This document shows positions 1-64,000 of a stretch of DNA of 64,000 bases, in pieces. The stretch covers positions 124,001 through 188,000 of IMG/VR virus record IMGVR_UViG_3300047548_000772; one strand, 5' to 3'. The notes below the pieces were generated by a model. That model was not told the origin of the DNA. It was given only the letters and a program-made list of their open reading frames with translations, and ran no database searches. Position 1 is the first letter of the stretch. Each line of letters opens with the position of its first letter. Made by a program: the position numbers and the translations under genes. The DNA is from a virus.

Positions 1-26
1 TTGCCCAAATTGTATAAATGTCCATG

Positions 27-1154
27 TTATCCTCTTTCTGGAAAATAGTCTTGCATTGTACCTTCTCGGTGTAAATCACTAGTTACGCAATGAATCCCGC
101 CATCCCAAAAATAACGGTGCCTAAATGGAACGACGTGCGGAGTAACGCCAAATCTTTCAAGTGCATCAAATACCTGTTTGTTGTAGTTAAACACCATGAC
201 ATTCTTTGGGTCGATGATCAACATGTTTACGTCAAAAACTGTTTCTTCAACATACCCTGTCCAGTGTGATAACCACGATTCAACTGTGTTAATTACGTCA
301 TGATCGTTTTCGAATCCGGGTATCCACCACTTGCCACCGTTTTTTGCTTTTAGTTTTATAAATTCTTCAATGCCTAGCCAACTTTGCCCGGGTAGATATA
401 CAACTTCCCAGCCTGGATAAGTGTCTGCATACGTTGGTACATCGTATAAACTTATAATCAAGCCGGGTGTAACTGGACAATATGTGCCATCACTGTGTCC
501 GCCGGTGTTTACAACGTGATTTCTGTAGTCAGTGAATTCGTTGGTAACAATCGACAATCGTTTGTTTAAGTCTTGATTGTAGTTTTCAGTACCCCAATAT
601 AGATCCTTGCCAATTCTTGCACACTTTGCGGTGTCGGCAAACAATCTGCCAGAGTGTACAGTATTGCCGTTGGCTTTGATGTAATCGAGAATATGATCGT
701 ATTCGCTGCGATGAAGTTGTGTGTTGCCAAAATCGAATACTTCTTTACATTCTTTTTGTATTGCTGCTGGTAGTTGATTAAACTCTTCCCAACTGTTACA
801 GTCTGGCCAGCTAGGATCTGCAATGTCAGTGTAAGATGTTCTTAAAAAGTTTGTAGAATAGTATTCGTAAAACGTTGTGCCAAACATTCCTGTGTAGTCA
901 CGAGGAGTCATTGGTGGTCGAACATACTGTCCGTTGACAAAAGTCTGTTTGGGTAACTCTGGTCGTAGTACTTCTACACCAAACTCGTGTAGTTTTTTAA
1001 TAATGCCTTGAAAGTCTTCTTCGGTTTCAATGGCAATTTTTTCAAACAATGATCTAACGCTGGGTTTGTTAATCCATGAATAAAATTCAGGAGGGTAACT
1101 ACGTCCAACGACGCAAACTTTTAACGGATCCCAATGTTGATATACTGAAAACAT
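27..1154 (-). CDS. Amidinotransferase (glycine/arginine amidinotransferase-like)
   Basis: 375-residue protein of the amidinotransferase/arginine deiminase-like superfamily, which moves or removes the guanidino group of arginine-type substrates. Visible hallmarks are PRD at residues 84-86, the HSDGTYCPVTPG stretch with His220 and Asp222, and the C-terminal GGIHC motif giving nucleophile candidate Cys356. These match the order of catalytic residues in glycine amidinotransferases. The start at 1154 (TAATG overlap with the upstream gene) is preferred over a longer 410-codon frame. It is last in a five-gene overlapping minus-strand operon headed by baseplate gene gp26. The substrate cannot be told from sequence. 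Host metabolic reprogramming or modification of a phage product are both possible. Confidence 0.8.
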   Translation of the reverse strand: MFSVYQHWDPLKVCVVGRSYPPEFYSWINKPSVRSLFEKIAIETEEDFQGIIKKLHEFGVEVLRPELPKQTFVNGQYVRPPMTPRDYTGMFGTTFYEYYSTNFLRTSYTDIADPSWPDCNSWEEFNQLPAAIQKECKEVFDFGNTQLHRSEYDHILDYIKANGNTVHSGRLFADTAKCARIGKDLYWGTENYNQDLNKRLSIVTNEFTDYRNHVVNTGGHSDGTYCPVTPGLIISLYDVPTYADTYPGWEVVYLPGQSWLGIEEFIKLKAKNGGKWWIPGFENDHDVINTVESWLSHWTGYVEETVFDVNMLIIDPKNVMVFNYNKQVFDALERFGVTPHVVPFRHRYFWDGGIHCVTSDLHREGTMQDYFPERG

Positions 1155-1597
1155 TACGTCATAGGACCGAGTAGTTCGAATCCGTCCATGTCTTGTTTGT
1201 ATAGGTGTGCTTGTTCTAAATATAGATATTTGAATCCACGTTCTTTGTATATTGCACATTCAGCTTTCATAGTTTCAATGCCTAGTCGTAGTCTAGGACG
1301 ATGATAAGTCCAAGCAAACTGCGCACACTCGGCGTTGTGCTCGTCGTAACGTTTAATTAAACTAAAAGCTACTAATTGCTCCTTGTCGTAATACCCAATG
1401 ACGTCAGTCATTGGGTCTGTGTAGCGACTGTGAAACATGGGCATAACACTAGAAAAGTGTTTGTAGATACAATATGTGTGGTAAATGTTATCTAATTGAT
1501 TAAAAACAGTATCTGAAAATTCAGTGATATAACGCCAATCAACGTTTATCTCATAGTTTGTTTTACTTAAATCAATTCTAGCAAACTGGTAACTCAT
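1154..1597 (-). CDS. GNAT-like acyltransferase (putative)
   Basis: 147-residue protein starting at 1597, where ATG overlaps the upstream stop as ATGA. A longer frame to 1651 has no better start. The centre reads like a GNAT core: a strand with GYYDKEQLVAFSLIKRY, then a segment ending GIETMKAECAIYKERGFKYLYL, resembling strand-helix-strand around an acyl-CoA site. The classical Q/RxxGxG/A loop is not clear, so the assignment rests on overall pattern. It is translationally coupled on both sides (TAATG into the amidinotransferase gene), suggesting the two enzymes act together. Confidence 0.45.
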   Translation of the reverse strand: MSYQFARIDLSKTNYEINVDWRYITEFSDTVFNQLDNIYHTYCIYKHFSSVMPMFHSRYTDPMTDVIGYYDKEQLVAFSLIKRYDEHNAECAQFAWTYHRPRLRLGIETMKAECAIYKERGFKYLYLEQAHLYKQDMDGFELLGPMT

Positions 1598-2103
1598 TTG
1601 CGTGGATCCTTGCGATGTTGAAACAGCATTGTTAAGTAGTCTTCGGGCCATGCATCGTAAAATCCTTTGCGAGCCATAATTTCTGCCTTGGCATCTAAAT
1701 CACTTAGACATTGCACAAGTGCTAGAGCATAGGTACCTTGATTCATTGATACTCCGTTGACAATTTCTGGATCGTCGGGGTGGTCTTCTAAAACTAAAAT
1801 ATCCTTGCTTAACAAAAATTCACGGTTAGCAAAATCTAATGCGTTAGAAAATGTTTTGTAATCCCAAGTCTCAGGATCGTAGGCTATAGCGATAACTTCT
1901 CGGTTACCTAGCCCTGTGCGCCAAATGTCTAGCAAGTCACCGATTGGGTTTGTACCAATTCGAACTTCGTAGGTACCTTCCATTCGAGCTTTGCGAGCAT
2001 AAGGACAAGGAGGCCAACCTCCTAATGCTGGATGCGGAACTTCTACAAAGTTTGTGATCCAGTGTAAGATATCTGCTTCTAGTTGTTGCTGTGTAATATT
2101 CAT
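1594..2103 (-). CDS. Conserved-looking unknown protein with WPPCPYA motif
   Basis: 169 residues, not recognised. It starts at 2103 with TAATG overlap to the gp51-like gene and ends in ATGA overlap with the GNAT-like gene. Near the N-terminus is PHPALGGWPPCPYARKA, a compact Trp/Pro/Cys motif that looks functional (metal, redox or substrate binding). The middle is rich in acidic residues (EDHPDDPE). It has no signal peptide or membrane segment. Tight coupling to the two enzyme genes downstream suggests a shared pathway, but no function is assigned. Confidence 0.6.
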   Translation of the reverse strand: MNITQQQLEADILHWITNFVEVPHPALGGWPPCPYARKARMEGTYEVRIGTNPIGDLLDIWRTGLGNREVIAIAYDPETWDYKTFSNALDFANREFLLSKDILVLEDHPDDPEIVNGVSMNQGTYALALVQCLSDLDAKAEIMARKGFYDAWPEDYLTMLFQHRKDPRK

Positions 2104-2393
2104 TAGAAATATGGTAATCCTGTTTTCTTAACAGTTTCTAAATTTTCTTTGATTAAATTGCCAATAACGGTGCGCTCGTTGTAACTTAGATTCATTGCTT
2201 CTTCGTAAGTTATGCCTCCACGCATTGACCAACACATTCTTAATATGTCTGAGCGTATTGAAGTTATTTCTTTGTCGTAACCTGCAACAATCTTTTCAAT
2301 ACGCTCGGCGGTCGCTGTTAGGAGGCGGAACCGAAAAAATTTGTTACATTGAGTGTAAACGGTGTTTCGTATTCTTTTTGACAGCCTTGACAT
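2103..2393 (-). CDS. 51: gp51-like baseplate hub assembly protein (start uncertain, possibly made by frameshift from gp26)
   Basis: Short frame downstream of gp26, in the same order as T4 genes 26 and 51. The C-terminal part (MRGGITYEEAMNLSYNERTVI) looks like the conserved tail of gp51-type hub assembly factors. The only ATG upstream of it (2393) lies 76 nt inside gp26 and has no Shine-Dalgarno sequence; the next Met falls inside the conserved region. The frame is -1 relative to gp26, and a slippery A_AAT_TTT heptamer sits at 2336-2342 in the overlap. Expression as a gp26-gp51 fusion of about 350 residues is therefore plausible. Alternatives are initiation at a non-ATG codon near 2290-2320 or at 2393. 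Confidence 0.6.
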   Translation of the reverse strand: MSRLSKRIRNTVYTQCNKFFRFRLLTATAERIEKIVAGYDKEITSIRSDILRMCWSMRGGITYEEAMNLSYNERTVIGNLIKENLETVKKTGLPYF

Positions 2394-3154
2394 TGAATCT
2401 TAAGCGGTTTAAGTTCAGCAGCATCGCGAAGTTCAATAATACGATCACGCACTCGATTGAATAAATCTCGATCACAATTATTCATAAACTCGCGAATAAA
2501 TTCTGTTTCTACAACATTTTCGTTGCCGGCACGTACTAATCCAATGCTATGTGCAATTGCATCAATAGTCATGCGACTTAGTTTTAAAAATGCTTCGTTG
2601 ATTCGACGCATTTTTTCTTCTTCGCTTAGATCCGCTGTAGGCAACATTTCGATTAGCTTTTGATCTTCGTATTGCGCTAGCGAGTTAGCATTAATTTGAT
2701 CGTATGTTAATGGCTTTAAGAAAATTTCAATATCGCCTTGTTTAATTGATTCAGAGTAATTGCCTACTTGAATTTGCTCCATGACTAAACGAAGATCTAA
2801 ACCAAACGAATTTTCGTGTTGACAGTAAGGGCAATCACTTTCGAAATCCATTTCGTGACCGAAACTAGCAATGCGGATAGCAATTAGTATTGCATCAATG
2901 TCAGTAGCTGGAATCTTCCAAGCATCGCGAATGTTTGGAACGCAACTTTGGATTACACTAACGATAGCAGTACCGTTGAATAATGCATCTGCGGTACGAT
3001 AAGTGATTTCGTCCATTGCAGTCATTGGAAACACAGGTAGCTCGCGGTTCGGCGGCATGTCTAGTGTACCAGGTTCGTAGAAGTTACCGTTTGATGGTAA
3101 CTTGATGTAAATTGCTGGTTGTCTAAAATACTTGCGTAAAGGGTTATTTTGCAT
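2318..3154 (-). CDS. 26: gp26-like baseplate hub subunit / assembly protein
   Basis: 278 residues. The start at 3154 (MQNNPLRKYFRQPAIYIKLPS) follows AGGAAA with good spacing and is preferred over the ATG at 3169. The family signature is the N-terminal KYFRQPAIYIKLPSNG followed by a four-cysteine zinc-type pair: CPYC in the middle and CQGC near the C-terminus. In T4, gp26 and gp51 act in assembly of the baseplate hub. The gene heads the minus-strand operon and diverges from the tape-measure-like gene at 3203. That neighbourhood matches tail assembly chaperones, which usually sit beside the tape measure gene. Confidence 0.75.
   Translation of the reverse strand: MQNNPLRKYFRQPAIYIKLPSNGNFYEPGTLDMPPNRELPVFPMTAMDEITYRTADALFNGTAIVSVIQSCVPNIRDAWKIPATDIDAILIAIRIASFGHEMDFESDCPYCQHENSFGLDLRLVMEQIQVGNYSESIKQGDIEIFLKPLTYDQINANSLAQYEDQKLIEMLPTADLSEEEKMRRINEAFLKLSRMTIDAIAHSIGLVRAGNENVVETEFIREFMNNCDRDLFNRVRDRIIELRDAAELKPLKIQCQGCQKEYETPFTLNVTNFFGSAS
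2336..2342 (-). promoter_or_regulatory. Candidate -1 ribosomal frameshift slippery site
   Basis: On the coding strand gp26 reads ACA AAT TTT TTC, giving A_AAT_TTT in the zero frame, a canonical X_XXY_YYZ heptamer. A -1 slip enters the gp51-like frame as AAA TTT TTT CGG and continues to 2103. The gp26 stop lies 15 nt downstream of the heptamer. A clear stimulatory pseudoknot is not obvious by eye, though the GC-rich CGGTTCCGCC..GACCGCCG stretch just downstream could fold. Confidence 0.5.
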
Positions 3155-3167
3155 GATTTTCCTGACC

Positions 3168-3174
3168 ATAAATA
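3168..3174 (+). promoter_or_regulatory. Late promoter core ATAAATA
   Basis: ATAAATA 28 nt upstream of the tape-measure-like gene start (3203). It matches the T4 late promoter -10 element (TATAAATA) recognised by the gp55-type sigma factor. It lies in the divergent gap with the gp26 operon. Confidence 0.55.
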
Positions 3175-3202
3175 TGTTAAGAGTACTTATTCGGCGTATA
3201 TT

Positions 3203-5719
3203 ATGGCAGATAATTTAACAGATGAGCAGATAGAACTGCTTAGAAGAGCATTAGAAGAATTGCGTAAATCAACAGTTATGAGTGATAAAACTCAGGCTGA
3301 GTTAAATGCTGCTATGAAAAAAGACGCTGGTGCGTTTGAAGATAATACCAAAGCAGTCAATGATAATACGTCAGTTGCTAAGGATTTTGTCAAAGACCTG
3401 TCCGGTTTAGGCAACGAACTTGGTGCAGCGATTGGACAGATTAGAGAAAGCCGTGAGGATTTCCGTAGTTTAAATCCTGCAATCAGAGCAGCAGGTACAA
3501 TTTTTGGTGCTACTGGCAAAGCAATTGGCAGTATGGCCGAAGGTACTGGCGAAGCAGTTCAAGGTCTTGCTGGTTTAAACAAAGGATTTAAAGGCTTTAC
3601 CGCTACGATGGTTGGCGGTGGTCTAATCAAAGCATTTGGTAGCGGATTAAAAAGTGGTAGCGAAGCAGCAGCTAACATGGCAGTTGCTTTTGGCGAGTTT
3701 GCCACAGGCGAATTACAAACTGTTGTTGAAGCATATCGTAAAGTAGGTTCTGCTGGTGCCATTGGCGCTGGCGGTATGAATGAACTTTACGAATCATCGA
3801 ATCAATTAGGCATTGGCCTTCAAGGCATGGCCGAAATTGTATCGCGTAATTCTAAATCGTTGGCCTATGCTGGTGGTAGCACACTTGCTGGACGCAAAGC
3901 TCTAGTAGATTTAACCGCAAATTCTAAAGACTACGAAGATAAACTTTTAGCACTTGGTTACACATTTACTGAAATGCGTGATCAATCGGCTAAGTTCTTA
4001 GAGCGTAATCGCACTCTCGGCACAGTATCAGCAGGAGATCAACGTCGATTAGGCGAAGCTAACAATGCTTATATGATGCAGCTAGATCAACTTGCTAGAA
4101 TAACCGGTAAGAGCCGCGACGAGCTAGCAAAACAACTTGATCAGCAAATGAAAGATGTTCGTTTCCAAGCAACACTAAGAACAATGGAAGCGAAAAATGG
4201 TGTAGAGAATCGAGCAGCCATTGAAAACATTGCAGCTACGATCGGTAAAGAACAAGGTGACTACGCACGTAAAGGCTTTATGGATGCAATGAGTGGTGCT
4301 ATCAACACTCCAGAAGCACAAGCGTTTTTACAAACACTCGATGAAGGTGGTCGCCAAGCAGTACAAGATTTACGCAACGGTGCAATTAAAGACACCGTTG
4401 TAGGTTTTAGAGAAATAACAAAGTCTCAAGCACGTTGGTATGAAGGCAAAGGCGGTGACGAAGTCTTTGGAAGAATTGCCGGAATGGGTAGTGCTATTGA
4501 GCCAATGATTGGCGCACTACAAAAAGCCCGAACACTTGATGACAAATATTATGATGCAATGGGCAAAACAACTGCAGAACAAAATGCTGCTGCTAATGCC
4601 CAAGACAAAGCAACCAAAGACACAGTAGAAGCGCAAAAGAAATTACAGCAAATGGGACAAAAACTCGACGAGATTGTACGTCAAAAAGTGTTACCAACTG
4701 CTGCGTCGTCGATTAAATCTTTTACTACAGCCATTGATGATTTTGTTGATATTGCTTCCAAAGCACTAGGGACTAAAAAACCAACAACCGGTATTGGTGC
4801 TGGCGGCGGCGGAACTGCTCCGGTACAATCATCATCTGCTGCCGAAGACATGGCCTGGGGTGGTACTAATGTAGGTGGTACAGCAGGTGCACCTACACCG
4901 CCTGGCTCACCGGTTGAAGGATCAACCGCACAAGTTCTTAGCACAATTAAAGGCAGAGAATCGGGCGGTAATTATCAAGCACAAGCCAAAGGATCATCTG
5001 CGTCGGGTGCTTACCAGTTTACTGATAGTACATGGCAAGGCCTAACTAAAAAATATGGGTTTGGCACAGAGTTTGCCAAAGCTAAAGATGCACCACCGGA
5101 AGTACAAGATGCAGTGGCATCAAAATATGTCGATGAAATTTTAAAGAAAGCCGGTGGAGATGTTTCGAAGGTTCCAGTTGCGTGGTACACTGGTAATTTA
5201 CAAGGAAAAATGTCAGATGCTGCACTAGCGGCAAACAAAGGACAAACGGCTGCACAATACCAATCAAAATGGATGGCAGACTATACTAAAACAATGGGTG
5301 GAGGTGCAATTGCTGGTGCTACCATTGCGCAAGCACAAGTTCCCCCGCCACCTCAACAAATGACACCAGAACAAGTTGCTGCAATCAAGCAGCAAATGTG
5401 GGAAGGTCGTAAACGTATGGCTGCCAAAGATCCTAATGGTAAAGTTATAACACAATTACCGGGTGAGCCATGGGCTGCTAACGGTGGTGTTTTTTCTGGT
5501 CCTAAAGGTGGGTATTCAGCAACATTACACGGCAACGAAGCAGTAGTACCATTACCAAGCGGCAACGAAATTCCAGTTGACATGGCTGGTATGGGCGATG
5601 TTTTTGACGAACAGTTATCGTTGCTAGAAGATCAAACATCGAGCCTTGAAGAATTATTGCGCACACTAAGACAAGGTGCAGACTTGTCTCAACGTATTTT
5701 ACGAGCATCACAGGCATAA
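3203..5719 (+). CDS. Tape-measure-like protein with lytic transglycosylase domain
   Basis: 838 residues starting at 3203 (MADNLTDEQIELL). Four regions are visible: a hydrophilic helical N-terminus; an Ala/Gly-rich, partly hydrophobic region typical of tape measure proteins (residues about 85-220); long helical middle; and a lysozyme-like transglycosylase domain around 575-690 with GRESGG (candidate catalytic Glu586) and GAYQFTDSTW. The C-terminus carries GGVFSGPKGGYSATLHGNEAVVPLP, a motif common at tape measure ends. It is a paralogue of the next gene, which has the same N- and C-terminal signatures. The likely role is tail length or hub protein plus local peptidoglycan cleavage during DNA injection. 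Exact equivalence to T4 gp29 is inferred. Confidence 0.75.
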   Translation: MADNLTDEQIELLRRALEELRKSTVMSDKTQAELNAAMKKDAGAFEDNTKAVNDNTSVAKDFVKDLSGLGNELGAAIGQIRESREDFRSLNPAIRAAGTIFGATGKAIGSMAEGTGEAVQGLAGLNKGFKGFTATMVGGGLIKAFGSGLKSGSEAAANMAVAFGEFATGELQTVVEAYRKVGSAGAIGAGGMNELYESSNQLGIGLQGMAEIVSRNSKSLAYAGGSTLAGRKALVDLTANSKDYEDKLLALGYTFTEMRDQSAKFLERNRTLGTVSAGDQRRLGEANNAYMMQLDQLARITGKSRDELAKQLDQQMKDVRFQATLRTMEAKNGVENRAAIENIAATIGKEQGDYARKGFMDAMSGAINTPEAQAFLQTLDEGGRQAVQDLRNGAIKDTVVGFREITKSQARWYEGKGGDEVFGRIAGMGSAIEPMIGALQKARTLDDKYYDAMGKTTAEQNAAANAQDKATKDTVEAQKKLQQMGQKLDEIVRQKVLPTAASSIKSFTTAIDDFVDIASKALGTKKPTTGIGAGGGGTAPVQSSSAAEDMAWGGTNVGGTAGAPTPPGSPVEGSTAQVLSTIKGRESGGNYQAQAKGSSASGAYQFTDSTWQGLTKKYGFGTEFAKAKDAPPEVQDAVASKYVDEILKKAGGDVSKVPVAWYTGNLQGKMSDAALAANKGQTAAQYQSKWMADYTKTMGGGAIAGATIAQAQVPPPPQQMTPEQVAAIKQQMWEGRKRMAAKDPNGKVITQLPGEPWAANGGVFSGPKGGYSATLHGNEAVVPLPSGNEIPVDMAGMGDVFDEQLSLLEDQTSSLEELLRTLRQGADLSQRILRASQA

Positions 5720-5722
5720 TCT

Positions 5723-7969
5723 ATGAGTGTAAATCAACTTGAAGATTCGATTGAGTTACTAACAAAAACTCTTAACGAGCGTCGAAAGCAAGGCTTGATT
5801 AGCCAAAAAACCTATAACGAATTGCTCAAACGTATTACTCAGAACACAAGTGCAGTTGACGACAATACAAATCAAGTTAGTAAAACCTCAAGTAATGTAA
5901 AGAAGGTTGCAAAAATTGCTGGCAATTTTGCTGCAAGCACAGTTCGTGCGTCCGAATCAATTAGAAAAAATCGTGAAGATTTTACAAGTTTAAATCCTGC
6001 AATCAAAGTCACTGCTAAAGCTGCTGAGTTAGCTGGTAGTACTACTGGTAAGTTAATATCAACTATTGGCGATGCGGTTAATGCATTTTCACTATTTGGC
6101 GGACCAATTACTAAGATAATAGGTACTGTCGGTGGCATTGGCATGAACATGCTTGGCAACTTTATGGAAAACAATTCCAAGAAAGTTGCAGCACTAGGAC
6201 AGGCATTTGGATCTTTTGCACTTCAAGAGTTACAAAATGTAGTTTCTGCGTATCGAACCATTGGTTCTGTTGGCGCCACAACTGCACAAGGTATGACAGG
6301 AACTTACGACGATGCAATCCGTGCAGGCATGTCGATTACCGAATACTCGCAATTGATTGCTAAGGAAGGTGAAAACCTTTCTGGCTTTGCTGGTAGTACA
6401 ACAGCAGGTGCAGAAGCATTAGGGCGAGTTAGTCAAGCAAACGAAGGCTACAAAAAAGAATATTTGGCGCTAGGATACACGTTTGCTGAACAGCAAGAAT
6501 ATACAGCAGAATACCTAAAGCGCAACCGTGTAACTACAGGCACAAATATCAGCGATACTCAACGACTTGCCGAAGGCTCTCGTGAGTATATGGACATGCT
6601 TGATGAAATTTCTCGACTAACAGGCAAGAGTCGCAGTGAAACAGCACGAGCATTAGAAAAACAAGAAAGTAATTTACGTTTCCAAGCATCATTGAGATTG
6701 GCAACTAAGCGCACAGGCGATGAAAAGGTTGCTAACAGTATGCGTAAAATGGCTGAGGGAATTGAAGCGTTTGGTAGCGAAAGTCTATCGCAAGGATTTA
6801 TGGATATGACCAGTGGCCTGGGTACTAAGGCTGCACGTGATTTTAACCTTGCTACCGGCGGCGAAGGTCAGAAGATTGCTGAAATGGTAAAGAGTGGTGA
6901 AATCGATCACGCCAAGGGCTTAGAAATGGTTCAGGCTGCTGTTCGTCGTAGATGGAAACAAGTAGGCGGCGATAACTTTGCAATGAAGGTGGCTAAAACC
7001 GGCACAGCCATGGACGATGCATTACCTGGCATGGCCCGTATGGTACAGGCACAAGATATTACTGCTGAAAGTTTAGAAAATCTCAAGAAAGAACAGCAAG
7101 ACACTAAAAAAGCCAAAGACCAAGAAACTAAAAATATAATTTCTGCACAAGAAGTAATGCGCAGCATGGCCATTGACATGGATAAAATTGTCAAGGAAAA
7201 AGTATTTCCACTGGCTACTACTGCTGTTGATAGTTTAACTGATGTATTTGTGTCATTTGTTGATAAAGCGTCTGATACACTAGGACTTAAAAAAGTTGAA
7301 CGTGTTAAAAAACCTGCTGCTGGTGCAGCACCGGCTGTTGAGGGTGTTCCTGGTCCTGCAGTAGACAGGTCTGGAGTTAAGCCCGGCGAAGGACTAACAG
7401 GCAAGTCATTAAATGGGGTACAACCATCACTAGCACAAAGAATAGAACAAGTTGCACGAGAGTTTAAAGTTAAAACAGGCAGAGATGTAAACGTTACTTC
7501 TGCTGTGCGTACACCAGAAGAACAAGCAAAACTTTACGCCGACTATCAAGCAGGCAGATCAAAATATCCCGTTGCTCCGCCGGGTCGCAGCAAACACGAT
7601 CAAGGTTTGGCCATTGACGTTGATTCGCAAATTGCTAATCAACTTGATAACATGGGATTATTAGCCAAATACGGATTAGGACGTCCAGTGCCCCGAGATC
7701 CAGTTCATATTGAAGTTGTTAGTGCAGCAACGGGTGGAGCATTCTCGGGTCCGAAATCAGGCTATCCAGCAGTATTACATGGCAACGAAGCAGTAGTTCC
7801 GCTACCAGATGGAAATCAAATACCTGTAGAACCAACTGGCATGACTGAAACTTCCGAAAGTCAAATCAAAGCAATTCGTCGTCAAAATCAAATTATTGCC
7901 GAAATAATTGCTGCGGCTAGAAGTAATAATGACGCAAACAAGAGATTACTAAGCCTTAAGGCGTCCTGA
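5723..7969 (+). CDS. Second tape-measure-like protein with M15 peptidase domain
   Basis: 748 residues, starting 4 nt after the preceding stop. The N-terminal half parallels the previous protein (NREDFTSLNPAIK here, SREDFRSLNPAIR there), as does the C-terminal GGAFSGPKSGYPAVLHGNEAVVPLP motif. Between them, residues about 570-670 form a D,D-carboxypeptidase/endopeptidase of the M15 type: SKHDQGLAIDVD with His625 and Asp632, then DPVHIE with His662, the zinc ligands. It would cut peptidoglycan cross-links or stems, whereas its neighbour cuts glycan strands. It probably arose by tandem duplication with exchange of the hydrolase domain. Confidence 0.75.
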   Translation: MSVNQLEDSIELLTKTLNERRKQGLISQKTYNELLKRITQNTSAVDDNTNQVSKTSSNVKKVAKIAGNFAASTVRASESIRKNREDFTSLNPAIKVTAKAAELAGSTTGKLISTIGDAVNAFSLFGGPITKIIGTVGGIGMNMLGNFMENNSKKVAALGQAFGSFALQELQNVVSAYRTIGSVGATTAQGMTGTYDDAIRAGMSITEYSQLIAKEGENLSGFAGSTTAGAEALGRVSQANEGYKKEYLALGYTFAEQQEYTAEYLKRNRVTTGTNISDTQRLAEGSREYMDMLDEISRLTGKSRSETARALEKQESNLRFQASLRLATKRTGDEKVANSMRKMAEGIEAFGSESLSQGFMDMTSGLGTKAARDFNLATGGEGQKIAEMVKSGEIDHAKGLEMVQAAVRRRWKQVGGDNFAMKVAKTGTAMDDALPGMARMVQAQDITAESLENLKKEQQDTKKAKDQETKNIISAQEVMRSMAIDMDKIVKEKVFPLATTAVDSLTDVFVSFVDKASDTLGLKKVERVKKPAAGAAPAVEGVPGPAVDRSGVKPGEGLTGKSLNGVQPSLAQRIEQVAREFKVKTGRDVNVTSAVRTPEEQAKLYADYQAGRSKYPVAPPGRSKHDQGLAIDVDSQIANQLDNMGLLAKYGLGRPVPRDPVHIEVVSAATGGAFSGPKSGYPAVLHGNEAVVPLPDGNQIPVEPTGMTETSESQIKAIRRQNQIIAEIIAAARSNNDANKRLLSLKAS

Positions 7970-7975
7970 TAAATA
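7969..7975 (+). promoter_or_regulatory. Late promoter core ATAAATA
   Basis: GATAAATATTCGC just after the second tape-measure-like gene and 30 nt before the portal start. The core equals the T4-type late -10 element. The same context recurs at 44475. Confidence 0.55.
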
Positions 7976-8005
7976 TTCGCAACTTAAATCAAAAGGTGTC
8001 CTTAT

Positions 8006-9766
8006 ATGGCAGGTTGGAAAAAGTATTTTAAGATCGCTCCGCAAGACGGATCAATGAGCCCAGTTTCGGGCAATAACTATCGCGGCCCTAACTATGGTAA
8101 GGGCTCTGCTGCTGAAACCGACTTTACGTTCCGCAACTACCGTAGCCATTTACCTGAAGTTTATTCAGGCCACCCTAACCGCATTGAGCGTTACAACCAA
8201 TATGAAAACATGGACGTTGATTCAGAAGTCAACGCTTGTTTGGATATTCTTGCCGAATTTTGTACACAAGTTAGCGAATCAACTAAAACTCCGTTTGATA
8301 TTGATTTCAATGATCAGCCCACGGACCACGAAACTGAAATTATTAAAAAGCAATTACAGCAGTGGACTAAACTTAACAAACTAGATCAACGTATGTTTAA
8401 AATGTTCCGTAATACATTGAAATACGGCGATCAAGTGTTTATACGTGATCCAGAAACATTTGAACTGTACTGGGTCGACATGACTAAAGTTGCTCGAGTT
8501 ATTGTAAACGAATCTGAAGGCAAGCGTCCTGAGCAGTATGTTGTTCGTGATATTAACCCTAACTTTCAAAATTTAAGCATTGCTCCTAAGACAACCAATG
8601 ACTTTTCTGTAAATCCACCTGCCGGCGGCTATGCTGCACCGTATAACTACTCTGCACCAATGACACCAAACCCAAGTGGTACAAGTCGTTTTAGCAAAGC
8701 AATGAACGAAACAACAGTTGATGCAAAACACGTTGTTCATTTGAGCCTAAGTGAAGGTCTTGACTATTACTGGCCATTTGGACAAAGCGTTCTTGAAATG
8801 ATTTACAAAGTTTTCAAGCAAAAAGAACTACTCGAAGACGCTATCCTAATTTACCGTGTACAACGTGCTCCGGAACGCCGCGTATTTTACATCGACGTTG
8901 GTAACATGCCTAGCCACCTTGCTATGCAGTTTGTTGAGCGAGTTAAAAACGAAATTCACCAACGCCGTATTCCTACAAACACAGGCGGCGGACAAAACAT
9001 TATGGATGCTTCGTATAACCCACTAAGCATCAACGAAGATTACTTCTTTCCTCAAACAGCCGAAGGCCGTGGAAGTAAAGTTGAAACACTTCCTGGAGGC
9101 GAAAGTCTAGGTCAAATTGATGACCTTAAGTACTTTAACAATAAGATGTGCCGCGGGCTTAGAATTCCGAGCTCGTACCTACCTACTGGACCGGATGATT
9201 CCGATCGACCGATGAGCGACGGCAGAGTGGGCACCGCTCTTATCCAGGAATATCGTTTCAACCAGTATTGCGAACGCTTACAGCGTCAAGTTGTACAAAA
9301 ACTTAACGACGAGTTTAAGATGTTCTTACGTTGGCGTGGTTTTAACATTGATTCTGGCTTGTTTGATATTACATTTACAGCACCACAGAACTTTGCAAGC
9401 TATCGTCAAGCAGAATTAGATACCACACGTTTAGGTGCGTTTAGTGCTATTGAGCCACTACCTTACTTCTCTAAGCGTTTCTTAATGAAGCGTTATCTAG
9501 GTTTAACCGAAGAAGAAATTACAGAAAACGCCAAGCTCTGGAAAGAAGAACGCGACGAACCAGAAATGGAAACCGAATCAGGACAAGACTTGCGTTCAGT
9601 TGGTATTAGCCCAGCGGACCTTGAATCTGACATTACAGCAGGTCAAGAAATCGCTGCTGATACCGGTATGCCCGAGGGAGATATGGCAGTACCTGGCGCA
9701 CAAGCTACACCAATGGATACCGGTGCACTAGGTGGTGCCGCCCCAGGCGGAATGCCAACAGTTTAA
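8006..9766 (+). CDS. 20: Portal vertex protein gp20
   Basis: 586 residues, about the size of T4 gp20 (524). The N-terminal segment with RNYRSHLPEVYSGHPNRIERY and DVDSEVNACLDILAEF is characteristic of T4-like portals. So are VVHLSLSEGLDYYWPFGQS and LKYFNNKMCRGLRIPSSYLP further on. It forms the dodecameric portal at one capsid vertex, where the terminase docks and the neck attaches. AAGG at 7992 is the likely ribosome site. The Ala/Gly/Pro-rich C-terminal tail is probably disordered. Confidence 0.95.
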   Translation: MAGWKKYFKIAPQDGSMSPVSGNNYRGPNYGKGSAAETDFTFRNYRSHLPEVYSGHPNRIERYNQYENMDVDSEVNACLDILAEFCTQVSESTKTPFDIDFNDQPTDHETEIIKKQLQQWTKLNKLDQRMFKMFRNTLKYGDQVFIRDPETFELYWVDMTKVARVIVNESEGKRPEQYVVRDINPNFQNLSIAPKTTNDFSVNPPAGGYAAPYNYSAPMTPNPSGTSRFSKAMNETTVDAKHVVHLSLSEGLDYYWPFGQSVLEMIYKVFKQKELLEDAILIYRVQRAPERRVFYIDVGNMPSHLAMQFVERVKNEIHQRRIPTNTGGGQNIMDASYNPLSINEDYFFPQTAEGRGSKVETLPGGESLGQIDDLKYFNNKMCRGLRIPSSYLPTGPDDSDRPMSDGRVGTALIQEYRFNQYCERLQRQVVQKLNDEFKMFLRWRGFNIDSGLFDITFTAPQNFASYRQAELDTTRLGAFSAIEPLPYFSKRFLMKRYLGLTEEEITENAKLWKEERDEPEMETESGQDLRSVGISPADLESDITAGQEIAADTGMPEGDMAVPGAQATPMDTGALGGAAPGGMPTV

Positions 9767-9772
9767 TAAATA
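9766..9772 (+). promoter_or_regulatory. Late promoter core ATAAATA, 8 nt before ATG
   Basis: AATAAATAACTATACT precedes the ATG at 9781 with only 8 intervening bases and no Shine-Dalgarno sequence. It closely resembles the extended T4 late element TATAAATACTATT and the site at 54235. Confidence 0.6.
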
Positions 9773-9780
9773 ACTATACT

Positions 9781-9999
9781 ATGATACTACGTGAGTTTTT
9801 TGAACAACAACCCGAAGGTTACCAAGATTTAGCCGATGATAACAGTCAGCCTCAACTTGGCGATACCCGCAAGTCTAAACTCACGTTGCGTCAAATTAAC
9901 AAATTACGCCGCATGAATGATCTGCGTACTGTAGAATATAAACAAAATCTCAAAGATATTAAACGTCAGTACGCACCACCTGCTGCACCGCCGATGTAA
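9781..9999 (+). CDS. Small prohead core-like protein (gp67-like position)
   Basis: 72 residues, highly charged: an acidic start, a basic KSKLTLRQINKLRRM centre and a Pro/Ala-rich end. It sits directly after the portal and before the core/protease/scaffold genes, where T4 carries gene 67. The N-terminus (MILREFFEQQ) resembles the capsid-targeting peptides of T4 internal proteins. Sequence identity to gp67 is not demonstrable by eye, so the assignment rests on size, charge and position. Confidence 0.5.
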   Translation: MILREFFEQQPEGYQDLADDNSQPQLGDTRKSKLTLRQINKLRRMNDLRTVEYKQNLKDIKRQYAPPAAPPM

Positions 10000-10002
10000 T
10001 CG

Positions 10003-10025
10003 AAAATCTAATTATCTTAGATTTT
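10003..10025 (+). terminator. AT-rich stem-loop after the small core gene
   Basis: AAAATCTAA and TTAGATTTT pair perfectly over 9 bp around a 5-nt loop, just after the stop at 9999, and are followed by a T-rich stretch. It is a weak terminator or processing site. Confidence 0.45.
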
Positions 10026-10079
10026 GATTCATTTTCTGGCCATTTTACCCCATAAACCACCCATATTTTTAACTGTAAT

Positions 10080-10086
10080 GTAAATA
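10080..10086 (+). promoter_or_regulatory. Late promoter core variant GTAAATA
   Basis: GTAAATATTTACAG lies 31 nt before the ATG at 10118. It matches the recurrent late -10 core apart from the first base. Confidence 0.35.
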
Positions 10087-10117
10087 TTTACAGAGCCTTT
10101 ACTTGGAGATTTCTCTT

Positions 10118-10972
10118 ATGAACAAATTTGAACAATTAATTGAATTCGTCATTAATGACGAAGAACAAAAAGCTCGTGATCTATTCCACGACATCGTTGT
10201 TGAAAAGTCTCGCTCAATTTACGAAAGCCTAATGGCTGAAGAAGAAGAGCTAGACGAAGCCAAAGATGAAGAAGAATTAGACGAGTCTGAAGAAGAATTA
10301 GACGAATCAGCTGAAGAAGCTGAAGAACTAGATGAAAATCTAGATGGAATGTGCGGCGCTATCGGCGGCGACCAGTCAGACGATCTTATCGACGATGTTG
10401 AAGCCGAAGAAGAAGGCATGAGCTTCGAAGGTGAAGATGATCTAGAAGCTGAGTTTGCTGACGAAGAAGGCGGCGAAGATTTAGAAGATCGTGTTGTTGA
10501 TCTTGAGGACAAGCTAGACGAACTAATGGCAGAATTTGAATCGCTATTAGGCGGCGACGAAGCTGGTGCTGAAGGCGGCGACGACGGTGAAGAATTAGAT
10601 TTTGACAGCGAAGAAGAAGTTGACGCAGAAGACGGTGAAGAAACAGAAATGGACGACACTGAATTTGAAGTTGCCGAAGCACTTGAAGAAGCTGTTACAC
10701 TACAAAAAGCCCCAGCTCCAACAACATCAGAAGAAAGCTTCGTAAACAAGAAGTCAATCAATGATGACAACAGCGGTGCTGCTGGTATGGAAGCAAAGCC
10801 AGTTAAAACATCTGGTGCACAAGAAAACGGTCGTACTGCCCCTAAAGCAGGCGAACTAATTGGTAAGGTACAAAACAGCGTTGGCGGCGATAAGAAATTA
10901 TCACCAGCTACAAAGCCAACTCTAAGCCAAGCCAGTGGTGTAAACACCAAAACTCCTTTCCCAAAGAACTAA
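10118..10972 (+). CDS. Acidic prohead core protein (gp68-like)
   Basis: 284 residues. The start at 10118 (MNKFEQLIEFVINDEEQ) follows GGAG at 10105-10108 and is preferred over an upstream TTG at 10103. The N-terminal 45 residues (EQKARDLFHDIVVEKSRSIYESL) look like a conserved T4-like core-protein module. Residues about 45-200 are extremely Glu/Asp-rich with repeated EELDE units. The C-terminus is Lys/Thr-rich and low complexity. It lies between portal and protease, where T4 has small core genes 67 and 68. The acidic stretch suits a scaffold or internal core protein removed or digested at maturation. Confidence 0.6.
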   Translation: MNKFEQLIEFVINDEEQKARDLFHDIVVEKSRSIYESLMAEEEELDEAKDEEELDESEEELDESAEEAEELDENLDGMCGAIGGDQSDDLIDDVEAEEEGMSFEGEDDLEAEFADEEGGEDLEDRVVDLEDKLDELMAEFESLLGGDEAGAEGGDDGEELDFDSEEEVDAEDGEETEMDDTEFEVAEALEEAVTLQKAPAPTTSEESFVNKKSINDDNSGAAGMEAKPVKTSGAQENGRTAPKAGELIGKVQNSVGGDKKLSPATKPTLSQASGVNTKTPFPKN

Positions 10973-10981
10973 TCAAGTAAA

Positions 10982-11608
10982 ATGGCTCGTTACTTACAAG
11001 AGAACCTTACTTTCGACGCTGCTCGTATCGTTGTAGAAAGCCACGGCGAGGGTAAGGACCTCTATATGAAGGGCATTTGCATCCAAGGTGGTGTCAAGAA
11101 TGCCAACGAGCGTGTGTATCCGGTTAGTGAAATTGAATCTGCAGTTCAAACATTAAACGAACAGATTCATGGTGGATACTCAGTTCTAGGGGAAGTAGAT
11201 CACCCAGATGATTTAAAAATTAATCTAGACCGCGTTAGCCATATGATCACAGAAATGTGGATGGATGGTCCTAACGGTTTTGGTAAATTAAAGATTCTTC
11301 CAACACCAATGGGTCAACTAGTGAAAACTATGTTGGAAAGTGGTGTAAAATTAGGAGTTTCAAGTCGCGGTAGCGGAAACGTTAACGAGGCTAACGGACA
11401 CGTCAGTGACTTTGAAATTGTCACTGTTGATGTAGTTGCCCAACCCAGTGCTCCAAATGCTTATCCTAAAGCAATTTACGAAGGCCTAATGAACATGCGT
11501 TACGGCCATCGTGTTATGGAAATGGCAAAAGATGCTGGACAGGACAACAAGGTACAGAGATATTTGAAGAGCGAAGTAATGAAGCTCATCAAGGATCTCA
11601 AGATCTAA
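10982..11608 (+). CDS. 21: Prohead maturation protease gp21
   Basis: 208 residues, matching T4 gp21 (212). It is a herpesvirus/HK97-type serine protease: GEVDHPD supplies His74, and LGVSSRGSG supplies the Ser (Ser127 or Ser128). It digests the scaffold and trims capsid precursors, typically after Glu in (L/I)xE sites. It sits in the conserved 20-core-21-22-23 order, with gp22 starting 10 nt after its stop. Confidence 0.93.
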   Translation: MARYLQENLTFDAARIVVESHGEGKDLYMKGICIQGGVKNANERVYPVSEIESAVQTLNEQIHGGYSVLGEVDHPDDLKINLDRVSHMITEMWMDGPNGFGKLKILPTPMGQLVKTMLESGVKLGVSSRGSGNVNEANGHVSDFEIVTVDVVAQPSAPNAYPKAIYEGLMNMRYGHRVMEMAKDAGQDNKVQRYLKSEVMKLIKDLKI

Positions 11609-11618
11609 GGAGAACGGC

Positions 11619-12713
11619 ATGCTAGATGCTATTAAACCATTACTAGATAGCGGCTTGATCACAGAAGACGTAAGTCAAGAGCTAAATGAGGCTTGGGAAT
11701 CTAAGTTAAATGAAGCTCGTGAACAAGTTCGTGCAGAACTACGTGAAGAGTTTGCACAACGCTATGAGCATGATAAAACAGTGATGGTGGAAGCCCTAGA
11801 TCGCATGGTAACAGAAGGTCTTGCTGGCCAGTTAGAAGCAGTTGCAGCTGAAAAGAAGCAACTTGCCGAAGACCGTGTCAAGTTCCAGGTTAAGATGAAA
11901 GAAAATGCCCAGAAGTTTAACGACTTTATGGTTTCTAAATTAGCTGAAGAAATTGGCGAGCTACGCAAAGATCGCAAGGCACACAACGAATCAATCGACA
12001 AGCTCGAAAACTTTGTTGTTAAGGCTCTTGCTAGTGAAATCCGTGAGTTTGCAGAAGACAAGAAGGACATGGTAGCAACCAAGGTTCGTCTAGTTAAAGA
12101 AGCTCGTGGTCAACTAGAGGCTCTAAAGTCACGCTTCATCAAGGAGAGTGCCGCTAAAATGAGTCAATCTGTTAGCAAGCATCTAAAGGCTGAACTAAGC
12201 CAACTACATGAAGACATCAAAGTTGCTCGTGAGAACAATTTTGGTCGTCGTATCTTTGAAGCATTCGCAACAGAATTCAACGCTACTCACTTAAATGAGA
12301 ACGCTGTAGTTCGTAGCCTAAAGGCAGCGATTGCACAAAAAGATCAGCAGTTAGCTGAAGCCATCACACTCGGTAAGAAGGCTAAGACCCTTATCGAAAA
12401 CAAGGAACGCGAGATTCGTGTCATCAAAGAGTCAAACCTACGTCAGGCCACTCTAGATGAATTACTAGGCCCTCTAAATGATGAGAAGCGTAGTGTTATG
12501 TCGAATCTGCTCGAAAACGTTCAAACAGCCCGCTTAAAGAACGCTTTCGAAAAATATCTACCAGCAGTTTTAGCTGAGGGTTCAACAAAAGCCAAAAAGG
12601 TAATTGCTGAATCACGCACTGAAGTTACTGGCGATAAATCTGCAAAAGTTGTTGAGACAGAAGATACTAGCGAAAGCAATGTTATCGACCTAAAACGACT
12701 AGCAGGGCTTTAA
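11619..12713 (+). CDS. 22: Major prohead scaffold protein gp22
   Basis: 364 residues, almost wholly charged and helical. The opening MLDAIKPLLDSGLITEDV is typical of gp22 proteins, and long coiled-coil-forming Glu/Lys stretches follow. It forms the internal core around which gp23 assembles and is degraded by gp21. AAGGAGAA precedes the ATG. It lies between the protease and major capsid genes. Confidence 0.9.
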   Translation: MLDAIKPLLDSGLITEDVSQELNEAWESKLNEAREQVRAELREEFAQRYEHDKTVMVEALDRMVTEGLAGQLEAVAAEKKQLAEDRVKFQVKMKENAQKFNDFMVSKLAEEIGELRKDRKAHNESIDKLENFVVKALASEIREFAEDKKDMVATKVRLVKEARGQLEALKSRFIKESAAKMSQSVSKHLKAELSQLHEDIKVARENNFGRRIFEAFATEFNATHLNENAVVRSLKAAIAQKDQQLAEAITLGKKAKTLIENKEREIRVIKESNLRQATLDELLGPLNDEKRSVMSNLLENVQTARLKNAFEKYLPAVLAEGSTKAKKVIAESRTEVTGDKSAKVVETEDTSESNVIDLKRLAGL

Positions 12714-12735
12714 TTTAGTTTACTAAGGAGACATT

Positions 12736-13941
12736 ATGTCACAAGAATTATTAGAGAGCCGTTGGGGTGAGACCAAGGAAGCCCTCCTAGAAGGTTTACA
12801 AGGTGCTCGTCGCAACACAATGAGTGCTGTTTTAGAAAACACTCGTAAGTACCTAAAAGAATCATCAGCTGGTACAACAGTTGCAGGTAACATCGCAACT
12901 CTAAACCGCGTTATTCTTCCAGTTATCCGTCGTGTAATGCCAACCGTTATTGCTAACGAACTAGTTGGTGTTCAGCCAATGACTGGTCCAGTTGGTCAGA
13001 TCCACACATTACGTGTTCGCTACGCTTCAACAATGACTGACACATCAGCTGCTCAGACATCGGTTCAAGCAGGTGAAGAAGCCCTAAGCCCATTCAAGAT
13101 TGCTCAGGCTTACTCATCAGGCGCTCGTGCTGCTGACAACGCTGCAACAACTCAAGATTACTACACTGGTGCTAACACCGCTGCCCTAGAAGGCAACGGC
13201 GGTCGTCAGATCAGCGTACAAATCCTAAAGCAAGCTGTTGAAGCTAAGTCACGTAAGCTACAAGCTCGTTGGACATTTGAAGCTGCTCAAGATGCTCAAT
13301 CAATGCACGGTATTGACATCGAAGCAGAAATCATGGCTGCACTAGCACAAGAAATCACAGCTGAAATCGATCAAGAGATCCTTCTAAGCCTACGTACTCT
13401 TGCTAGCACAGAGTTCACATACAACCAAGCTACAGTATCAGGTACTGCTACATTCGTTGGCGACGAACACGCTGCTCTAGCTGTTCTAGTTAACCGTGTT
13501 GCAAACCTAATTGCTCAGCGTACACGTCGTGGCGCTGGTAACTGGGCTGTTGTATCACCAGCTTCATTAACAGTTCTACAATCAGCAACGACCTCAGCTT
13601 TCGCTCGTACAACAGAAGGCACATTTGAAGCTCCAACAAACACCAAGTTTGTTGGTACATTAAATGGCGCAATGCGTGTATTCTGTGATAGCTACGCTAA
13701 CGACAGCATGCCTGTTCTAGTTGGCTACAAGGGTTCAAGCGAAACAGACGCAGCAGCGTTCTACTGCCCATATATTCCATTAATGAGCAGCGGCGTTGTT
13801 CTAGATCCATCAACATTCGAACCAGTCGTAAGCTTCATGACTCGTTACGGTTATGTTGAACTAACCAACACAGCTAGCAGCTTTGGTAACGCAGCCGATT
13901 ACGTCGGTGAAATTGCCGTTTCGAATCTATCATTTAGCTAA
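12736..13941 (+). CDS. 23: Major capsid protein gp23
   Basis: 401 residues, shorter than T4 gp23 (521) but with the family pattern: an N-terminal helical propeptide, NRVILPVIRRVMPTVIANELVGVQPMTGP, and C-terminal VVSFMTRYGYVELTN. A likely gp21 cleavage site is YLKE/SSAG after Glu42. The strong AAGGAG ribosome site at 12725 fits high expression. A terminator follows directly. No separate vertex gene (gp24) is seen in the window. Confidence 0.96.
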   Translation: MSQELLESRWGETKEALLEGLQGARRNTMSAVLENTRKYLKESSAGTTVAGNIATLNRVILPVIRRVMPTVIANELVGVQPMTGPVGQIHTLRVRYASTMTDTSAAQTSVQAGEEALSPFKIAQAYSSGARAADNAATTQDYYTGANTAALEGNGGRQISVQILKQAVEAKSRKLQARWTFEAAQDAQSMHGIDIEAEIMAALAQEITAEIDQEILLSLRTLASTEFTYNQATVSGTATFVGDEHAALAVLVNRVANLIAQRTRRGAGNWAVVSPASLTVLQSATTSAFARTTEGTFEAPTNTKFVGTLNGAMRVFCDSYANDSMPVLVGYKGSSETDAAAFYCPYIPLMSSGVVLDPSTFEPVVSFMTRYGYVELTNTASSFGNAADYVGEIAVSNLSFS

Positions 13942-13966
13942 TCGAAACAGTTGTTACTACACTTAC

Positions 13967-13990
13967 AAAAACCCGCTTCGGCGGGTTTTT
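13967..13990 (+). terminator. Strong intrinsic terminator after gp23
   Basis: AAAAACCCGC-TTCG-GCGGGTTTTT: a 10-bp stem with UUCG tetraloop followed by T-rich sequence, 25 nt after the capsid stop. It is a classical rho-independent terminator. Confidence 0.92.
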
Positions 13991-14022
13991 GTTTGATTTC
14001 GTGTGTAGGAGAAGTCGCTGCA

Positions 14023-14029
14023 CTAAATA
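14023..14029 (+). promoter_or_regulatory. Late promoter core CTAAATA, 5 nt before ATG
   Basis: CTAAATATTAATATG: the core ends 5 nt before the ATG of the GIY-YIG gene at 14035. No Shine-Dalgarno sequence lies at usable spacing (the AGGAGA at 14008 is about 22 nt away). Confidence 0.5.
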
Positions 14030-14034
14030 TTAAT

Positions 14035-14688
14035 ATGAAATCATATACATATCTTATAAAACATATTCCAACTGGTAAAGTATATTATGGCGTTCGCTTT
14101 GCAAATAAAGTTGATCCAACAGACGATTTGTGGAAGATTTATTTTACTAGCAGTATTGGTGTTAAAAAGTTAATAGAAGAAACCGGCGAAGAAAGTTTTT
14201 TGGTTGAAGTTCGACGAACATTTGATACTAAGGAAGAAGCAGTATTGTGGGAAACAAAAGTTTTGCGTAGATGTAAAGTTTTACAAGATGATCGTTGGTT
14301 AAATGCAAACATTGCGGGATATATTTTTCCTTCTGAAGAAATTAGAAAAAAGATGAGCGTAGCACAACGTAACAGAGTTACGTCTGAAGAAACAAAGAAA
14401 AAACTAAGCGAAGTACAGAAAGGAAGTAAACGTCCGTGGGCTATTCAAAATCTCCCAAAAGATGTTAGTGGCGACAATAACGGAATGTACGGTAAGCAAC
14501 ATTCAGATATAACAAAACAACGTATTAGTAAAGCAAATAAGGGCCGAGATCCGTGGAATAAAGGAAAGACGGGTTTGCAAGTAGCTCATAACAAAGGTAA
14601 GAAGATGAGCGAGGAACAAAAAGCAAAACTGTCGGCTGCTCGTCGAGCATACTGTGAAAGAAGAAAATCGGAAAAAGAACAAGCATGA
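14035..14688 (+). CDS. GIY-YIG homing endonuclease with NUMOD3 motifs
   Basis: 217 residues from the ATG at 14035 (MKSYTYLIKH). The N-terminal domain has the GIY-YIG pattern (TYLIKHIPTGKVYYGVR), a central Glu-rich helix and a C-terminal DNA-binding part with NUMOD3-type units (DNNGMYGKQHS, GRDPWNKGK, KKMSEEQKAKLSAAR). Such free-standing endonucleases spread by cutting alleles that lack them. It sits between the capsid gene's terminator and a small gene, with ATGA overlap to the latter, and carries its own late promoter. The base composition is more A-rich than gp23, as expected for an insertion. Confidence 0.9.
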   Translation: MKSYTYLIKHIPTGKVYYGVRFANKVDPTDDLWKIYFTSSIGVKKLIEETGEESFLVEVRRTFDTKEEAVLWETKVLRRCKVLQDDRWLNANIAGYIFPSEEIRKKMSVAQRNRVTSEETKKKLSEVQKGSKRPWAIQNLPKDVSGDNNGMYGKQHSDITKQRISKANKGRDPWNKGKTGLQVAHNKGKKMSEEQKAKLSAARRAYCERRKSEKEQA

Positions 14689-14864
14689 TTGAACTACATT
14701 TAGAAAACATTAGCAACGAAGAACTTCCTAAGAAGATCTACGAAATACACGAACGTATGCAATATGCTCCACCTAATTTGCGTGGGCAGATGTCAACAAT
14801 CCTACGTGCTTATCAAGCAGAGTTTGCTAATCGTCAACAACAGGAACAAGAATCTAAATCTTAA
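14685..14864 (+). CDS. Small unknown protein, 59 residues
   Basis: ATG at 14685 overlaps the endonuclease stop as ATGA, and the frame ends TAA at 14862-14864. The product is soluble and charged (MIELHLENISNEELPKKIYE start, helical QMSTILRAYQAEFANRQQQ end). Codon usage resembles neighbouring late genes and the frame is fully open. It probably belonged to the transcription unit after gp23 before the endonuclease inserted. It is not recognised. Confidence 0.6.
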   Translation: MIELHLENISNEELPKKIYEIHERMQYAPPNLRGQMSTILRAYQAEFANRQQQEQESKS

Positions 14865-16200
14865 ACAGTTTTAAATGTTGTTTAATGTCACTGACAACCG
14901 TTGTCCAGTCTTTAAAACTTGGTTGTCTGAATAATCTAGCAGTTGGATACCAAGGATTATCGCTACGATTTAACAACCAACGCCAATCTGTTCCGTAAGC
15001 ATTTAACATAATCCATGTAGGTACGCCTAGTGCCCCGGATAAATGTGCTACAGCAGTATCTACACTGATAACCAAGTCTAGGTTACTGACTAATGCCGCA
15101 GTATCGTGGAAATTTTTAAGTTGATCGTTGACAATCAAAACGTTGTGTTGTTTTAGTAAATCTAGTTCTTCAACAGTTGCATCGTGCTGTAAGTTAACGA
15201 ATTGATATTCGGCCGATAATAATGGAACAAGCTGATTCAACGACATGCTTTTGTAGCGGTTAATCCATGTTGCTCTGTTTCCTGTCCATGTGAGACCAAT
15301 TCTCATTTTAGTTTTTGGTCCAAGAGTTTTCTTCCACCATTGAACAGCTTTTTCGTTAGCATTTAAATATTTTATCGGCGCCGGAATTGTTTCTAAGGTA
15401 GTTCTGAATGCACGTGGTAAACTTAATAACGCACAGTGATAATCAAAATTTCCTATGTTTTCGAAGTTATCTGTTACTTTGATACTTGCGTCACCTACAA
15501 ACAAAGGAAACAACTCAGGACGAGTAACTAAAATAATTTTAGCACCTTTGTTTCTGAGATTGATAATGTAACGGCAAAATTGAATAGTATCCCCAAACCC
15601 TTGCTCGGAATATAGTAAAACTGTTTTACCTTCTAATCCGGCATCGATGTCATTGATAGTGATCTCGGGTCTATTAATCTCGGGTTTGAGCCCTTTTTGT
15701 GTGTCGTACTGCCAACGAGATTCGTATAGATCCCATCCAGCAAGAAGATTGCCGCTTAATAAGTGTGCAACAGATTCGTTGAATATAGTTGTAATATTAG
15801 TTGGATCTAATTTTTGAGAAACTTGTAAAAACGGAATAGCAAGTTCGGGCTCGCCCATTTCTCGTAATGTATTGCCATAGTTGCAGTAAGCACTGGCACT
15901 TCTATGATTCTCAATAAATGCCTGCCCATAATCTGCAAGCGCAAGTTCGTATTGATCTAACGCACGATAGCAGTTGCCACGACAAATCAGACTCTCGTGA
16001 GATCCGTTTTTATAGGCATGATCAAACATTTCTAAACCTCGTGCAAAATCGCCGAGTTGATAGCAAGTTAAACCAAGGTTGTGGTATGCACCAATGGTAT
16101 CAGGATGTTCTTGAATAATTTTTTCGAACCCTGCTTTGGCTTCAATGAACTTGCCTTGTTCGTATAATCTGTTAACAGTTGCTAATTCGGTATCAATCAT
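14854..16200 (-). CDS. TPR-repeat glycosyltransferase-like protein
   Basis: 448 residues. Residues 1-150 are tetratricopeptide repeats (AYHNLGLTCYQLGDFARGLEMF, SAYCNYGNTLREMGEPELAI). The rest resembles heptosyltransferase/O-GlcNAc-transferase-type GT-B enzymes, with LYSEQGFGDTIQFCRYI and the nucleotide-site pattern DLVISVDTAVAHLSGALGVPTW. Similar TPR-GT fusions occur in bacteria and large phages. It is convergent with the small gene (11-nt overlap) and divergent from the gene at 16224. It is probably involved in glycosylating a virion protein or host glycan; the acceptor is unknown. Confidence 0.8.
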   Translation of the reverse strand: MIDTELATVNRLYEQGKFIEAKAGFEKIIQEHPDTIGAYHNLGLTCYQLGDFARGLEMFDHAYKNGSHESLICRGNCYRALDQYELALADYGQAFIENHRSASAYCNYGNTLREMGEPELAIPFLQVSQKLDPTNITTIFNESVAHLLSGNLLAGWDLYESRWQYDTQKGLKPEINRPEITINDIDAGLEGKTVLLYSEQGFGDTIQFCRYIINLRNKGAKIILVTRPELFPLFVGDASIKVTDNFENIGNFDYHCALLSLPRAFRTTLETIPAPIKYLNANEKAVQWWKKTLGPKTKMRIGLTWTGNRATWINRYKSMSLNQLVPLLSAEYQFVNLQHDATVEELDLLKQHNVLIVNDQLKNFHDTAALVSNLDLVISVDTAVAHLSGALGVPTWIMLNAYGTDWRWLLNRSDNPWYPTARLFRQPSFKDWTTVVSDIKQHLKLFKI

Positions 16201-16223
16201 ATTTTTTTACTATAAGTAAAGGC

Positions 16224-17291
16224 ATGGAAAGTTTACACTGGCGTTATAATTTTGATCAAGCTCGTTTTGAACTTATTAACAACGATCCAAATCAACACTA
16301 CGAACCACTATTAAAACGTGTATCTATTCCTACATTAGTTATCGACATTAACTTAGTTACGTTGGAAAATTTCCGAGAGTACATAATCAATGTCCTAAAC
16401 CAAGCATCAGTTAATTATATTAATTTTGAACAAGTAATTTTTGAGCACACGCAAGATCCAACTTATGATTATGATAGTAAATGTAATATTTTAAACGACC
16501 TGAGTCAGAGTCTGGGAATCAAGTTTTATTTTGCGCATGTTAGATTTGCAACAACAACTCACTCGCATCTTGAAGAATTAATATACCCTAATCAGATTAT
16601 ATTTCATCGACGCCGTGTTACTCCTTGTTGGACAGATGTAGTAGAAAAACGCTATAAATTTAGTTGTTTAAATAGAAATCCGTCGATTCATAGATTAATA
16701 CTTTACACGTTGCTTAAACAACAAAATTTGCTGGAACATTTTATATACACATTTTATGACAGGTGTCCATACAACGGATTTAAGTATGGTCCAACTCAAT
16801 ACGTAGATTTGTCTAAGTATGTTAACACCGATTTTAAATCTTTATGCTTGTCAAACTTGGCAGATTTTCCTTTGTCTTGGGACAACGAACTTAACGGCGG
16901 CGGCAATGATCATACTATAGGTCATGCTGCATTTCAAGATACGTGGTGTCATATTGTAACAGAAACCTCAATGACTATACCATATGCCAGCGAAAAAACT
17001 TGGAAGCCGATTGCTTCTGGACAACTTTTTCTTATTGCAGCAGCACCGGGAATTTTAAAATGGTTAAAATCTCTAGGGTTTTACGTGTTTGATGTGTCTT
17101 ACGATTCAGAACCAGATTTGTTTAAGCGTTTACAACTGATTGTAGAAATTGTTAAAAACAACGTTGATAACCCAGGCGAATGGTGGAATCAAAACAAAAA
17201 ATATATTGAGCATAACTACTATCAATTTCACAATGGAAATGTAGAGAAAAAGCTGCTCGAACCCATAATTGCTCAATTGAACCATAAATAA
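16224..17291 (+). CDS. Glycosyltransferase-like protein, SEKTxKPxA family member 1
   Basis: 355 residues from the ATG at 16224. The key C-terminal segment is SEKTWKPIASGQLFLIAAAPGILKWLKSLGF, followed by an FDVSYDSEPD loop and an EHNYYQFHN end. The same signature occurs in the proteins at 51053 and 59887. It recalls the (T/S)EKxxxAxxxGxxP region of fucosyltransferase-type (GT10) nucleotide-sugar sites. No signal peptide or membrane segment is visible. It is divergent from the TPR-glycosyltransferase gene across 23 nt, so the two may serve one pathway. The activity is inferred, not shown. Confidence 0.55.
   Translation: MESLHWRYNFDQARFELINNDPNQHYEPLLKRVSIPTLVIDINLVTLENFREYIINVLNQASVNYINFEQVIFEHTQDPTYDYDSKCNILNDLSQSLGIKFYFAHVRFATTTHSHLEELIYPNQIIFHRRRVTPCWTDVVEKRYKFSCLNRNPSIHRLILYTLLKQQNLLEHFIYTFYDRCPYNGFKYGPTQYVDLSKYVNTDFKSLCLSNLADFPLSWDNELNGGGNDHTIGHAAFQDTWCHIVTETSMTIPYASEKTWKPIASGQLFLIAAAPGILKWLKSLGFYVFDVSYDSEPDLFKRLQLIVEIVKNNVDNPGEWWNQNKKYIEHNYYQFHNGNVEKKLLEPIIAQLNHK
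17284..17290 (+). promoter_or_regulatory. Late promoter core ATAAATA
   Basis: CATAAATAAAAAC overlaps the end of the preceding gene, 87 nt upstream of the structural gene at 17378. The 86-nt leader has a small CCAC/GTGG hairpin and an AAGGAG ribosome site. Confidence 0.5.
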
Positions 17292-17377
17292 AAACATACA
17301 ACGCAATTCGGCGTTTTATGCGGAAACCACCGCGTAGTGGCTAGAACCCACATCGGACTTCTGTAAGGAGAAAACAA

Positions 17378-18196
17378 ATGGGACGTCCTCTTAAGATTCA
17401 AAAATACGGTACTGCTCAAGGTATCACATATAACTCAAACGGTACTGCAAATACACCAGCCGCTGGTGTTCCAGTTGATCAAGCATATCCACAGTTTAGC
17501 ACACTAACTGACGCACTATACCCAACAACAATGACAGGATCAAACTTCTTTGGTGTTGTTGGCGGTCAAAGTTCAGCAGCAACTTCTGCCACATTTCCAC
17601 GTGTAAAAGTTCGTGTATTCATTACAGGTTTTGCTGAAGCCGATGGTTATATCATCCGTCAAAAAGGTTCACACAAGTATCTAGTTGGTGATGTTACATC
17701 ACGCACAGCACTAGTAAGCGGTCAATCATATGTTATTACTGCTGTTGGCAACACAAACTGGAATGCATACGGTGTTGTTGGTACTCCAGTTGCTGGAACA
17801 ATCTTTACTGCAACTGCTGCCTTAGCAGACACAGGCACAGGTACTGTTAATGCTATCGGTCAGTGCGTACTAACAAGCGATTTAAGCCCAACTGCTGGTT
17901 TAATGAGCATTAGTATTGCTGTTGGTGGTGACTCAACTGAAGTTGCAGTCAGCAAGCTAACAAACAAATTTGTTCAAGACTGGGCTAACTTCCAAAACGT
18001 TAACGGTACTGCTCTTACTAGCTATGCTAGTGGCGGTGACAACGCTGGCGAAGTTCTTTACTCAGGCGAAGATAGCTATGTTGCTAACTTCTTTACTGAC
18101 GAAGCAACTACACTCAAGTCTGGTGCTGATGCTGCTACATTTAGCAACGGCACAGGCGAGATGGAGCTTGCACAGGTTGAAAAGTACACATCGTAA
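17378..18196 (+). CDS. Putative virion structural protein
   Basis: 272 residues, rich in Thr, Ser, Ala, Gly and Val and beta-strand-like throughout. The opening MGRPLKIQKYGT resembles structural proteins of aquatic T4-like phages. A strong AAGGAG ribosome site and a downstream terminator make it a self-contained unit, as expected for an abundant late protein such as a head decoration or tail component. The exact location in the virion is unknown. Confidence 0.5.
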   Translation: MGRPLKIQKYGTAQGITYNSNGTANTPAAGVPVDQAYPQFSTLTDALYPTTMTGSNFFGVVGGQSSAATSATFPRVKVRVFITGFAEADGYIIRQKGSHKYLVGDVTSRTALVSGQSYVITAVGNTNWNAYGVVGTPVAGTIFTATAALADTGTGTVNAIGQCVLTSDLSPTAGLMSISIAVGGDSTEVAVSKLTNKFVQDWANFQNVNGTALTSYASGGDNAGEVLYSGEDSYVANFFTDEATTLKSGADAATFSNGTGEMELAQVEKYTS

Positions 18197-18212
18197 TTTT
18201 TACCTAGGTAAC

Positions 18213-18248
18213 CAAAATCCTCACAGCATATATACTGTGGGGATTTTT
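18213..18248 (+). terminator. Intrinsic terminator after the structural gene
   Basis: AAAATCC(T)CACAG and CTGTG(G)GGATTTTTT pair around a CATATATA loop and end in a T run immediately before the next start codon at 18250. Confidence 0.85.
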
Positions 18249-18249
18249 T

Positions 18250-18837
18250 ATGACTATTAGTTTTGTACTAGGCAACGGCAAAAGCAGACTGTCTATTAAT
18301 TTAGAAAGTTTGCGTAAGCATGGAAAAATTTATGGGTGTAATGGGCTCTATAGAGAGTTTACACCCGATGTACTGGTTGCCACTGATCGCCCTATTGCCC
18401 GCGCTATAGAAGAATCGGGATACCCTCTTAAAAATGCGTTTTATACAAGACGTCCAACTGCAGGGTTAGGTGCATTGGCACTAAAAAGGCCATATCAAGG
18501 GTACAGCTCCGGGCCTAACGCAATATCACTTGCCTGTATTGACGGTGCAAAAAAAGTTTATTTGATTGGATTTGATTTTGGATCCCCTACACAATTTCTA
18601 AACAATGTTTATGCAGACACCGAATTTTATCGCACGAGCCAGGACAAAGCAACTTACGCTGGCAATTGGATTAAACAATTAACACAGATTTGCCAAGACT
18701 ATCCTTTGACAAAATTTACTCGAGTTATAGGTCGAGAAAGTACACACATTCCAGAGTTTGCTACAATACCTAACTTAACTCATCTGCAGATTTGTGAATT
18801 CCAAAATTTGCTAAATAGTGTAGAGGGTAAACCATGA
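18250..18837 (+). CDS. DUF115/MptE-like Rossmann protein (putative glycan-related)
   Basis: 195 residues. The N-terminal FVLGNGKSRLSINLESLRKHGKIYGCNGLYREF and DVLVATDRP match the GNGxS...G..YGCN...D..v..D pattern of DUF115/MptE-like proteins, a family that includes flagellin-modifying Maf proteins. GAKKVYLIGFDFG is the second conserved strand. It overlaps the following fibre gene by ATGA, so the two are translationally coupled. Modification of the fibre is a reasonable inference. Confidence 0.5.
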   Translation: MTISFVLGNGKSRLSINLESLRKHGKIYGCNGLYREFTPDVLVATDRPIARAIEESGYPLKNAFYTRRPTAGLGALALKRPYQGYSSGPNAISLACIDGAKKVYLIGFDFGSPTQFLNNVYADTEFYRTSQDKATYAGNWIKQLTQICQDYPLTKFTRVIGRESTHIPEFATIPNLTHLQICEFQNLLNSVEGKP

Positions 18838-19781
18838 GTGCATATATTAAAAGTAATACAGATTATACAATCGATGTAGCAACTGTTTCTGCAACAGGTA
18901 ATATCGTTGCAGGTAGTACTATTACTGGTACCAATGGCGTTTTTAGCGGAAACTTAACAGTTAATGGAAACGTTTCTTACATTAACATCGAAAACTTAAA
19001 CGTAAAAGATCCAATTATTGGACTAGGACGAGGACCAAACAATGCACCGCTAACTGTAAATGATGGCAAAGATCGCGGCGAACAATTGTGGTACTATAGC
19101 AGCAGCGAAAAATCTTCGTTTATCGGGTATCAAAACGTGTCTGGTAAACTTATTGCTGCAACTGATGTTTCAGTTACTGGAGAAGTAGTAACAGTTAATT
19201 CTTATGGTAGTTTTGTTGTTGGAAATCTTGAATCAACAACAGTGGTTACATCTGGTAATATTACCGGTGGAAACTTAGCAATCTCTGGCACAGTAAGCAC
19301 AACTGGTGGTGTAACGGCCCTGGAATTTATCGGCGATGTTAAAGGTGACGTACTATCAAATAGTTCAACCGTTGTTATTGATTCAACAACTGGTGATGCA
19401 TTTCTTAACAACGTTGGTGCGAGTATTGTAAGTGCAACTGGTAACATTACTGGTAATTATATTCTAGGAAATGGTAGTCAGTTAACTGGTATGGTTGATT
19501 TGTCATCAGTATCTCAGAGTATTTTACCAAGTGCTAATGTTACATACGATTTGGGTAGTCTAACGAATCGATGGAAAGATTTATACCTAAGTAACAGTAC
19601 AATTTATTTAGGCAATTTAACTGTAAGTGCTACAGATGGTAATTTAACTGTTAATACCGGATTTAAGTTTGCCGATAGTACAGTTCAAACTTCTGCTGCA
19701 ATTAGTATTACTGATCTTCAGACACTAGTAGCAGCATCAACCGACTTTGCAGACTTCCAAACTAGAATAGCAGCACTATAA
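18834..19781 (+). CDS. Tail-fibre-like protein (module donor, 315 residues)
   Basis: 315 residues, Gly/Thr/Ser/Asn/Val-rich, predicted beta-structured fibre. Residues about 40-140 form the module seen in other fibre genes here (NVSYINIENLNVKDPIIGLGRGPNN, DGKDRGEQLWYYSSSEKS). Short TGGNLAISGTVS-type repeats follow, then the YDLGSLTNRWKDLYLSNSTIYLG segment also seen in the proteins at 19905 and 28955. The C-terminus is short with no chaperone domain. Probably a tail fibre or accessory fibre subunit. Confidence 0.7.
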   Translation: MSAYIKSNTDYTIDVATVSATGNIVAGSTITGTNGVFSGNLTVNGNVSYINIENLNVKDPIIGLGRGPNNAPLTVNDGKDRGEQLWYYSSSEKSSFIGYQNVSGKLIAATDVSVTGEVVTVNSYGSFVVGNLESTTVVTSGNITGGNLAISGTVSTTGGVTALEFIGDVKGDVLSNSSTVVIDSTTGDAFLNNVGASIVSATGNITGNYILGNGSQLTGMVDLSSVSQSILPSANVTYDLGSLTNRWKDLYLSNSTIYLGNLTVSATDGNLTVNTGFKFADSTVQTSAAISITDLQTLVAASTDFADFQTRIAAL

Positions 19782-19810
19782 CAGCCCTCTAAAAAATTAA
19801 GGTATATTTA

Positions 19811-19841
19811 TAAGGCTACACCAGTGTGGCCTTATTTTTTT
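19811..19841 (+). terminator. Intrinsic terminator between fibre genes
   Basis: TAAGGCTACA and TGTGGCCTTA pair over 10 bp (one G-T) around loop CCAG and are followed by seven Ts. It closes the 18834-19781 unit. Confidence 0.88.
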
Positions 19842-19842
19842 G

Positions 19843-19849
19843 ATAAATA
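19843..19849 (+). promoter_or_regulatory. Late promoter core ATAAATA
   Basis: GATAAATATC directly follows the terminator T run, 55 nt before the giant fibre gene. The leader contains TAAGGAAT as ribosome site. Confidence 0.55.
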
Positions 19850-19904
19850 TCTTTTGAGCAACGCTACGAGCGAACGCAACAATTTTTTTTTAAGGAATAA
19901 TAAC

Positions 19905-22900
19905 ATGGCACTAACCAGAGTCCGCGCCCTGCAAATTAGTAATATTGACTATAAGCAGGCGGTTAGAGTAATTACAACAACAAATATTGCTAGTTTAAAT
20001 GGGGGAGCACCCGATACAATCGACGGCGTAAGTTTAAACGCAAACGATCGTATTCTAGTTAATGGCCAGAATACAGGCAGTCAAAATGGTATCTACTATG
20101 TTGTATCAGTAGGTACTGGGTCAGATGGTGTGTGGGCACGTACAGTTGATGGCAACGACACAGGCGACATCCAAGCTGGCATGATTGTAATGGTCACTGA
20201 AGGTACAGTTTACGCTGACAGTCAGTGGAAATTAATCACAAATAATCCAATCACTGTTGGTACAACACCATTAAACTTCCAACAAGCATCAGCATTTGCA
20301 TTTGGTAATGTTTATGCTAACGGTACACCAATTTTAGCAGACACAGTCGGTGACACAATTACATTAACTCCAGCAAATAACATTGTTATTACTGGTAATG
20401 CTACATCCGACACAGTAACTTTTGCTGTTGCTGATTCTCCAACATTCCAGACAATTACTGCTGGAAACATTATTCCATCGGCAAATGCAACCTACACATT
20501 AGGTAATGCCACTAATCAGTGGAAGTCACTATATGTTTCTGGTAATACAATTTACATTGGACCAGGACAAATCACTGCTGATGGCAATGCAGTTACGCTA
20601 ACCGGTGCAGGTGGCGCAACATTAACAATCGATGGTGCGAATAACTCAGTTGGTACTGCTACTGCAACATTTATTTCTGCCACAGCAAATGTTAATGCTG
20701 GTAATTTATTAACTGGCGGTATTGTTAGTGCTAGCGGCGACATCACAAGTACCGCTAACGTAAATGGTGTAACATTTAATGGTAATTTGGCTGGTACGAC
20801 TGCTTCGTTAACTGGCAATGTAACCGGTGCTAACTTATTAACAGCAGGTCTTGTATCAGCTGGTGGTACTGTAACTGGTGGCAACTTAGCCACAGGTGGT
20901 ACAGTAAGTGCCGCAGGTGCAATCACTGGTGCTAACATTACTGGTACTAATTTATTAACTGGTGGTACTGTAAGTGCCGGCGGAGATGTAACTGGTGCTA
21001 ACTTATTAACTGGTGGTGTTGTAAGCGCAACTGGCACAGGTACATTTGGTAATGTATTAACTGGCGGCGTTGTTTCGGCAACTGGTACTGTAACTGGTGG
21101 TAATCTTGTTACTGGTGGATTTGCAAGCGTAGCAGGTGCAGCAACTGTTGGTAGTTTATCAACTGCTGGTACTGTAAGTGCTGGCGGTAATGTAACCGGT
21201 GCTAATGTATTAACCGCAGGTGTTGTAAGTGCTGGCGGTAATGTAACCGGTGCTAATGTATTAACCGCAGGTGTTGTAAGCGCAACTGGTACAGGTACAT
21301 TTGGTAATGTTGCAACTGGTGGCACAGTAAGCGCAACTGGTAATTTATCTGCTGGTAACGTTTCAACATCGGGCAGCGTGATTGCTGCGACTATTGAATC
21401 AACCGGTAATGCAATTATTGGTGGTGATTTAATAGTTAATGGTAATGTTACATACATCAACATTACAGATCTAAACGTACAAGATCCAATTATTGGATTA
21501 GGCCGCGGAGAAAATAATGCGCCGTTGACCAGCAATGATGGCAAAGATCGCGGCGAACAATTATGGTATTTTGATACTGCCGGTAATGTAGAGCAATCGG
21601 CATTTATTGGTTATCAAAATACAAGTGGCAAATTAATTGCCGCTGTTGATGTTACAATTGCTAACGAAATTGTAACAGTTAACGAATATGGTACATTTAA
21701 AGTCGGCACAATCGAAGCCGATGCACAGTCAGTTTCTGGTAACCTAACAGTTGGGAATCTTCTATCAACTGGTGTAGTAAGTGCAGCCGGAGATGTAACT
21801 GGTGCAAACTTATTAACAGGTGGTGTTGTTTCAGCAACTGGCACAGGTACATTTGGTAACGTTGCAACTGGTGGCACAGTAAGTGCAACTGGTACTGTAA
21901 CTGGTGGCAACTTAGCTACAGGTGGTACAGTAAGTGCAATCGGCGACATCACAAGTGCTGGCAATGTAAGCGGTACAACATTTAATGGTAATGTTGCTGG
22001 CTCAACAGTAAGTGCAACTGGTACTGTAACTGGTGGCAACTTAGCTACAGGTGGTACTGTAAGCGCAACTGGCACAGGTACATTTGGTAACGTTGCAACT
22101 GGTGGTACTGTAAGTGCTACAGGCGATATCACAAGTGCTGCTAACGTAAGTGGTACAACATTTAATGGTAATGTTGCTGGTACAACAGTAAGTGCATCTG
22201 GCACAATCACAGGTGGTAACGTTGCAACCGGTGGTACTGTAAGTGCTGCAGGTGATATTACTGGTGCTAATGTAACTGGTGCAAATCTATTAACAAGCGG
22301 TGTAGTTTCAGCAACTGGTACTGTAACCGGCGGTAACGTTGAAACTGGTGGTACTGTAAGTGCAACTGGCACAGGTACATTTGGCAACTTAGCCACAAGC
22401 GGCACAGTAAGTGCTGCTGGTACTGTAACTGGCGGTAATTTAGCCACAGGTGGTGCTGTAAGTGCAACCGGTACTGTAACTGGCGGTAATTTAGCCACAA
22501 GTGGTACTGTAAGTGCTACAGGCGATATCACAAGTGCTGCTAACGTAAGTGGTACAACATTTAATGGTAATGTTGCTGGTACAACAGTGAGTGCAACCGG
22601 TACAGGTACATTTGGTAATGTTGCAACTGGTGGTACTGTAAGTGCTACAGGCGATATTACAAGTGCTGCTAACGTAAGTGGTGGCAATATTGCCACAAGC
22701 GGCACAGTAAGCGCAACCGGTACAGGTACATTCGGTAATGTTGCAACTAGTGGCACAGTAAGTGCAACTGGTACAGCAACAGTTGGTAGTTTATCAACCA
22801 GTGGTACTGTGAGTGCAACCGGTAACATTACAGGTGGCAATGTATCGGGTACAACAATCAGTGGTAATCTAGTTGGTACATCTGCTTCGCTAACTGGTAC

Positions 22901-25900
22901 AGTCACAGGTGGCAATTTAGTAACTAGTGGTACTGTAAGTGCTGCAGGCACAGCTACAGTTGGCAACTTAGCCACAAGCGGCACAGTAAGTGCTGCAAGT
23001 ACAATCACTGGTGGTAATTTAGTTTCAACTGGTACTGTAAGTTCTAGCGGTAACATTACTGGTGCAAATCTATTCACAAATGGTGCAATTTCGGCAACCA
23101 GTACAATCACCGGTGGTAATGTTGTTACAAGTGGCACAGTAAGTGCTGTAGGCACAGTTACTGGTGGTAACGTTGAAACAAGCGGTGCTGTAAGTGCTGC
23201 AGGTGCAGCTACCGTTGGTAGTTTATCAACTGCTGGTGCTGTAAGTGCAACTGGTAACATCACAGGTGGCAATTTATATTCACCAGGTGAGGTAAGCGTT
23301 GCTGGCAACATCACTGGTGCAAATTTAAATGTCGACACAATTAATTCAGACAATATTAGTGTAACTGGTAATGTCGATGCAGGACTATCATTGCGCACTT
23401 CAGGTTATGTAAGTGCAACTGGTACTGTAACTGGTGGTAACGTTGAAACAAGCGGTAATGTAAGCGCAACCGGTACTGTAACTGGTGGTAACGTTGCAAC
23501 TGGTGGCACAGTAAGTGCAACTGGTACAGGTACATTTGGTAATGTTGCAACTGGTGGTACTGTAAGCGCAACTGGCACAGGTACATTCGGTAATATTGAA
23601 ACTAGTGGTACTGTAAGTGCAACTGGTGATATTACAAGTGCTGCTAATGTAAGTGGTGTAACATTTAACGGTAATGTTGTTGGTGCAACTGCAAGCCTAA
23701 GCGGCATAGTCACTGGTGGCAACTTAGCCACAGGCGGTACTGTAAGCGCAACTGGTAACATTACTGGTGGCAACGTATCGGGTACAACAATCAACGGTAA
23801 CCTAGTTGGCACAACTGCTTCTCTAAGCAGCACAGTCACTGGTGGCAACTTAGCCACAGGTGGTACAGTAAGTGCTGCTGGCGATATTACAACTGCTGCT
23901 AATGTAAATGCAATTACCACTAAGGGTAATGTTGAAGCAACTTACGCAAGTTTAAGCGCCAACGTAACTGGCGGTAACTTATTAACTGGCGGCGTTGTTT
24001 CAGCAACTGGCACAATTACAGGTGGTAATGTTGAAACTGGTGGTACTGTAAGCGCAACTAGTACAGTCACAGGCGGTAATTTAGGAACTGCTGGCACAGT
24101 AAGCGCAGGTGGTAATATTACCGGTGCAAATATCTCTACAGCAGGTGTTGTAATTGCAACTGGCAACGTAACTGGTGGTAACATTAACACAACTGGTTTA
24201 GTTAATGCCAGCGAATTACAAACATCTGGTAATGCAATCATTGGTGGCGACTTAACAGTTAACGGTAACGTTACATACATCAACATTACAGACCTAAACG
24301 TACAAGATCCAATTATTGGTTTAGGTCGTGGTGAAAATAATAGCCCATTAACCAGCAACGATGGCAAAGATCGCGGTGAACAATTATGGTATTATGACAC
24401 CGAAGAAAAATCAGCATTTATCGGTTACGATAACTCAACCGGCAAGTTAATTGCTGCATCAAATGTTGTAATTGCTAATGAAATTGTAACAGTTAATAGT
24501 TACGGTACATTTAGTGTTGGCGCACTAGAAGCTGAGTCACAATCAGTTTCGGGTAATATTACTGGTGCTAACTTATTAACATCTGGTGTTGTAAGTGCTG
24601 GTGGTAATGTAACTGGTGCCAACTTACTAACTGGTGGATTAATCAGCGCAACCGGCGCAATCACTGGTGCTAACATCACTGGTTCTAACTTACTAACCGG
24701 TGGATTAATCAGCGCAACTGGTGATATTACAAGTGCTGCTAATGTAAACGGTGTAACATTTAACGGTAACGTTGTTGGTACAACTGCTTCATTGAGTGGT
24801 ACTGTAACTGGTGGTAATGTTGCAACCGGTGGTACAGTAAGTGCTGCTGGCGATATCACTGGCGGTAACTTAGCAACAGCAGGAACAGTAAGTGCTGGTG
24901 CTAATATAACTGGTGCCAACTTACTAACTGGTGGATTAATCAGCGCAACTGGCGCAATCACTGGCGCTAACATCACTGGTTCTAACTTACTAACAGCAGG
25001 TTTAGTGAGTGCTGGCGGTAATGTAACTGGTGCTAATGTATTAACTAGCGGCGTAGTAAGCGCAACTGGTACAGGTACATTTGGTAATGTAGCCACAGCA
25101 GGTACTGTAAGTGCAACTGGTACTGTTACTGGTGGTAATATTGCAACTGCTGGCACAGTAAGTGCAACTGGTGATATTACAAGTGCTGCTAACGTAAGTG
25201 GTGTAACATTTAACGGTAATGTTGTTGGTACAACCGCTTCACTAAGTGCTAACGTAACCGGCGGTAACCTGTTAACTAGCGGCGTAGTAAGCGCAACTGG
25301 TACAGGTACATTTGGTAATGTAGCCACAGCAGGTACTGTAAGTGCAACTGGTACTGTTACTGGTGGTAATATTGCAACTGCTGGTCAAGCTAATTTAGGT
25401 AACATTGTAATCAGCGGTGATAATATCACTGACACCAATGGTCGTGTAAACTTTAACACAGCACTAGGCGACGTCGACTTTGCAGTTAACGGTCTTGCTG
25501 CTAACGTATTCTACGTTGATGCTGCTGCAAATACAGCATCGTTTGGTAGCGCAACACAAGTAACTGGTGCAATTGTAAACTTCAGCACAACAGATTCGAT
25601 CAAAGTTCCTGTTGGTGATACAACACAGCGTCCGGCAACTGGTTCTGCTGGTATGATTCGTTTCAACACTGAAATTGGTGAATTTGAAGGCTACGACGGC
25701 AATGCTTGGGGTACAATCGGTGCTCCAGAATTTACTGTTATTGCAGATGATCAGTTTGTTGGCGACGGAAGCACCTTATCGTTTACACTAAGCTCAGAAC
25801 AAACAACTAATAGTTGCTTAGTATCTATTAACGGTATTTCACAGTTCCCAGGTGATGCTTACTCAGTATCGGGTACAACACTAACATTCACTGAAGCACC

Positions 25901-26669
25901 GGCAGCAGGTGACGTAATCGACGTTCGTGAAATTACAACTACTACAACTGTTACATCAATTATGAACAGTTCTGGTAACGCTAAGATCACAACACTCGAA
26001 ACTTCGGCTACGATTGCCACAACTGGTAATATTGTCCCAACTGGTAACCTAGCATATAGTTTAGGTGGCCCAAGCAACATGTTTAGTAGCGTATATGTTG
26101 GTGGTAACACAATTTACTTAGGTGCATTGCAACTTAAGGATATTGGTGCTAACACATTTGCTGTTTACACAGCAGATGGCACAACTGAAGCTAATATTGC
26201 AGTTGGTTCAATTGATGTAACTTCGCTACAATCTGGTACTAGCGTACTTGGTATTAACGGTATCAACGGCAACGTTTATGCAACAGTCGATGGCGTAGCC
26301 AATGCGTTTGTAGTAACATCAACAGGCATTAATGTACTAGGTAACATTAGCACCACTGGCGATATCGTTGGTCAAAATGTCAACTCACTATCTGATGCTA
26401 CATTGAAGACCAATGTACAGAAGATTAAAAATGCCGAAGAAGTTATTAACGCAATTGATGGTTATACATTTGATTGGGTTGATGGCAGCGGTTCGAGTTA
26501 CGGTTTTATTGCTCAACTAATTGAAGCAATTCTACCACATGCAGTAAAAACAGATCCAGTTACTGGTGTTAAATCAGTTAACTACTCAGCGGTAATTCCG
26601 TTCTTAGTTGAAATGGTTAAGAAGCAAGGTCAAGAAATCGCTGAAATTAAAAAGCAACTAGGAAAATAA
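19905..26669 (+). CDS. Giant repeat-containing tail fibre with S74-type chaperone domain
   Basis: 2254 residues from the ATG at 19905. Residues 1-130 are an attachment-type domain (LTRVRALQISNIDYKQAVRVI, then LNGGAPDTIDGVSLNANDRILVNGQ) shared with the protein at 28955. Roughly residues 260-1830 are dozens of 17-residue repeats of the GGTVSATGTVTGGNLAT type, interrupted twice by the DPIIGLGRG/DGKDRGEQLWY module. The C-terminus is an intramolecular chaperone of the endosialidase/peptidase S74 type: SDATLK gives the Ser2163-Lys2168 dyad, followed by GFIAQLIEAILP. Self-cleavage before Ser2163 would release the last 92 residues after trimerisation. Likely the receptor-binding long fibre. Confidence 0.85.
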   Translation: MALTRVRALQISNIDYKQAVRVITTTNIASLNGGAPDTIDGVSLNANDRILVNGQNTGSQNGIYYVVSVGTGSDGVWARTVDGNDTGDIQAGMIVMVTEGTVYADSQWKLITNNPITVGTTPLNFQQASAFAFGNVYANGTPILADTVGDTITLTPANNIVITGNATSDTVTFAVADSPTFQTITAGNIIPSANATYTLGNATNQWKSLYVSGNTIYIGPGQITADGNAVTLTGAGGATLTIDGANNSVGTATATFISATANVNAGNLLTGGIVSASGDITSTANVNGVTFNGNLAGTTASLTGNVTGANLLTAGLVSAGGTVTGGNLATGGTVSAAGAITGANITGTNLLTGGTVSAGGDVTGANLLTGGVVSATGTGTFGNVLTGGVVSATGTVTGGNLVTGGFASVAGAATVGSLSTAGTVSAGGNVTGANVLTAGVVSAGGNVTGANVLTAGVVSATGTGTFGNVATGGTVSATGNLSAGNVSTSGSVIAATIESTGNAIIGGDLIVNGNVTYINITDLNVQDPIIGLGRGENNAPLTSNDGKDRGEQLWYFDTAGNVEQSAFIGYQNTSGKLIAAVDVTIANEIVTVNEYGTFKVGTIEADAQSVSGNLTVGNLLSTGVVSAAGDVTGANLLTGGVVSATGTGTFGNVATGGTVSATGTVTGGNLATGGTVSAIGDITSAGNVSGTTFNGNVAGSTVSATGTVTGGNLATGGTVSATGTGTFGNVATGGTVSATGDITSAANVSGTTFNGNVAGTTVSASGTITGGNVATGGTVSAAGDITGANVTGANLLTSGVVSATGTVTGGNVETGGTVSATGTGTFGNLATSGTVSAAGTVTGGNLATGGAVSATGTVTGGNLATSGTVSATGDITSAANVSGTTFNGNVAGTTVSATGTGTFGNVATGGTVSATGDITSAANVSGGNIATSGTVSATGTGTFGNVATSGTVSATGTATVGSLSTSGTVSATGNITGGNVSGTTISGNLVGTSASLTGTVTGGNLVTSGTVSAAGTATVGNLATSGTVSAASTITGGNLVSTGTVSSSGNITGANLFTNGAISATSTITGGNVVTSGTVSAVGTVTGGNVETSGAVSAAGAATVGSLSTAGAVSATGNITGGNLYSPGEVSVAGNITGANLNVDTINSDNISVTGNVDAGLSLRTSGYVSATGTVTGGNVETSGNVSATGTVTGGNVATGGTVSATGTGTFGNVATGGTVSATGTGTFGNIETSGTVSATGDITSAANVSGVTFNGNVVGATASLSGIVTGGNLATGGTVSATGNITGGNVSGTTINGNLVGTTASLSSTVTGGNLATGGTVSAAGDITTAANVNAITTKGNVEATYASLSANVTGGNLLTGGVVSATGTITGGNVETGGTVSATSTVTGGNLGTAGTVSAGGNITGANISTAGVVIATGNVTGGNINTTGLVNASELQTSGNAIIGGDLTVNGNVTYINITDLNVQDPIIGLGRGENNSPLTSNDGKDRGEQLWYYDTEEKSAFIGYDNSTGKLIAASNVVIANEIVTVNSYGTFSVGALEAESQSVSGNITGANLLTSGVVSAGGNVTGANLLTGGLISATGAITGANITGSNLLTGGLISATGDITSAANVNGVTFNGNVVGTTASLSGTVTGGNVATGGTVSAAGDITGGNLATAGTVSAGANITGANLLTGGLISATGAITGANITGSNLLTAGLVSAGGNVTGANVLTSGVVSATGTGTFGNVATAGTVSATGTVTGGNIATAGTVSATGDITSAANVSGVTFNGNVVGTTASLSANVTGGNLLTSGVVSATGTGTFGNVATAGTVSATGTVTGGNIATAGQANLGNIVISGDNITDTNGRVNFNTALGDVDFAVNGLAANVFYVDAAANTASFGSATQVTGAIVNFSTTDSIKVPVGDTTQRPATGSAGMIRFNTEIGEFEGYDGNAWGTIGAPEFTVIADDQFVGDGSTLSFTLSSEQTTNSCLVSINGISQFPGDAYSVSGTTLTFTEAPAAGDVIDVREITTTTTVTSIMNSSGNAKITTLETSATIATTGNIVPTGNLAYSLGGPSNMFSSVYVGGNTIYLGALQLKDIGANTFAVYTADGTTEANIAVGSIDVTSLQSGTSVLGINGINGNVYATVDGVANAFVVTSTGINVLGNISTTGDIVGQNVNSLSDATLKTNVQKIKNAEEVINAIDGYTFDWVDGSGSSYGFIAQLIEAILPHAVKTDPVTGVKSVNYSAVIPFLVEMVKKQGQEIAEIKKQLGK
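21180..21281 (+). repeat. 51-bp exact tandem duplication inside the fibre repeat
   Basis: The 51-bp unit CTGGCGGTAATGTAACCGGT... occurs twice back to back. 51 bp equals one 17-residue protein repeat, showing the step size of repeat gain and loss. Confidence 0.8.
25041..25153 (+). repeat. 113-bp exact repeat, copy 1
   Basis: Identical at the base level to 25272-25384, starting TTAACTAGCGGCGTAGTAAG. Identity in an otherwise degenerate repeat field points to a recent duplication or gene conversion. Confidence 0.85.
25272..25384 (+). repeat. 113-bp exact repeat, copy 2
   Basis: Second copy of the segment at 25041-25153, 231 bp away and in the same reading frame. Confidence 0.85.
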
Positions 26670-26696
26670 AGTAAGCGGGGGAAACTCCGCTTACTT
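26669..26696 (+). terminator. Stem-loop after the giant fibre gene
   Basis: AAGTAAGCGG and CCGCTTACTT form a perfect 10-bp stem around GGGAAACT, starting at the stop codon. No T run follows, so it could be a processing or stability hairpin rather than a full terminator. Confidence 0.55.
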
Positions 26697-26725
26697 GCCG
26701 AGTTCATACAAAGGAGAGAACGAAG

Positions 26726-28864
26726 ATGGCAATTAAGATTAATGGAAGTACCGTTATTGACGATAGTCAGAATGGTACACTGACTGGTAGTCAATCAGTA
26801 ACAGGTAATGTCACTGGCGGCAACATTAACACAGCAGGTGTTGTTAGTGCAGGTGGCAACGTACAAGCAGGTAACCTACGCACAGCAGGTTTAATTTCGG
26901 CAACTGGTGCAATCACTGGTGCTAATATCACCGGTGCTAACTTATTAACTGGTGGTGTTGTATCAGCAACTGGTAACATTACTGGTGGTAACTTATCAGG
27001 TACAAACGTCACTGGTACATTGTTAACTGCTGCTCAAACCAACATTACATCAGTTGGTACACTAACATCGCTTAACTCAGGTGCAATTAGTTCATCAGGT
27101 AATGTTACTGGTGCAAACTTAGCAACTGCAGGTGTGGTTAGTGCTGCTGGAACAATTACTGGTGGCAATGTTGCCACAGGAGGTACAGTAAGTGCTACCG
27201 GTAACATTACTGGTGGTAACTTATCAGGTACAAACGTCACTGGTACATTGTTAACTGCTGCTCAAACCAACATTACATCAGTTGGTACACTAACATCATT
27301 AAATTCAGGTGCAATTAGTTCATCGGGCAATGTTACTGGTGCTAACATTTTAACAGGTGGACAAGTTAGTGCTGCCGGTGCAGTAAGCGCCGCATCGTTA
27401 ACTACAACCGGTAACGCTATTGTTGGCGGCAACTTAGTAGTTAATGGTGATTTAGTTTATACTAACGTTGCCACACTAGCAATTGAAGATCCAGTTATTG
27501 GTTTAGGCCGCGGTCCAAACAACACACCGTTAATTGCCGATGATGGTAAGGATCGAGGAACACAGTTATGGTACTATGATACCGCTGAAAAATCAGCGTT
27601 TGTTGGTTGGGACGATTCAGTTTCAAAATTAATTGCTGCTGCTAACGTGTCAATTGCTAATGAAGTAGTAACTGTTAATTCATATGGTTCATTTGTAGTC
27701 GGCGGATTAGAGGGTGCTACTGCAAGTTTAAGTGGCAATGTTGATGCTGGTAATTTACGTACTGCAGGTTTAGTGTCAGCAACTGGTACAATCACTGGTT
27801 CAACACTAACTGGTACAATCTTAACCGGCACACTAAGCACAGCAGCACAACCGAACGTTACTAGTGTTGGTACATTAACATCACTTAACTCGGGTGCAAT
27901 TAGTTCATCAGGTAACGTAACCGGTGCTAACATCTTAACAGGTGGTGTGGTATCAGCAACTGGTAACATTACTGGTTCGTACTTTATCGGTAATGGTAGC
28001 CAACTAACCGGTATTGATGCAACACAAATTCAAAGTGGCACATCAAACGTCAAGGTTGTAAGTTCGGGCGGCAACGTAACTGCAAGTATTGCTGGTACTG
28101 CAAACGTTTTAGTACTAGCAAACACTGGTGCTTATGTAACTGGCGTTGTGAGTGCCTCAGGTCAAATTACCGGCAGTCAGTTTAATGGTTCAGGTGCTGG
28201 TTTAACATCAATTCCTGGTGCTAATGTAACTGGTACCGTTGCTAATGCAACTTATGCTACAAGTGCTGGTAGTGCCACAACTGCTACCACAGCCGGTACA
28301 GTAACTACAGCAGCACAAGGTAACATTACATCGGTTGGCACACTAACAAGTCTAACAGTCAGTGGTGCAATTACTGTTAACAGCGGTGCAGCAGCAACAG
28401 CCATTGTAAACGGATCAACAGATGGTATTGGTAACATTGGTGCATCTGGAGACGGCTTTAACACAGTATTTGCCAAAGCAACTTCAGCACAATACGCCGA
28501 CTTAGCAGAAAAGTACACAGCAGATGCTGAGTATGCACCCGGTACAGTTGTTGCATTTGGTGGACCTGCAGAAGTAACGCTATCTACTGTTGATGCAGAT
28601 CGTCGAGTTGCTGGTGTAGTTTCTACTAACCCAGCATACCTAATGAATGATCGATGCACAGGAACATCAGTAGCAGTTGCACTAACAGGTCGTGTGCCAG
28701 TTAGCGTAGTTGGTACAGTTGCCAAGGGCGACATGATGGTTTCAGCAGGTAATGGTTCTGCAAGAGCAGAACCAAACCCAGCATTGGGTACTGTAATTGG
28801 TAAAGCACTAGAAGATTTTACTGGTGAAACTGGTATTATCGAAGTAGTAGTTGGTCGACTATAA
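26726..28864 (+). CDS. Tail-fibre-like protein, 712 residues, with autocleavage-type C-terminus
   Basis: Starts after AAGGAG at 26710. The N-terminus (MAIKINGSTVIDDSQNG) leads into the same TGGNxxTxGxVSAxG repeats as the giant fibre, then the DPVIGLGRGPNN/DGKDRGTQLWYYDTAEKSAF module at residues about 230-330. The last 130 residues (YADLAEKYTADAEYAPGTVVA, then VVSTNPAYLMN and KGDMMVSAGNG) resemble the peptidase G2/neck-appendage type C-terminal domain of phage fibres and match the end of the protein at 28955. It is a structural fibre component; partner choice is unknown. Confidence 0.75.
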   Translation: MAIKINGSTVIDDSQNGTLTGSQSVTGNVTGGNINTAGVVSAGGNVQAGNLRTAGLISATGAITGANITGANLLTGGVVSATGNITGGNLSGTNVTGTLLTAAQTNITSVGTLTSLNSGAISSSGNVTGANLATAGVVSAAGTITGGNVATGGTVSATGNITGGNLSGTNVTGTLLTAAQTNITSVGTLTSLNSGAISSSGNVTGANILTGGQVSAAGAVSAASLTTTGNAIVGGNLVVNGDLVYTNVATLAIEDPVIGLGRGPNNTPLIADDGKDRGTQLWYYDTAEKSAFVGWDDSVSKLIAAANVSIANEVVTVNSYGSFVVGGLEGATASLSGNVDAGNLRTAGLVSATGTITGSTLTGTILTGTLSTAAQPNVTSVGTLTSLNSGAISSSGNVTGANILTGGVVSATGNITGSYFIGNGSQLTGIDATQIQSGTSNVKVVSSGGNVTASIAGTANVLVLANTGAYVTGVVSASGQITGSQFNGSGAGLTSIPGANVTGTVANATYATSAGSATTATTAGTVTTAAQGNITSVGTLTSLTVSGAITVNSGAAATAIVNGSTDGIGNIGASGDGFNTVFAKATSAQYADLAEKYTADAEYAPGTVVAFGGPAEVTLSTVDADRRVAGVVSTNPAYLMNDRCTGTSVAVALTGRVPVSVVGTVAKGDMMVSAGNGSARAEPNPALGTVIGKALEDFTGETGIIEVVVGRL

Positions 28865-28885
28865 CCTGTAGTTGACTTTATAACA

Positions 28886-28914
28886 TAGGACTGCAACCCT
28901 AAGGTGCAGTCCTA
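28886..28914 (+). terminator. Intrinsic terminator
   Basis: TAGGACTGCA and TGCAGTCCTA form a perfect 10-bp stem around ACCCTAAGG and are followed by TTTCTTT. Confidence 0.82.
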
Positions 28915-28923
28915 TTTCTTTGA

Positions 28924-28930
28924 ATAAATA
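28924..28930 (+). promoter_or_regulatory. Late promoter core ATAAATA
   Basis: AATAAATATACTAG 24 nt before the ATG at 28955, immediately after the terminator of the preceding unit. Confidence 0.55.
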
Positions 28931-28954
28931 TACTAGACTAATTGGGAAGAGTTT

Positions 28955-30829
28955 ATGGGATTAACTAGAGTTCGCGCCTACCAGGTTTCAGACAGCGACT
29001 ACAAACAAGCAGTTCGAGTAATTTCACGTTCTAATGTTACATTAGCTGGCGGCGCACCCTCACAAGTTGACGGAGTTAATCTTGTACAAAATGATCGAGT
29101 ACTAGTTGCAGGACAATTAACCGCTAGTCAAAATGGTATTTACGTTGTCACAACCTTAGGTACAGGCTCAAACGGTACCTGGACTCGCGCAATCGACAGT
29201 AATCAAACTGGCGAAATACAAGCAGGCATGATTGTAATGGTTACGGAGGGTAATCTTTACGACGATACTCAGTGGAAATTGATTACTGATGATCCAATTG
29301 TAGTAGGTACTACACCATTGTCATTTGAACTAAATTCTGCCTATGCATTTAGTACTATCGCTGTTGCCGGTCAAAGCAATATAAAAGCAGATACTGTTGA
29401 CGATACTTTTAATGTTGCAGCCGGCAACAATATCATTATTACAACTGACGCAAACACAAGTACGCTAACCATTGCATCATCTTTAACATCTCTAAGTAAA
29501 ATTACTAACGGTACTAGTAATGTTGACGTATCATCGGCAAACGGTAATGTAACCATCGGTGTTAACGGAACCCCAAACGTTGCAATTTTTGGATCTACTG
29601 ATACCACACTCAGTGGTAATTTATTACCAGCAGCAAATGTTACATATAGCCTTGGGTCAACAACGAACCGATGGAAAGATTTGTGGCTTTCGAATTCGAC
29701 ATTGTATTTGGGTGCTGTAGCATTATCTGGAAATGCTACATCGTTAACTTATGGAAGCAATGTTGTACTTACTAGTAGTAATTCAACAACAATGTCGTTG
29801 TCTGGTAATGTTACTGCTGGAAATATTTTAACCGGTGGGTTAGTAAGTGCAACTGGTTCTGTCACTGGTGCAAATATTACTGGTTCGAATCTGTTAACAG
29901 GTGGTATTATTTCAGCCGCTGGAACAATTACTGGTGCAAATATTACTGGTTCAAACTTATTAACCAATGGTGTTATCTCAGCTGCTGGAACAATTACTGG
30001 TGGCAATTTAGGAATCACTGGTACAATAAGTGCATCGGGTAATATTACTTGTGCTAATGTAATTGCTATAACACATATTGGTAATCTAAGCGGAACATCA
30101 GTAAACGTAAGTAACAACGTCACCGGTGGTAACTTGTTTACAAGCGGCGAGATCTCCGCCGCCGGACGTATTCAAGGCGCTAATGTTATAGGATCTAATT
30201 TTTTAACTACCGGTGCTGTAAGTGCAACAGGTAATGTAACTGGTAGTTATTTTATTGGTAATGGTAGCCAGTTAACGGGTATTGTTGCTACCGCTGGTAC
30301 ATTAATTGAAAATGGAACTAGTAATGTAACTGTAATAAACAATTCTAATATAACTGTTGGCGTAGGCGGAATTAGTAACGTAGCAGTATTCCATTCCACT
30401 GGACTTAGAATCGCAAATACACTAACAGCATTAAACATTGATAGCACCAATGCTGACTTAGCAGAACGATATTTAGCAGATAATAATTATGCAGTTGGAA
30501 CGGTATTGGCAATCGGCGGCACCTGCGAAGTTACACAAAGTAATTCATTCAGTCAAAGTTCGGTGGTTGGCACGGTTTCGGAAGCACCAGCAGTTATAAT
30601 GAACAAAGATTTACAAGGTAACAATGTAGTTACAATTGCTCTAATGGGGCGAGTACCTTGTCGTGTTGTAGGATCGATTGCTCGAGGCGATCTTTTAGTA
30701 AGCAGTAATATTCCAGGGGTTGCCACACGCATGGAATCTTACGTACCAGGGTCTATCTTAGGTAAAGCACTACAGTCTTATAATAGCGACACGCCCGGTT
30801 TAATTGAAATTATTGTCGGTCGGTTATAA
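28955..30829 (+). CDS. Tail-fibre-like chimera, 624 residues
   Basis: The N-terminal 130 residues (GLTRVRAYQVSDSDYKQAVRVI, then AGGAPSQVDGVNLVQNDRVLV) match the giant fibre's head domain. The middle has YSLGSTTNRWKDLWLSNSTLYLG and a small set of TGANITGSNLLTGG repeats. The C-terminus (NADLAERYLADNNYAVGTVLAIGG, then IARGDLLVSSNIPG and the LIEIIVGRL end) matches the 712-residue protein. It is thus a natural combination of one neighbour's start and the other's end. It converges with the Nudix gene (6-nt overlap). Confidence 0.75.
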   Translation: MGLTRVRAYQVSDSDYKQAVRVISRSNVTLAGGAPSQVDGVNLVQNDRVLVAGQLTASQNGIYVVTTLGTGSNGTWTRAIDSNQTGEIQAGMIVMVTEGNLYDDTQWKLITDDPIVVGTTPLSFELNSAYAFSTIAVAGQSNIKADTVDDTFNVAAGNNIIITTDANTSTLTIASSLTSLSKITNGTSNVDVSSANGNVTIGVNGTPNVAIFGSTDTTLSGNLLPAANVTYSLGSTTNRWKDLWLSNSTLYLGAVALSGNATSLTYGSNVVLTSSNSTTMSLSGNVTAGNILTGGLVSATGSVTGANITGSNLLTGGIISAAGTITGANITGSNLLTNGVISAAGTITGGNLGITGTISASGNITCANVIAITHIGNLSGTSVNVSNNVTGGNLFTSGEISAAGRIQGANVIGSNFLTTGAVSATGNVTGSYFIGNGSQLTGIVATAGTLIENGTSNVTVINNSNITVGVGGISNVAVFHSTGLRIANTLTALNIDSTNADLAERYLADNNYAVGTVLAIGGTCEVTQSNSFSQSSVVGTVSEAPAVIMNKDLQGNNVVTIALMGRVPCRVVGSIARGDLLVSSNIPGVATRMESYVPGSILGKALQSYNSDTPGLIEIIVGRL

Positions 30830-31261
30830 TTTTGAATGTTGCTTTTGTATTATAGTAACTTTTTGTTGAACTTCTTCAAAATTAACAGTTGACCACAATC
30901 CTGGATGTAATGGTTTAGGCCAAGTTGTTGCATCCACCCAGGCATACCCAGAATGTTCATGATTTAAGTCAGGCACAAACTCTTTTTCTACCAAGCAAAA
31001 GAAGGTGTGATAACAAAAGTTGTTGTCGTTGCTAGTAAACTTTTCAATAGGCACAAGTTTAATAACAGTAGGCCAAAATCCTAATTCTTCGGTGCATTCT
31101 CTTTCGATAGTTTCTAGTAATGTTTCTTTAGAACGGCTTTTGCCACCGGGTAATCCCCAGGTACCTGCATTGCGTCGATCGTTGCGCAACAGGTACAGGT
31201 AGCGATTTGTTTTAGTACAGTAAAACCATACGCCAACTGCGTTCACAGTACCAAGCTCCAA
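30824..31261 (-). CDS. Nudix hydrolase
   Basis: 145 residues. A perfect Nudix box GX5EX7REUXEEXGU spans residues 40-62 (GKSRSKE...RECTEELGF), preceded by WGLPGG. Nudix enzymes cleave nucleoside diphosphates linked to another group, such as oxidised dNTPs, nucleotide sugars or RNA caps; the substrate cannot be told. The start at 31261 overlaps the end of the gp15 gene by 19 nt, so it is the last gene of the minus-strand gp14-gp15 operon. Confidence 0.88.
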   Translation of the reverse strand: MELGTVNAVGVWFYCTKTNRYLYLLRNDRRNAGTWGLPGGKSRSKETLLETIERECTEELGFWPTVIKLVPIEKFTSNDNNFCYHTFFCLVEKEFVPDLNHEHSGYAWVDATTWPKPLHPGLWSTVNFEEVQQKVTIIQKQHSKL

Positions 31262-32640
31262 TTGCCTGAACGATAAATTCCTTCGTAACTCTTAAGCCAC
31301 TCGCCCTCGGCCCAGCGGTATTGAATGCCGGTGGTTAAGTTAGTAACATATTGTACGTCTGTGTAGTGTTGCGCATCAAAACTTACATTCCATCGAATAC
31401 CGTCGTATTCGATAATGTCATTGGCTTGTGCGTAAAGATAGGTCTCTCCAGTACCGAACCATGCAGCAGCACCTTGGTCACCATCTTCGGCACCGCTGGC
31501 ATTGTTAATTAACAAATAGCGTTGACCTTCTGCTGCCAGCGGCAATCCATTTCCGGGTCCTACTCTTTGCGGATCGATAATAGCATTAACTGGGTCCAGT
31601 GTATTACGTGGAAGTGTGTCTGCATCTACTGTAAACAATAAAAAGCGATCGTCCATTGGATTATAAGAAACTGTACCAACAATAGTGGTACCATCAAACT
31701 CGTTGTCTAAATGTACTTGACTAATACCGTTACGCAATTCACCGTATAGATCGACAACTGTGTGCCATTCTAATAGACTAACTTCGTTTGGTTGAGGAGG
31801 ATTAGTGTTTAGTGGATTACCTGTGTCGATGGCATAAGGCTTCATTATTTGTAGTTGATTACCTAGCAATAGCACTTGGTAATTATAAGGTGTAAACTTT
31901 TGACGAGTACCCATTAACAAATCGCTGTTGTAAATTGCATTGTTTAAGTCACCACCTGCATCGTACACACTCATAACAATCTTTTCAACAACTCCGAGTT
32001 TCTTGACTTTAGCAGGACTTGTGATCCAAATAGGTAGTTCAAATTTTAAACTACAGATGTCGATAGGATCGTCGGTGCCAACCGGGATAGTTCTTGACGA
32101 CCAAGTAACACCTGTTAGTTCAACTACACTTAAACTAGTCCAGTCTAAGAAGTTATCAGTGCTTTGTATTTCCAAAGCAGGGTTAAACAATGTTAAAATT
32201 TGTTCTAACAATTGAAACTTTTGATTTGTGTTCGAAGTCCAAATGTCGAGTTGAATTTCTAAGGTATAAGGTACTGGCATTAATCTTTCGATAGTAAATG
32301 CATTACCTTGAGTAGTTTCGTAACTCTGTGTTTCTTCGTCCCAAAAACGTTGTCGTACACTGGTCTTGTCAACAAAGTATGGCTCTTGAACACGATCTCG
32401 AGCATAGTTCAGGTTAGTAATGTAAAATGTCATCAATGGTGTTGATGGCAAACTGCTTGCTGAGTTATTTTGTAAAACTGTTTGTGCTTGACGGCTGGCA
32501 TCGCCGTAACGAATAGGCACACGTAGTAACGCTAGTGCACCTTCGGCATCGTAGCCGTATTCAACTTGGAAGTTTGTAAAGATACGAGTAAACTGTAGTA
32601 AGAATCGGCGTATCTGATCGTCGTAAAAGAATTGTTGCAT
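31243..32640 (-). CDS. 15: Tail terminator / sheath stabiliser gp15
   Basis: 465 residues, longer than T4 gp15 (272). The N-terminal half has the gp15 pattern: FFYDDQIRRFLLQFTRIFTNFQVEY, LRVPIRYGDASRQAQTVLQNN, then PVPYTLEIQLDIWTSNTNQKFQLLEQILTLFNP. The C-terminal 200 residues are an extra domain ending YRWAEGEWLKSYEGIYRSGNW. The protein caps the finished tube and sheath and joins tail to neck. It lies 3 nt after the gp14 stop. The T4 order 13-14-15 is broken here, with gp13 on the other strand. Confidence 0.8.
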   Translation of the reverse strand: MQQFFYDDQIRRFLLQFTRIFTNFQVEYGYDAEGALALLRVPIRYGDASRQAQTVLQNNSASSLPSTPLMTFYITNLNYARDRVQEPYFVDKTSVRQRFWDEETQSYETTQGNAFTIERLMPVPYTLEIQLDIWTSNTNQKFQLLEQILTLFNPALEIQSTDNFLDWTSLSVVELTGVTWSSRTIPVGTDDPIDICSLKFELPIWITSPAKVKKLGVVEKIVMSVYDAGGDLNNAIYNSDLLMGTRQKFTPYNYQVLLLGNQLQIMKPYAIDTGNPLNTNPPQPNEVSLLEWHTVVDLYGELRNGISQVHLDNEFDGTTIVGTVSYNPMDDRFLLFTVDADTLPRNTLDPVNAIIDPQRVGPGNGLPLAAEGQRYLLINNASGAEDGDQGAAAWFGTGETYLYAQANDIIEYDGIRWNVSFDAQHYTDVQYVTNLTTGIQYRWAEGEWLKSYEGIYRSGNWSLVL

Positions 32641-32643
32641 TGT

Positions 32644-34008
32644 TTAACTCGATGGCTTTCCTGGTGCAACTGGTGGATACGGGTGAGCTGGCTTGTTACC
32701 CCCATTGTCGCCATTATCGGCCATTGGCTTAAGAATCTGGCTAAGGCTTTGACGGCTTGGGATGTTACCCAAATCTGCAGTTGGTGTAGTGTATGTATTG
32801 TTAACAAATGTGCTGCGTAAAGTATTGTTATTCGATCCTGGTGTGAGATCGCTGCGAACCACATCTTCAATCTTGTTCCAGAAAGCACCGTTCCAACGGA
32901 ACAATCTGTTTGGCCAATAATCCAAGCGTAGTGCATAGTCGCCAATTGTTGGATTTGGTGGGAATTGAACTCCTGGTGTGACTGGTAACCCGTTTGGACC
33001 AATTCCGTCGCCACTTAGATAACCGGCGGTGTACCCATCCGAACGTGGAGTAGAAATGCCACTGGTTGTATCGGCATTTGTGTTGGTATAGATTAGTGTA
33101 TCACTAGCATCATATCCGTAAGGATCGCCTGGGCTCCCATCAGGATTAGTTGGAACGATATAAAATTTAACCGCATCGTAACCTGATTTTGGAACTTCGA
33201 TTTCTGCTTGCATTACAATAGCATCATTGAGTTCATAGTCTTTCTTGCGAGTACCTTGAACTTCTTGAATTGTTGGTGGAGTATATTCTTGCCAATAGTC
33301 GGTATCGGTAATTGGAGTGCCCACTGGAACGTCTTGTGTTGCTTGGTAATATTTGTCACCATCAAGTACAATAGTACCTTCGGGATAGTAGTTTCCGTTA
33401 TCCCAAATATTGTCTTCGGCAAATGGCTTGTTAAGAATATCGTTGTATTCTTGTGCGCCAACTAGTGGTGTTGCTTTAACACGCCATAAGTGCGGCAACC
33501 AAGTTTGGCTAAAACCTTCGGAAGCAAAAGCAGCATCTTGAATTACATAATATTTTGGAAGTGCTTTTGGAATCGCTTGATTAAGAGGATTGTAATCTCG
33601 TAAGTTTGGCAATTCTAATACGTCACCGGCCATGAGTTTACGACCAAACTCGGCAATCATTTTGTTATAGTGGAATGTAATAAACAATGTATCATTGTTC
33701 AAAAACAATCCAAACTGACTTAGATCAAAGTCGATGTCTTGTTGGTTATATACACCGCGCATAACATAAACGTTATCATCGTAAACACGATCTCGGTTTT
33801 CGATTAGTAATAAATCTTCAACAAACAGCGGATTCTCATATGAGTATGCTGGTTGCGTAACATCGTTGGTAGTATCTTTGGGCTTTGGACCAAGATATTT
33901 GTGTACATAGAGGTCGACGCCGCCAACCTGATACATTTCGGCAATAGTGCGATCTAAAAAACGGTAGTCATTTTGACGATTCGGGCGGTATAAAGAAAGG
34001 CGAGGAAT
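32644..34008 (-). CDS. 14: Neck protein gp14, apparently starting at AUU
   Basis: 454 residues if translation starts at ATT 34006-34008. The first in-frame ATG (33936) would omit IPRLSLYRPNRQNDYRFLDRTIAE, which reads like the genuine conserved N-terminus and is open in frame. AAGGAG (34016-34021) lies 7 nt upstream of the ATT and inside the end of the homing endonuclease gene. The conserved core includes GGVDLYVHKYLGP, LFITFHYNKMIAEFGRKLMAGDVLELPNLRDYNPL and SEGFSQTWLPHLWRVK. The C-terminal half is longer than T4 gp14. It forms the neck between portal and tail. Confidence 0.75.
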   Translation of the reverse strand: MPRLSLYRPNRQNDYRFLDRTIAEMYQVGGVDLYVHKYLGPKPKDTTNDVTQPAYSYENPLFVEDLLLIENRDRVYDDNVYVMRGVYNQQDIDFDLSQFGLFLNNDTLFITFHYNKMIAEFGRKLMAGDVLELPNLRDYNPLNQAIPKALPKYYVIQDAAFASEGFSQTWLPHLWRVKATPLVGAQEYNDILNKPFAEDNIWDNGNYYPEGTIVLDGDKYYQATQDVPVGTPITDTDYWQEYTPPTIQEVQGTRKKDYELNDAIVMQAEIEVPKSGYDAVKFYIVPTNPDGSPGDPYGYDASDTLIYTNTNADTTSGISTPRSDGYTAGYLSGDGIGPNGLPVTPGVQFPPNPTIGDYALRLDYWPNRLFRWNGAFWNKIEDVVRSDLTPGSNNNTLRSTFVNNTYTTPTADLGNIPSRQSLSQILKPMADNGDNGGNKPAHPYPPVAPGKPSS

Positions 34009-34009
34009 T

Positions 34010-34672
34010 TTAATTCTCCTTTGCTAATTTTTTAGCAAGTTTATTTTTTTGCATAACAGCAGTTCGATGGGCGATTTCTTCTGTAGTCATCTTATACCCA
34101 AATCTCCCATTTTTGCTGCCGACACATTTTCTTTTCTCGATATGTTCGGTCGTTTGTTTTCTACCTTTAGTCGCAATACTTTGTTTTTCTCGAGACTCTG
34201 CTGATCTTGTTTTACCGATCCTTGCTGCTGTTAATTTGGCAATATGTTCGGCTGTTTGTTTTCTTCCAAACAGAGGACTTAATTCCCCGCGCCGACCGTA
34301 CATAGGATTATTTTCCCCTTTAAACTTCTCGCTTTTAATTTTAGATCCGGTAGTTTTAATGTTCTCAAAAATTCTTCCTGTTATTTTATAACGTTCTTGT
34401 CCGGTCCGTTCTCTGTATAACATACAACTAAATGCATTCCAAAGTTGATATTTTTGTTTACCAGACGATACCATTTTGGTTAATAACCAATGAGCAATAA
34501 AATGCTCACGTGCTGTTAGATTAACTAAGTTATTGGGTTCGTCTGACCCCCCTAAACAACGTGGAATAATATGATGTTTTTCGGTGTAAATATCATGTGA
34601 CAATACCCTAATTAACGAACGGTTAACTAGTTGATTATACCACATAGAGTACTTGTTGTTTTCGAATATCAT
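34010..34672 (-). CDS. HNH homing endonuclease with NUMOD3 motifs
   Basis: 220 residues from the ATG at 34672, chosen because the late core ATAAATA ends exactly 5 nt upstream; in-frame ATGs at 34678 and 34690 are alternatives. The HNH core is TEKHHIIPRCLGGSDEPNNLVNLTAREHFIAHWLL. Several NUMOD3-type units follow (GENNPMYGRRG, SPLFGRKQTAEHIAKL, GKTRSAESREKQ, GRKQTTEHIEKR). Its stop lies 1 nt before the proposed AUU start of gp14, and its last codons supply gp14's Shine-Dalgarno sequence. This suggests insertion exactly at the gp14 start. Confidence 0.88.
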   Translation of the reverse strand: MIFENNKYSMWYNQLVNRSLIRVLSHDIYTEKHHIIPRCLGGSDEPNNLVNLTAREHFIAHWLLTKMVSSGKQKYQLWNAFSCMLYRERTGQERYKITGRIFENIKTTGSKIKSEKFKGENNPMYGRRGELSPLFGRKQTAEHIAKLTAARIGKTRSAESREKQSIATKGRKQTTEHIEKRKCVGSKNGRFGYKMTTEEIAHRTAVMQKNKLAKKLAKEN

Positions 34673-34677
34673 AAACA

Positions 34678-34684
34678 TATTTAT
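34678..34684 (-). promoter_or_regulatory. Late promoter core ATAAATA, 5 nt before ATG
   Basis: The reverse strand reads GATAAATATGTTTATG. The core ends 5 nt from the chosen ATG of the HNH homing endonuclease. Confidence 0.55.
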
Positions 34685-34690
34685 CGGCAC

Positions 34691-34719
34691 TTGACTATAA
34701 AATTTTTAACCTGTATAAT
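34691..34719 (+). promoter_or_regulatory. Sigma70-type promoter
   Basis: TTGACT (34691-34696), 17-bp spacer, TATAAT (34714-34719), ahead of the gene at 34750. A near-perfect host-type promoter, implying early expression of a gene embedded among late genes. Confidence 0.8.
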
Positions 34720-34749
34720 TGACCGTATAAGTTAGTGCATGGAGAGCAT

Positions 34750-35895
34750 ATGAACGCAAAACCCAAAAAAACAGTAAAAATGCTGATGCCCAAAACCGCA
34801 GATGTAAAGTACACAGGTTTAGAGCCCGAATGGCCACAGATGCCTGACGCAGAAAAACGCCGTGGTGCAATGCTGAGCACCTTCAATTGGTACAACTACC
34901 ATTATGGTAAAAAGGAAGCCAAGGAGTTTATTATTAGTTGGCTCGAACATCACGATCGTAGCAAGGACGCCAAAGCATTTAAAGCAGTACCTGAGCAAAA
35001 TATCAGTTTGCCAGTGGCTTGGCTGTGCCGTATGAACGAAGTAGGTTTTGTGTTTAACGATGATGATCAAGCAAGTGTGGACAATTCGATTGCCGCCCTT
35101 ATTGGTGCCAACAAAGCTGTTAAAAAAATAGTTGAAGCAGCAGAAACTGCGGCGCCGCGTGTAACTATTCAAGATAGACTACGCGAAAAAGCCTTAGAAT
35201 GTGCTGGCGAAATGGAAGGATTGTTTGATGAGTTTATGACTGCCGGATACAAAATGTCAGCAGACTACAAACCTATTGTTGTAATTCGCAGCATGAATAT
35301 TAGTCCGCAGCATGTTGGCGTGGTTGCTGAGTCGTTTAAAGCACGTTTATCGGAGATAGAAGAAGTTATTCTAGGTAAAGATGAACAACTACTAGAAGGC
35401 TATTCACATCTTAGCAAGGCACAACTTAAAAATATTGTTAAATTCTGCGAAACTGTAATCGGTGATTGCGGCAACTATGTACAAATTAAAAAAGTTGAAC
35501 GCAAACCACGTGCTAAAAAGGCAGTGAGCCCAGAAAAGCAAGCCAGCAAGTTTAAGTACCTTAAGGAATTTGCTGAACTTAAACTAACATCCGAGCATCC
35601 TGCTAAACTTGTCAACGCCAGTGAAGCATGGCTTTACGACACTAAAAAGCGTAAACTAATCCATGTGGTTGCTGACCAACACGCAGGTACGTTTAGTGTT
35701 AAGAACTCGAGCATTATTGGGTTTGACACAGGTCAAAGCACACAAAAGACCTTGCGTAAGCCAGCAGAACAAATCAAAGCACTAATGTCCAGTGGCAAAC
35801 CTGCTGCTCGTAAAACTTATAAAGATATCAAGGCCACAGAAGTTAAGTTTAACGGACGTAGCAACGAAAACCTGATCATCCTAAGGGCCTACTAA
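34750..35895 (+). CDS. Unknown protein, 381 residues, early-promoter gene
   Basis: Starts at 34750 after GGAGAG. The product is soluble, mixed alpha and Lys-rich: WPQMPDAEKRRGAMLSTFNWYNYHYGKKEAKEF near the start, then helical segments. The C-terminal domain has EAWLYDTKKRKLIHVVADQHAGTFSVKNSSIIGFD. It resembles conserved proteins of T4-like aquatic phages found near gp13, without known function. Its own sigma70-type promoter separates it from the late genes around it, arguing for a regulatory or nucleic-acid role rather than a structural one. Confidence 0.6.
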   Translation: MNAKPKKTVKMLMPKTADVKYTGLEPEWPQMPDAEKRRGAMLSTFNWYNYHYGKKEAKEFIISWLEHHDRSKDAKAFKAVPEQNISLPVAWLCRMNEVGFVFNDDDQASVDNSIAALIGANKAVKKIVEAAETAAPRVTIQDRLREKALECAGEMEGLFDEFMTAGYKMSADYKPIVVIRSMNISPQHVGVVAESFKARLSEIEEVILGKDEQLLEGYSHLSKAQLKNIVKFCETVIGDCGNYVQIKKVERKPRAKKAVSPEKQASKFKYLKEFAELKLTSEHPAKLVNASEAWLYDTKKRKLIHVVADQHAGTFSVKNSSIIGFDTGQSTQKTLRKPAEQIKALMSSGKPAARKTYKDIKATEVKFNGRSNENLIILRAY

Positions 35896-35898
35896 TTC

Positions 35899-35905
35899 AT
35901 AAATA
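35899..35905 (+). promoter_or_regulatory. Late promoter core ATAAATA before gp13
   Basis: CATAAATACTGGG, 28 nt before the gp13 ATG. It abuts a leader stem-loop (35905-35933). Confidence 0.55.
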
Positions 35906-35933
35906 CTGGGGTACACAAACGGAGTATCCCAGT
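35905..35933 (+). promoter_or_regulatory. Leader stem-loop with the gp13 ribosome site in its loop
   Basis: ACTGGGGTAC (35905-35914) pairs with GTATCCCAGT (35924-35933, one G-T) around a 9-nt loop ending in GGA. GGAG spans 35921-35924. The hairpin ends at the ATG (35934). A transcript starting from the nearby late core may lack part of the 5' arm, while read-through RNA would carry it all. Confidence 0.5.
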
Positions 35934-36773
35934 ATGGCAGGCTTTCCAAACCCTAACGGTCAAAACACAGGCGCAAACCCTAAAGTTGTTTTAACTGATC
36001 AACACAACAACATACCAACCCCTACGCTCGATTCGCTCAAGCAAAGTTTAATTGAGTATGTTCGCCTACAACTTGGCGATCAGATCATTGACCTTGAATT
36101 AGACCAAGCACACTATGAAGCAGCATATCAAAAGACCTTGGGTACATATCGTCAACGTGCACAAAACGCTTACGAAGAAAGTTATAGTTTTTTAACTATG
36201 ATCCAAGACGTAAACGTTTACACATTACCATCCGAAGTTCAAACCGTTAGACAAGTTTTTCGACGCACGATAGGAAACATGAATGGCCCGTTTAGTACTA
36301 GTTTCGATCCTTTTAGTTCAGCAACACTTAACACTTACCTACTTAACTACAACTACGCGGGTGGCCTGGCAACCTACGATTTCTACACTCAGTATGTAGA
36401 ACTTGCTGCTCGTATGTTTGGTGGGTTTATTAACTACACTTGGAATCCGGTTACCAAACAACTTCAACTAATGCGAGATCCAAAGGGCTACGGTGAAGTT
36501 ATTTTAATTTGGTCGTATAACTTAAAGCCAGAAATTACGCTATTAAGTGACTTCTTGATTGTACAATGGTTCCGTGACTACATGACAGCCGCTTGTAAGA
36601 TGATAATTGGCGAAGCACGTGAAAAGTTTGCTAGTATTGCTGGTCCACAAGGTGGTACAAGCCTAAATGGTGCTGCTATGAAGTCTGAAGCACAAGCCAT
36701 TATGGATAAGTTAATTGAAGATCTCAAACTATACGTCGACGGATCGCAGCCTCTAACTGTTGTAATTGGCTAA
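35934..36773 (+). CDS. 13: Neck protein gp13
   Basis: 279 residues (T4 gp13 is 309). Conserved stretches include LIEYVRLQLGDQIIDLELDQAHYEAAYQKTL, YRQRAQNAYEESYSFLTM, YTLPSEVQTVRQVFRRTIG, the REKFASIAGPQGGTSLNGAAMKSE block and the VDGSQPLTVVIG end. It binds the portal and carries gp14 in the head-to-tail connector. It lies on the strand opposite gp14/gp15, separated from them by the HNH endonuclease and an early gene, so the neck genes have been rearranged. Confidence 0.88.
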   Translation: MAGFPNPNGQNTGANPKVVLTDQHNNIPTPTLDSLKQSLIEYVRLQLGDQIIDLELDQAHYEAAYQKTLGTYRQRAQNAYEESYSFLTMIQDVNVYTLPSEVQTVRQVFRRTIGNMNGPFSTSFDPFSSATLNTYLLNYNYAGGLATYDFYTQYVELAARMFGGFINYTWNPVTKQLQLMRDPKGYGEVILIWSYNLKPEITLLSDFLIVQWFRDYMTAACKMIIGEAREKFASIAGPQGGTSLNGAAMKSEAQAIMDKLIEDLKLYVDGSQPLTVVIG

Positions 36774-36782
36774 TTACACAGG

Positions 36783-36811
36783 TTGACCTAAAATTCGGAT
36801 TTTGCTATAAT
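36783..36811 (+). promoter_or_regulatory. Sigma70-type promoter
   Basis: TTGACC (36783-36788), 17-bp spacer, TATAAT (36806-36811), 29 nt before the GTG start at 36841. It predicts early or middle expression of the exonuclease and dNMP kinase genes. Confidence 0.8.
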
Positions 36812-36840
36812 ACAAACTTAGCAAACTTCTGGAGATTAGC

Positions 36841-37371
36841 GTGGCATCACATTTAATGATTGATATTGAGGGTTTGGCCACAGGCCCAGATGCTACCATT
36901 TTAACTATTGCTGCCCAAAGTTTTGATCCGTTTGGTGCGGGTTATTTGGATCGTCATTACTACGGTCGGGTTACGACCGAAAGCCAAGAGAACCGAGCGA
37001 TTGACGAAGGCACAGTAGCTTGGTGGGCTACGCAGCCTGACGAAGCCCGCGAAGAAGCACTAGGCGACGGGCCCGATCGTGTACCGCTTAAACAAGCATT
37101 AGAAGATCTTTATAAAATTGCTTGGCAGCACGATTTTATTTGGGCACAAGGGCCAACATACGATTGTAATATTTTAGAACACGCATTTAAGTCGTATAAT
37201 ATGGTGCTGCCTTGGAAGTTTTATCGTGTACGTGATAGCAGAACTGTAATTAGTTTATGGCCTGACTGTCCAAAGCCTCCTACAACTCACCATGCACTCG
37301 AGGATGTGCGTAAGCAAATTGATTTGCTACAAAAGACATTAAATCATTTGGGTGTCACAGACATCAGATAA
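36841..37371 (+). CDS. DEDDh-type 3'-5' exonuclease
   Basis: 176 residues with a GTG start after TGGAG. Exonuclease motifs are MIDIEG (Asp8, Glu10), WAQGPTYDCNILEHAF (Asp108) and HHALEDVRKQ (His150, Asp155), the four acidic residues plus His of the DnaQ/RNase T-like fold. WWATQPDEAR matches the phage/Rv2179c-like subgroup acting on DNA or RNA ends. It is followed by dNMP kinase, so the pair probably recycles or manages nucleic acid in early infection. Confidence 0.85.
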   Translation: MASHLMIDIEGLATGPDATILTIAAQSFDPFGAGYLDRHYYGRVTTESQENRAIDEGTVAWWATQPDEAREEALGDGPDRVPLKQALEDLYKIAWQHDFIWAQGPTYDCNILEHAFKSYNMVLPWKFYRVRDSRTVISLWPDCPKPPTTHHALEDVRKQIDLLQKTLNHLGVTDIR

Positions 37372-37396
37372 TTACTGCACAACTCGGAGAAAACAT

Positions 37397-38056
37397 ATGA
37401 TCATTGGAATTTGTGGTTTTATTGGTAGTGGTAAAGATACAATAGCGGATTACTTAACTACTGAACACGGATTCCGACGAGACAGTTTTGCAGCAACACT
37501 TAAAGATGCGATTTCAATGATCTTTGGTTGGGACCGTGATCTACTAGAAGGGCGCACAAAATACAGTCGTGAATGGCGCGAACAGCGCGACGAATGGTGG
37601 AGCGAACGCCTAGGGCGAGAAATTACACCACGTTTGATGTTACAGTTATGGGGCACAGAAGTTTGCCGTCGCGGGTTTCATAATGATATTTGGGTAGCAA
37701 GTTTAGAAAACAAAGTTCGTCAATCCAAGGACGATGTTGTTATTAGTGATTGCCGCTTTCCTAATGAAATTCAAGCAATCCGCAATCAAGGCGGTATTGT
37801 TATTCGTGTTGTTCGCGGACCAGAACCCGAATGGTATAAATCAGCACTAGATTATAATGCTGGTTTACAACGTTGCGGATGGGCACTGGGCAAAGACGCA
37901 CTTGAAAAAGCAGGTGTACATGCTAGTGAATATTCTTGGGTAGGAACCGACTTTGATTATGTACTAAATAACAACGGTTCAGTTGATGACCTATATCGCC
38001 AGGTTAGCGATCTTCTTCAAGGTCTCCACGCCGCCAAGGTAAGTCGAGCCGCGTAA
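37397..38056 (+). CDS. 1: Deoxynucleoside monophosphate kinase (gp1-like)
   Basis: 219 residues from the ATG at 37397 (MIIGICGFIGSGKDTIADYL), after CGGAGAAAA. The P-loop GFIGSGKDT spans residues 7-15. RLMLQLWGTEVCRRGFHNDIW and VVISDCRFPNEIQAIRNQGG match the T4 gp1 family, which phosphorylates dNMPs to supply phage DNA synthesis. Its 3' end overlaps the opposite-strand zinc-finger gene by 53 nt. Confidence 0.85.
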   Translation: MIIGICGFIGSGKDTIADYLTTEHGFRRDSFAATLKDAISMIFGWDRDLLEGRTKYSREWREQRDEWWSERLGREITPRLMLQLWGTEVCRRGFHNDIWVASLENKVRQSKDDVVISDCRFPNEIQAIRNQGGIVIRVVRGPEPEWYKSALDYNAGLQRCGWALGKDALEKAGVHASEYSWVGTDFDYVLNNNGSVDDLYRQVSDLLQGLHAAKVSRAA

Positions 38057-38354
38057 CTTCTACTGTACAGTTTAAGCAAATACTCTTTAAGTTATTTAGA
38101 TTGCTGTTATTAAGATTGCCGTCGACATGATATACTAATGTTTGCGCAGTATGTTTTGCTCTAAACCCACAGCGATCACAAACTAACTTCTTTTTATAAC
38201 CAGCAAGTTGCCATCGAGGCTTTGCTGGTTTTTGTTTACGGCCACGTCGAATACATGGATCGCATTTTGATCTATAGTACACACGGCCGTATTTGTGGTA
38301 AGCAATAGCACGAGGCCTTGTATTACAAACGCTGCATAAAGGACGTTTTTCCAT
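38004..38354 (-). CDS. Zinc-finger / HNH-like small protein
   Basis: 116 residues with two Cys pairs (CSVC, CDPC) in the first 35 residues and another set (CDRC, CLNC) around an HNH-like VYHVDGNLNNSNLNNLKSICLNC. Basic residues (RRGRKQKPAKPRWQLAGYKKK) lie between. The HVDGNxxNN pattern fits a small HNH nuclease or a DNA-binding zinc protein. It overlaps the dNMP kinase 3' end antisense. Its ATG lies inside a perfect 9-bp inverted repeat (38352-38380), a possible operator. Confidence 0.6.
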   Translation of the reverse strand: MEKRPLCSVCNTRPRAIAYHKYGRVYYRSKCDPCIRRGRKQKPAKPRWQLAGYKKKLVCDRCGFRAKHTAQTLVYHVDGNLNNSNLNNLKSICLNCTVEVTRLDLPWRRGDLEEDR

Positions 38355-38380
38355 ATAGGTATTTAAGCAAAACCTATATG
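38352..38380. repeat. 9-bp inverted repeat over a start codon
   Basis: CATATAGGT (38352-38360) and ACCTATATG (38372-38380) are perfect inverted copies 11 bp apart. The left arm contains the start codon of the minus-strand zinc-finger gene. It could be an operator, or an RNA hairpin terminating or regulating either strand. Confidence 0.6.
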
Positions 38381-38416
38381 TAGGTGCCTGTAACCACCCT
38401 GTTTTACCTGGTTCCG

Positions 38417-38423
38417 CTAAATA
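38417..38423 (+). promoter_or_regulatory. Late promoter core CTAAATA before gp18
   Basis: CTAAATATTAACAG 29 nt before the sheath ATG. AAAGGACC is the ribosome site. Confidence 0.5.
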
Positions 38424-38452
38424 TTAACAGCACTTTATAAAGGACCACAAAC

Positions 38453-41400
38453 ATGGCACTAGTTTCCCCAGGCGTACAGGTATCGATCATCGATGAATCA
38501 AATTACCTACCAGCCCCAATTAATTCAGTTCCGTTTATTTTATTAGCCACAGCACAAAATAAAGTAAGCGGTAGCGGTGTTGGCGTTGCAGCCGGCACTA
38601 CCGCAGCTAACGCTAACAAGGTTTACTTAATCTCTAGTCAGCGCGATCTTGCTGCAACCTATGGTAATCCATTTTTCTATAAGACCTCTGCAGGTCAACC
38701 AATCAACGGTTACGAACTCAACGAGTACGGCTTACTTGCTGCTTACTCAGTTTTAGGTATTAGCAACCGTGCTTATATTCAACGTGTAGACATTGATCTT
38801 GCTGAACTAGTCGGTAGTTTAACTCGCCCAACTGGAGAACCAAACAATGCCACATACTGGTTAGATACAGCCTCGACCGAGTGGGGCATTTTTGAATGGA
38901 GCTACACAACTAATGCATTTGCACTAAAAACTCCATTGGTTATTACTAGCTCAGACGATTTAAGTTCTGGAGTACCTTTAGCATCTATCGGCAACATTGG
39001 TGATTATGCTGTTGTTACTGTTGGCTCAACTGCTGGTTCAGTTACAAGTAACCCAGTGTACTTTAAGTCTCCTGGTTTAACTGTGCCTGTAGTTGGCGGC
39101 ACTCAAGAAATTGTTCCTGCTAACACTTGGGTTTTAGTAGGTAGCGACGAATGGAAGTTATCGTGGCCAACTGTAATTGGCACTGAGACTAATCCTGCAT
39201 TTGTAGCCGGCAATAATTTCAACATTAATAAAGTATTGATTACTATTCCTGCTGACACTAGTGTTGAGGGTCTTGCCACCGAAATTAACGATGGTTTCCA
39301 CTCAGACTTACCTGGTGTTTATGCTAATGTTGTTAATGGCAAACTAAACATTTATGCTAATAGTTTAGCATCGAATGATGGTTCAACTGCTGACGGTAAC
39401 GGCATTGTTGACTTAGAAGTTGGCAACACCGGTACTCCGTTAACTACAGCAGGTATCGTGCCTAATCTATATTATGCTCCAGTTGTTCAACAAAGTCCAA
39501 ACTATCAAGTTCCACAGTGGCGTTCGACTAGCCCACAACCACATCCAACCGGTTCTGTTTGGAATAAGACAACCAATGTTAACAACGGTGCAAACCTAGT
39601 TGTTAAGAAATACAGTTCAACACTAGGTTCGTGGATTACACAAAACTGCCAAATTTATGCTAACGATGCTTCTGCAAACAAAGCACTAGATCCAGCAGGC
39701 GGTGGCCGCAACATTGCAGCCGGTTCAACTTACGCACAGTATGATATAAATCAGGATAACACATTCACTTTACAATTATTTGAGCGTGTTGCTTCTGGTC
39801 CAACAATTGTTACCGGCGATAACTCGAACCCATCATTTACCAATGGTAATCAATTTACAATCTCTTGGAGTGTTAAGAACTCTAACACAATGACCACACC
39901 AGTTACTGCTACACTTACTGGCACAACTGCTGCTGATTTTGCTGCTGCATGGTCTGCTGCTGTTGGTCCTAATAGCATTGTTACTTGTGCAGTTACAAGC
40001 ACAGGTGCAATTCAAATTCAACACACTCAAGGTGGTGTAATTTATCTAGCAAACGTCGGGGTTGACACAGCACTATTAGATGCAGGATTAAACAACACAG
40101 TTGTTGGCATTCGTGACGGCATTGGCGGTGAACTAGTTGTATCAGACTGGGTACTATTTGATTACACACCATCTGCTGCATCACCAGACCAAGATCCACA
40201 AGACGGTCGCAACTGGTATTATAGTGCAGTTGATCAAGTTGATATTATGATCAACAATGGCACTAGCTGGGTTGGCTACCAAACACTAAGCAGTGATGTT
40301 CGTGGTTTCAACTTAACACAAACTGACCCTGCTGGTCCGATTGTTAGCTCAGTGACACCAACTAAACAAAGTGATGGTACAGATTTAGTTTACGGCGATC
40401 TATGGATTGATACTAGCGATTTAGAAGTTTATCCAGTTATCAAACGCTGGGAAAGCATTGCTGGTCAAGATCAGTGGGTGTTAATCGACAACGGCGATCG
40501 TACAACAGAAAACGGTATCTTGTTTGCTGATGCACGTTGGGCGCCAAACGGTGACACAGATCCTATTATGGATCCAATTCCAACAATTACCAGTTTACTA
40601 GTTAGCAGCTACTTAGATTTAGATGCTCCTGATTCAGCACTATATCCAGCTGGTACATTGTTATTCAACACACGCCGCAGCGGATACAATGTTAAGAGCT
40701 TCCAAGTTAACTACTTCAATGCAACTGACTTCCCAGATCAGTCATTGCCTACTGTAACTAACACATGGGTTAGCGTTTCTGGTTACATGGACAACGGTGC
40801 TCCATTTATGGGTCGCAAAGCAGTTCGTTCAATGGTAGTTGCTGCAATGAAGGCAGGCATTGATGCAAATCAAGAACTACGTGAAGAACAACGTCAGTTT
40901 AATCTAATTGCTGCACCAAATTACCCAGAACTAATGCCTAACATGGTTGCTCTAAATAACGAGCGCAATGATACAGCATTTGTGGTTGGTGACTCGCCAA
41001 TGCGTTTACCAGACACTGATACAGCTATTATTGTTTGGGGTACTAACGCATCAGGCGAAGGTAACGACAACGAAGATGGTCTAGTAACACATGACCCATA
41101 CCTAGGTGTTTTCTATCCAAGTTGCCAAACAACCGATCTAAGTGGTTCAACAGTAGTACAACCACCGAGCCACATGATGTTACGTACAATCATCCGTAAC
41201 GACGAAGTGGCATTCCCATGGTTAGCACCAGCCGGTACACGCCGTGGTATTGTTGACAACGCATTCCAGTTAGGTTATGTAAATGGTCAAACTGGTGCTT
41301 TCGTACCGACAGCAGTACGTCAAGGTCTACGTGACACATTATACGAAAACCAAATCAACCCAATTACATATCTACCAGGCGCTGGTATTGTTAACTACGG

Positions 41401-41776
41401 TAACAAGACTACTGCTGCTACAACAAGTGCAATGGATCGCATTAACGTAGCACGTTTAATCGCTTACTTACGTGGTCGACTACAAGCAATTGGTGCAAAC
41501 TATGTATTTGAACCAAACGATCAGATTACACGTGATCAGATCACCAACGCTGTTTCTGGATTACTAAATGATCTAGTTACCAAGCGCGGTATTTACGACT
41601 ACCTAGTAGTTTGTGATTTAAGCAACAACACCCCAGAGCGCATTGATGCTAATGAACTATGGGTCGATATTGCTATCGAACCAGTCAAGGCTGTAGAATT
41701 CATCTACATTCCAGTTCGTATCAAGAACACTGGCGAGATTGCAGCAGGTCAAGTTGCTACAGCAGCTACAGTTTAA
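38453..41776 (+). CDS. 18: Tail sheath protein gp18, enlarged
   Basis: 1107 residues against 659 in T4. The N-terminus (LVSPGVQVSIIDESNYLPAPINSVPFILLATAQNK, then NRAYIQRVDIDL) and the C-terminal 350 residues (VRSMVVAAMKAGIDANQELREEQ, FPWLAPAGTRRGIVDNA, the RLIAYLRGRLQAI block) are sheath-like. The extra length lies in the middle, where two segments share NPxFxxGNxFxI (near residues 250 and 460) and look like related beta-sandwich insertions. These probably protrude from the sheath surface. It contracts to drive the tube through the envelope. Confidence 0.92.
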   Translation: MALVSPGVQVSIIDESNYLPAPINSVPFILLATAQNKVSGSGVGVAAGTTAANANKVYLISSQRDLAATYGNPFFYKTSAGQPINGYELNEYGLLAAYSVLGISNRAYIQRVDIDLAELVGSLTRPTGEPNNATYWLDTASTEWGIFEWSYTTNAFALKTPLVITSSDDLSSGVPLASIGNIGDYAVVTVGSTAGSVTSNPVYFKSPGLTVPVVGGTQEIVPANTWVLVGSDEWKLSWPTVIGTETNPAFVAGNNFNINKVLITIPADTSVEGLATEINDGFHSDLPGVYANVVNGKLNIYANSLASNDGSTADGNGIVDLEVGNTGTPLTTAGIVPNLYYAPVVQQSPNYQVPQWRSTSPQPHPTGSVWNKTTNVNNGANLVVKKYSSTLGSWITQNCQIYANDASANKALDPAGGGRNIAAGSTYAQYDINQDNTFTLQLFERVASGPTIVTGDNSNPSFTNGNQFTISWSVKNSNTMTTPVTATLTGTTAADFAAAWSAAVGPNSIVTCAVTSTGAIQIQHTQGGVIYLANVGVDTALLDAGLNNTVVGIRDGIGGELVVSDWVLFDYTPSAASPDQDPQDGRNWYYSAVDQVDIMINNGTSWVGYQTLSSDVRGFNLTQTDPAGPIVSSVTPTKQSDGTDLVYGDLWIDTSDLEVYPVIKRWESIAGQDQWVLIDNGDRTTENGILFADARWAPNGDTDPIMDPIPTITSLLVSSYLDLDAPDSALYPAGTLLFNTRRSGYNVKSFQVNYFNATDFPDQSLPTVTNTWVSVSGYMDNGAPFMGRKAVRSMVVAAMKAGIDANQELREEQRQFNLIAAPNYPELMPNMVALNNERNDTAFVVGDSPMRLPDTDTAIIVWGTNASGEGNDNEDGLVTHDPYLGVFYPSCQTTDLSGSTVVQPPSHMMLRTIIRNDEVAFPWLAPAGTRRGIVDNAFQLGYVNGQTGAFVPTAVRQGLRDTLYENQINPITYLPGAGIVNYGNKTTAATTSAMDRINVARLIAYLRGRLQAIGANYVFEPNDQITRDQITNAVSGLLNDLVTKRGIYDYLVVCDLSNNTPERIDANELWVDIAIEPVKAVEFIYIPVRIKNTGEIAAGQVATAATV

Positions 41777-41793
41777 CAGTCGTTAAACATAGA

Positions 41794-41822
41794 AAATTGG
41801 GGCTTAGGCCCCAATTTTTTTT
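41794..41822 (+). terminator. Intrinsic terminator after gp18
   Basis: AAAATTGGGG and CCCCAATTTT pair around CTTAGG (with a further G-C possible) and end in a run of eight or more Ts. Confidence 0.92.
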
Positions 41823-41835
41823 GGCCTCAGAGATA

Positions 41836-41842
41836 ATAAATA
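41836..41842 (+). promoter_or_regulatory. Late promoter core ATAAATA before gp19
   Basis: GATAATAAATAATAGC, 23 nt before the gp19 ATG. TAGGAGA gives the ribosome site. Confidence 0.55.
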
Positions 41843-41865
41843 ATAGCATAATAGGAGATTACCAA

Positions 41866-42483
41866 ATGGCCGTTTCATCATTAACAAAAATGACAGTACC
41901 TTTAGCTAGTGACCAATCGAGTCCTACTCAAGGCCTGTTAATGCCAAAACTAAAGTATCGCTTCCGCGTTACTTTCTTAAATCTTGGCGTAAGCCAACCT
42001 ACAACTGAATTAACTAAGCAAATTATGGATGCTACTCGTCCAAGCGTTAGTTTTGAGGAAATCGTCCTTGATATCTATAACAGCAAGGTAAAACTAGCTG
42101 GTAAGCATTCATGGGAAGATTTAACAATAAACGTTCGTGACGATGCCGGCGGCCAAGTTACTAAGTTAGTTGGTGAACAGTTACAAAAGCAATTCGACTT
42201 CATGGAACAAGCAAGTGCTAGTTCGGGTATTGATTACAAATTTACTACAATCATTGAAATTCTTGATGGTGGTAATGGCACATCAACCCCAACGGTTCTT
42301 GAAACTTGGGAAGTTTATGGTTGCTATCTAACATCAGTTAACTATAACGACTTAAATTACGGTGAAAGCGCACCAGTTACTATCACAATGAATGTCAAAT
42401 TTGACAATGCACTACAAAGCCCAGTTGGCGCTGGCGTTGGTGCCGTTGTTGGTCGTACACTTGGCGACGTTGCAACTGCTTAA
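41866..42483 (+). CDS. 19: Tail tube protein gp19
   Basis: 205 residues from the ATG at 41866, preceded by TAGGAGAT. A longer open frame begins inside gp18 but lacks a ribosome site. The size matches T4 gp19 (163) plus extensions. LLMPKLKYRFRVTFLNLG, RPSVSFEEIVLDIYNSKVKLAGKHSWEDLTINVRDD and YGCYLTSVNYNDLNYGESAPVTITMNVKFDNA are typical tube features. Polymerises inside the sheath. Confidence 0.9.
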   Translation: MAVSSLTKMTVPLASDQSSPTQGLLMPKLKYRFRVTFLNLGVSQPTTELTKQIMDATRPSVSFEEIVLDIYNSKVKLAGKHSWEDLTINVRDDAGGQVTKLVGEQLQKQFDFMEQASASSGIDYKFTTIIEILDGGNGTSTPTVLETWEVYGCYLTSVNYNDLNYGESAPVTITMNVKFDNALQSPVGAGVGAVVGRTLGDVATA

Positions 42484-42494
42484 TAGGACTTTTT

Positions 42495-43679
42495 ATGTCG
42501 TGGGGTAATGACTTTTTACAAGGCGTTGGTGCGGGCTTTTTACAGACTGCGTATCTTAAAGATTACACCCATGCTAGTAAGACATTCGTAAGTGATAATT
42601 ACGCACTAGCCCCACGATACAAATTCTTATTCAGCGTTTATTTTACGCTTAATACTGTAGAGATTCCTCAACTAGCACAGGTGTTTAGTTCGGGAGATCG
42701 TTACAACATTGGTATTATGGTAAAGAATATTCAGTTACCTAGTTACCAAATGGATGTTGAAGAAATGAATCAGTACAATCGCAAACGTCTGATTCAGAAA
42801 AAGGTTAATTATCAGCCTGCAAGTGTCGTATTTCACGATGACGGCAATGATTTAATTCGTAATCTTTGGTATAACTATTTTGCTTATTACTACAAAGACC
42901 CAGCACAAGACTATTGGATGACAGCTACCAATGGTTCGCTGGGTCAAAGTGGTACAGGCGATCCTAAGTATAATTACAACGGCCGTGATATTTACAATGA
43001 TGTGCGCACTACTAACGACTGGGGCTATATTGGCGAAAGTTATTGGGATGGCACAAGTAGTTACAGCGGTAAACCACCGTTTTTCAAAGACATTACAATC
43101 TTTGGTTTAAACCAACATCAATTTGCAGCATACACAATGATTAATCCATTGATCACTGAATGGCGTCATGACACCTATGACTATTCAGAAGGTGGTGGTA
43201 CAATGGAACACAACATGACTATTCGTTATGAAACAGTTAAGTACTACCAAGGTAGTTTAACTGGATCGTATCCTGATCGCAATGCCAAGGGCTTTGCTGA
43301 CCCAGCACACTACGATACAATTAAAAGTCCGCTTGCTCGAGGCGGCAGTACTCGCAGCGTCCTTGGTCCTGGAGGTGCGGTTGATACCATTGGTGGTATT
43401 ATTAGCGATTTACAAAGTGGATCGGTTCTTGGACTTATTGGGGCGGCACAAAAAGCAGACGCCGCAAATCAAACTTGGAAGGGTGCTAATTTAAAGAGTG
43501 TTGTGACCAACGAAGCACAATTGCTTGCACAGAATGTTATACGTAGTAGCTCGTTTTCGGGCGGTGTACGCCAAGCAGCTAACTATGCTGACGGATTCTT
43601 TTTCCCAAAAGTACCTGCAAATTCAGTAAATATTAATCCAACGCTGGTTAACCCAGCAACACTAAAACCAACACCGTAA
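42495..43679 (+). CDS. Second tube-fold protein (gp19/gp54-like tail or baseplate protein)
   Basis: 394 residues starting 11 nt after gp19. It has tube-type features: YKFLFSVYFTLN, MVKNIQLPSYQMDVEEMNQYNRKRLIQKKVNYQPASVVFHDD, and MINPLITEWRHDTYDYSEGGGTMEHNMTIRYE, echoing the gp19 pattern. The longer C-terminus (RSVLGPGGAVDTIGGIISDLQ) is Gly/Ala-rich. This fits a tube initiator or baseplate-proximal protein of the gp48/gp54 type. Which T4 gene it equals cannot be decided by eye. Confidence 0.6.
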   Translation: MSWGNDFLQGVGAGFLQTAYLKDYTHASKTFVSDNYALAPRYKFLFSVYFTLNTVEIPQLAQVFSSGDRYNIGIMVKNIQLPSYQMDVEEMNQYNRKRLIQKKVNYQPASVVFHDDGNDLIRNLWYNYFAYYYKDPAQDYWMTATNGSLGQSGTGDPKYNYNGRDIYNDVRTTNDWGYIGESYWDGTSSYSGKPPFFKDITIFGLNQHQFAAYTMINPLITEWRHDTYDYSEGGGTMEHNMTIRYETVKYYQGSLTGSYPDRNAKGFADPAHYDTIKSPLARGGSTRSVLGPGGAVDTIGGIISDLQSGSVLGLIGAAQKADAANQTWKGANLKSVVTNEAQLLAQNVIRSSSFSGGVRQAANYADGFFFPKVPANSVNINPTLVNPATLKPTP

Positions 43680-43682
43680 ATT

Positions 43683-44042
43683 ATGTCAACTGTAAATTAT
43701 GTAACTCCTAGCCTCGACCGTACTGTAAGAATCTTTGATGAATTTTACAAGTATGATACTGTGGTCAATGAAAACGAATATGACGTAGTCTATGCTTTTT
43801 TTAAATCAGTGTTTGCTGAAGAATTAGCAGCCAAGAATTTTACAATTTCGTTGTTTCAAGTTGCTGATCAGTCTCAAATTCCTGTACTAGAGCTATTAGC
43901 TCAAATACGAGATCAAGACCAATTGCAATTAACTGCAACTCTAGCATACTATCTTAACAATCTAAGAAGTAATGCAACATTACTAGGGCTTAGTGCTCCT
44001 GTAGTGCCAAACTATTATGCTGCCCGTAACGTATTACCATGA
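43683..44042 (+). CDS. Unknown small protein between tube and head-completion genes
   Basis: 119 residues, acidic and helical (TVRIFDEFYKYDTVVNENEYDVVYAFFKSVF, IPVLELLAQIRDQDQLQLTATLAYYLNNLRS). It starts 3 nt after the previous stop and overlaps gp4 by ATGA. Its position and size suggest a late morphogenesis factor. Not recognised from sequence. Confidence 0.6.
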   Translation: MSTVNYVTPSLDRTVRIFDEFYKYDTVVNENEYDVVYAFFKSVFAEELAAKNFTISLFQVADQSQIPVLELLAQIRDQDQLQLTATLAYYLNNLRSNATLLGLSAPVVPNYYAARNVLP

Positions 44043-44470
44043 GCAAATTTGCACAAGGCATATTTGAAGTAAAAAACCCGCAGAAGTATGTAGGCAAAGG
44101 TAAGCCCAGATACCGCTCAGGTTGGGAATGGACCTTTATGCAGTTTTGCGACAACAATGACAGCATACTTCAGTGGGCTAGCGAAAGTGTGGCTATACCG
44201 TATCGCAATCCTATAACTGGCAAAATGACACAGTACATACCTGACTTCTTAGTTCAGTATCGTACTAAAGCCAATCAAGTAGTAACAGAACTTATTGAAA
44301 TTAAACCCAAGAAGCAAAGTGTAATTGAAAGCAAAGCAAGCCAGCGTGATAAAGCAATTGTGGCTGTGAACTATGCTAAATGGGATGCTGCCCAAAAGTG
44401 GGCACGCCGTAACGGACTAGTGTTCCGTGTAATTACCGAAGACGATATATTCAGAAACGGCAAAAAGTAA
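44039..44470 (+). CDS. 4: Head completion protein gp4
   Basis: 143 residues (T4 gp4 is 150). The family start (FAQGIFEVKNPQKYVGKGKPRYRSGWEWTFMQFCD) is clear. The PD-(D/E)xK nuclease motif is PDF (Asp69) with ELIEIKPKK (Glu87, Lys89). gp4 acts on filled heads before tail joining, probably by trimming DNA ends. Overlaps the preceding gene by ATGA. Confidence 0.85.
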   Translation: MSKFAQGIFEVKNPQKYVGKGKPRYRSGWEWTFMQFCDNNDSILQWASESVAIPYRNPITGKMTQYIPDFLVQYRTKANQVVTELIEIKPKKQSVIESKASQRDKAIVAVNYAKWDAAQKWARRNGLVFRVITEDDIFRNGKK

Positions 44471-44474
44471 TGCG

Positions 44475-44481
44475 ATAAATA
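44475..44481 (+). promoter_or_regulatory. Late promoter core ATAAATA, 5 nt before ATG
   Basis: GCGATAAATATTCGCATG: the core ends 5 nt before the ATG at 44487, with no Shine-Dalgarno sequence. The element itself is a near-palindrome. Confidence 0.6.
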
Positions 44482-44486
44482 TTCGC

Positions 44487-44975
44487 ATGACTAAGAAACT
44501 AGAAGAATTGTTTGATTTACCCCAAAACGACGATGATGTTGTGGATCCAGCACCTGATTTTGCTGGAGAAACAATACCCGATCTTACTACCACATTAGAT
44601 AGCCTTGATAAAATTGAGTCGGCATTGCCTGCGGTACGGGGCCTAGAAGCCAGCGACAGCGAAATGGATGCACTAGCCAAAAAAGCCAGTGACAGTTTTG
44701 ACGACCTAATGGACTTGGGCATGAACGTAGATAGCCGCTATGCTAGCGAAATTTTTGCTGTAGCCAGTTCAATGCTTGGACATGCTATTACAGCCAAGAC
44801 TGCTAAACTTAACAAAAAGTTAAAAATGATTGACTTACAACTTAAGAAAGCAAAATTAGATGCTGACCTTAATGATGGCGATGGTCCTACAAAAACAGGC
44901 ACGGGCGTGGTAATTGATCGCAACGAATTATTAGCAAAATTAGCAAACCGAGACCAGTCAAACAAGGCTGATTAG
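44487..44975 (+). CDS. 16: Terminase small subunit gp16-like
   Basis: 162 residues, equal to T4 gp16 (164). An acidic N-terminus opens with LEELFDLPQND. The central helical hairpin is DLGMNVDSRYASEIFAVASSMLGHAITAKTAKLNKKLKMIDLQLKKAKLD, and a short tail contains GTGVVIDRNELLAKLANR. The arrangement matches the ring-forming coiled-coil core of T4-like small terminases that regulate gp17. The large subunit lies 8 kb downstream rather than adjacent. The assignment rests on size, helical core and gene order. Confidence 0.7.
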   Translation: MTKKLEELFDLPQNDDDVVDPAPDFAGETIPDLTTTLDSLDKIESALPAVRGLEASDSEMDALAKKASDSFDDLMDLGMNVDSRYASEIFAVASSMLGHAITAKTAKLNKKLKMIDLQLKKAKLDADLNDGDGPTKTGTGVVIDRNELLAKLANRDQSNKAD

Positions 44976-44982
44976 GTAAATA
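44976..44982 (+). promoter_or_regulatory. Late promoter core variant GTAAATA
   Basis: GGTAAATATGCTATAG, 19 nt before the ATG at 45002. AGAGGAT serves as ribosome site. Confidence 0.35.
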
Positions 44983-45001
44983 TGCTATAGAGGATCCAAA
45001 T

Positions 45002-45604
45002 ATGAAAACTTTAGCCGAATACTTAGTAGAGTCGCGTCAAACCTACGATTACCGCATTAAATTCGCCGGTGATGTAGATGCAGACTTTCTAGCAAAATTC
45101 AAAAAGCAACTTGAGCAGTTTGACGTTATTAAAATGTCACAACCTAAGACTACTCCAGTTAAAAAAGAACTTCTCGACTTTCCGAAGTTTCCAAATGAAA
45201 GCGAAACATTCATCGATGTAAGTTTTAACTATCCAGCAATCCCGCCACAGATTGTACAAATGGTACAACTACTTGGCTTTGACCCAAATCGTGTGTTAAT
45301 GCAAGACCGTAAGTATGCTGAGAAACTTGATCAAGAACGTGATACACAAGAAAAAGAAAGCAAGAATCTTTTAACAGATACAAACTATCCTGCTCCTAAC
45401 AAAGAGCAACAAGAGCAAAGTGCAGACTACGGTGCTGACCCCTATGGTCATGCTGTGCTAAAGAACGCATATCGCAGCGACTTTACTGTTGCTGGCGGTA
45501 AGACACCAAAGGCTAAAACAACTAACGACTACCCAATGGGTGACACAAGTCCAGTTGGCACAAAGCAAAACAAGATCCCTACACCAAAGAGCTTTGCTCG
45601 CTAA
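45002..45604 (+). CDS. Probable head-associated protein with capsid-targeting-like N-terminus
   Basis: 200 residues. The first residues MKTLAEYLVES resemble the capsid-targeting peptides of T4 internal proteins (MKTYxEFIAEA) and include a gp21-type LVE/S site. The next 85 residues form a folded domain (YDYRIKFAGDVDADFLAKFKKQLEQFDVIKMSQPK, then FIDVSFNYPAIPPQIVQMVQLLGFDPNRVL). The C-terminal third is Lys/Pro/Asn-rich and disordered, ending TPKSFAR. Related proteins occur in aquatic T4-like phages. Role unknown; packaging in the head is an inference from the leader. Confidence 0.6.
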   Translation: MKTLAEYLVESRQTYDYRIKFAGDVDADFLAKFKKQLEQFDVIKMSQPKTTPVKKELLDFPKFPNESETFIDVSFNYPAIPPQIVQMVQLLGFDPNRVLMQDRKYAEKLDQERDTQEKESKNLLTDTNYPAPNKEQQEQSADYGADPYGHAVLKNAYRSDFTVAGGKTPKAKTTNDYPMGDTSPVGTKQNKIPTPKSFAR

Positions 45605-45614
45605 GGAATAGACT

Positions 45615-48560
45615 ATGAACAACATGTACAAAATTTTAGAATCGTTTAACAGCCTAACACCAGAGACAAAAGTAGTCGAGGCTAAAACCACAGATCCTGA
45701 ACTACAAAAAATCGCACACAACTATCCTCGCGAAGTTAAGTTACTAATTCAAACTGGCGATTTTGACAAGGATCTATATTCAGCATTGTTTGATTACTAC
45801 AACGGCCTAGGTGAAATGCCTTATGGCGTTGCCAAAGCACGTGACGGCGATCCTTATGAATGGATCTTCCAACGCTTTACCAACGACATGGGCCTAGATA
45901 GTCCACTAAGCAATGTTGGTCAAGATGCTGGCCTAGGTTTAGACAAGGCTATCCAAGGTGTTGAAGAAGAAATGGGCACATACGGTGCTATGGCCGGTCA
46001 AGGCATGGGCTATGGTAGCATTACCGAAGGCTCGGCAGACTTTTATCGAGAGTTGCGTGACCTTGTTGAAGGCAAAAAGTCAAAGCCTGACTTTTTAGAC
46101 GTCGACAAAGATGGCAACAAAAAAGAGCCTTTCAAGAAGGCAGTCAAGGACAAGCAAGTTGACGAATCCTTGACTAGTGTTGAATTAGACGAAGGTGTTA
46201 ATAGATTTACACCAAAAGATATTAAATCTGCAATTAATTATAAAAATGCTGCTGGTCCAATTTGGAAAGTAACGCCAAGTGGGTCAGTCAGAATCACCGC
46301 AATGAATGCAGATGTTACTGCGCTCAATAAGATTTTATCTCGTCCATTAGCAAGTCAAGAAGACTGGGATATGTTAAAAAAGCAAATGCGAGTAGAGATT
46401 TTGAAAAAAAATGCAGGAAGCGCAATTGCTGAAGCCAAGCCTGACTTCCTAGACGTTGACAAGGATGGCAACAAGAAAGAGCCTTTCAAGAAGGCTATTA
46501 AGGATAAAAAAGTTAATGAAATGGATTATGGTGGCGGCAGAAGTCCGCACGGCGGCCACAATCTTCCAAGAGACGCAGAAGATCAACCTGGACCACAGGT
46601 TACAGTAAATCCACAAAAAGCAAAAGATGCTAAAAAAGATATAGAGGATCAATTAACTAAAGCGTTTCAAAATCAACCAGTAAAGCAAAATGTTGGAGGC
46701 AAAAAAGTCAGCGAAGCAGCCGCCGAGAACCCATACCAACAACGTATCCTTGATGCTAATAAAGCAGACTTAGAAGAATTCTTAAAGACTGGTTACCTAG
46801 ATACAACTAGTGACTTGTACTATCAAATGTACGAATACTATGCTAACCAAATGGATCCAAAAGTTCGTCGTAATCAAGATGCACAGTATGATTTTATCAC
46901 TGGTAAGATCCGCGAAATTGCTGGCGTTAACGAAGCCCGCGGCGATGATTGGGATTTCAGCGACTTACCACCAGAGCCAACAACACGTAAGATTGCTGGC
47001 AAGCGTTACGGCGGTTCAGCACAAGTTGATGAACCAGAAGATGACGAAGATGATAGCAAGCCAGGTGTTAAGGCTGCTAAAAAGCGTGGTCGCCCAGCAG
47101 GCACCAAACGTGCTATTGGTGCCAAAGGCCCAACAGGCAAGAGCAAACTTCTTAAGAAGGGTGCTATCAAAGAGGGCGACGACGAAGGCGTTGACATGGT
47201 TAAGTTAGCCAAGGTTATTGCTTCGTGCACAAGCCCTGAGCAACTTGAAGTTGCTAAGAAGATGGCTAAAAACTTTTTAGGCAAGCACCGTGCATCGGGT
47301 GACGATTTTAGAGTTAGTGCATTTAAAAACGACATGGATCGTGAAAGATCAGTAAAGCGTGATCTTGGTGCTAAAGCCAAGAGCCTAAGTGCAGAACCAG
47401 TTGCTGAAAAGGCCCCCCCTGGCGCCAAAGCAGAACGTATGGTCAAGGGTATTAAGAAGTCATTGAGCAAAGACGGTCACCTAAGTGACAAGGACAAAGC
47501 AATTGCTTATGCTACCACATGGAAAGCACACAAGCAAGGCAAAGTTGAAGAAGAAGCCGGTGTTGAAGAAGAATCAACAGGCGACGAATCTAAAGAATCA
47601 CGCCAAGCAGCAAAAAGTATCTATCACATGCTTTATGATGCTAACGCCGCTGACTGGAAAGATCTAGGTTACACCCCAGTGGATGTTAGAAATTTAACTA
47701 AAGTAGCAGAGATGTTTAAAGTTGGTAAGCCCAAAGCAGCACGTCAACTAGCATTCAAAGCTGGCATTAGCGATTTAGTTGACGAAATACTCAAAGGCAA
47801 CTGGGTCGGTGCAGAGTTAGAAGAAGAATCAACAGGCGACTACTCTGCTAAAAAGGCACGTGCCGGTAAAGACATTGGCAAGCCAGGCAAGAACTTTGAA
47901 AAGATTGCTAAGTCAGCAGGTAAAAAGTATGGCAGCAAAGAACGTGGTGAAAAGGTTGCTGGTGCAGTATTAGCAAAACTACGTGGCAAGAACGAAAGCA
48001 AGGACGAAGAACAAGTTGAAGAAACAACTTGTGCCGGTTCAGTTGCTCCAAGTGTTGCTGCTCCTAAGAAAGCAAGTGCTGGTGGTTATCAGTTTGGCAA
48101 GGGTGTTTACGAAAGCATTAACAGCCAAGTAGAAAAAATGATTGTCGAGGGCATGAGCATCAATGTAAACGTCGACAGCAATGGTCAAAAGAGCATTAAC
48201 GTTAGTGCTACTGATGAAGATGCTGACAAGCTAGCAGAAATTTTAAAGATGGCTGGTATTGCTGGCGGCGGTGTTCCTGCAGTACAGGAAGCACAATGTT
48301 GCGAAGCATGTGGCACAAACCCATGCGAATGTTCAATGGTTGAAGAATCAAATGAACTAGCCAACGGCCCAGACGAAGAATACGCAGACACAGACATGCT
48401 AACAAACAAACTAGCCGGTGGTTTAAACAAACCTAAGACAACCGTTGCAGGTAATGGTCAAACTACTGTTCCTGTTACTGCTGTTCAAGTTAAGGAAAGC
48501 CAAGAAGTTGCAAAGATCGAAAACAGTCTTTGGAACTTGTTTAAAGCATTTAAGAAGTAA
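45615..48560 (+). CDS. Large low-complexity structural protein with AT-hook and Asp-loop repeats
   Basis: 981 residues. The start MYKILESFNSL includes a possible gp21 site (ILE/S). Two near-identical units KPDFLDVDKDGNKKEPFKKA (DNA about 46082 and 46437) contain a calcium-loop-like DVDKDGN. KKRGRPAGTK is an AT-hook-type DNA-binding motif. Other segments are PPGAKAERMVKGIKKSLSKDG, two EEESTGD linkers and a Cys-rich CCEACGTNPCEC near the end. Strongly charged, largely disordered with small folded islands. It resembles large structural proteins of aquatic T4-like phages. A DNA-associated internal head role is plausible but unproved. Confidence 0.6.
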   Translation: MNNMYKILESFNSLTPETKVVEAKTTDPELQKIAHNYPREVKLLIQTGDFDKDLYSALFDYYNGLGEMPYGVAKARDGDPYEWIFQRFTNDMGLDSPLSNVGQDAGLGLDKAIQGVEEEMGTYGAMAGQGMGYGSITEGSADFYRELRDLVEGKKSKPDFLDVDKDGNKKEPFKKAVKDKQVDESLTSVELDEGVNRFTPKDIKSAINYKNAAGPIWKVTPSGSVRITAMNADVTALNKILSRPLASQEDWDMLKKQMRVEILKKNAGSAIAEAKPDFLDVDKDGNKKEPFKKAIKDKKVNEMDYGGGRSPHGGHNLPRDAEDQPGPQVTVNPQKAKDAKKDIEDQLTKAFQNQPVKQNVGGKKVSEAAAENPYQQRILDANKADLEEFLKTGYLDTTSDLYYQMYEYYANQMDPKVRRNQDAQYDFITGKIREIAGVNEARGDDWDFSDLPPEPTTRKIAGKRYGGSAQVDEPEDDEDDSKPGVKAAKKRGRPAGTKRAIGAKGPTGKSKLLKKGAIKEGDDEGVDMVKLAKVIASCTSPEQLEVAKKMAKNFLGKHRASGDDFRVSAFKNDMDRERSVKRDLGAKAKSLSAEPVAEKAPPGAKAERMVKGIKKSLSKDGHLSDKDKAIAYATTWKAHKQGKVEEEAGVEEESTGDESKESRQAAKSIYHMLYDANAADWKDLGYTPVDVRNLTKVAEMFKVGKPKAARQLAFKAGISDLVDEILKGNWVGAELEEESTGDYSAKKARAGKDIGKPGKNFEKIAKSAGKKYGSKERGEKVAGAVLAKLRGKNESKDEEQVEETTCAGSVAPSVAAPKKASAGGYQFGKGVYESINSQVEKMIVEGMSINVNVDSNGQKSINVSATDEDADKLAEILKMAGIAGGGVPAVQEAQCCEACGTNPCECSMVEESNELANGPDEEYADTDMLTNKLAGGLNKPKTTVAGNGQTTVPVTAVQVKESQEVAKIENSLWNLFKAFKK
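46082..46510 (+). repeat. Duplicated DVDKDGN module flanking a variable segment
   Basis: Two 60-bp-scale copies (about 46082-46143 and 46437-46498), nearly identical in DNA and protein, bracket an AT-richer segment coding for a different domain. It looks like insertion by duplication of the flanking module. Confidence 0.6.
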
Positions 48561-48562
48561 TA

Positions 48563-48937
48563 ATGCGAGCAGCGGAGTTCATCACTGAGGCCAGCGAAGC
48601 CAAGGTATCTAAGAGATACCAGCAAGCAACTCGCGGTCTTAACTGGTTCAGTGATGGTGAACGCTGGAACACTGACTACGTTGGGTATCGTTTGGGAATG
48701 GCAGTGGCCTGCGCCGACGGTGTTAACCCCATTGAAATGGACGCCAAGAGTTGGATAGGCAAAGGTAAAACAGCACATCCTTATACTAAGGAAGAGCAGG
48801 CTATGCTTAAACAAGCATACGAAGTCGCCGGCGCATCTTATAAAGATCTAAACCATGGTGACATGGACAGTGAAGAACTTAAATCGACTAACAATGTTAG
48901 TCCAGTAAAACCGTTCAAAGGTTACCGACGTCGATGA
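48563..48937 (+). CDS. Candidate internal head protein A
   Basis: 124 residues. The N-terminus MRAAEFITEA matches the T4 capsid-targeting pattern MKTYxEFIAEA with a gp21 site ITE/A. The middle has WNTDYVGYRLGMAVACADGVNPIEMD; the end is SPVKPFKGYRRR. The next gene shares start and end motifs, so the two are paralogues or a fused family. It begins 2 nt after the 981-residue gene and overlaps its neighbour by ATGA. Related proteins are common in aquatic T4-like phages. Internal packaging is inferred from the leader. Confidence 0.6.
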   Translation: MRAAEFITEASEAKVSKRYQQATRGLNWFSDGERWNTDYVGYRLGMAVACADGVNPIEMDAKSWIGKGKTAHPYTKEEQAMLKQAYEVAGASYKDLNHGDMDSEELKSTNNVSPVKPFKGYRRR

Positions 48938-49320
48938 GAGCACGTGAGTTTATTGTAGAACAAAAAGATCTAGATCCAGAATACAAGGATCCTATGCAAT
49001 GGACTTTTACTATTCCTGGATTATCGGCAGCAGATCCTTATAACAATTATCGATTTGGTGTGGCTATTGCTCGAGCACGTAGCGATCAAGCCACAGATGA
49101 TGTTAATAATTTTCGCCCAGACTGGTCTCCAGAAACAGCATTTGGCGAACACGGTGTAGTTGTTGGAATGAACTCTGGTATTGAAAAAGTAATCGACCAG
49201 GCACTTAAAATGACCAACACACCTGGCGGCAAAAAACTAGTATCGAGTCCTAAAAGCGAAGAACCGTCGTTTGTTACATCAACAAGCCCAGTAAAACCGT
49301 TCAAAGGTTACCCACGTTAA
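48934..49320 (+). CDS. Candidate internal head protein B
   Basis: 128 residues. MRAREFIVEQ repeats the targeting-like leader (IVE/Q). The middle YNNYRFGVAIARARSD parallels VGYRLGMAVACADG of protein A. The end SPVKPFKGYPR is almost the same as in A. The conserved leader and tail around a variable middle fit proteins packaged with DNA and delivered to the host. Confidence 0.6.
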   Translation: MRAREFIVEQKDLDPEYKDPMQWTFTIPGLSAADPYNNYRFGVAIARARSDQATDDVNNFRPDWSPETAFGEHGVVVGMNSGIEKVIDQALKMTNTPGGKKLVSSPKSEEPSFVTSTSPVKPFKGYPR

Positions 49321-49337
49321 CAAAATAACGTACAGCC

Positions 49338-49344
49338 ATAAATA
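49338..49344 (+). promoter_or_regulatory. Late promoter core ATAAATA, 5 nt before ATG
   Basis: CATAAATATTATTATGGC: the core ends 5 nt before the ATG at 49350. No Shine-Dalgarno sequence. Confidence 0.55.
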
Positions 49345-49349
49345 TTATT

Positions 49350-49601
49350 ATGGCACTACCACCTACCCCTTCTGGATACGATAACTGGAATCAGTATATT
49401 ACTGATAATGCTCCTGCCCTTATGGCAAGCCAAGGACTAACATTTCAGCAAGCCAAAGCAAGTATTAAGTTACTTGATGTAGCAATGCCTATTAGACAAG
49501 ATGTTGGTACTCCAAGTTATAGAATTTACAACGAATTTACTACCTGGGCAGATAGAACAGTTGCTCCAACTCTTGGACGCCCTTGGAAATCTGAATCATA
49601 A
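49350..49601 (+). CDS. Unknown small protein, 83 residues
   Basis: MALPPTPSGYDNWNQYITDNAPALM, then short helices and a Trp-containing end. Translationally coupled (TAATG) to the structural protein at 49601, so probably part of the same virion component. Not recognised. Confidence 0.55.
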   Translation: MALPPTPSGYDNWNQYITDNAPALMASQGLTFQQAKASIKLLDVAMPIRQDVGTPSYRIYNEFTTWADRTVAPTLGRPWKSES

Positions 49602-50605
49602 TGCCTACTCCTCCACCATGGCTTGATATTACTGGCATTAGCCGGGCAGCAATGAAGGACAATGCCCAGGTTAATGCAGCGCAGTATGATGGCAACGCTC
49701 GTCCAGCAGAATTAGTAGTAGAACAAAACACACTACAACTATATGTCGGCGACAACAACGGAAATTTAGTATTGTTAGCCACACCTGCAGGTGCACCGGC
49801 TAATGTTGCTGTTTACGACGAAGGCAACCTATTAACCAGCACAGTCACAAGTTTTAATTTTGTTGGCGATGGTGTAACTGCCACTGCCGGACTTGACAAT
49901 GCAGTTACCGTTACCGTTCCATCAACTATTTCTCAGTTATACAACGGTGCTTATTATGCCGATGGTACAACTACACTAACTGCTGGCATTAACTCAAACA
50001 GCACCACACCTATTGCAGTAGCATCAACTGCGCCATTTGCTAACAGTGGCTATATTAGAATTGGTGCCGAAGTTATTCGTTATACCGGTAAGACAGCCAC
50101 AACATTCACAGGCATTACACGTGGGCAAGCAGGATCAAATGGATCAACACACAATACTGGTGCTGGCGTTGGTGCTGCACAAGTTGTTGCTGTAGGCACA
50201 TCTGCAACAGTTTTAATTGATACTGTTGTAATGCAAAACGGTATGTCGTTAAATACTGCCACAGGTGAGGTTACATTACAACATAGCGGTCGTTATAACT
50301 TTCAGTTTAGCGTACAAAGTGAATGTTACGGCAACGATGTTGACGACACAGTAGTATGGTTTGCACTAAATGGTAATACTATAAACAATACCGCAAGTTA
50401 CAGCACAATACAAGGTACTCATGGCGGCCGTCCGGGTAGCAACATTATCACCGTTAATGTTTTCTTAGATTTATCGGCCAACGATGTAATATCGCTAAAG
50501 TGGGCGTCACTAGGCGGCACTACTGCTATTACTACAATTCCCCCATCCAATAACATTATTCCAATATCACCTGGCGTAATTCTTACCGTTAATCGAGTTT
50601 ACTAA
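49601..50605 (+). CDS. Putative virion surface/fibre protein with C1q-like end
   Basis: 334 residues. The opening MPTPPPWLDITGISRAAMKDNAQ is followed by beta-rich Thr/Asn/Gly segments including VVEQNTLQLYVGDNNGNLVLLATP and IRIGAEVIRYTGKTATTFTGITRGQAGS. The last 110 residues (VTLQHSGRYNFQFSVQSE, VVWFALNGNTI, VNVFLDLSANDVISLKWAS) resemble the TNF/C1q-like head domains that trimerise in phage fibres. Probably a decoration or short fibre. Confidence 0.6.
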   Translation: MPTPPPWLDITGISRAAMKDNAQVNAAQYDGNARPAELVVEQNTLQLYVGDNNGNLVLLATPAGAPANVAVYDEGNLLTSTVTSFNFVGDGVTATAGLDNAVTVTVPSTISQLYNGAYYADGTTTLTAGINSNSTTPIAVASTAPFANSGYIRIGAEVIRYTGKTATTFTGITRGQAGSNGSTHNTGAGVGAAQVVAVGTSATVLIDTVVMQNGMSLNTATGEVTLQHSGRYNFQFSVQSECYGNDVDDTVVWFALNGNTINNTASYSTIQGTHGGRPGSNIITVNVFLDLSANDVISLKWASLGGTTAITTIPPSNNIIPISPGVILTVNRVY

Positions 50606-50606
50606 A

Positions 50607-51041
50607 TTGAATCAACTTTTCTTAGCACTGGCGCTATTGCCATCAATGTCTTTTGCAGACAAAGCACCACAAGGTGTTGCATACCCTGCAGAAATTATTA
50701 AAGTTACTGATGGTGACACAGTGGTTATTGCTGCACCTTATTTGCCAGCACCACTAAAGCCACAATTGGCCGTTAGAATCTTCGGCGTTGATACACCCGA
50801 AAAAGGTTCTCGCGCTAAGTGCACAGCCGAAGATTCTAAAGGCCAAGCAGCATCAAAGTTTACTACTAAAGCAGTTAAACAATCAACTAAACAACAAGTT
50901 GTCATTTATGATTGGGATAAGTACGGTGGTCGTGTATTAGGTGATGTTATTTTAAATGGCCAAAGTCTACGAACAATGTTAATTCAAAACGGATATGCCC
51001 GAGAATACTATGGTGAAGCTAAAAAATCTTGGTGTCAGTAA
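50607..51041 (+). CDS. Exported thermonuclease (SNase family)
   Basis: 144 residues with a TTG start right after the previous stop. A signal peptide is clear: hydrophobic LFLALALLPSMSFA with cleavage after residue 17. The staphylococcal-nuclease core has KVTDGDTVV, VRIFGVDTPEKG (Arg57, Glu65) and YGGRVLGDVILNG (Arg109), retaining the three catalytic residues. The product should act in the periplasm or outside. Roles could include degrading nucleic acid during lysis or blocking superinfecting DNA. Confidence 0.82.
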   Translation: MNQLFLALALLPSMSFADKAPQGVAYPAEIIKVTDGDTVVIAAPYLPAPLKPQLAVRIFGVDTPEKGSRAKCTAEDSKGQAASKFTTKAVKQSTKQQVVIYDWDKYGGRVLGDVILNGQSLRTMLIQNGYAREYYGEAKKSWCQ

Positions 51042-51052
51042 TACCAAAACAT

Positions 51053-52096
51053 ATGAAGATATTAGTTTGTTCAACTGCCGAAACACAGCACTGGAAGTAT
51101 TTTTTAAATCATTTTGACATTGATTACCAGTTGATTGATTTATATGATGCAGATCAGCAGAGATTTTACTTGCCGATAACAGAGTCTGATACAATATTAA
51201 TAACTGATTACATTATTCTTGACCAGTTGTATCGATATTCAAAAACAGATATTATAGAATACACCAAGCACAATAAATTATTGATAGTTGCTAATGCTGA
51301 TTCGCCTGTGCTTTTTTACAAAGACATAGACAAGTGGCAACAACTTGATACACTAGTTTCACATAACTCATTATGGTTTGTGCTTGAATGTTCTTGTTTC
51401 TCCCACTCGTTAACAAATATACAAGTAGATTTTGATTCCGAGTCGAAATTTTTTGATATAATTGAACAACGTCTAAGTTTGAAAATTAACAAACAGTTAA
51501 CCAAAGATTTTTTGCTTATGCTTGCCCGCGAAGATGCAACACGCACTTACTTGTGGGAGCAACTGCAATCAAGAAATTTAACATCCAATGCTGTTGCATT
51601 TTATCATAAAAATGCTGGAGGAAATCCTGATTTTGTTTTTAATGGCAACACCGGGCATCAATTTGTGTGGCAAAAAAGTTTAATTCCGTGCATTGATTTT
51701 TATAGTTCGTGTGCTTTTGAGATTGTTGCCGAAACAATAACTGATCGCGTTTGCTGGTTTACAGAAAAAACTATCAGACCAATTGCTGGAAAAACGCCGT
51801 TTGTAACATTAGCTGCACCTGGTGCGCTCAACGAGTTACGCAAACTTGGGTTTAAGACATTTGGTAGTTATATTAATGAATCTTACGATCTGGAATTAGA
51901 CGTTGTAAAACGCACTGATATGATTGTTAATGTTGTTGCAGATATTGTTAACAATGGCGCCATAGAGTTTGCTAAAGCAACGCAGAATATTACAGAACAT
52001 AATTGGAATAGGCTCCTTGAGTTAAAAGGAGCCTATGCATATCACAAAGATTTAAAATTTTTCGACTTATTAACTAAGCTGAACGCTTTGTATTAG
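51053..52096 (+). CDS. Glycosyltransferase-like protein, TEKTxRPxA family member 2
   Basis: 347 residues from the ATG at 51053. The signature is FTEKTIRPIAGKTPFVTLAAPGALNELRKLGF, then SYDLELDVVKRTDM and a TEHNWNRLL end, all paralleling the protein at 16224. The N-terminal half is divergent (KILVCSTAETQHWKYFLNHFDID). No signal or membrane segment. Converges with the HNH gene (23-nt overlap). Activity is inferred from resemblance to nucleotide-sugar-binding regions. Confidence 0.55.
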   Translation: MKILVCSTAETQHWKYFLNHFDIDYQLIDLYDADQQRFYLPITESDTILITDYIILDQLYRYSKTDIIEYTKHNKLLIVANADSPVLFYKDIDKWQQLDTLVSHNSLWFVLECSCFSHSLTNIQVDFDSESKFFDIIEQRLSLKINKQLTKDFLLMLAREDATRTYLWEQLQSRNLTSNAVAFYHKNAGGNPDFVFNGNTGHQFVWQKSLIPCIDFYSSCAFEIVAETITDRVCWFTEKTIRPIAGKTPFVTLAAPGALNELRKLGFKTFGSYINESYDLELDVVKRTDMIVNVVADIVNNGAIEFAKATQNITEHNWNRLLELKGAYAYHKDLKFFDLLTKLNALY

Positions 52097-52625
52097 TTAC
52101 TATCGGTTCGTTTTTCAAACCAAGATATGTTGCCCAACTTGGGTGACGAACATGTGTGAATGTATCTTTAATGCTATTTACTAAGTTCCAGTAACTCGGA
52201 CGGAATGGTTCGTGAATTGGACGCCAATATTTGCTGCCTTTAGCAGAGTTACATGCCTTGCAAGCACTCACACAGTTTTCCCAAGAAGTACGGCCACCAT
52301 CGCTACGTGGAACAACGTGGTCCACAGTTAGTTGTTTTGGCTCAAACGTTTCGCCGCAGTACTGACATTGGTACAAGTCACGTAAAAACAAATGCTGACG
52401 ACTAAATCGTGCATGTTTGCCTTTACCGAAGCCTTTCTTTGTTACAGCCACAGCGGGTACTCGCATACTAATGCTTGAACTGTGTACGACCCAATCGTCG
52501 TGCCATTCAATAACTTGGATGCGATCTAAGAAAAATAGTTTAATAGCAGTTTGCCAGTCGATTGTCGATAACGGTAAAAAGTTTACTGGTTGATAATCTG
52601 GCGCTAAAATTAATGTGTCGCTCAT
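52074..52625 (-). CDS. HNH endonuclease family protein
   Basis: 183 residues. The HNH core with zinc pairs is CQYCGETFEPKQLTVDHVVPRSDGGRTSWENCVSACKACNSAKG. The N-terminus (LILAPDYQPVNFLPLSTIDWQTAIKLFFLDRIQVIEW) is the usual companion domain of McrA-like bacterial/phage HNH proteins. It lies immediately upstream of and divergent from the large terminase gene. HNH proteins next to terminase often assist packaging, so a packaging role is possible; a homing role is less likely as no NUMOD repeats are present. Confidence 0.8.
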   Translation of the reverse strand: MSDTLILAPDYQPVNFLPLSTIDWQTAIKLFFLDRIQVIEWHDDWVVHSSSISMRVPAVAVTKKGFGKGKHARFSRQHLFLRDLYQCQYCGETFEPKQLTVDHVVPRSDGGRTSWENCVSACKACNSAKGSKYWRPIHEPFRPSYWNLVNSIKDTFTHVRHPSWATYLGLKNEPIVTNTKRSA

Positions 52626-52631
52626 TTTAGA

Positions 52632-52638
52632 TATTTAT
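52632..52638 (-). promoter_or_regulatory. Late promoter core ATAAATA, 6 nt before ATG
   Basis: The reverse strand reads AATAAATATCTAAAATG. The core ends 6 nt before the HNH gene start at 52625. Confidence 0.55.
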
Positions 52639-52663
52639 TGTGAGTTAACGGCTAAGTAAATGT

Positions 52664-54235
52664 ATGTCAAAATCACTTGAAGGCGTTTTAATTAAACAAC
52701 CGCACCGTTCGTTTCACTACACGGACGAGCAAATACAAGAATTTGCTTTGTGTGCGGATCCTGTTACCGGTCCACGATATTTCATGGACAATTTCTTTTA
52801 TATACAGCATCCTCTTAGAGGCAAGATGCAGTACCATCCCTATGAATTTCAGGATAGGCTAATAGAAACATATCATAATTATAGATTCTCTATAAGCATG
52901 ATGCCAAGACAAACGGGCAAATCTACATCGGCTGCTGGGTACTTACTTTGGTATGGAATGTTTGTACCCGATTCGACTATTTTGGTTGCGGCACACAAAT
53001 ATTTAGGTGCACAGGAAATTATGCAGCGTATTCGTTATGCTTATGAAGCATGCCCGGACCATATTCGAGCAGGTGTTGTAAGTTATAACAAAGGATCAAT
53101 TGATTTCGACAACGGGTCACGTATTGTTAGCCAAACAACCACAGAAAATACCGGCCGGGGTATGTCTATTTCACTATTATACTGTGACGAGTTTGCGTTT
53201 GTGCGTCCGAACATTGCCACAGAATTTTGGACATCAATTACGCCTACACTAGCAACTGGTGGTAAGGCAATTATTACATCCACTCCTAACTCCGACGAAG
53301 ACCAATTTGCATTAATTTGGAAAAGTGCGTTAAAGTGTGAAGATGAATTTGGTAATCCAACTGAGGTTGGAGTCAATGGATTTAAAGCATATCGTAGTTT
53401 TTGGAAAGAGCACCCAGACCGCGATGAACAATGGGCAACACAGCAACGTGCTATTCTGGGTGAAGAACGTTTTCGTCGAGAAATGGACTGCGAGTTCATT
53501 ATTAACGACGAAACACTGATTGCTCCTACTAAACTTATTGACTTATTTCCAACTGAACCACTATACAAAACAGGACAAGTGCGTTGGTTTAAAAGGCCAG
53601 AGCCTAACAAGTTCTACACAGTTGCTCTAGACCCGAGTTTGGGCACTGGCGGTGACGCTGCTGCTATACAAGTATTTGAAGCCAACACCACAATTCAAGT
53701 TGCAGAATGGCGTCATAACCGTACTACCATTCCCGAGCAGATCCGCATCCTTGCTGATATTTGCCGACATATCAACGACACGGTTAAAGATTCAAAGAGC
53801 ATTTACTATTCCGTGGAAAACAATACAATTGGCGAAGCAGCACTGATTTCTATTGCTGAATACGGTGAAGAAAATATCCAAGGATATTTTTTAAGTGACA
53901 ACTCAGTAGTTAGTTCCGGCGGCAAACGATATCGTAAGGGATTTAACACTACAAACAAGTCTAAACTTGCTGCGTGTGCTAAACTTAAAAATCTAATCGA
54001 AACTAATCGTATGCAGATTAACAGTCAAAGTTTAATCTCGGAACTCAAGGGCTTCGTAGCAATGGGTACAAGTTATGCTGCCAAACCCGGCGAAACTGAC
54101 GATTTAGTAATGGCCACAGTACTAACAGTTCGTATGCTACAAATACTACAAACTTACCACCAAGAATTAGATAGCCAAATCAAAGATCACAATGATATTA
54201 CAATCGAGCCAATGCCGTTTGTAGCAATATTCTAA
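52664..54235 (+). CDS. 17: Terminase large subunit gp17
   Basis: 523 residues (T4 gp17 is 610). The ATPase has a Walker A-like MMPRQTGKST at 79-88 and a Walker B LLYCDEFAF with Asp175-Glu176. The RNase H-fold nuclease begins FYTVALDPSLGTGGDAAAI and ends GETDDLVMATVLTVRM. It powers DNA translocation into the prohead through gp20 and cuts the concatemer. The start at 52664 gives the usual N-terminal length. Confidence 0.95.
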   Translation: MSKSLEGVLIKQPHRSFHYTDEQIQEFALCADPVTGPRYFMDNFFYIQHPLRGKMQYHPYEFQDRLIETYHNYRFSISMMPRQTGKSTSAAGYLLWYGMFVPDSTILVAAHKYLGAQEIMQRIRYAYEACPDHIRAGVVSYNKGSIDFDNGSRIVSQTTTENTGRGMSISLLYCDEFAFVRPNIATEFWTSITPTLATGGKAIITSTPNSDEDQFALIWKSALKCEDEFGNPTEVGVNGFKAYRSFWKEHPDRDEQWATQQRAILGEERFRREMDCEFIINDETLIAPTKLIDLFPTEPLYKTGQVRWFKRPEPNKFYTVALDPSLGTGGDAAAIQVFEANTTIQVAEWRHNRTTIPEQIRILADICRHINDTVKDSKSIYYSVENNTIGEAALISIAEYGEENIQGYFLSDNSVVSSGGKRYRKGFNTTNKSKLAACAKLKNLIETNRMQINSQSLISELKGFVAMGTSYAAKPGETDDLVMATVLTVRMLQILQTYHQELDSQIKDHNDITIEPMPFVAIF

Positions 54236-54241
54236 TAAATA
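54235..54241 (+). promoter_or_regulatory. Late promoter core ATAAATA, 7 nt before ATG
   Basis: AATAAATACTATACTATG matches the extended T4 late consensus TATAAATACTATT very closely. The core starts in the gp17 stop codon and ends 7 nt before the ATG at 54249. Confidence 0.65.
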
Positions 54242-54248
54242 CTATACT

Positions 54249-55571
54249 ATGAGCACAAATAACAACGACGCACAACAACTATATGACCTACTGGTTGCCA
54301 AAGATTTTGAGCCAGAAACCCTAGATAAAACAGGTAAGCCTACTACAGATCCTGGCTCGTCTGATATCTTTAGTTTTGACTATAAAACTGCGAACCAGGA
54401 CTATGGTACTGTTGTTATCGTGCTTGACAACGAACAAAATCTTGAAGTTTACTTTGGCGACAACCTTGGCAAGACCATGGAAGAAGCAGACCGCAAAGAA
54501 TGGTATGACTTCTTGTACCAATTGCGTATGTTTGCCAAGCGCAATCTATTAACTTTTAGTCTAAATAATTTAGCACGCCTAAAGTTTAACATGAAGACCA
54601 TGGCTGCTCTTAAAGAAAGCCGTTTGTTCGAAGGCTATTACGGCACCCGTAAAACAAGTTACTCAGATCAACCTAAGAAAACCAAGATTGTTATCAAACA
54701 CAACCGCCCACTGGGTGAAGGCGAAGCACGTTTCCGTCATATTGAGAGTGTGTTTGTTGAAACATCTGAAGGTGAACGTTTTAAACTACCATTTACCAAA
54801 CTAGTTGGAGCCAAAGCAATGGCACGCCATGTAAGCGAAGGTGGCACACCATACGATGCTTTTGGCCAGCACATTGCCGAAATGGTCAACGAAATGAATA
54901 CTCTTAGCAGTTTCATTCGTGCTGCTAAACACAAGAACTACGACGGTGAGGCAGCGCACATGTTAGATTCGGCAGTACGCCATTATGCTGATCTAAAGCG
55001 TAAAGCCAAACACATGATTAGCCAACGCGGCTATCGTCAAACTCTAGATGAGTTTGATCCAGCAACAATTACGCCTGCCGACGAAGCAGTTGAAACCATT
55101 CGTAGTTTGTTTACACAACAAAGCCTCGATCCACGTATTGAAGGTGCACTACCTATTTTGGTTAAGATTCAAAAGACCGAACCCGCTGATGAATTTGAAT
55201 CATGGGCCGAACGTGTAACCGAAGGTACCTGGGCATTACCTGACAACAAGGAAGCACAAGTTGAGTTAAACAGATTAATGTCACAGCCTGTAGCAGTGGG
55301 TCCAGATGCAACCAACGCCACTGAATTGTTATATGATATTGTTGGCGATGACAAGTTATTTGATATCTTAGGTGCTCTTGCTGACCAAGATCCAGATGCT
55401 AATATTTGGGATAATGCAGCCGTTGTTAATCGATTAAAAGAACTAGGTATTGATACTAGCGTAATTACTAACCCACAACAAGCTGAACCTAATCTAACCG
55501 AACCAAACGAACCTCCAGTTATGGAATCTGATGAGTTAGACTTTATACGCACTTTAGCAAATATTAAATGA
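54249..55571 (+). CDS. Unknown protein, 440 residues
   Basis: Soluble alpha/beta protein. The first 100 residues (DIFSFDYKTANQDYGTVVIVLDNEQNLEVYFGDNLG) look folded. A helical middle (AFGQHIAEMVNEMNTLSSFIRAAKHKNYDGEAAHMLDSAVRHYADLKRKAKHMI) and an acidic Pro-rich tail follow. It resembles conserved T4-like aquatic phage proteins near terminase. Translationally coupled to the next gene by ATGA. The late promoter argues for a morphogenesis or virion role. Confidence 0.6.
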   Translation: MSTNNNDAQQLYDLLVAKDFEPETLDKTGKPTTDPGSSDIFSFDYKTANQDYGTVVIVLDNEQNLEVYFGDNLGKTMEEADRKEWYDFLYQLRMFAKRNLLTFSLNNLARLKFNMKTMAALKESRLFEGYYGTRKTSYSDQPKKTKIVIKHNRPLGEGEARFRHIESVFVETSEGERFKLPFTKLVGAKAMARHVSEGGTPYDAFGQHIAEMVNEMNTLSSFIRAAKHKNYDGEAAHMLDSAVRHYADLKRKAKHMISQRGYRQTLDEFDPATITPADEAVETIRSLFTQQSLDPRIEGALPILVKIQKTEPADEFESWAERVTEGTWALPDNKEAQVELNRLMSQPVAVGPDATNATELLYDIVGDDKLFDILGALADQDPDANIWDNAAVVNRLKELGIDTSVITNPQQAEPNLTEPNEPPVMESDELDFIRTLANIK

Positions 55572-56128
55572 GCGTAGAGCAACTTAGTAACCAAGTTTGG
55601 CAAGTTACTGACTTCTTTTCAAAAGAACGTTTTCAGTATATCCGAGATTCCTATCGTAAAAGTCGCCAAGCATTTACAATGCAATATGACAATCGAATAC
55701 TTACTCCTTGGTCTGATAGCCCAGAATTGCAGGCAGTAGTACAAGAAGAAACCGAACGTGTAAGTTCAATTGTAGGTCGAGCACTTGCACCACAAGTTGG
55801 TTACATAAGCATCGATCTTTCGGGCACAAGATTAATGATGCACCGATTGCACCCGGACATTTATGTGCAACTAAACATTTGTATGGGGGACGCTGTAACA
55901 TACGACATGGGGTATTCGTATTGTGTTGATGCAGACATTAACGAGAATTCGGAAATCGACTATACTCCCAAGCGGCCGATATACCCACATGATTGTGTAA
56001 CTACACAATATGTTCCAAACCTAGCTAGCGTATATCTAAGCGAACCTCGTAGTTTTGTTGGCATGCTCAAACTCATTCCACCAAATACCGTTCGCGAAGT
56101 TTTAGTACTAAGTTATACTCGCGCTTAA
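55568..56128 (+). CDS. Possible 2OG-Fe(II) oxygenase-like protein
   Basis: 186 residues. The start VWQVTDFFSKERFQYIRDSYRKS is typical of prolyl-hydroxylase-type 2-oxoglutarate oxygenases common in aquatic phages. The core has LMMHRLHPDIYVQLNICMGD, where HPD could be the H-x-D iron pair. A convincing distal His is not evident, so the fold may be kept without standard catalysis. Overlaps the preceding gene by ATGA. Confidence 0.4.
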   Translation: MSVEQLSNQVWQVTDFFSKERFQYIRDSYRKSRQAFTMQYDNRILTPWSDSPELQAVVQEETERVSSIVGRALAPQVGYISIDLSGTRLMMHRLHPDIYVQLNICMGDAVTYDMGYSYCVDADINENSEIDYTPKRPIYPHDCVTTQYVPNLASVYLSEPRSFVGMLKLIPPNTVREVLVLSYTRA

Positions 56129-56154
56129 ACGGCAAACAAAATCTCCTAAAGTCT

Positions 56155-56182
56155 ATTGACACGCTAAATATCTATGCTACAC
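56155..56182 (+). promoter_or_regulatory. Sigma70-type promoter upstream of gp32, overlapping a late core
   Basis: TTGACA (56155-56160), 16-bp spacer, TACACT (56177-56182). The spacer contains the late core CTAAATA (56163-56169), so gp32 could be transcribed both early and late. The leader continues to AAGGAGAA before the ATG at 56255. Confidence 0.6.
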
Positions 56183-56254
56183 TATGTTCATGGTGCTAGC
56201 ATTTAGGCATATTTTTAGGCACTACAACTAAGACCATCTTAAGGAGAAAACATT

Positions 56255-57259
56255 ATGGCATCTTTAGCAGAAATCCGCGCACGTCTACAAGCCGCAGAGA
56301 CCAAGCAAGGCGGAAACCAATACAGCGGCGATAACGCAATTTACCCACACTGGAACATTAACGAAGGCGATAACGTTACCATTCGTTTCCTTCCTGATGG
56401 GGATTCAAAGAATACATTTTTCTGGGTTGAACGAGCAATGATCAAATTGCCATTCAACGGCATCAAGGGAGAAATGGATAGTAAGCAAGTTACTGTTCAG
56501 GTTCCTTGTGTTGAAATGTGGGGCGAAGCTTGTCCAATCCTAGCCGAAGTTCGCACTTGGTTCAAAGACAAGTCGCTAGAAGATATGGGTCGTAAGTACT
56601 GGAAAAAGCGTAGCTACCTAATGCAAGGTTTTGTACGCGAAAACCCACTAAACGAAGATAAAACCCCAGAAAACCCAATCCGTCGTTTTATTATTAGTCC
56701 ACAGGTATTCCAAATCATCAAGTCTAGCCTAATGGATCCAGAACTTGAAGAACTACCAACTGACTATATGCGTGGTCTAGATTTCCGTATTAGTAAGACA
56801 TCAAAGGGTGGTTATGCTGACTACTCAACTTCCAAGTGGGCTCGCAAGGAATCAGCATTAACAGAAGCCGAAGCCGCAGCAATCGAAGCGCATGGTTTGT
56901 TCAACTTAGCAGACTTCCTACCTAAGAAGCCAACTGACGTTGAACTAAAGGTAATGAAGGAAATGTTTGAAGCATCAGTTGATGGCATGCCATATGATGC
57001 AGAACGTTGGGGACAATACTATCGTCCCGCAGGTGTAGCAGCACCAGCAGGCGCCGCCGCCGCAACCGAATCAGCACCAAAGGCAGCACCAGCAGCAGCA
57101 CCAGCGTCTGCCCCAGCAGCAAGTTCGTTTGACGACGATGTTCCTTTTGAACCAGATGCTCCTGCCGAAGCCGCAGCACCAGTAGAAGCACCAAAGGCAT
57201 CGGGTCAAAATGCTCAAGATATCTTGGCAATGATTCGCAGCCGTCAAAACAAGCAATAA
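56255..57259 (+). CDS. 32: Single-stranded DNA-binding protein gp32
   Basis: 334 residues (T4 gp32 is 301). The core contains YPHWNINEGDNVTIRFLPDGDSKNTFFWVERAMIKLPFNGIKG, VPCVEMWGEACPI and RKYWKKRSYLMQGFVREN, typical of gp32 OB-fold proteins. The C-terminal tail is Ala/Pro-rich, then acidic (DDDVPFEPD), as used for protein contacts. A ConserveD second Cys pair is not obvious, so zinc binding may be altered. It coats ssDNA in replication and recombination with UvsX/UvsY, which lie just downstream. Confidence 0.9.
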   Translation: MASLAEIRARLQAAETKQGGNQYSGDNAIYPHWNINEGDNVTIRFLPDGDSKNTFFWVERAMIKLPFNGIKGEMDSKQVTVQVPCVEMWGEACPILAEVRTWFKDKSLEDMGRKYWKKRSYLMQGFVRENPLNEDKTPENPIRRFIISPQVFQIIKSSLMDPELEELPTDYMRGLDFRISKTSKGGYADYSTSKWARKESALTEAEAAAIEAHGLFNLADFLPKKPTDVELKVMKEMFEASVDGMPYDAERWGQYYRPAGVAAPAGAAAATESAPKAAPAAAPASAPAASSFDDDVPFEPDAPAEAAAPVEAPKASGQNAQDILAMIRSRQNKQ

Positions 57260-57265
57260 TAAGTA

Positions 57266-57292
57266 TGGAGGGTATGCAAAGCGTATCCTCCA
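57266..57292 (+). promoter_or_regulatory. 12-bp stem-loop between gp32 and the next gene
   Basis: TGGAGGGTATGC (57266-57277) pairs with GCGTATCCTCCA (57281-57292) with two G-T pairs and an AAA loop. It holds a GGAGG in the 5' arm, which would sequester the only nearby ribosome-site sequence ahead of the ATG at 57299. It may be a terminator-like or translational control hairpin. Confidence 0.7.
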
Positions 57293-57298
57293 ATTATT

Positions 57299-58111
57299 AT
57301 GAATGTAAAAATTACGTTTGACACTGGGTTTGAGTTAACAGTTAAATTACTCGATAATGCGTTTGTTGATCGCTGGTCAAAATTGCTAGCAACTGAGCTT
57401 GAACGAAATAGTTTGCTACAAGATGACACTTATTCGTATTTTAATACACAAGAACAAGCACAACAAAAGTTAAAAGAAGCAATTGTAACTGTTAATGGAT
57501 TCTTAAAAACAGAATTCATAGCACTACCTACTGCACTGGATTTTGCCAATCCTGAGTTCTATAACGAACTTCACGTTCAATTTGAAAGATTGGCCGGCCC
57601 GGATTGGGATAAGCCCACAAGGTTGATGATAATAGCTCCTGAGCATGTTAAGCTAGCAGTAAGACATATCAATCGTTATTGCCATCGACTAGAAATACAA
57701 CCATACAAGGTTGAACCTTTGATGCGTGTAGAATTTAATACCATCGAACGTACATTGCTTGAACCCGAAGACTACGAGTTATTTGACGATTACTATAATA
57801 AAACTGACATTGTTTTGCTCGACTACTCAACACTAGGAAAATCCTTGTTTGAATGTTATCAAGACAACTTAACCCCAGACTATGCAGGTTTGAAAATACA
57901 AAAACACTATTCTTCAAATTTTATTTTGAAGTTTGGCGAATCAACTTATTTGCGTCCTATAGATGGTTACAAAGATTGGTTAAGTTCTCACAACCTAACA
58001 AATCTACCAAAGTCGGCTTTTGGGCACATTAAACTCGGTGAAATTGTAGAGAAGAATTCGTTGCAGTCGGTTCAAGAAACTGCTAAAATACTAAACATTA
58101 GATTGGAGTAA
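57299..58111 (+). CDS. Unknown protein, 270 residues
   Basis: Soluble; starts VKITFDTGFELTVKLLDNAFVDRWSKLL, then a helical LHVQFERLAGPDWDKPTRLM stretch. The C-terminal half (FDDYYNKTDIVLLDYSTLGKSLFECYQDNLTP) is mixed alpha/beta. No known motif. It sits between gp32 and UvsX, 3 nt before the UvsX gene, and is probably co-transcribed with them. Function not assigned. Confidence 0.6.
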   Translation: MNVKITFDTGFELTVKLLDNAFVDRWSKLLATELERNSLLQDDTYSYFNTQEQAQQKLKEAIVTVNGFLKTEFIALPTALDFANPEFYNELHVQFERLAGPDWDKPTRLMIIAPEHVKLAVRHINRYCHRLEIQPYKVEPLMRVEFNTIERTLLEPEDYELFDDYYNKTDIVLLDYSTLGKSLFECYQDNLTPDYAGLKIQKHYSSNFILKFGESTYLRPIDGYKDWLSSHNLTNLPKSAFGHIKLGEIVEKNSLQSVQETAKILNIRLE

Positions 58112-58114
58112 ATC

Positions 58115-59179
58115 ATGGCTAAACCATTTGACGTAAGCAAGTTTAGAAAAGAAATTACCAAGTCAATTGACGGACTGTCGATTGGTTTTAACGATCCAAC
58201 AGACTGGATCTCAACAGGCAACTATGCCCTTAACTATTTGATCAGCGGCGATTTTCACAAAGGTATTCCGTTGGGCAAGGTAACTGTATTTGCTGGAGAC
58301 TCGGGTGCAGGTAAGTCTTATATCTGCTCAGGTAATATTGTTAAACATGCACAAGAACAAGGCATCTTTGTTGTGCTAATCGATACAGAAAACGCACTCG
58401 ACGAAGATTGGCTAAAAGCACTAGGTGTTGATACCAGCGAAAGCAAATTGCTTAAACTGTCAATGGCAATGATCGATGACGTTGCAAAAACAATCTCAAC
58501 ATTTATGTCGGACTACAAAGCATTGCCCGAAGGCGAACGTCCTAAGGTTATGTTTGTTATCGACTCTCTAGGTATGTTACTAACGCCCACAGATGTTAAT
58601 CAATTTGACGCAGGTGAAATGAAGGGCGACTTAGGTCGTAAGCCTAAAGCACTAACAGCACTAGTTCGTAACTGTGTTAATATGTTTGGTTCGTATAACG
58701 TGGGCATGGTAGTTACCAACCACACATACGCATCGCAAGACATGTTTGATCCAGACGACAAGATCTCAGGCGGCCAAGGTTTTATCTACGCATCAAGTAT
58801 TGTTGTTGCTATGAAGAAACTAAAACTCAAAGAAGATGAGGATGGTAACAAAGTATCGGACGTCATGGGTATTCGTGCAGCATGTAAAGTAATGAAAACA
58901 CGTTATGCTAAACCGTTTGAAGGTGTGCAAGTTAAAATTCCATATGAAACAGGTATGAATCCTTACTCGGGTCTGACTGATCTTGCTGAAAAGAAAGGCC
59001 TACTCAAGAAGGACGGTAACCGATTGATGTTTATTACATCCGACGGTGAGATTATCAAGCAGTTCCGCAAGGCCTGGGAATCAAATGAAGATGGTTGCTT
59101 GGACAAGGTAATGGCTGATTTTAAAAATCAGAAAGAAACGGTAAGTACTGCTGAATCAGAATCAGAAACAGAGGAGTGA
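58115..59179 (+). CDS. uvsX: UvsX recombinase (RecA-like)
   Basis: 354 residues (T4 UvsX is 391). Walker A GDSGAGKS at 61-68; FVVLIDTENALDEDWLKALGVD; Walker B-like VMFVIDSLGMLLTP; and NVGMVVTNHTYASQDMFDPDDKISGGQGFIYASSIVV. Catalyses strand exchange in phage recombination-dependent replication with gp32 and UvsY. Followed at 4 nt by a small acidic gene. Confidence 0.93.
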   Translation: MAKPFDVSKFRKEITKSIDGLSIGFNDPTDWISTGNYALNYLISGDFHKGIPLGKVTVFAGDSGAGKSYICSGNIVKHAQEQGIFVVLIDTENALDEDWLKALGVDTSESKLLKLSMAMIDDVAKTISTFMSDYKALPEGERPKVMFVIDSLGMLLTPTDVNQFDAGEMKGDLGRKPKALTALVRNCVNMFGSYNVGMVVTNHTYASQDMFDPDDKISGGQGFIYASSIVVAMKKLKLKEDEDGNKVSDVMGIRAACKVMKTRYAKPFEGVQVKIPYETGMNPYSGLTDLAEKKGLLKKDGNRLMFITSDGEIIKQFRKAWESNEDGCLDKVMADFKNQKETVSTAESESETEE

Positions 59180-59183
59180 TACT

Positions 59184-59438
59184 ATGACTGTTGATTTAGC
59201 AAGTGTAATTTGGTCTGAAGTAAAATCGTTTATTCCGTCAATTGACCGCCAAGAAGCAGCAGAGATTGTTGTAAGCGTATTGGTTGATCACGATGTTGAC
59301 ATCGAAGACATCCGTCAAGAGTTCAAAGGTGATTCAGACATTAAAAAGGCCTTAGCTCAGTATGTTAAGGATCATGAAGAAGATGAAGAAGATGACGACG
59401 ATGATTACTACGATGAGGACGAAGACGAGGACTACTAA
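59184..59438 (+). CDS. Small protein with acidic C-terminal tail
   Basis: 84 residues. Residues 1-60 form a helical domain (SFIPSIDRQEAAEIVVSVLVDHDVDIEDIRQEF); the last 20 are almost all Asp, Glu and Tyr. Sits between UvsX and the UvsY-like gene with TAATG overlap to the latter. The acidic tail could mimic DNA or contact recombination proteins. Not recognised. Confidence 0.6.
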   Translation: MTVDLASVIWSEVKSFIPSIDRQEAAEIVVSVLVDHDVDIEDIRQEFKGDSDIKKALAQYVKDHEEDEEDDDDDYYDEDEDEDY

Positions 59439-59890
59439 TGTGGTATAGTCGAGTAGTAGCTAATATCGGTGCAATTCCAGATTTTATTGCACACTATGAA
59501 CACGAACTCAACGGCGCTAAAAATGAATGCCGTATTGGTGGGTTTGTAGAGCGTAATATCAAGGAATTGCCCGGTATCACCGAGCACAGATTTAATCAGC
59601 TTCAAGAGATTGAAGCTGTGCTCAATTATCTTAATATTCAATTGCGTAAGATACGCCGTAAGCATTTTCAAAAGTATCTTGAGAACTACGCACGAGCACT
59701 GACTAGCCGAGATGCTGAAAAGTATGTTGATGGCGAAGATGAAGTCATTGACTTTGAAACAATTATTAACGAAGTGGCATTGTTGCGCAATAAATGGCTA
59801 GGCATTATGAAGGGCCTTGATGCCAAACAATGGCAAATGGGACATATTGTTAGATTACGTACAGCAGGAATGGAAGATATACAAGTATGA
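59438..59890 (+). CDS. uvsY: UvsY-like recombination mediator
   Basis: 150 residues (T4 UvsY is 137). Helical, basic centre (EAVLNYLNIQLRKIRRKHFQKYLENYARALTSRDAEKYVDGEDEVIDFE), then INEVALLRNKWLGIMKGLDAKQWQMGHIVRLRTAGMEDIQV. Size, helical character and position after UvsX fit the mediator that loads UvsX on gp32-coated DNA. Overlaps the next gene by ATGA. Confidence 0.6.
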   Translation: MWYSRVVANIGAIPDFIAHYEHELNGAKNECRIGGFVERNIKELPGITEHRFNQLQEIEAVLNYLNIQLRKIRRKHFQKYLENYARALTSRDAEKYVDGEDEVIDFETIINEVALLRNKWLGIMKGLDAKQWQMGHIVRLRTAGMEDIQV

Positions 59891-60909
59891 CGTATCGCAT
59901 TGCATTCCATGAGGGAGTGCTGTGGTACTCTGCTTGGCTCGATATAAATTCTGGAATACTTAGGTCGCCTGGTATTGGCGAAATAGTCATTAATGATCTA
60001 AGCAATGACAATATTAGTGTTAGCGATGTGTCTAATTATCGTTGGTTCGTTGATCTCAAACCCGAAGGAATCAGCGCAGAAGATTTAAAATACTTGCATG
60101 AGTTTCTAACATCGCATGGGTTAGATTCTAATAACTTTCGTGTGGCTTTTAGTTGTGTTGAAGATGTAACTAAATTGCCATACCCTGCAATCACTATTAC
60201 AAATAGACTAATCCACAACGGCAATTGGCTCGAAAATCTACAAGCTCAAAATATACATTGGCGAGAGTTGCCAATGACTCATAAGTTTGTGTGTCTAATG
60301 CGTAGACCTAGTATCGGCCGCGCACATTTAACCAAAAGGCTACACGCTAATTTTGCCAAGGAAGATATGATTCTAACATTTGGTACCAGCGGCAGTCGCA
60401 CAAGTCAAGAAATAGAAAATGTGGTAAAACCGCATTCAGTTCCGATTGTTGTTGACCAACCTGACGTTGATAGAGTAACTCAACATCGGATATCTCACGA
60501 TTTGTTTTATCGTGCACCAGTAAACTTGATTGTTGAAAGTTCTAGTCAGATTGATCCTGGTGTATGGCGCAGCATATTTGTAACAGAAAAGTCATTTAAA
60601 GCATTAGCATGGTATCAATTTCCATTATGGTATGCTGTACCGGGTCTGGTTGCTGAAGTTCGCCGACAAGGGTACGATGTATTTGATGATTTGTTTGAAA
60701 ATCATTATTACGACAGCATACAAGATCCGTGGGTGCGAATGACTCAAGTTATATTATTACTCAAACGGGTAGTTAAGCAAGACCTAAATGTTCTACGAGA
60801 ACAACTATGGGATAGATTAGAATCTAATGCCACTCGAATTGTAAATGTACACCACGAAACCAAAATAACACACGGCAATATGATTAATGAGTTATTGGCT
60901 CGCGAATAA
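59887..60909 (+). CDS. Glycosyltransferase-like protein, TEKSxKAxA family member 3
   Basis: 340 residues. The C-terminal signature FVTEKSFKALAWYQFPLWYAVPGLVAEVRRQGYDVFDDLF aligns with the proteins at 16224 and 51053. The Pro-Gly and the Gly-Φ-x-x-F positions are kept, but the GxxPF stretch has diverged. The N-terminal domain is different from theirs. It starts in ATGA overlap with the UvsY-like gene and leads into the sugar-nucleotide-type cluster at 60931-63370. Confidence 0.5.
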   Translation: MTYRIAFHEGVLWYSAWLDINSGILRSPGIGEIVINDLSNDNISVSDVSNYRWFVDLKPEGISAEDLKYLHEFLTSHGLDSNNFRVAFSCVEDVTKLPYPAITITNRLIHNGNWLENLQAQNIHWRELPMTHKFVCLMRRPSIGRAHLTKRLHANFAKEDMILTFGTSGSRTSQEIENVVKPHSVPIVVDQPDVDRVTQHRISHDLFYRAPVNLIVESSSQIDPGVWRSIFVTEKSFKALAWYQFPLWYAVPGLVAEVRRQGYDVFDDLFENHYYDSIQDPWVRMTQVILLLKRVVKQDLNVLREQLWDRLESNATRIVNVHHETKITHGNMINELLARE

Positions 60910-60918
60910 TGTACGTAG

Positions 60919-60925
60919 ATAAATA
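60919..60925 (+). promoter_or_regulatory. Late promoter core ATAAATA, 5 nt before ATG
   Basis: GATAAATATCCGCATG: the core ends 5 nt before the ATG at 60931, without a Shine-Dalgarno sequence. Almost the same string as at 44475. Confidence 0.55.
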
Positions 60926-60930
60926 TCCGC

Positions 60931-61695
60931 ATGAAAAAGATTGTTTTAGTAACCGGCGGATTTGATCCGATACACTCAGGCCATTTGGCACTACTTAAAG
61001 CAGCACGTGATTTAGGTGATATCCTAGTAGTAGGAGCCAACTCAGATGATTGGCTAACTCGTAAAAAGGGCGCACCATTTATGCCATTGCGAGAACGTAC
61101 GGCTGTACTTCGTGCACTTGCTGGTGTAGATTTTGTTATTGATTTTAATGATTCGGACGGCAGCGCCAAGCATGCTATTTGGATGGTACGTCAGAGCTAC
61201 CCTCAAGACAAGATTATTTTTGCCAACGGTGGCGACCGCACCAACGAAAACATTCCAGAAATGGACGTTGTCGATGACAACCTAGAATTTCATTTTGGTG
61301 TCGGCGGCTTTGCCAAAACAAATAGCTCATCTTGGATTCTTCAAGAATGGAAAGCACCTAAAACAGAGCGTCCATGGGGCTACTATCGTGTCCTGCACAA
61401 TTTACCGGGAATTAAAGTCAAAGAACTAACCATTGATCCGGGTCAGCGGTTAAGCATGCAAAAGCACCAACATCGTAACGAGTTATGGTTAGTGTCTGAA
61501 GGTAAGTGCATTGTTGACAAATGCATGGACAGTGGATATATGATGCCGGGCACATCGCTAGATACACACACAACAATTAAAATTCCAGCAGGCGAATGGC
61601 ACCAATTAATTAATCCCTACGACACACCTTGTAAGATTGTGGAAATACAGTACGGCACCGAGTGTGAAGAAGATGATATCGAACGCCGCGAATAA
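60931..61695 (+). CDS. Nucleotidyltransferase-cupin fusion (HldE/RfaE-like + mannose-6-phosphate isomerase-like)
   Basis: 254 residues. Residues 1-140 are a cytidylyltransferase-like domain: VTGGFDPIHSGH with HxGH at 15-18, then GANSDDWLTRKKG and the RERTAVLRALAGVDFVIDF block. Residues 145-254 are a cupin of the type II mannose-6-phosphate isomerase kind: TERPWGYYRVL, RLSMQKHQHRNELWLVSEG, IPAGEWHQLINPYDTPCKIVEIQYG. The fusion joins sugar activation with a sugar-isomerase-like domain, suggesting synthesis of an activated sugar used by neighbouring glycosyltransferases. Confidence 0.8.
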   Translation: MKKIVLVTGGFDPIHSGHLALLKAARDLGDILVVGANSDDWLTRKKGAPFMPLRERTAVLRALAGVDFVIDFNDSDGSAKHAIWMVRQSYPQDKIIFANGGDRTNENIPEMDVVDDNLEFHFGVGGFAKTNSSSWILQEWKAPKTERPWGYYRVLHNLPGIKVKELTIDPGQRLSMQKHQHRNELWLVSEGKCIVDKCMDSGYMMPGTSLDTHTTIKIPAGEWHQLINPYDTPCKIVEIQYGTECEEDDIERRE

Positions 61696-61703
61696 GGGTA
61701 TAA

Positions 61704-62459
61704 GTGAAAGCGTTTGTAATATACCTTAAAGGTAAAGAACACAGCGAACGTCAAGCACATCAAATGCTTGACCAATTGCAAGAGTGGAACATTGATGCAA
61801 GTTTGTTTCCCGGAACGCAAGGGGATGACGCAAGTTCGATGGCAAATAAAGGAAAGAAAACACTTTATCCTTTTAGTATTAAAAGCAAGGAACTAACAGA
61901 TCTTGATTTACAAAAGTATATCAAGCCTGAACTGTACGAAACGTTCATTCAAAACCATCATTATATTATACACGAGAGACATCGAATCTCCGACGAAGAT
62001 GTTGGAAAAATGTCAAGACCTGGGGTCATTGGTTGTTTTTATAGCCATTACCGGTTATGGGAAAAGTGTACAGAACTCGACGAACCGATAATGATCTTTG
62101 AAGATGACGTTAAGTTTTATCGAAATTACTTGCCTGTTGAGTTTGAGGATGTTCTGATATTATCGCTGGGTAAAAAATCATTTAAAAACGAACCTTATAA
62201 GACTTATTTAGAGTCGCCCTGTGCACCGCCTCAGGCAGTTCCGTGGAAAAATGCTAGCATGCCGGGCACATCGGGGTACGCAATTACACCTCGGGCTGCA
62301 TCGGGATTAGTAAAAACTTATCGATATTATTGGTGCCCGTCGGACAATGCGATTAATCAGTTTGTATGTAAGATACAAATACATAATCATCTAATGGGAA
62401 GACACACATTGCCAAACGAAGGTAACATTTCAATGACTAAATCAAAGGATTGGGATTGA
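61704..62459 (+). CDS. Glycosyltransferase family 25-like protein
   Basis: 251 residues, GTG start after AAGGG. The family 25 (LPS-type) pattern is clear: KAFVIYLKGKEHSERQAHQ, RPGVIGCFYSHYRLWEKCTELDEPIMIFEDDV with the acidic EDDV at 133-136, and MPGTSGYAITPRAA. Transfers an activated sugar to an unknown acceptor such as LPS or a virion protein. TGATG overlap with the next gene. Confidence 0.8.
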   Translation: MKAFVIYLKGKEHSERQAHQMLDQLQEWNIDASLFPGTQGDDASSMANKGKKTLYPFSIKSKELTDLDLQKYIKPELYETFIQNHHYIIHERHRISDEDVGKMSRPGVIGCFYSHYRLWEKCTELDEPIMIFEDDVKFYRNYLPVEFEDVLILSLGKKSFKNEPYKTYLESPCAPPQAVPWKNASMPGTSGYAITPRAASGLVKTYRYYWCPSDNAINQFVCKIQIHNHLMGRHTLPNEGNISMTKSKDWD

Positions 62460-63370
62460 TGAAGGTAGGGATTTTTTACAGCTCAATTAGTAATCCTGGA
62501 AAGTTTTCTAACAAAGTTATGTTAATGGATAACTTTGCCCGTGGAGTAAAAAAACACAACGACGAAGTAATAAATTATAGCGACAACTCATTGCCTCAAA
62601 ACAACTTAAATGTTGGATTTGTTTTAGGTTACACACTTGAAGATAATTTTCGTAAGAAGATCATTAATGCGTTACGTGCATCCGAGACTCCACAAGTGTT
62701 TGTTGACAGTAATATTCTACACTATGCTCGTAAGGAACACGAGTGGCATCGTTACAGTTTAAATAGCGTATACCCCAACGATGGTGTTTATTTTTTTCGC
62801 GATTTAGACACAAACAAATGGGATCACTATAGTGCTTGGCATAACACTACAATGAAACCGTGGCGCAACGAAGGAAATCATATTGTGATATTTGCACAAC
62901 GTCCTAAAGGATGGAACATGTTTGGTAATGACCAGGACAAATGGCTTAATCGTGCAATTGAAAAAATAATGACGATCACAGATCGCCCTGTTGTTGTGCG
63001 TATGCACCCCGGCGATGGGGCTCGCCAAAAGCAAATAGATAAATTACAAAAAACGTTCGGCAATAAAATTTTAGTATCGGACAAAGATAATATTCGCGAC
63101 GATCTTAAAAATTGCTGGGCAACAGTTGGATATAACTCAACACCCAATGTTGTTGCTGCTATCGAAGGTGTACCGTGTTATGTTGAAGATCCTGTCCACA
63201 GTTGGGCAGCAGATGTTGCATTTACAGATTTAAAAAAATTAGTAAATCCGCCTTTGGTGGACAGAGAATCTTGGATTCATAAAATCGCAAACATCCATTG
63301 GTCCAACGAAGAAGTTAGGCGTGGCGATCTTTGGGAAGCAATCAAGTACTATATTTCTTCTTCTCGTTAA
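62459..63370 (+). CDS. Surface-glycan synthesis-like protein
   Basis: 303 residues from the ATG at 62459 (TGATG coupling; an in-frame TTG at 62450 is unlikely). MKVGIFYSSISNPGKFSN, GNHIVIFAQRPKGWNMFG, PVVVRMHPGDGARQ and CWATVGYNSTPNVVAAIEGVPCYV resemble capsule/CDP-glycerol-transferase-type GT-B enzymes, whose NSTxxxxAxxxGxP segment binds nucleotide. Completes the cluster with the genes at 60931 and 61704. Converges with the terminal minus-strand gene (29-nt overlap). Confidence 0.6.
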   Translation: MKVGIFYSSISNPGKFSNKVMLMDNFARGVKKHNDEVINYSDNSLPQNNLNVGFVLGYTLEDNFRKKIINALRASETPQVFVDSNILHYARKEHEWHRYSLNSVYPNDGVYFFRDLDTNKWDHYSAWHNTTMKPWRNEGNHIVIFAQRPKGWNMFGNDQDKWLNRAIEKIMTITDRPVVVRMHPGDGARQKQIDKLQKTFGNKILVSDKDNIRDDLKNCWATVGYNSTPNVVAAIEGVPCYVEDPVHSWAADVAFTDLKKLVNPPLVDRESWIHKIANIHWSNEEVRRGDLWEAIKYYISSSR

Positions 63371-64000
63371 GAAACAATTCGTGATCTTTACGAGTACCTT
63401 TGGCTGTCCATATAAAGCTATCGGGTTTCATATTCCAGTCAATGAAGTTCTCTGAAAGTTGATGCCAGTTGTATTTAGGTACTGATTGTTCTAATAAATC
63501 TTGATCTAATCCCCAGTATATGTAATTGGAAACAAACTTTGATCGCAAAGAATTTGCGTAAGTTTGTATAAACATATTAGCAGCAGCACCGGGATTTAGG
63601 TATAGTCCCCCAGCCATAAAACGAGCACGTTTCCCTTCGACTCGGTGTATGTAAAAATCGCAATTGTTTTCTAAATTATGCCATCGACGTCGAACTACCG
63701 CATCAACGTCGATAGCAAATGCACCTTGACTTTGGTACATTTCTGCTAGCCTAAAAAATCTAGCACAGGCAAAATATGTTTTTTGCAATCTATGTAAAAG
63801 ATTTTTGTCATTGCCTTTGCCCATTGCATTATGTGTACGTTCGTATTCTGACTTTGCTGGTTCTTTGGTAGGCACTTCAATAAATCTATCTGCTGCACGA
63901 TCAAACTGTTCAGCCGCAATTATTTCCCAACTAACTGACACATTCAATTTTTCGCATAGCTCTAATTGTTTAGATAATGGATTGAAGATATGTATGTGTA
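63342..64000 (-). CDS. Glycosyltransferase-like protein with DVD motif, 5' end outside the window
   Basis: At least 219 codons; the frame stays open to the right edge (HIHIFNPLSKQLELCEKLNVS precedes the TTG at 63947), so the true start lies beyond 64000. The core has YQSQGAFAIDVDAVVRRRW, a DxD-type acidic motif of GT-A enzymes, then MAGGLYLNPGAAANMFI. Likely a family 32-like sugar transferase or a related nucleotide-sugar protein. Convergent with the glycan cluster. Confidence 0.55.
   Translation of the reverse strand, partial: HIHIFNPLSKQLELCEKLNVSVSWEIIAAEQFDRAADRFIEVPTKEPAKSEYERTHNAMGKGNDKNLLHRLQKTYFACARFFRLAEMYQSQGAFAIDVDAVVRRRWHNLENNCDFYIHRVEGKRARFMAGGLYLNPGAAANMFIQTYANSLRSKFVSNYIYWGLDQDLLEQSVPKYNWHQLSENFIDWNMKPDSFIWTAKGTRKDHELFLNEKKKYST

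What the first reader, a model, noticed from the sequence alone, without database searches (positions are those of the whole stretch)
45002..49320. Capsid-targeting-like leaders mark a set of candidate internal head proteins
Several unknown proteins begin with a peptide like the T4 internal-protein targeting sequence (MKTYxEFIAEA): MKTLAEYLVES (45002), MRAAEFITEA (48563), MRAREFIVEQ (48934), and more loosely MYKILES (45615) and MILREFFEQ (9781). All but the last contain an (I/L)xE site expected for gp21. The two at 48563 and 48934 also share the end SPVKPFKGY. Proteins loaded into the head this way in T4 are injected and act on the host, so these are candidate delivered effectors.
Basis: partly seen in the sequence, partly recalled or inferred. 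Interest (0 to 1): 0.65.

Follow-up and report, generated by a model that had tools for sequence, protein, structure and literature searches.

The report
Phage head-targeting tag on cargo proteins
Three genes in this giant-phage genome begin with a short, almost unchanging peptide that looks like the address tag phage T4 uses to load proteins into its head, and in related phages the same tag sits on many unrelated enzymes that look like weapons to be injected into the host.

Summary
The leaders at 45002, 48563 and 48934 are real. In relatives they are almost invariant, with a free residue exactly where a T4 gp21-type site ([ILV]xE) allows one. The 45002 leader repeats all four determinants of the T4 capsid-targeting sequence (positions 4, 7, 8, 10) in register. 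The two loose cases (MYKILES, MILREFFEQ) are not conserved as such leaders. The phage encodes a gp21-type protease, and its scaffold and the 981-aa protein at 45615 are loaded with such sites.

The strongest evidence lies outside the window. In related jumbo-phage records, MRAxEF[ILV]xE heads about 20 mutually unrelated groups of proteins: GH19/LysM hydrolases, GNAT acetyltransferases, an amidoligase, ParB-like and ART-like domains. In one lineage an ART-like domain sits between the leader and the 128-aa protein, with the junction at the predicted cut. Two leader-bearing families have homologues detected by mass spectrometry in PA5oct virions.

So a transferable head-targeting tag is well supported. 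They are conserved and syntenic; two are paralogues, and they look like standing parts of the head. The effector-like cargo sits in relatives. Cleavage, packaging and injection are inferred, not shown.

The parts
44475..44483 (+). ATAAATATT, T4-late-promoter-like element 12 nt before the first start codon of the block (44487-49320)
44487..44975 (+). 162-aa protein, probable small terminase (TerS); no leader; first gene of the block
   Evidence: phrog_445 E=0.012, phrog_16202 E=2e-16; syntenic in relatives
45002..45604 (+). 200-aa protein with T4-register leader; N-terminal ferredoxin-like (ribosomal S6-like) domain, residues about 15-102; homologue of PA5oct EST35_0202, detected in virions
45002..45031 (+). 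leader MKTLAEYLVE; predicted cut after E10 (45029-45031)
   Evidence: F4/Y7/L8/E10 93/100/100/100% conserved in 57 sequences; T4 determinants from PMC9026906
45615..48560 (+). 981-aa modular protein; 15 gp21-like [ILV]xE[AGS] sites against 3.3 expected, several directly before repeated modules; own leader not conserved
48563..48937 (+). 124-aa protein with MRAxEF leader; paralogue of the next gene
48563..48589 (+). leader MRAAEFITE; predicted cut after E9
48899..48925 (+). shared C-terminal SPVKPFKGY
48934..49320 (+). 128-aa protein with MRAREF leader; ATGA overlap with the preceding gene
48934..48960 (+). leader MRAREFIVE; predicted cut after E9; in L162 an ART-like domain is inserted at exactly this junction
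49285..49311 (+). shared C-terminal SPVKPFKGY
9781..9999 (+).
10103..10972 (+). acidic core protein, gp67-like by position and composition (TTG as listed; ATG MNKFEQ further in)
10982..11608 (+). gp21-type prohead protease (Peptidase_S77); its own N-terminus MARYLxE is invariant
   Evidence: Pfam E=2e-26; phrog_207 E=3e-59
11619..12713 (+). gp22-like scaffold by position; 10 [ILV]xE[AGS] sites against 2.2 expected
12736..13941 (+). major capsid protein gp23; conserved [ILV]xE sites at 7, 19, 34 and 42 in its N-terminal region
   Evidence: phrog_138 E=5e-100; 67% identity to PA5oct MCP

Best explanation
The first 9-10 residues of the products of 45002, 48563 and 48934 are head-targeting propeptides of the T4 capsid-targeting-sequence kind. 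The proteins are made late, the leader (a predicted short helix) binds the prohead core, the S77 protease cuts after the Glu of [ILV]xE, and the mature bodies stay in the head with the DNA. The same tag, MRAxEF[ILV]xE, has been put on many unrelated proteins in this clade of jumbo T4-like phages. It works as a general loading tag: the three window proteins are its conserved standing clients, while the variable enzyme-like clients of relatives are the likely delivered effectors. Shown here: conservation, register, protease gene, reuse on unrelated proteins, insertion at the cut junction. Inferred: core binding, cleavage, residence in the head, injection.
For: Near-invariant leader with a free P2 residue in three families, not produced by selection. 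Register equals the T4 determinants: 4 and 7 targeting, 8 and 10 processing (PMC9026906). S77 protease present; conserved [ILV]xE sites in scaffold, MCP and the protease's own N-terminus. 45 leader matches in 15 relatives' records against 0 for the reversed pattern. 213 distinct leader-bearing ORFs fall into 20 unrelated clusters once the leader is removed, with GH19, LysM, GNAT, ParB_N, amidoligase, DUF6267, DUF6321 and DUF6934 domains. ART-like insertion between leader and 128-aa body, alignment resuming at residue 9, in L162. PA5oct virion MS: leader type M-x-[AILFV]-x-[ED]-hydrophobic in 10/93 detected against 5/239 undetected proteins, P=0.0016; with a cut site 6/93 against 1/239, P=0.0023 (two of five patterns tried). 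Both cargo families with PA5oct homologues hit MS-detected proteins, EST35_0205 and EST35_0349.
Against: No virion data for this phage or any MRAxEF phage. The PA5oct and Phosso homologues of 45002 keep F4 and Y7 but lack E10, so cleavage is not universal. MRAxEF is one residue shorter than the T4 leader and has no aromatic at position 4. Cargo bodies other than the 981-aa family show no excess of internal sites (44 against 40.8). The AlphaFold model of the 124-aa protein is poor (pLDDT 65). PA5oct 'ESI-MS/MS' marks are the depositors' and do not tell head from tail.
Confidence: 0.74

Rival explanations
1. One reading: the three window proteins themselves are effectors loaded in the head, injected and acting on the host.
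For: Leaders as in T4 IPs; the same leader heads enzyme-like proteins in relatives.
Against: Conserved like head genes (54-69% mean identity, gp4 71%), fixed synteny between TerS-like and TerL genes, paralogues, no enzyme domain. T4 IPs are poorly conserved (PMC9026906).
Confidence: 0.2
2. The tag addresses another virion compartment, such as the tail tube or baseplate, as effectors of contractile injection systems are loaded by N-terminal signals.
For: The block lies just after tail-tube genes; no virion location is known.
Against: Residue pattern and register match the gp21/CTS rules; tail sheath and tube proteins have no excess of sites.
Confidence: 0.1
3. The leader is an N-terminal helix spread by homology or recombination of gene starts, without targeting function.
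For: AlphaFold predicts a helix at residues 4-10 in both models; many leader genes share GNAT or ParB-like domains and recombine.
Against: About 20 unrelated clusters; synonymous codons differ at R2, A3, E5, F6 and E9; the position before E is free while E is fixed; association with virion proteins in PA5oct.
Confidence: 0.08
4. Chance matches picked out by eye.
For: The loose motif is not enriched genome-wide, and two of the five examples fail.
Against: Strict patterns 1 and 2 against 0.1 and 0.0 expected; invariance in 55-76 homologues; 45 against 0 and at least 120 against 13.
Confidence: 0.02

Closest known systems
T4 capsid targeting sequence of IPI, IPII, IPIII and Alt
   Same: Short N-terminal peptide ending in [IL]xE, shared by otherwise unrelated proteins, in a phage with an S77 protease. 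45002 has F4/Y7/L8/E10 in the T4 register. An ART-like protein is among the tagged proteins in relatives, as Alt is in T4.
   Different: Main consensus MRAxEF[ILV]xE is one residue shorter, with R2-A3 fixed. It is spread over about 20 groups including wall hydrolases and acetyltransferases. The window's clients are conserved, not variable. Cleavage and packaging not shown.
SPN3US and phiKZ ejection proteins with prohead-protease propeptides
   Same: Giant phages whose heads hold many proteins cut after Glu by a gp21-like protease (PMC9026906, PMC7411985).
   Different: Those belong to a different jumbo-phage group; no homology was found or sought here.
Pseudomonas phage PA5oct (Arenbergviridae)
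   Same: Same gene order TerS-like, 200-aa protein, long structural protein; MCP 67% identical; virion MS supports EST35_0150, 0202, 0203, 0205 and 0349.
   Different: No MRAxEF[ILV]xE leaders (0 of 332 proteins tested); no detectable 124/128-aa homologues; its leaders are of the MKIxDI[IL]xE type.

Membership tests
T4-type capsid targeting sequence | N-terminal peptide of about 7-19 residues with targeting residues at 4 and 7 and processing residues at 8 and 10 | tested here: met
   45002 family F4/Y7/L8/E10 at 93/100/100/100%. 48563/48934 families F6/[ILV]7/E9, shifted by one and without an aromatic at 4.
T4-type capsid targeting sequence | gp21-type protease encoded in the same genome | tested here: met
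   Peptidase_S77 E=2e-26 at 10982-11608
T4-type capsid targeting sequence | Leader shared by proteins whose mature parts are unrelated | tested here: met
   20 clusters without detectable similarity after leader removal
T4-type capsid targeting sequence | Leader removed after Glu in the mature virion | not testable with these tools
   No virion peptides held
T4-type capsid targeting sequence | Tagged proteins are in the virion head | tested here: inconclusive
   PA5oct homologues of the 45002 protein and of two cargo families carry virion MS marks, but head versus tail is not resolved
T4 internal proteins IPI-III | Small, basic, poorly conserved, dispensable, injected | tested here: not met
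   Mature pI 7.7, 9.0 and 5.8; 54-69% mean identity and fixed synteny. Dispensability and injection not testable
T4 internal proteins IPI-III | Sequence homology to known internal head proteins | tested here: inconclusive
   Only phrog_2667 (internal head protein) E=0.083 and phrog_14802 E=0.004, both over the N-terminus of the 45002 protein
T4 Alt-like injected ADP-ribosyltransferase (L162 fusion) | ADP-ribosyltransferase domain | tested here: inconclusive
   DUF3990 E=0.0016, below the curated cut-off; no PDB match of note

The most novel reading that the evidence does not exclude
A whole clade of uncultivated jumbo T4-like phages uses one short N-terminal tag to load an open-ended, recombining set of enzymes (ART-like, acetyltransferases, wall hydrolases, amidoligase and others) into the head for injection, so the injected repertoire of such a phage can be read from its sequence by searching for MRAxEF[ILV]xE.
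Probability: 0.5. Interest if true: 0.8.

Novelty: new variant of a known kind. Interest (0 to 1): 0.64.

Why it matters
Internal head proteins of phages are hard to recognise because their bodies are unrelated. A sequence tag with a measurable false-positive rate (0 against 45 in whole records; 13 against at least 120 in IMG/VR) would let injected proteins be predicted in uncultivated giant phages, including new anti-defence or takeover enzymes. It also separates the conserved tagged proteins, probably part of head building, from the variable tagged ones, probably delivered. The natural insertion of an ART-like domain at the leader junction suggests that new cargo can be tagged by simple recombination.

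Tried and rejected
The loose motif ([hydrophobic][ILVF]xE in the first 12 residues) is useless: no enrichment in the record or in PA5oct (P=0.54). MYKILES and MILREFFEQ were rejected as such leaders. Function from fold failed for 48563: low-confidence model, not searched. 45002 gives only a generic ferredoxin-like match to ribosomal S6 (E=5e-4), too common a fold to name a function. Pfam gives nothing for the leader proteins of the locus. The 128-aa profile found no relatives in GTDB genomes, so no host clue. Internal sites are not enriched in the cargo bodies, so a general 'polyprotein cargo' idea was dropped, keeping it only for the 981-aa family. Pfam names below the curated cut-off (DUF3990, kinase-like) are not claimed. 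Leader-bearing contigs: all five records over 130 kb carry the S77 protease and an MCP 84-88% identical to the window's, but none of the 17 shorter ones does; they may be fragments, so the tie of tag to protease rests on the long records.

Full report
WHAT THE WINDOW IS. The window is bases 124001-188000 of a 192,074-base IMG/VR virus record. It carries the T4-type head set in order: portal 8006, a 72-aa protein 9781, an acidic protein 10103, Peptidase_S77 protease 10982 (Pfam E=2e-26), a gp22-like scaffold 11619, and major capsid protein 12736. The capsid protein is 67% identical to that of Pseudomonas jumbo phage PA5oct. The finding lies in a second late block: tail tubes, gp4-like head closure (44039), a TerS-like protein (44487), then 45002, 45615, 48563 and 48934. 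An ATAAATATT element lies 12 nt before the start of 44487.

THE OBSERVATION. All five peptides are there, but MYKILES starts at the fourth codon of the 45615 ORF. The loose motif is not above chance in the record. The strict leaders occur nowhere else in six frames of 192 kb, with 0.1 and 0.0 expected in shuffles. The decisive evidence is conservation. In 76, 55 and 57 homologues the leaders read MRAxEF[IVL]xE, MRAREF[IVL]xEQ and MKxFxxYLxES, with E at 100% and the residue before it free. The 45002 leader has the T4 determinants (4, 7 targeting; 8, 10 processing; PMC9026906) in register. I checked that the alignments did not select for the leader: 97/99, 80/82 and 54/56 start at residue 1, and the rest are mostly GTG starts. 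For 45615 and 9781 the claimed site is not conserved.

THE PROTEASE SIDE. If gp21 cuts after [ILV]xE, its known T4 substrates should be rich in such sites. [ILV]xE[AGS] counts against shuffles: scaffold 10 against 2.2, gp67-like 6 against 2.4, protease 3 against 0.7, the 981-aa protein 15 against 3.3, and the 440-aa protein at 54249 6 against 1.3. Tail sheath, tubes and TerL are not enriched. In 51 homologues of the 981-aa protein the mean is 5.2 against 1.9. Several of its sites stand just before repeated modules: LVE|GKKSKPDFLDVDKDG, AIAE|AKPDFLDVDKDG, IVE|GMSINVNVD. The MCP and the protease have fully conserved [ILV]xE sites, including the protease's own N-terminus MARYLxE.

THE TAG IS TRANSFERABLE. 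Searching 15 relatives' whole records by DNA pattern gave 45 MRAxEF matches against 0 for the reversed pattern, and 21 T4-register matches against 1. Many MRAxEF matches lie far from this block. Their ORFs are in large part unrelated to each other: a LysM/GH19 hydrolase, GNAT acetyltransferases, an amidoligase, a DUF6321 basic protein, tiny basic proteins of 60-67 aa. Together 213 distinct ORFs form 20 clusters once the leader is removed; one of these is the 124/128-aa family itself. These ORFs were chosen by the leader, so their shared leader is no evidence; their number against controls and their mutual unrelatedness are. In L162 an ART-like domain (weak DUF3990 match) sits between leader and 128-aa body. 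The body aligns from residue 9 on at 67% identity, so the insert lies at the predicted cut. Relatives also carry, between the 981-aa and 124-aa genes, a variable protein with leader MK[ST][LF]x[DE]Y[LIM]xE. It has a basic C-terminal domain (phrog_7595) preceded in nearly all by a [ILMV][DG]EA site.

LINK TO VIRIONS. PA5oct has depositor-marked virion MS data. The 45002 homologue EST35_0202 is marked. Among 93 marked and 239 unmarked proteins, starts of the type M-x-[AILFV]-x-[ED]-hydrophobic are 10 against 5 (P=0.0016), and with an [ILVF]xE site 6 against 1 (P=0.0023). Five patterns were tried, so corrected values are about 0.01. The only PA5oct proteins similar to tagged cargo outside the 124/128-aa cluster, EST35_0205 and EST35_0349, are both marked. 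In PA5oct and Phosso the 45002 homologue keeps F4 and Y7 but has lost E10: targeting residues kept, processing residue lost. PMC9026906 reports that these functions are separable in T4.

WHAT THE THREE WINDOW PROTEINS ARE. 48563 and 48934 are full-length paralogues (29% identity, E=4e-7; profile probability 99%) with an ATGA overlap. Mean identity across 75 relatives is 54% (124 aa), 69% (128 aa), 56% (200 aa), gp4 71%, TerS-like 59%. The block is syntenic. That is how standing head parts behave; T4 internal proteins are poorly conserved. I therefore hold that these three are conserved internal head proteins with an assembly or DNA-organising role, and that delivered effectors are the variable tagged proteins of relatives. 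This record may be incomplete, so such genes of this phage may be missing from view.

WHAT IS SHOWN AND WHAT IS NOT. Shown: sequence, conservation, protease gene, reuse, insertion at the junction, association with PA5oct virion proteins. Inferred: binding to the core, cleavage, location in the head, injection, any action on the host.

Noticed in passing
window 44475, 49338 (+) and further sites before 54249, 60931 (+), 52625, 34672 (-); relatives' loci: ATAAATA[TC], like the T4 late promoter, precedes ORF start codons at two preferred distances: 165 hits at 11-14 nt from motif start, about 6 at 15-23, a second mode at 24-33 (492 distinct instances, orthologues included). All 10 short-range cases in the own record lie at 12-14. 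This suggests a class of leaderless late mRNAs beside a Shine-Dalgarno class.
   Followed up: partly
45615-48560: 981-aa modular protein with two copies of KPDFLDVDKDGNKKEPFKKA (EF-hand-like DxDxDG) and modules shared with cyanophage proteins; 15 gp21-like sites, possibly a core protein cut into pieces.
   Followed up: partly
54249-55571: 440-aa acidic protein (phrog_13484, virion structural protein) with 6 [ILV]xE[AGS] sites against 1.3 expected, possibly another prohead-protease substrate.
   Followed up: no
L005, L098, L102, L147 and others, between the 981-aa and 124-aa homologues: Variable protein with T4-register leader and a highly conserved basic C-terminal domain ...KKSNPARRKSFRARHNCDNPGPRxKARYWSCRAW (phrog_7595), preceded in nearly all by a [ILMV][DG]EA site; not found in the window's record.
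   Followed up: partly
L334:1615-2901, L317:1558-2487: Tagged proteins with a GQGTRWCTAAT motif, homologous to PA5oct EST35_0205 (virion MS); no Pfam family.
   Followed up: no
50607-51041: Staphylococcal-nuclease-like protein (Pfam E=8e-13) with a hydrophobic, signal-peptide-like start in a phage genome.
   Followed up: no
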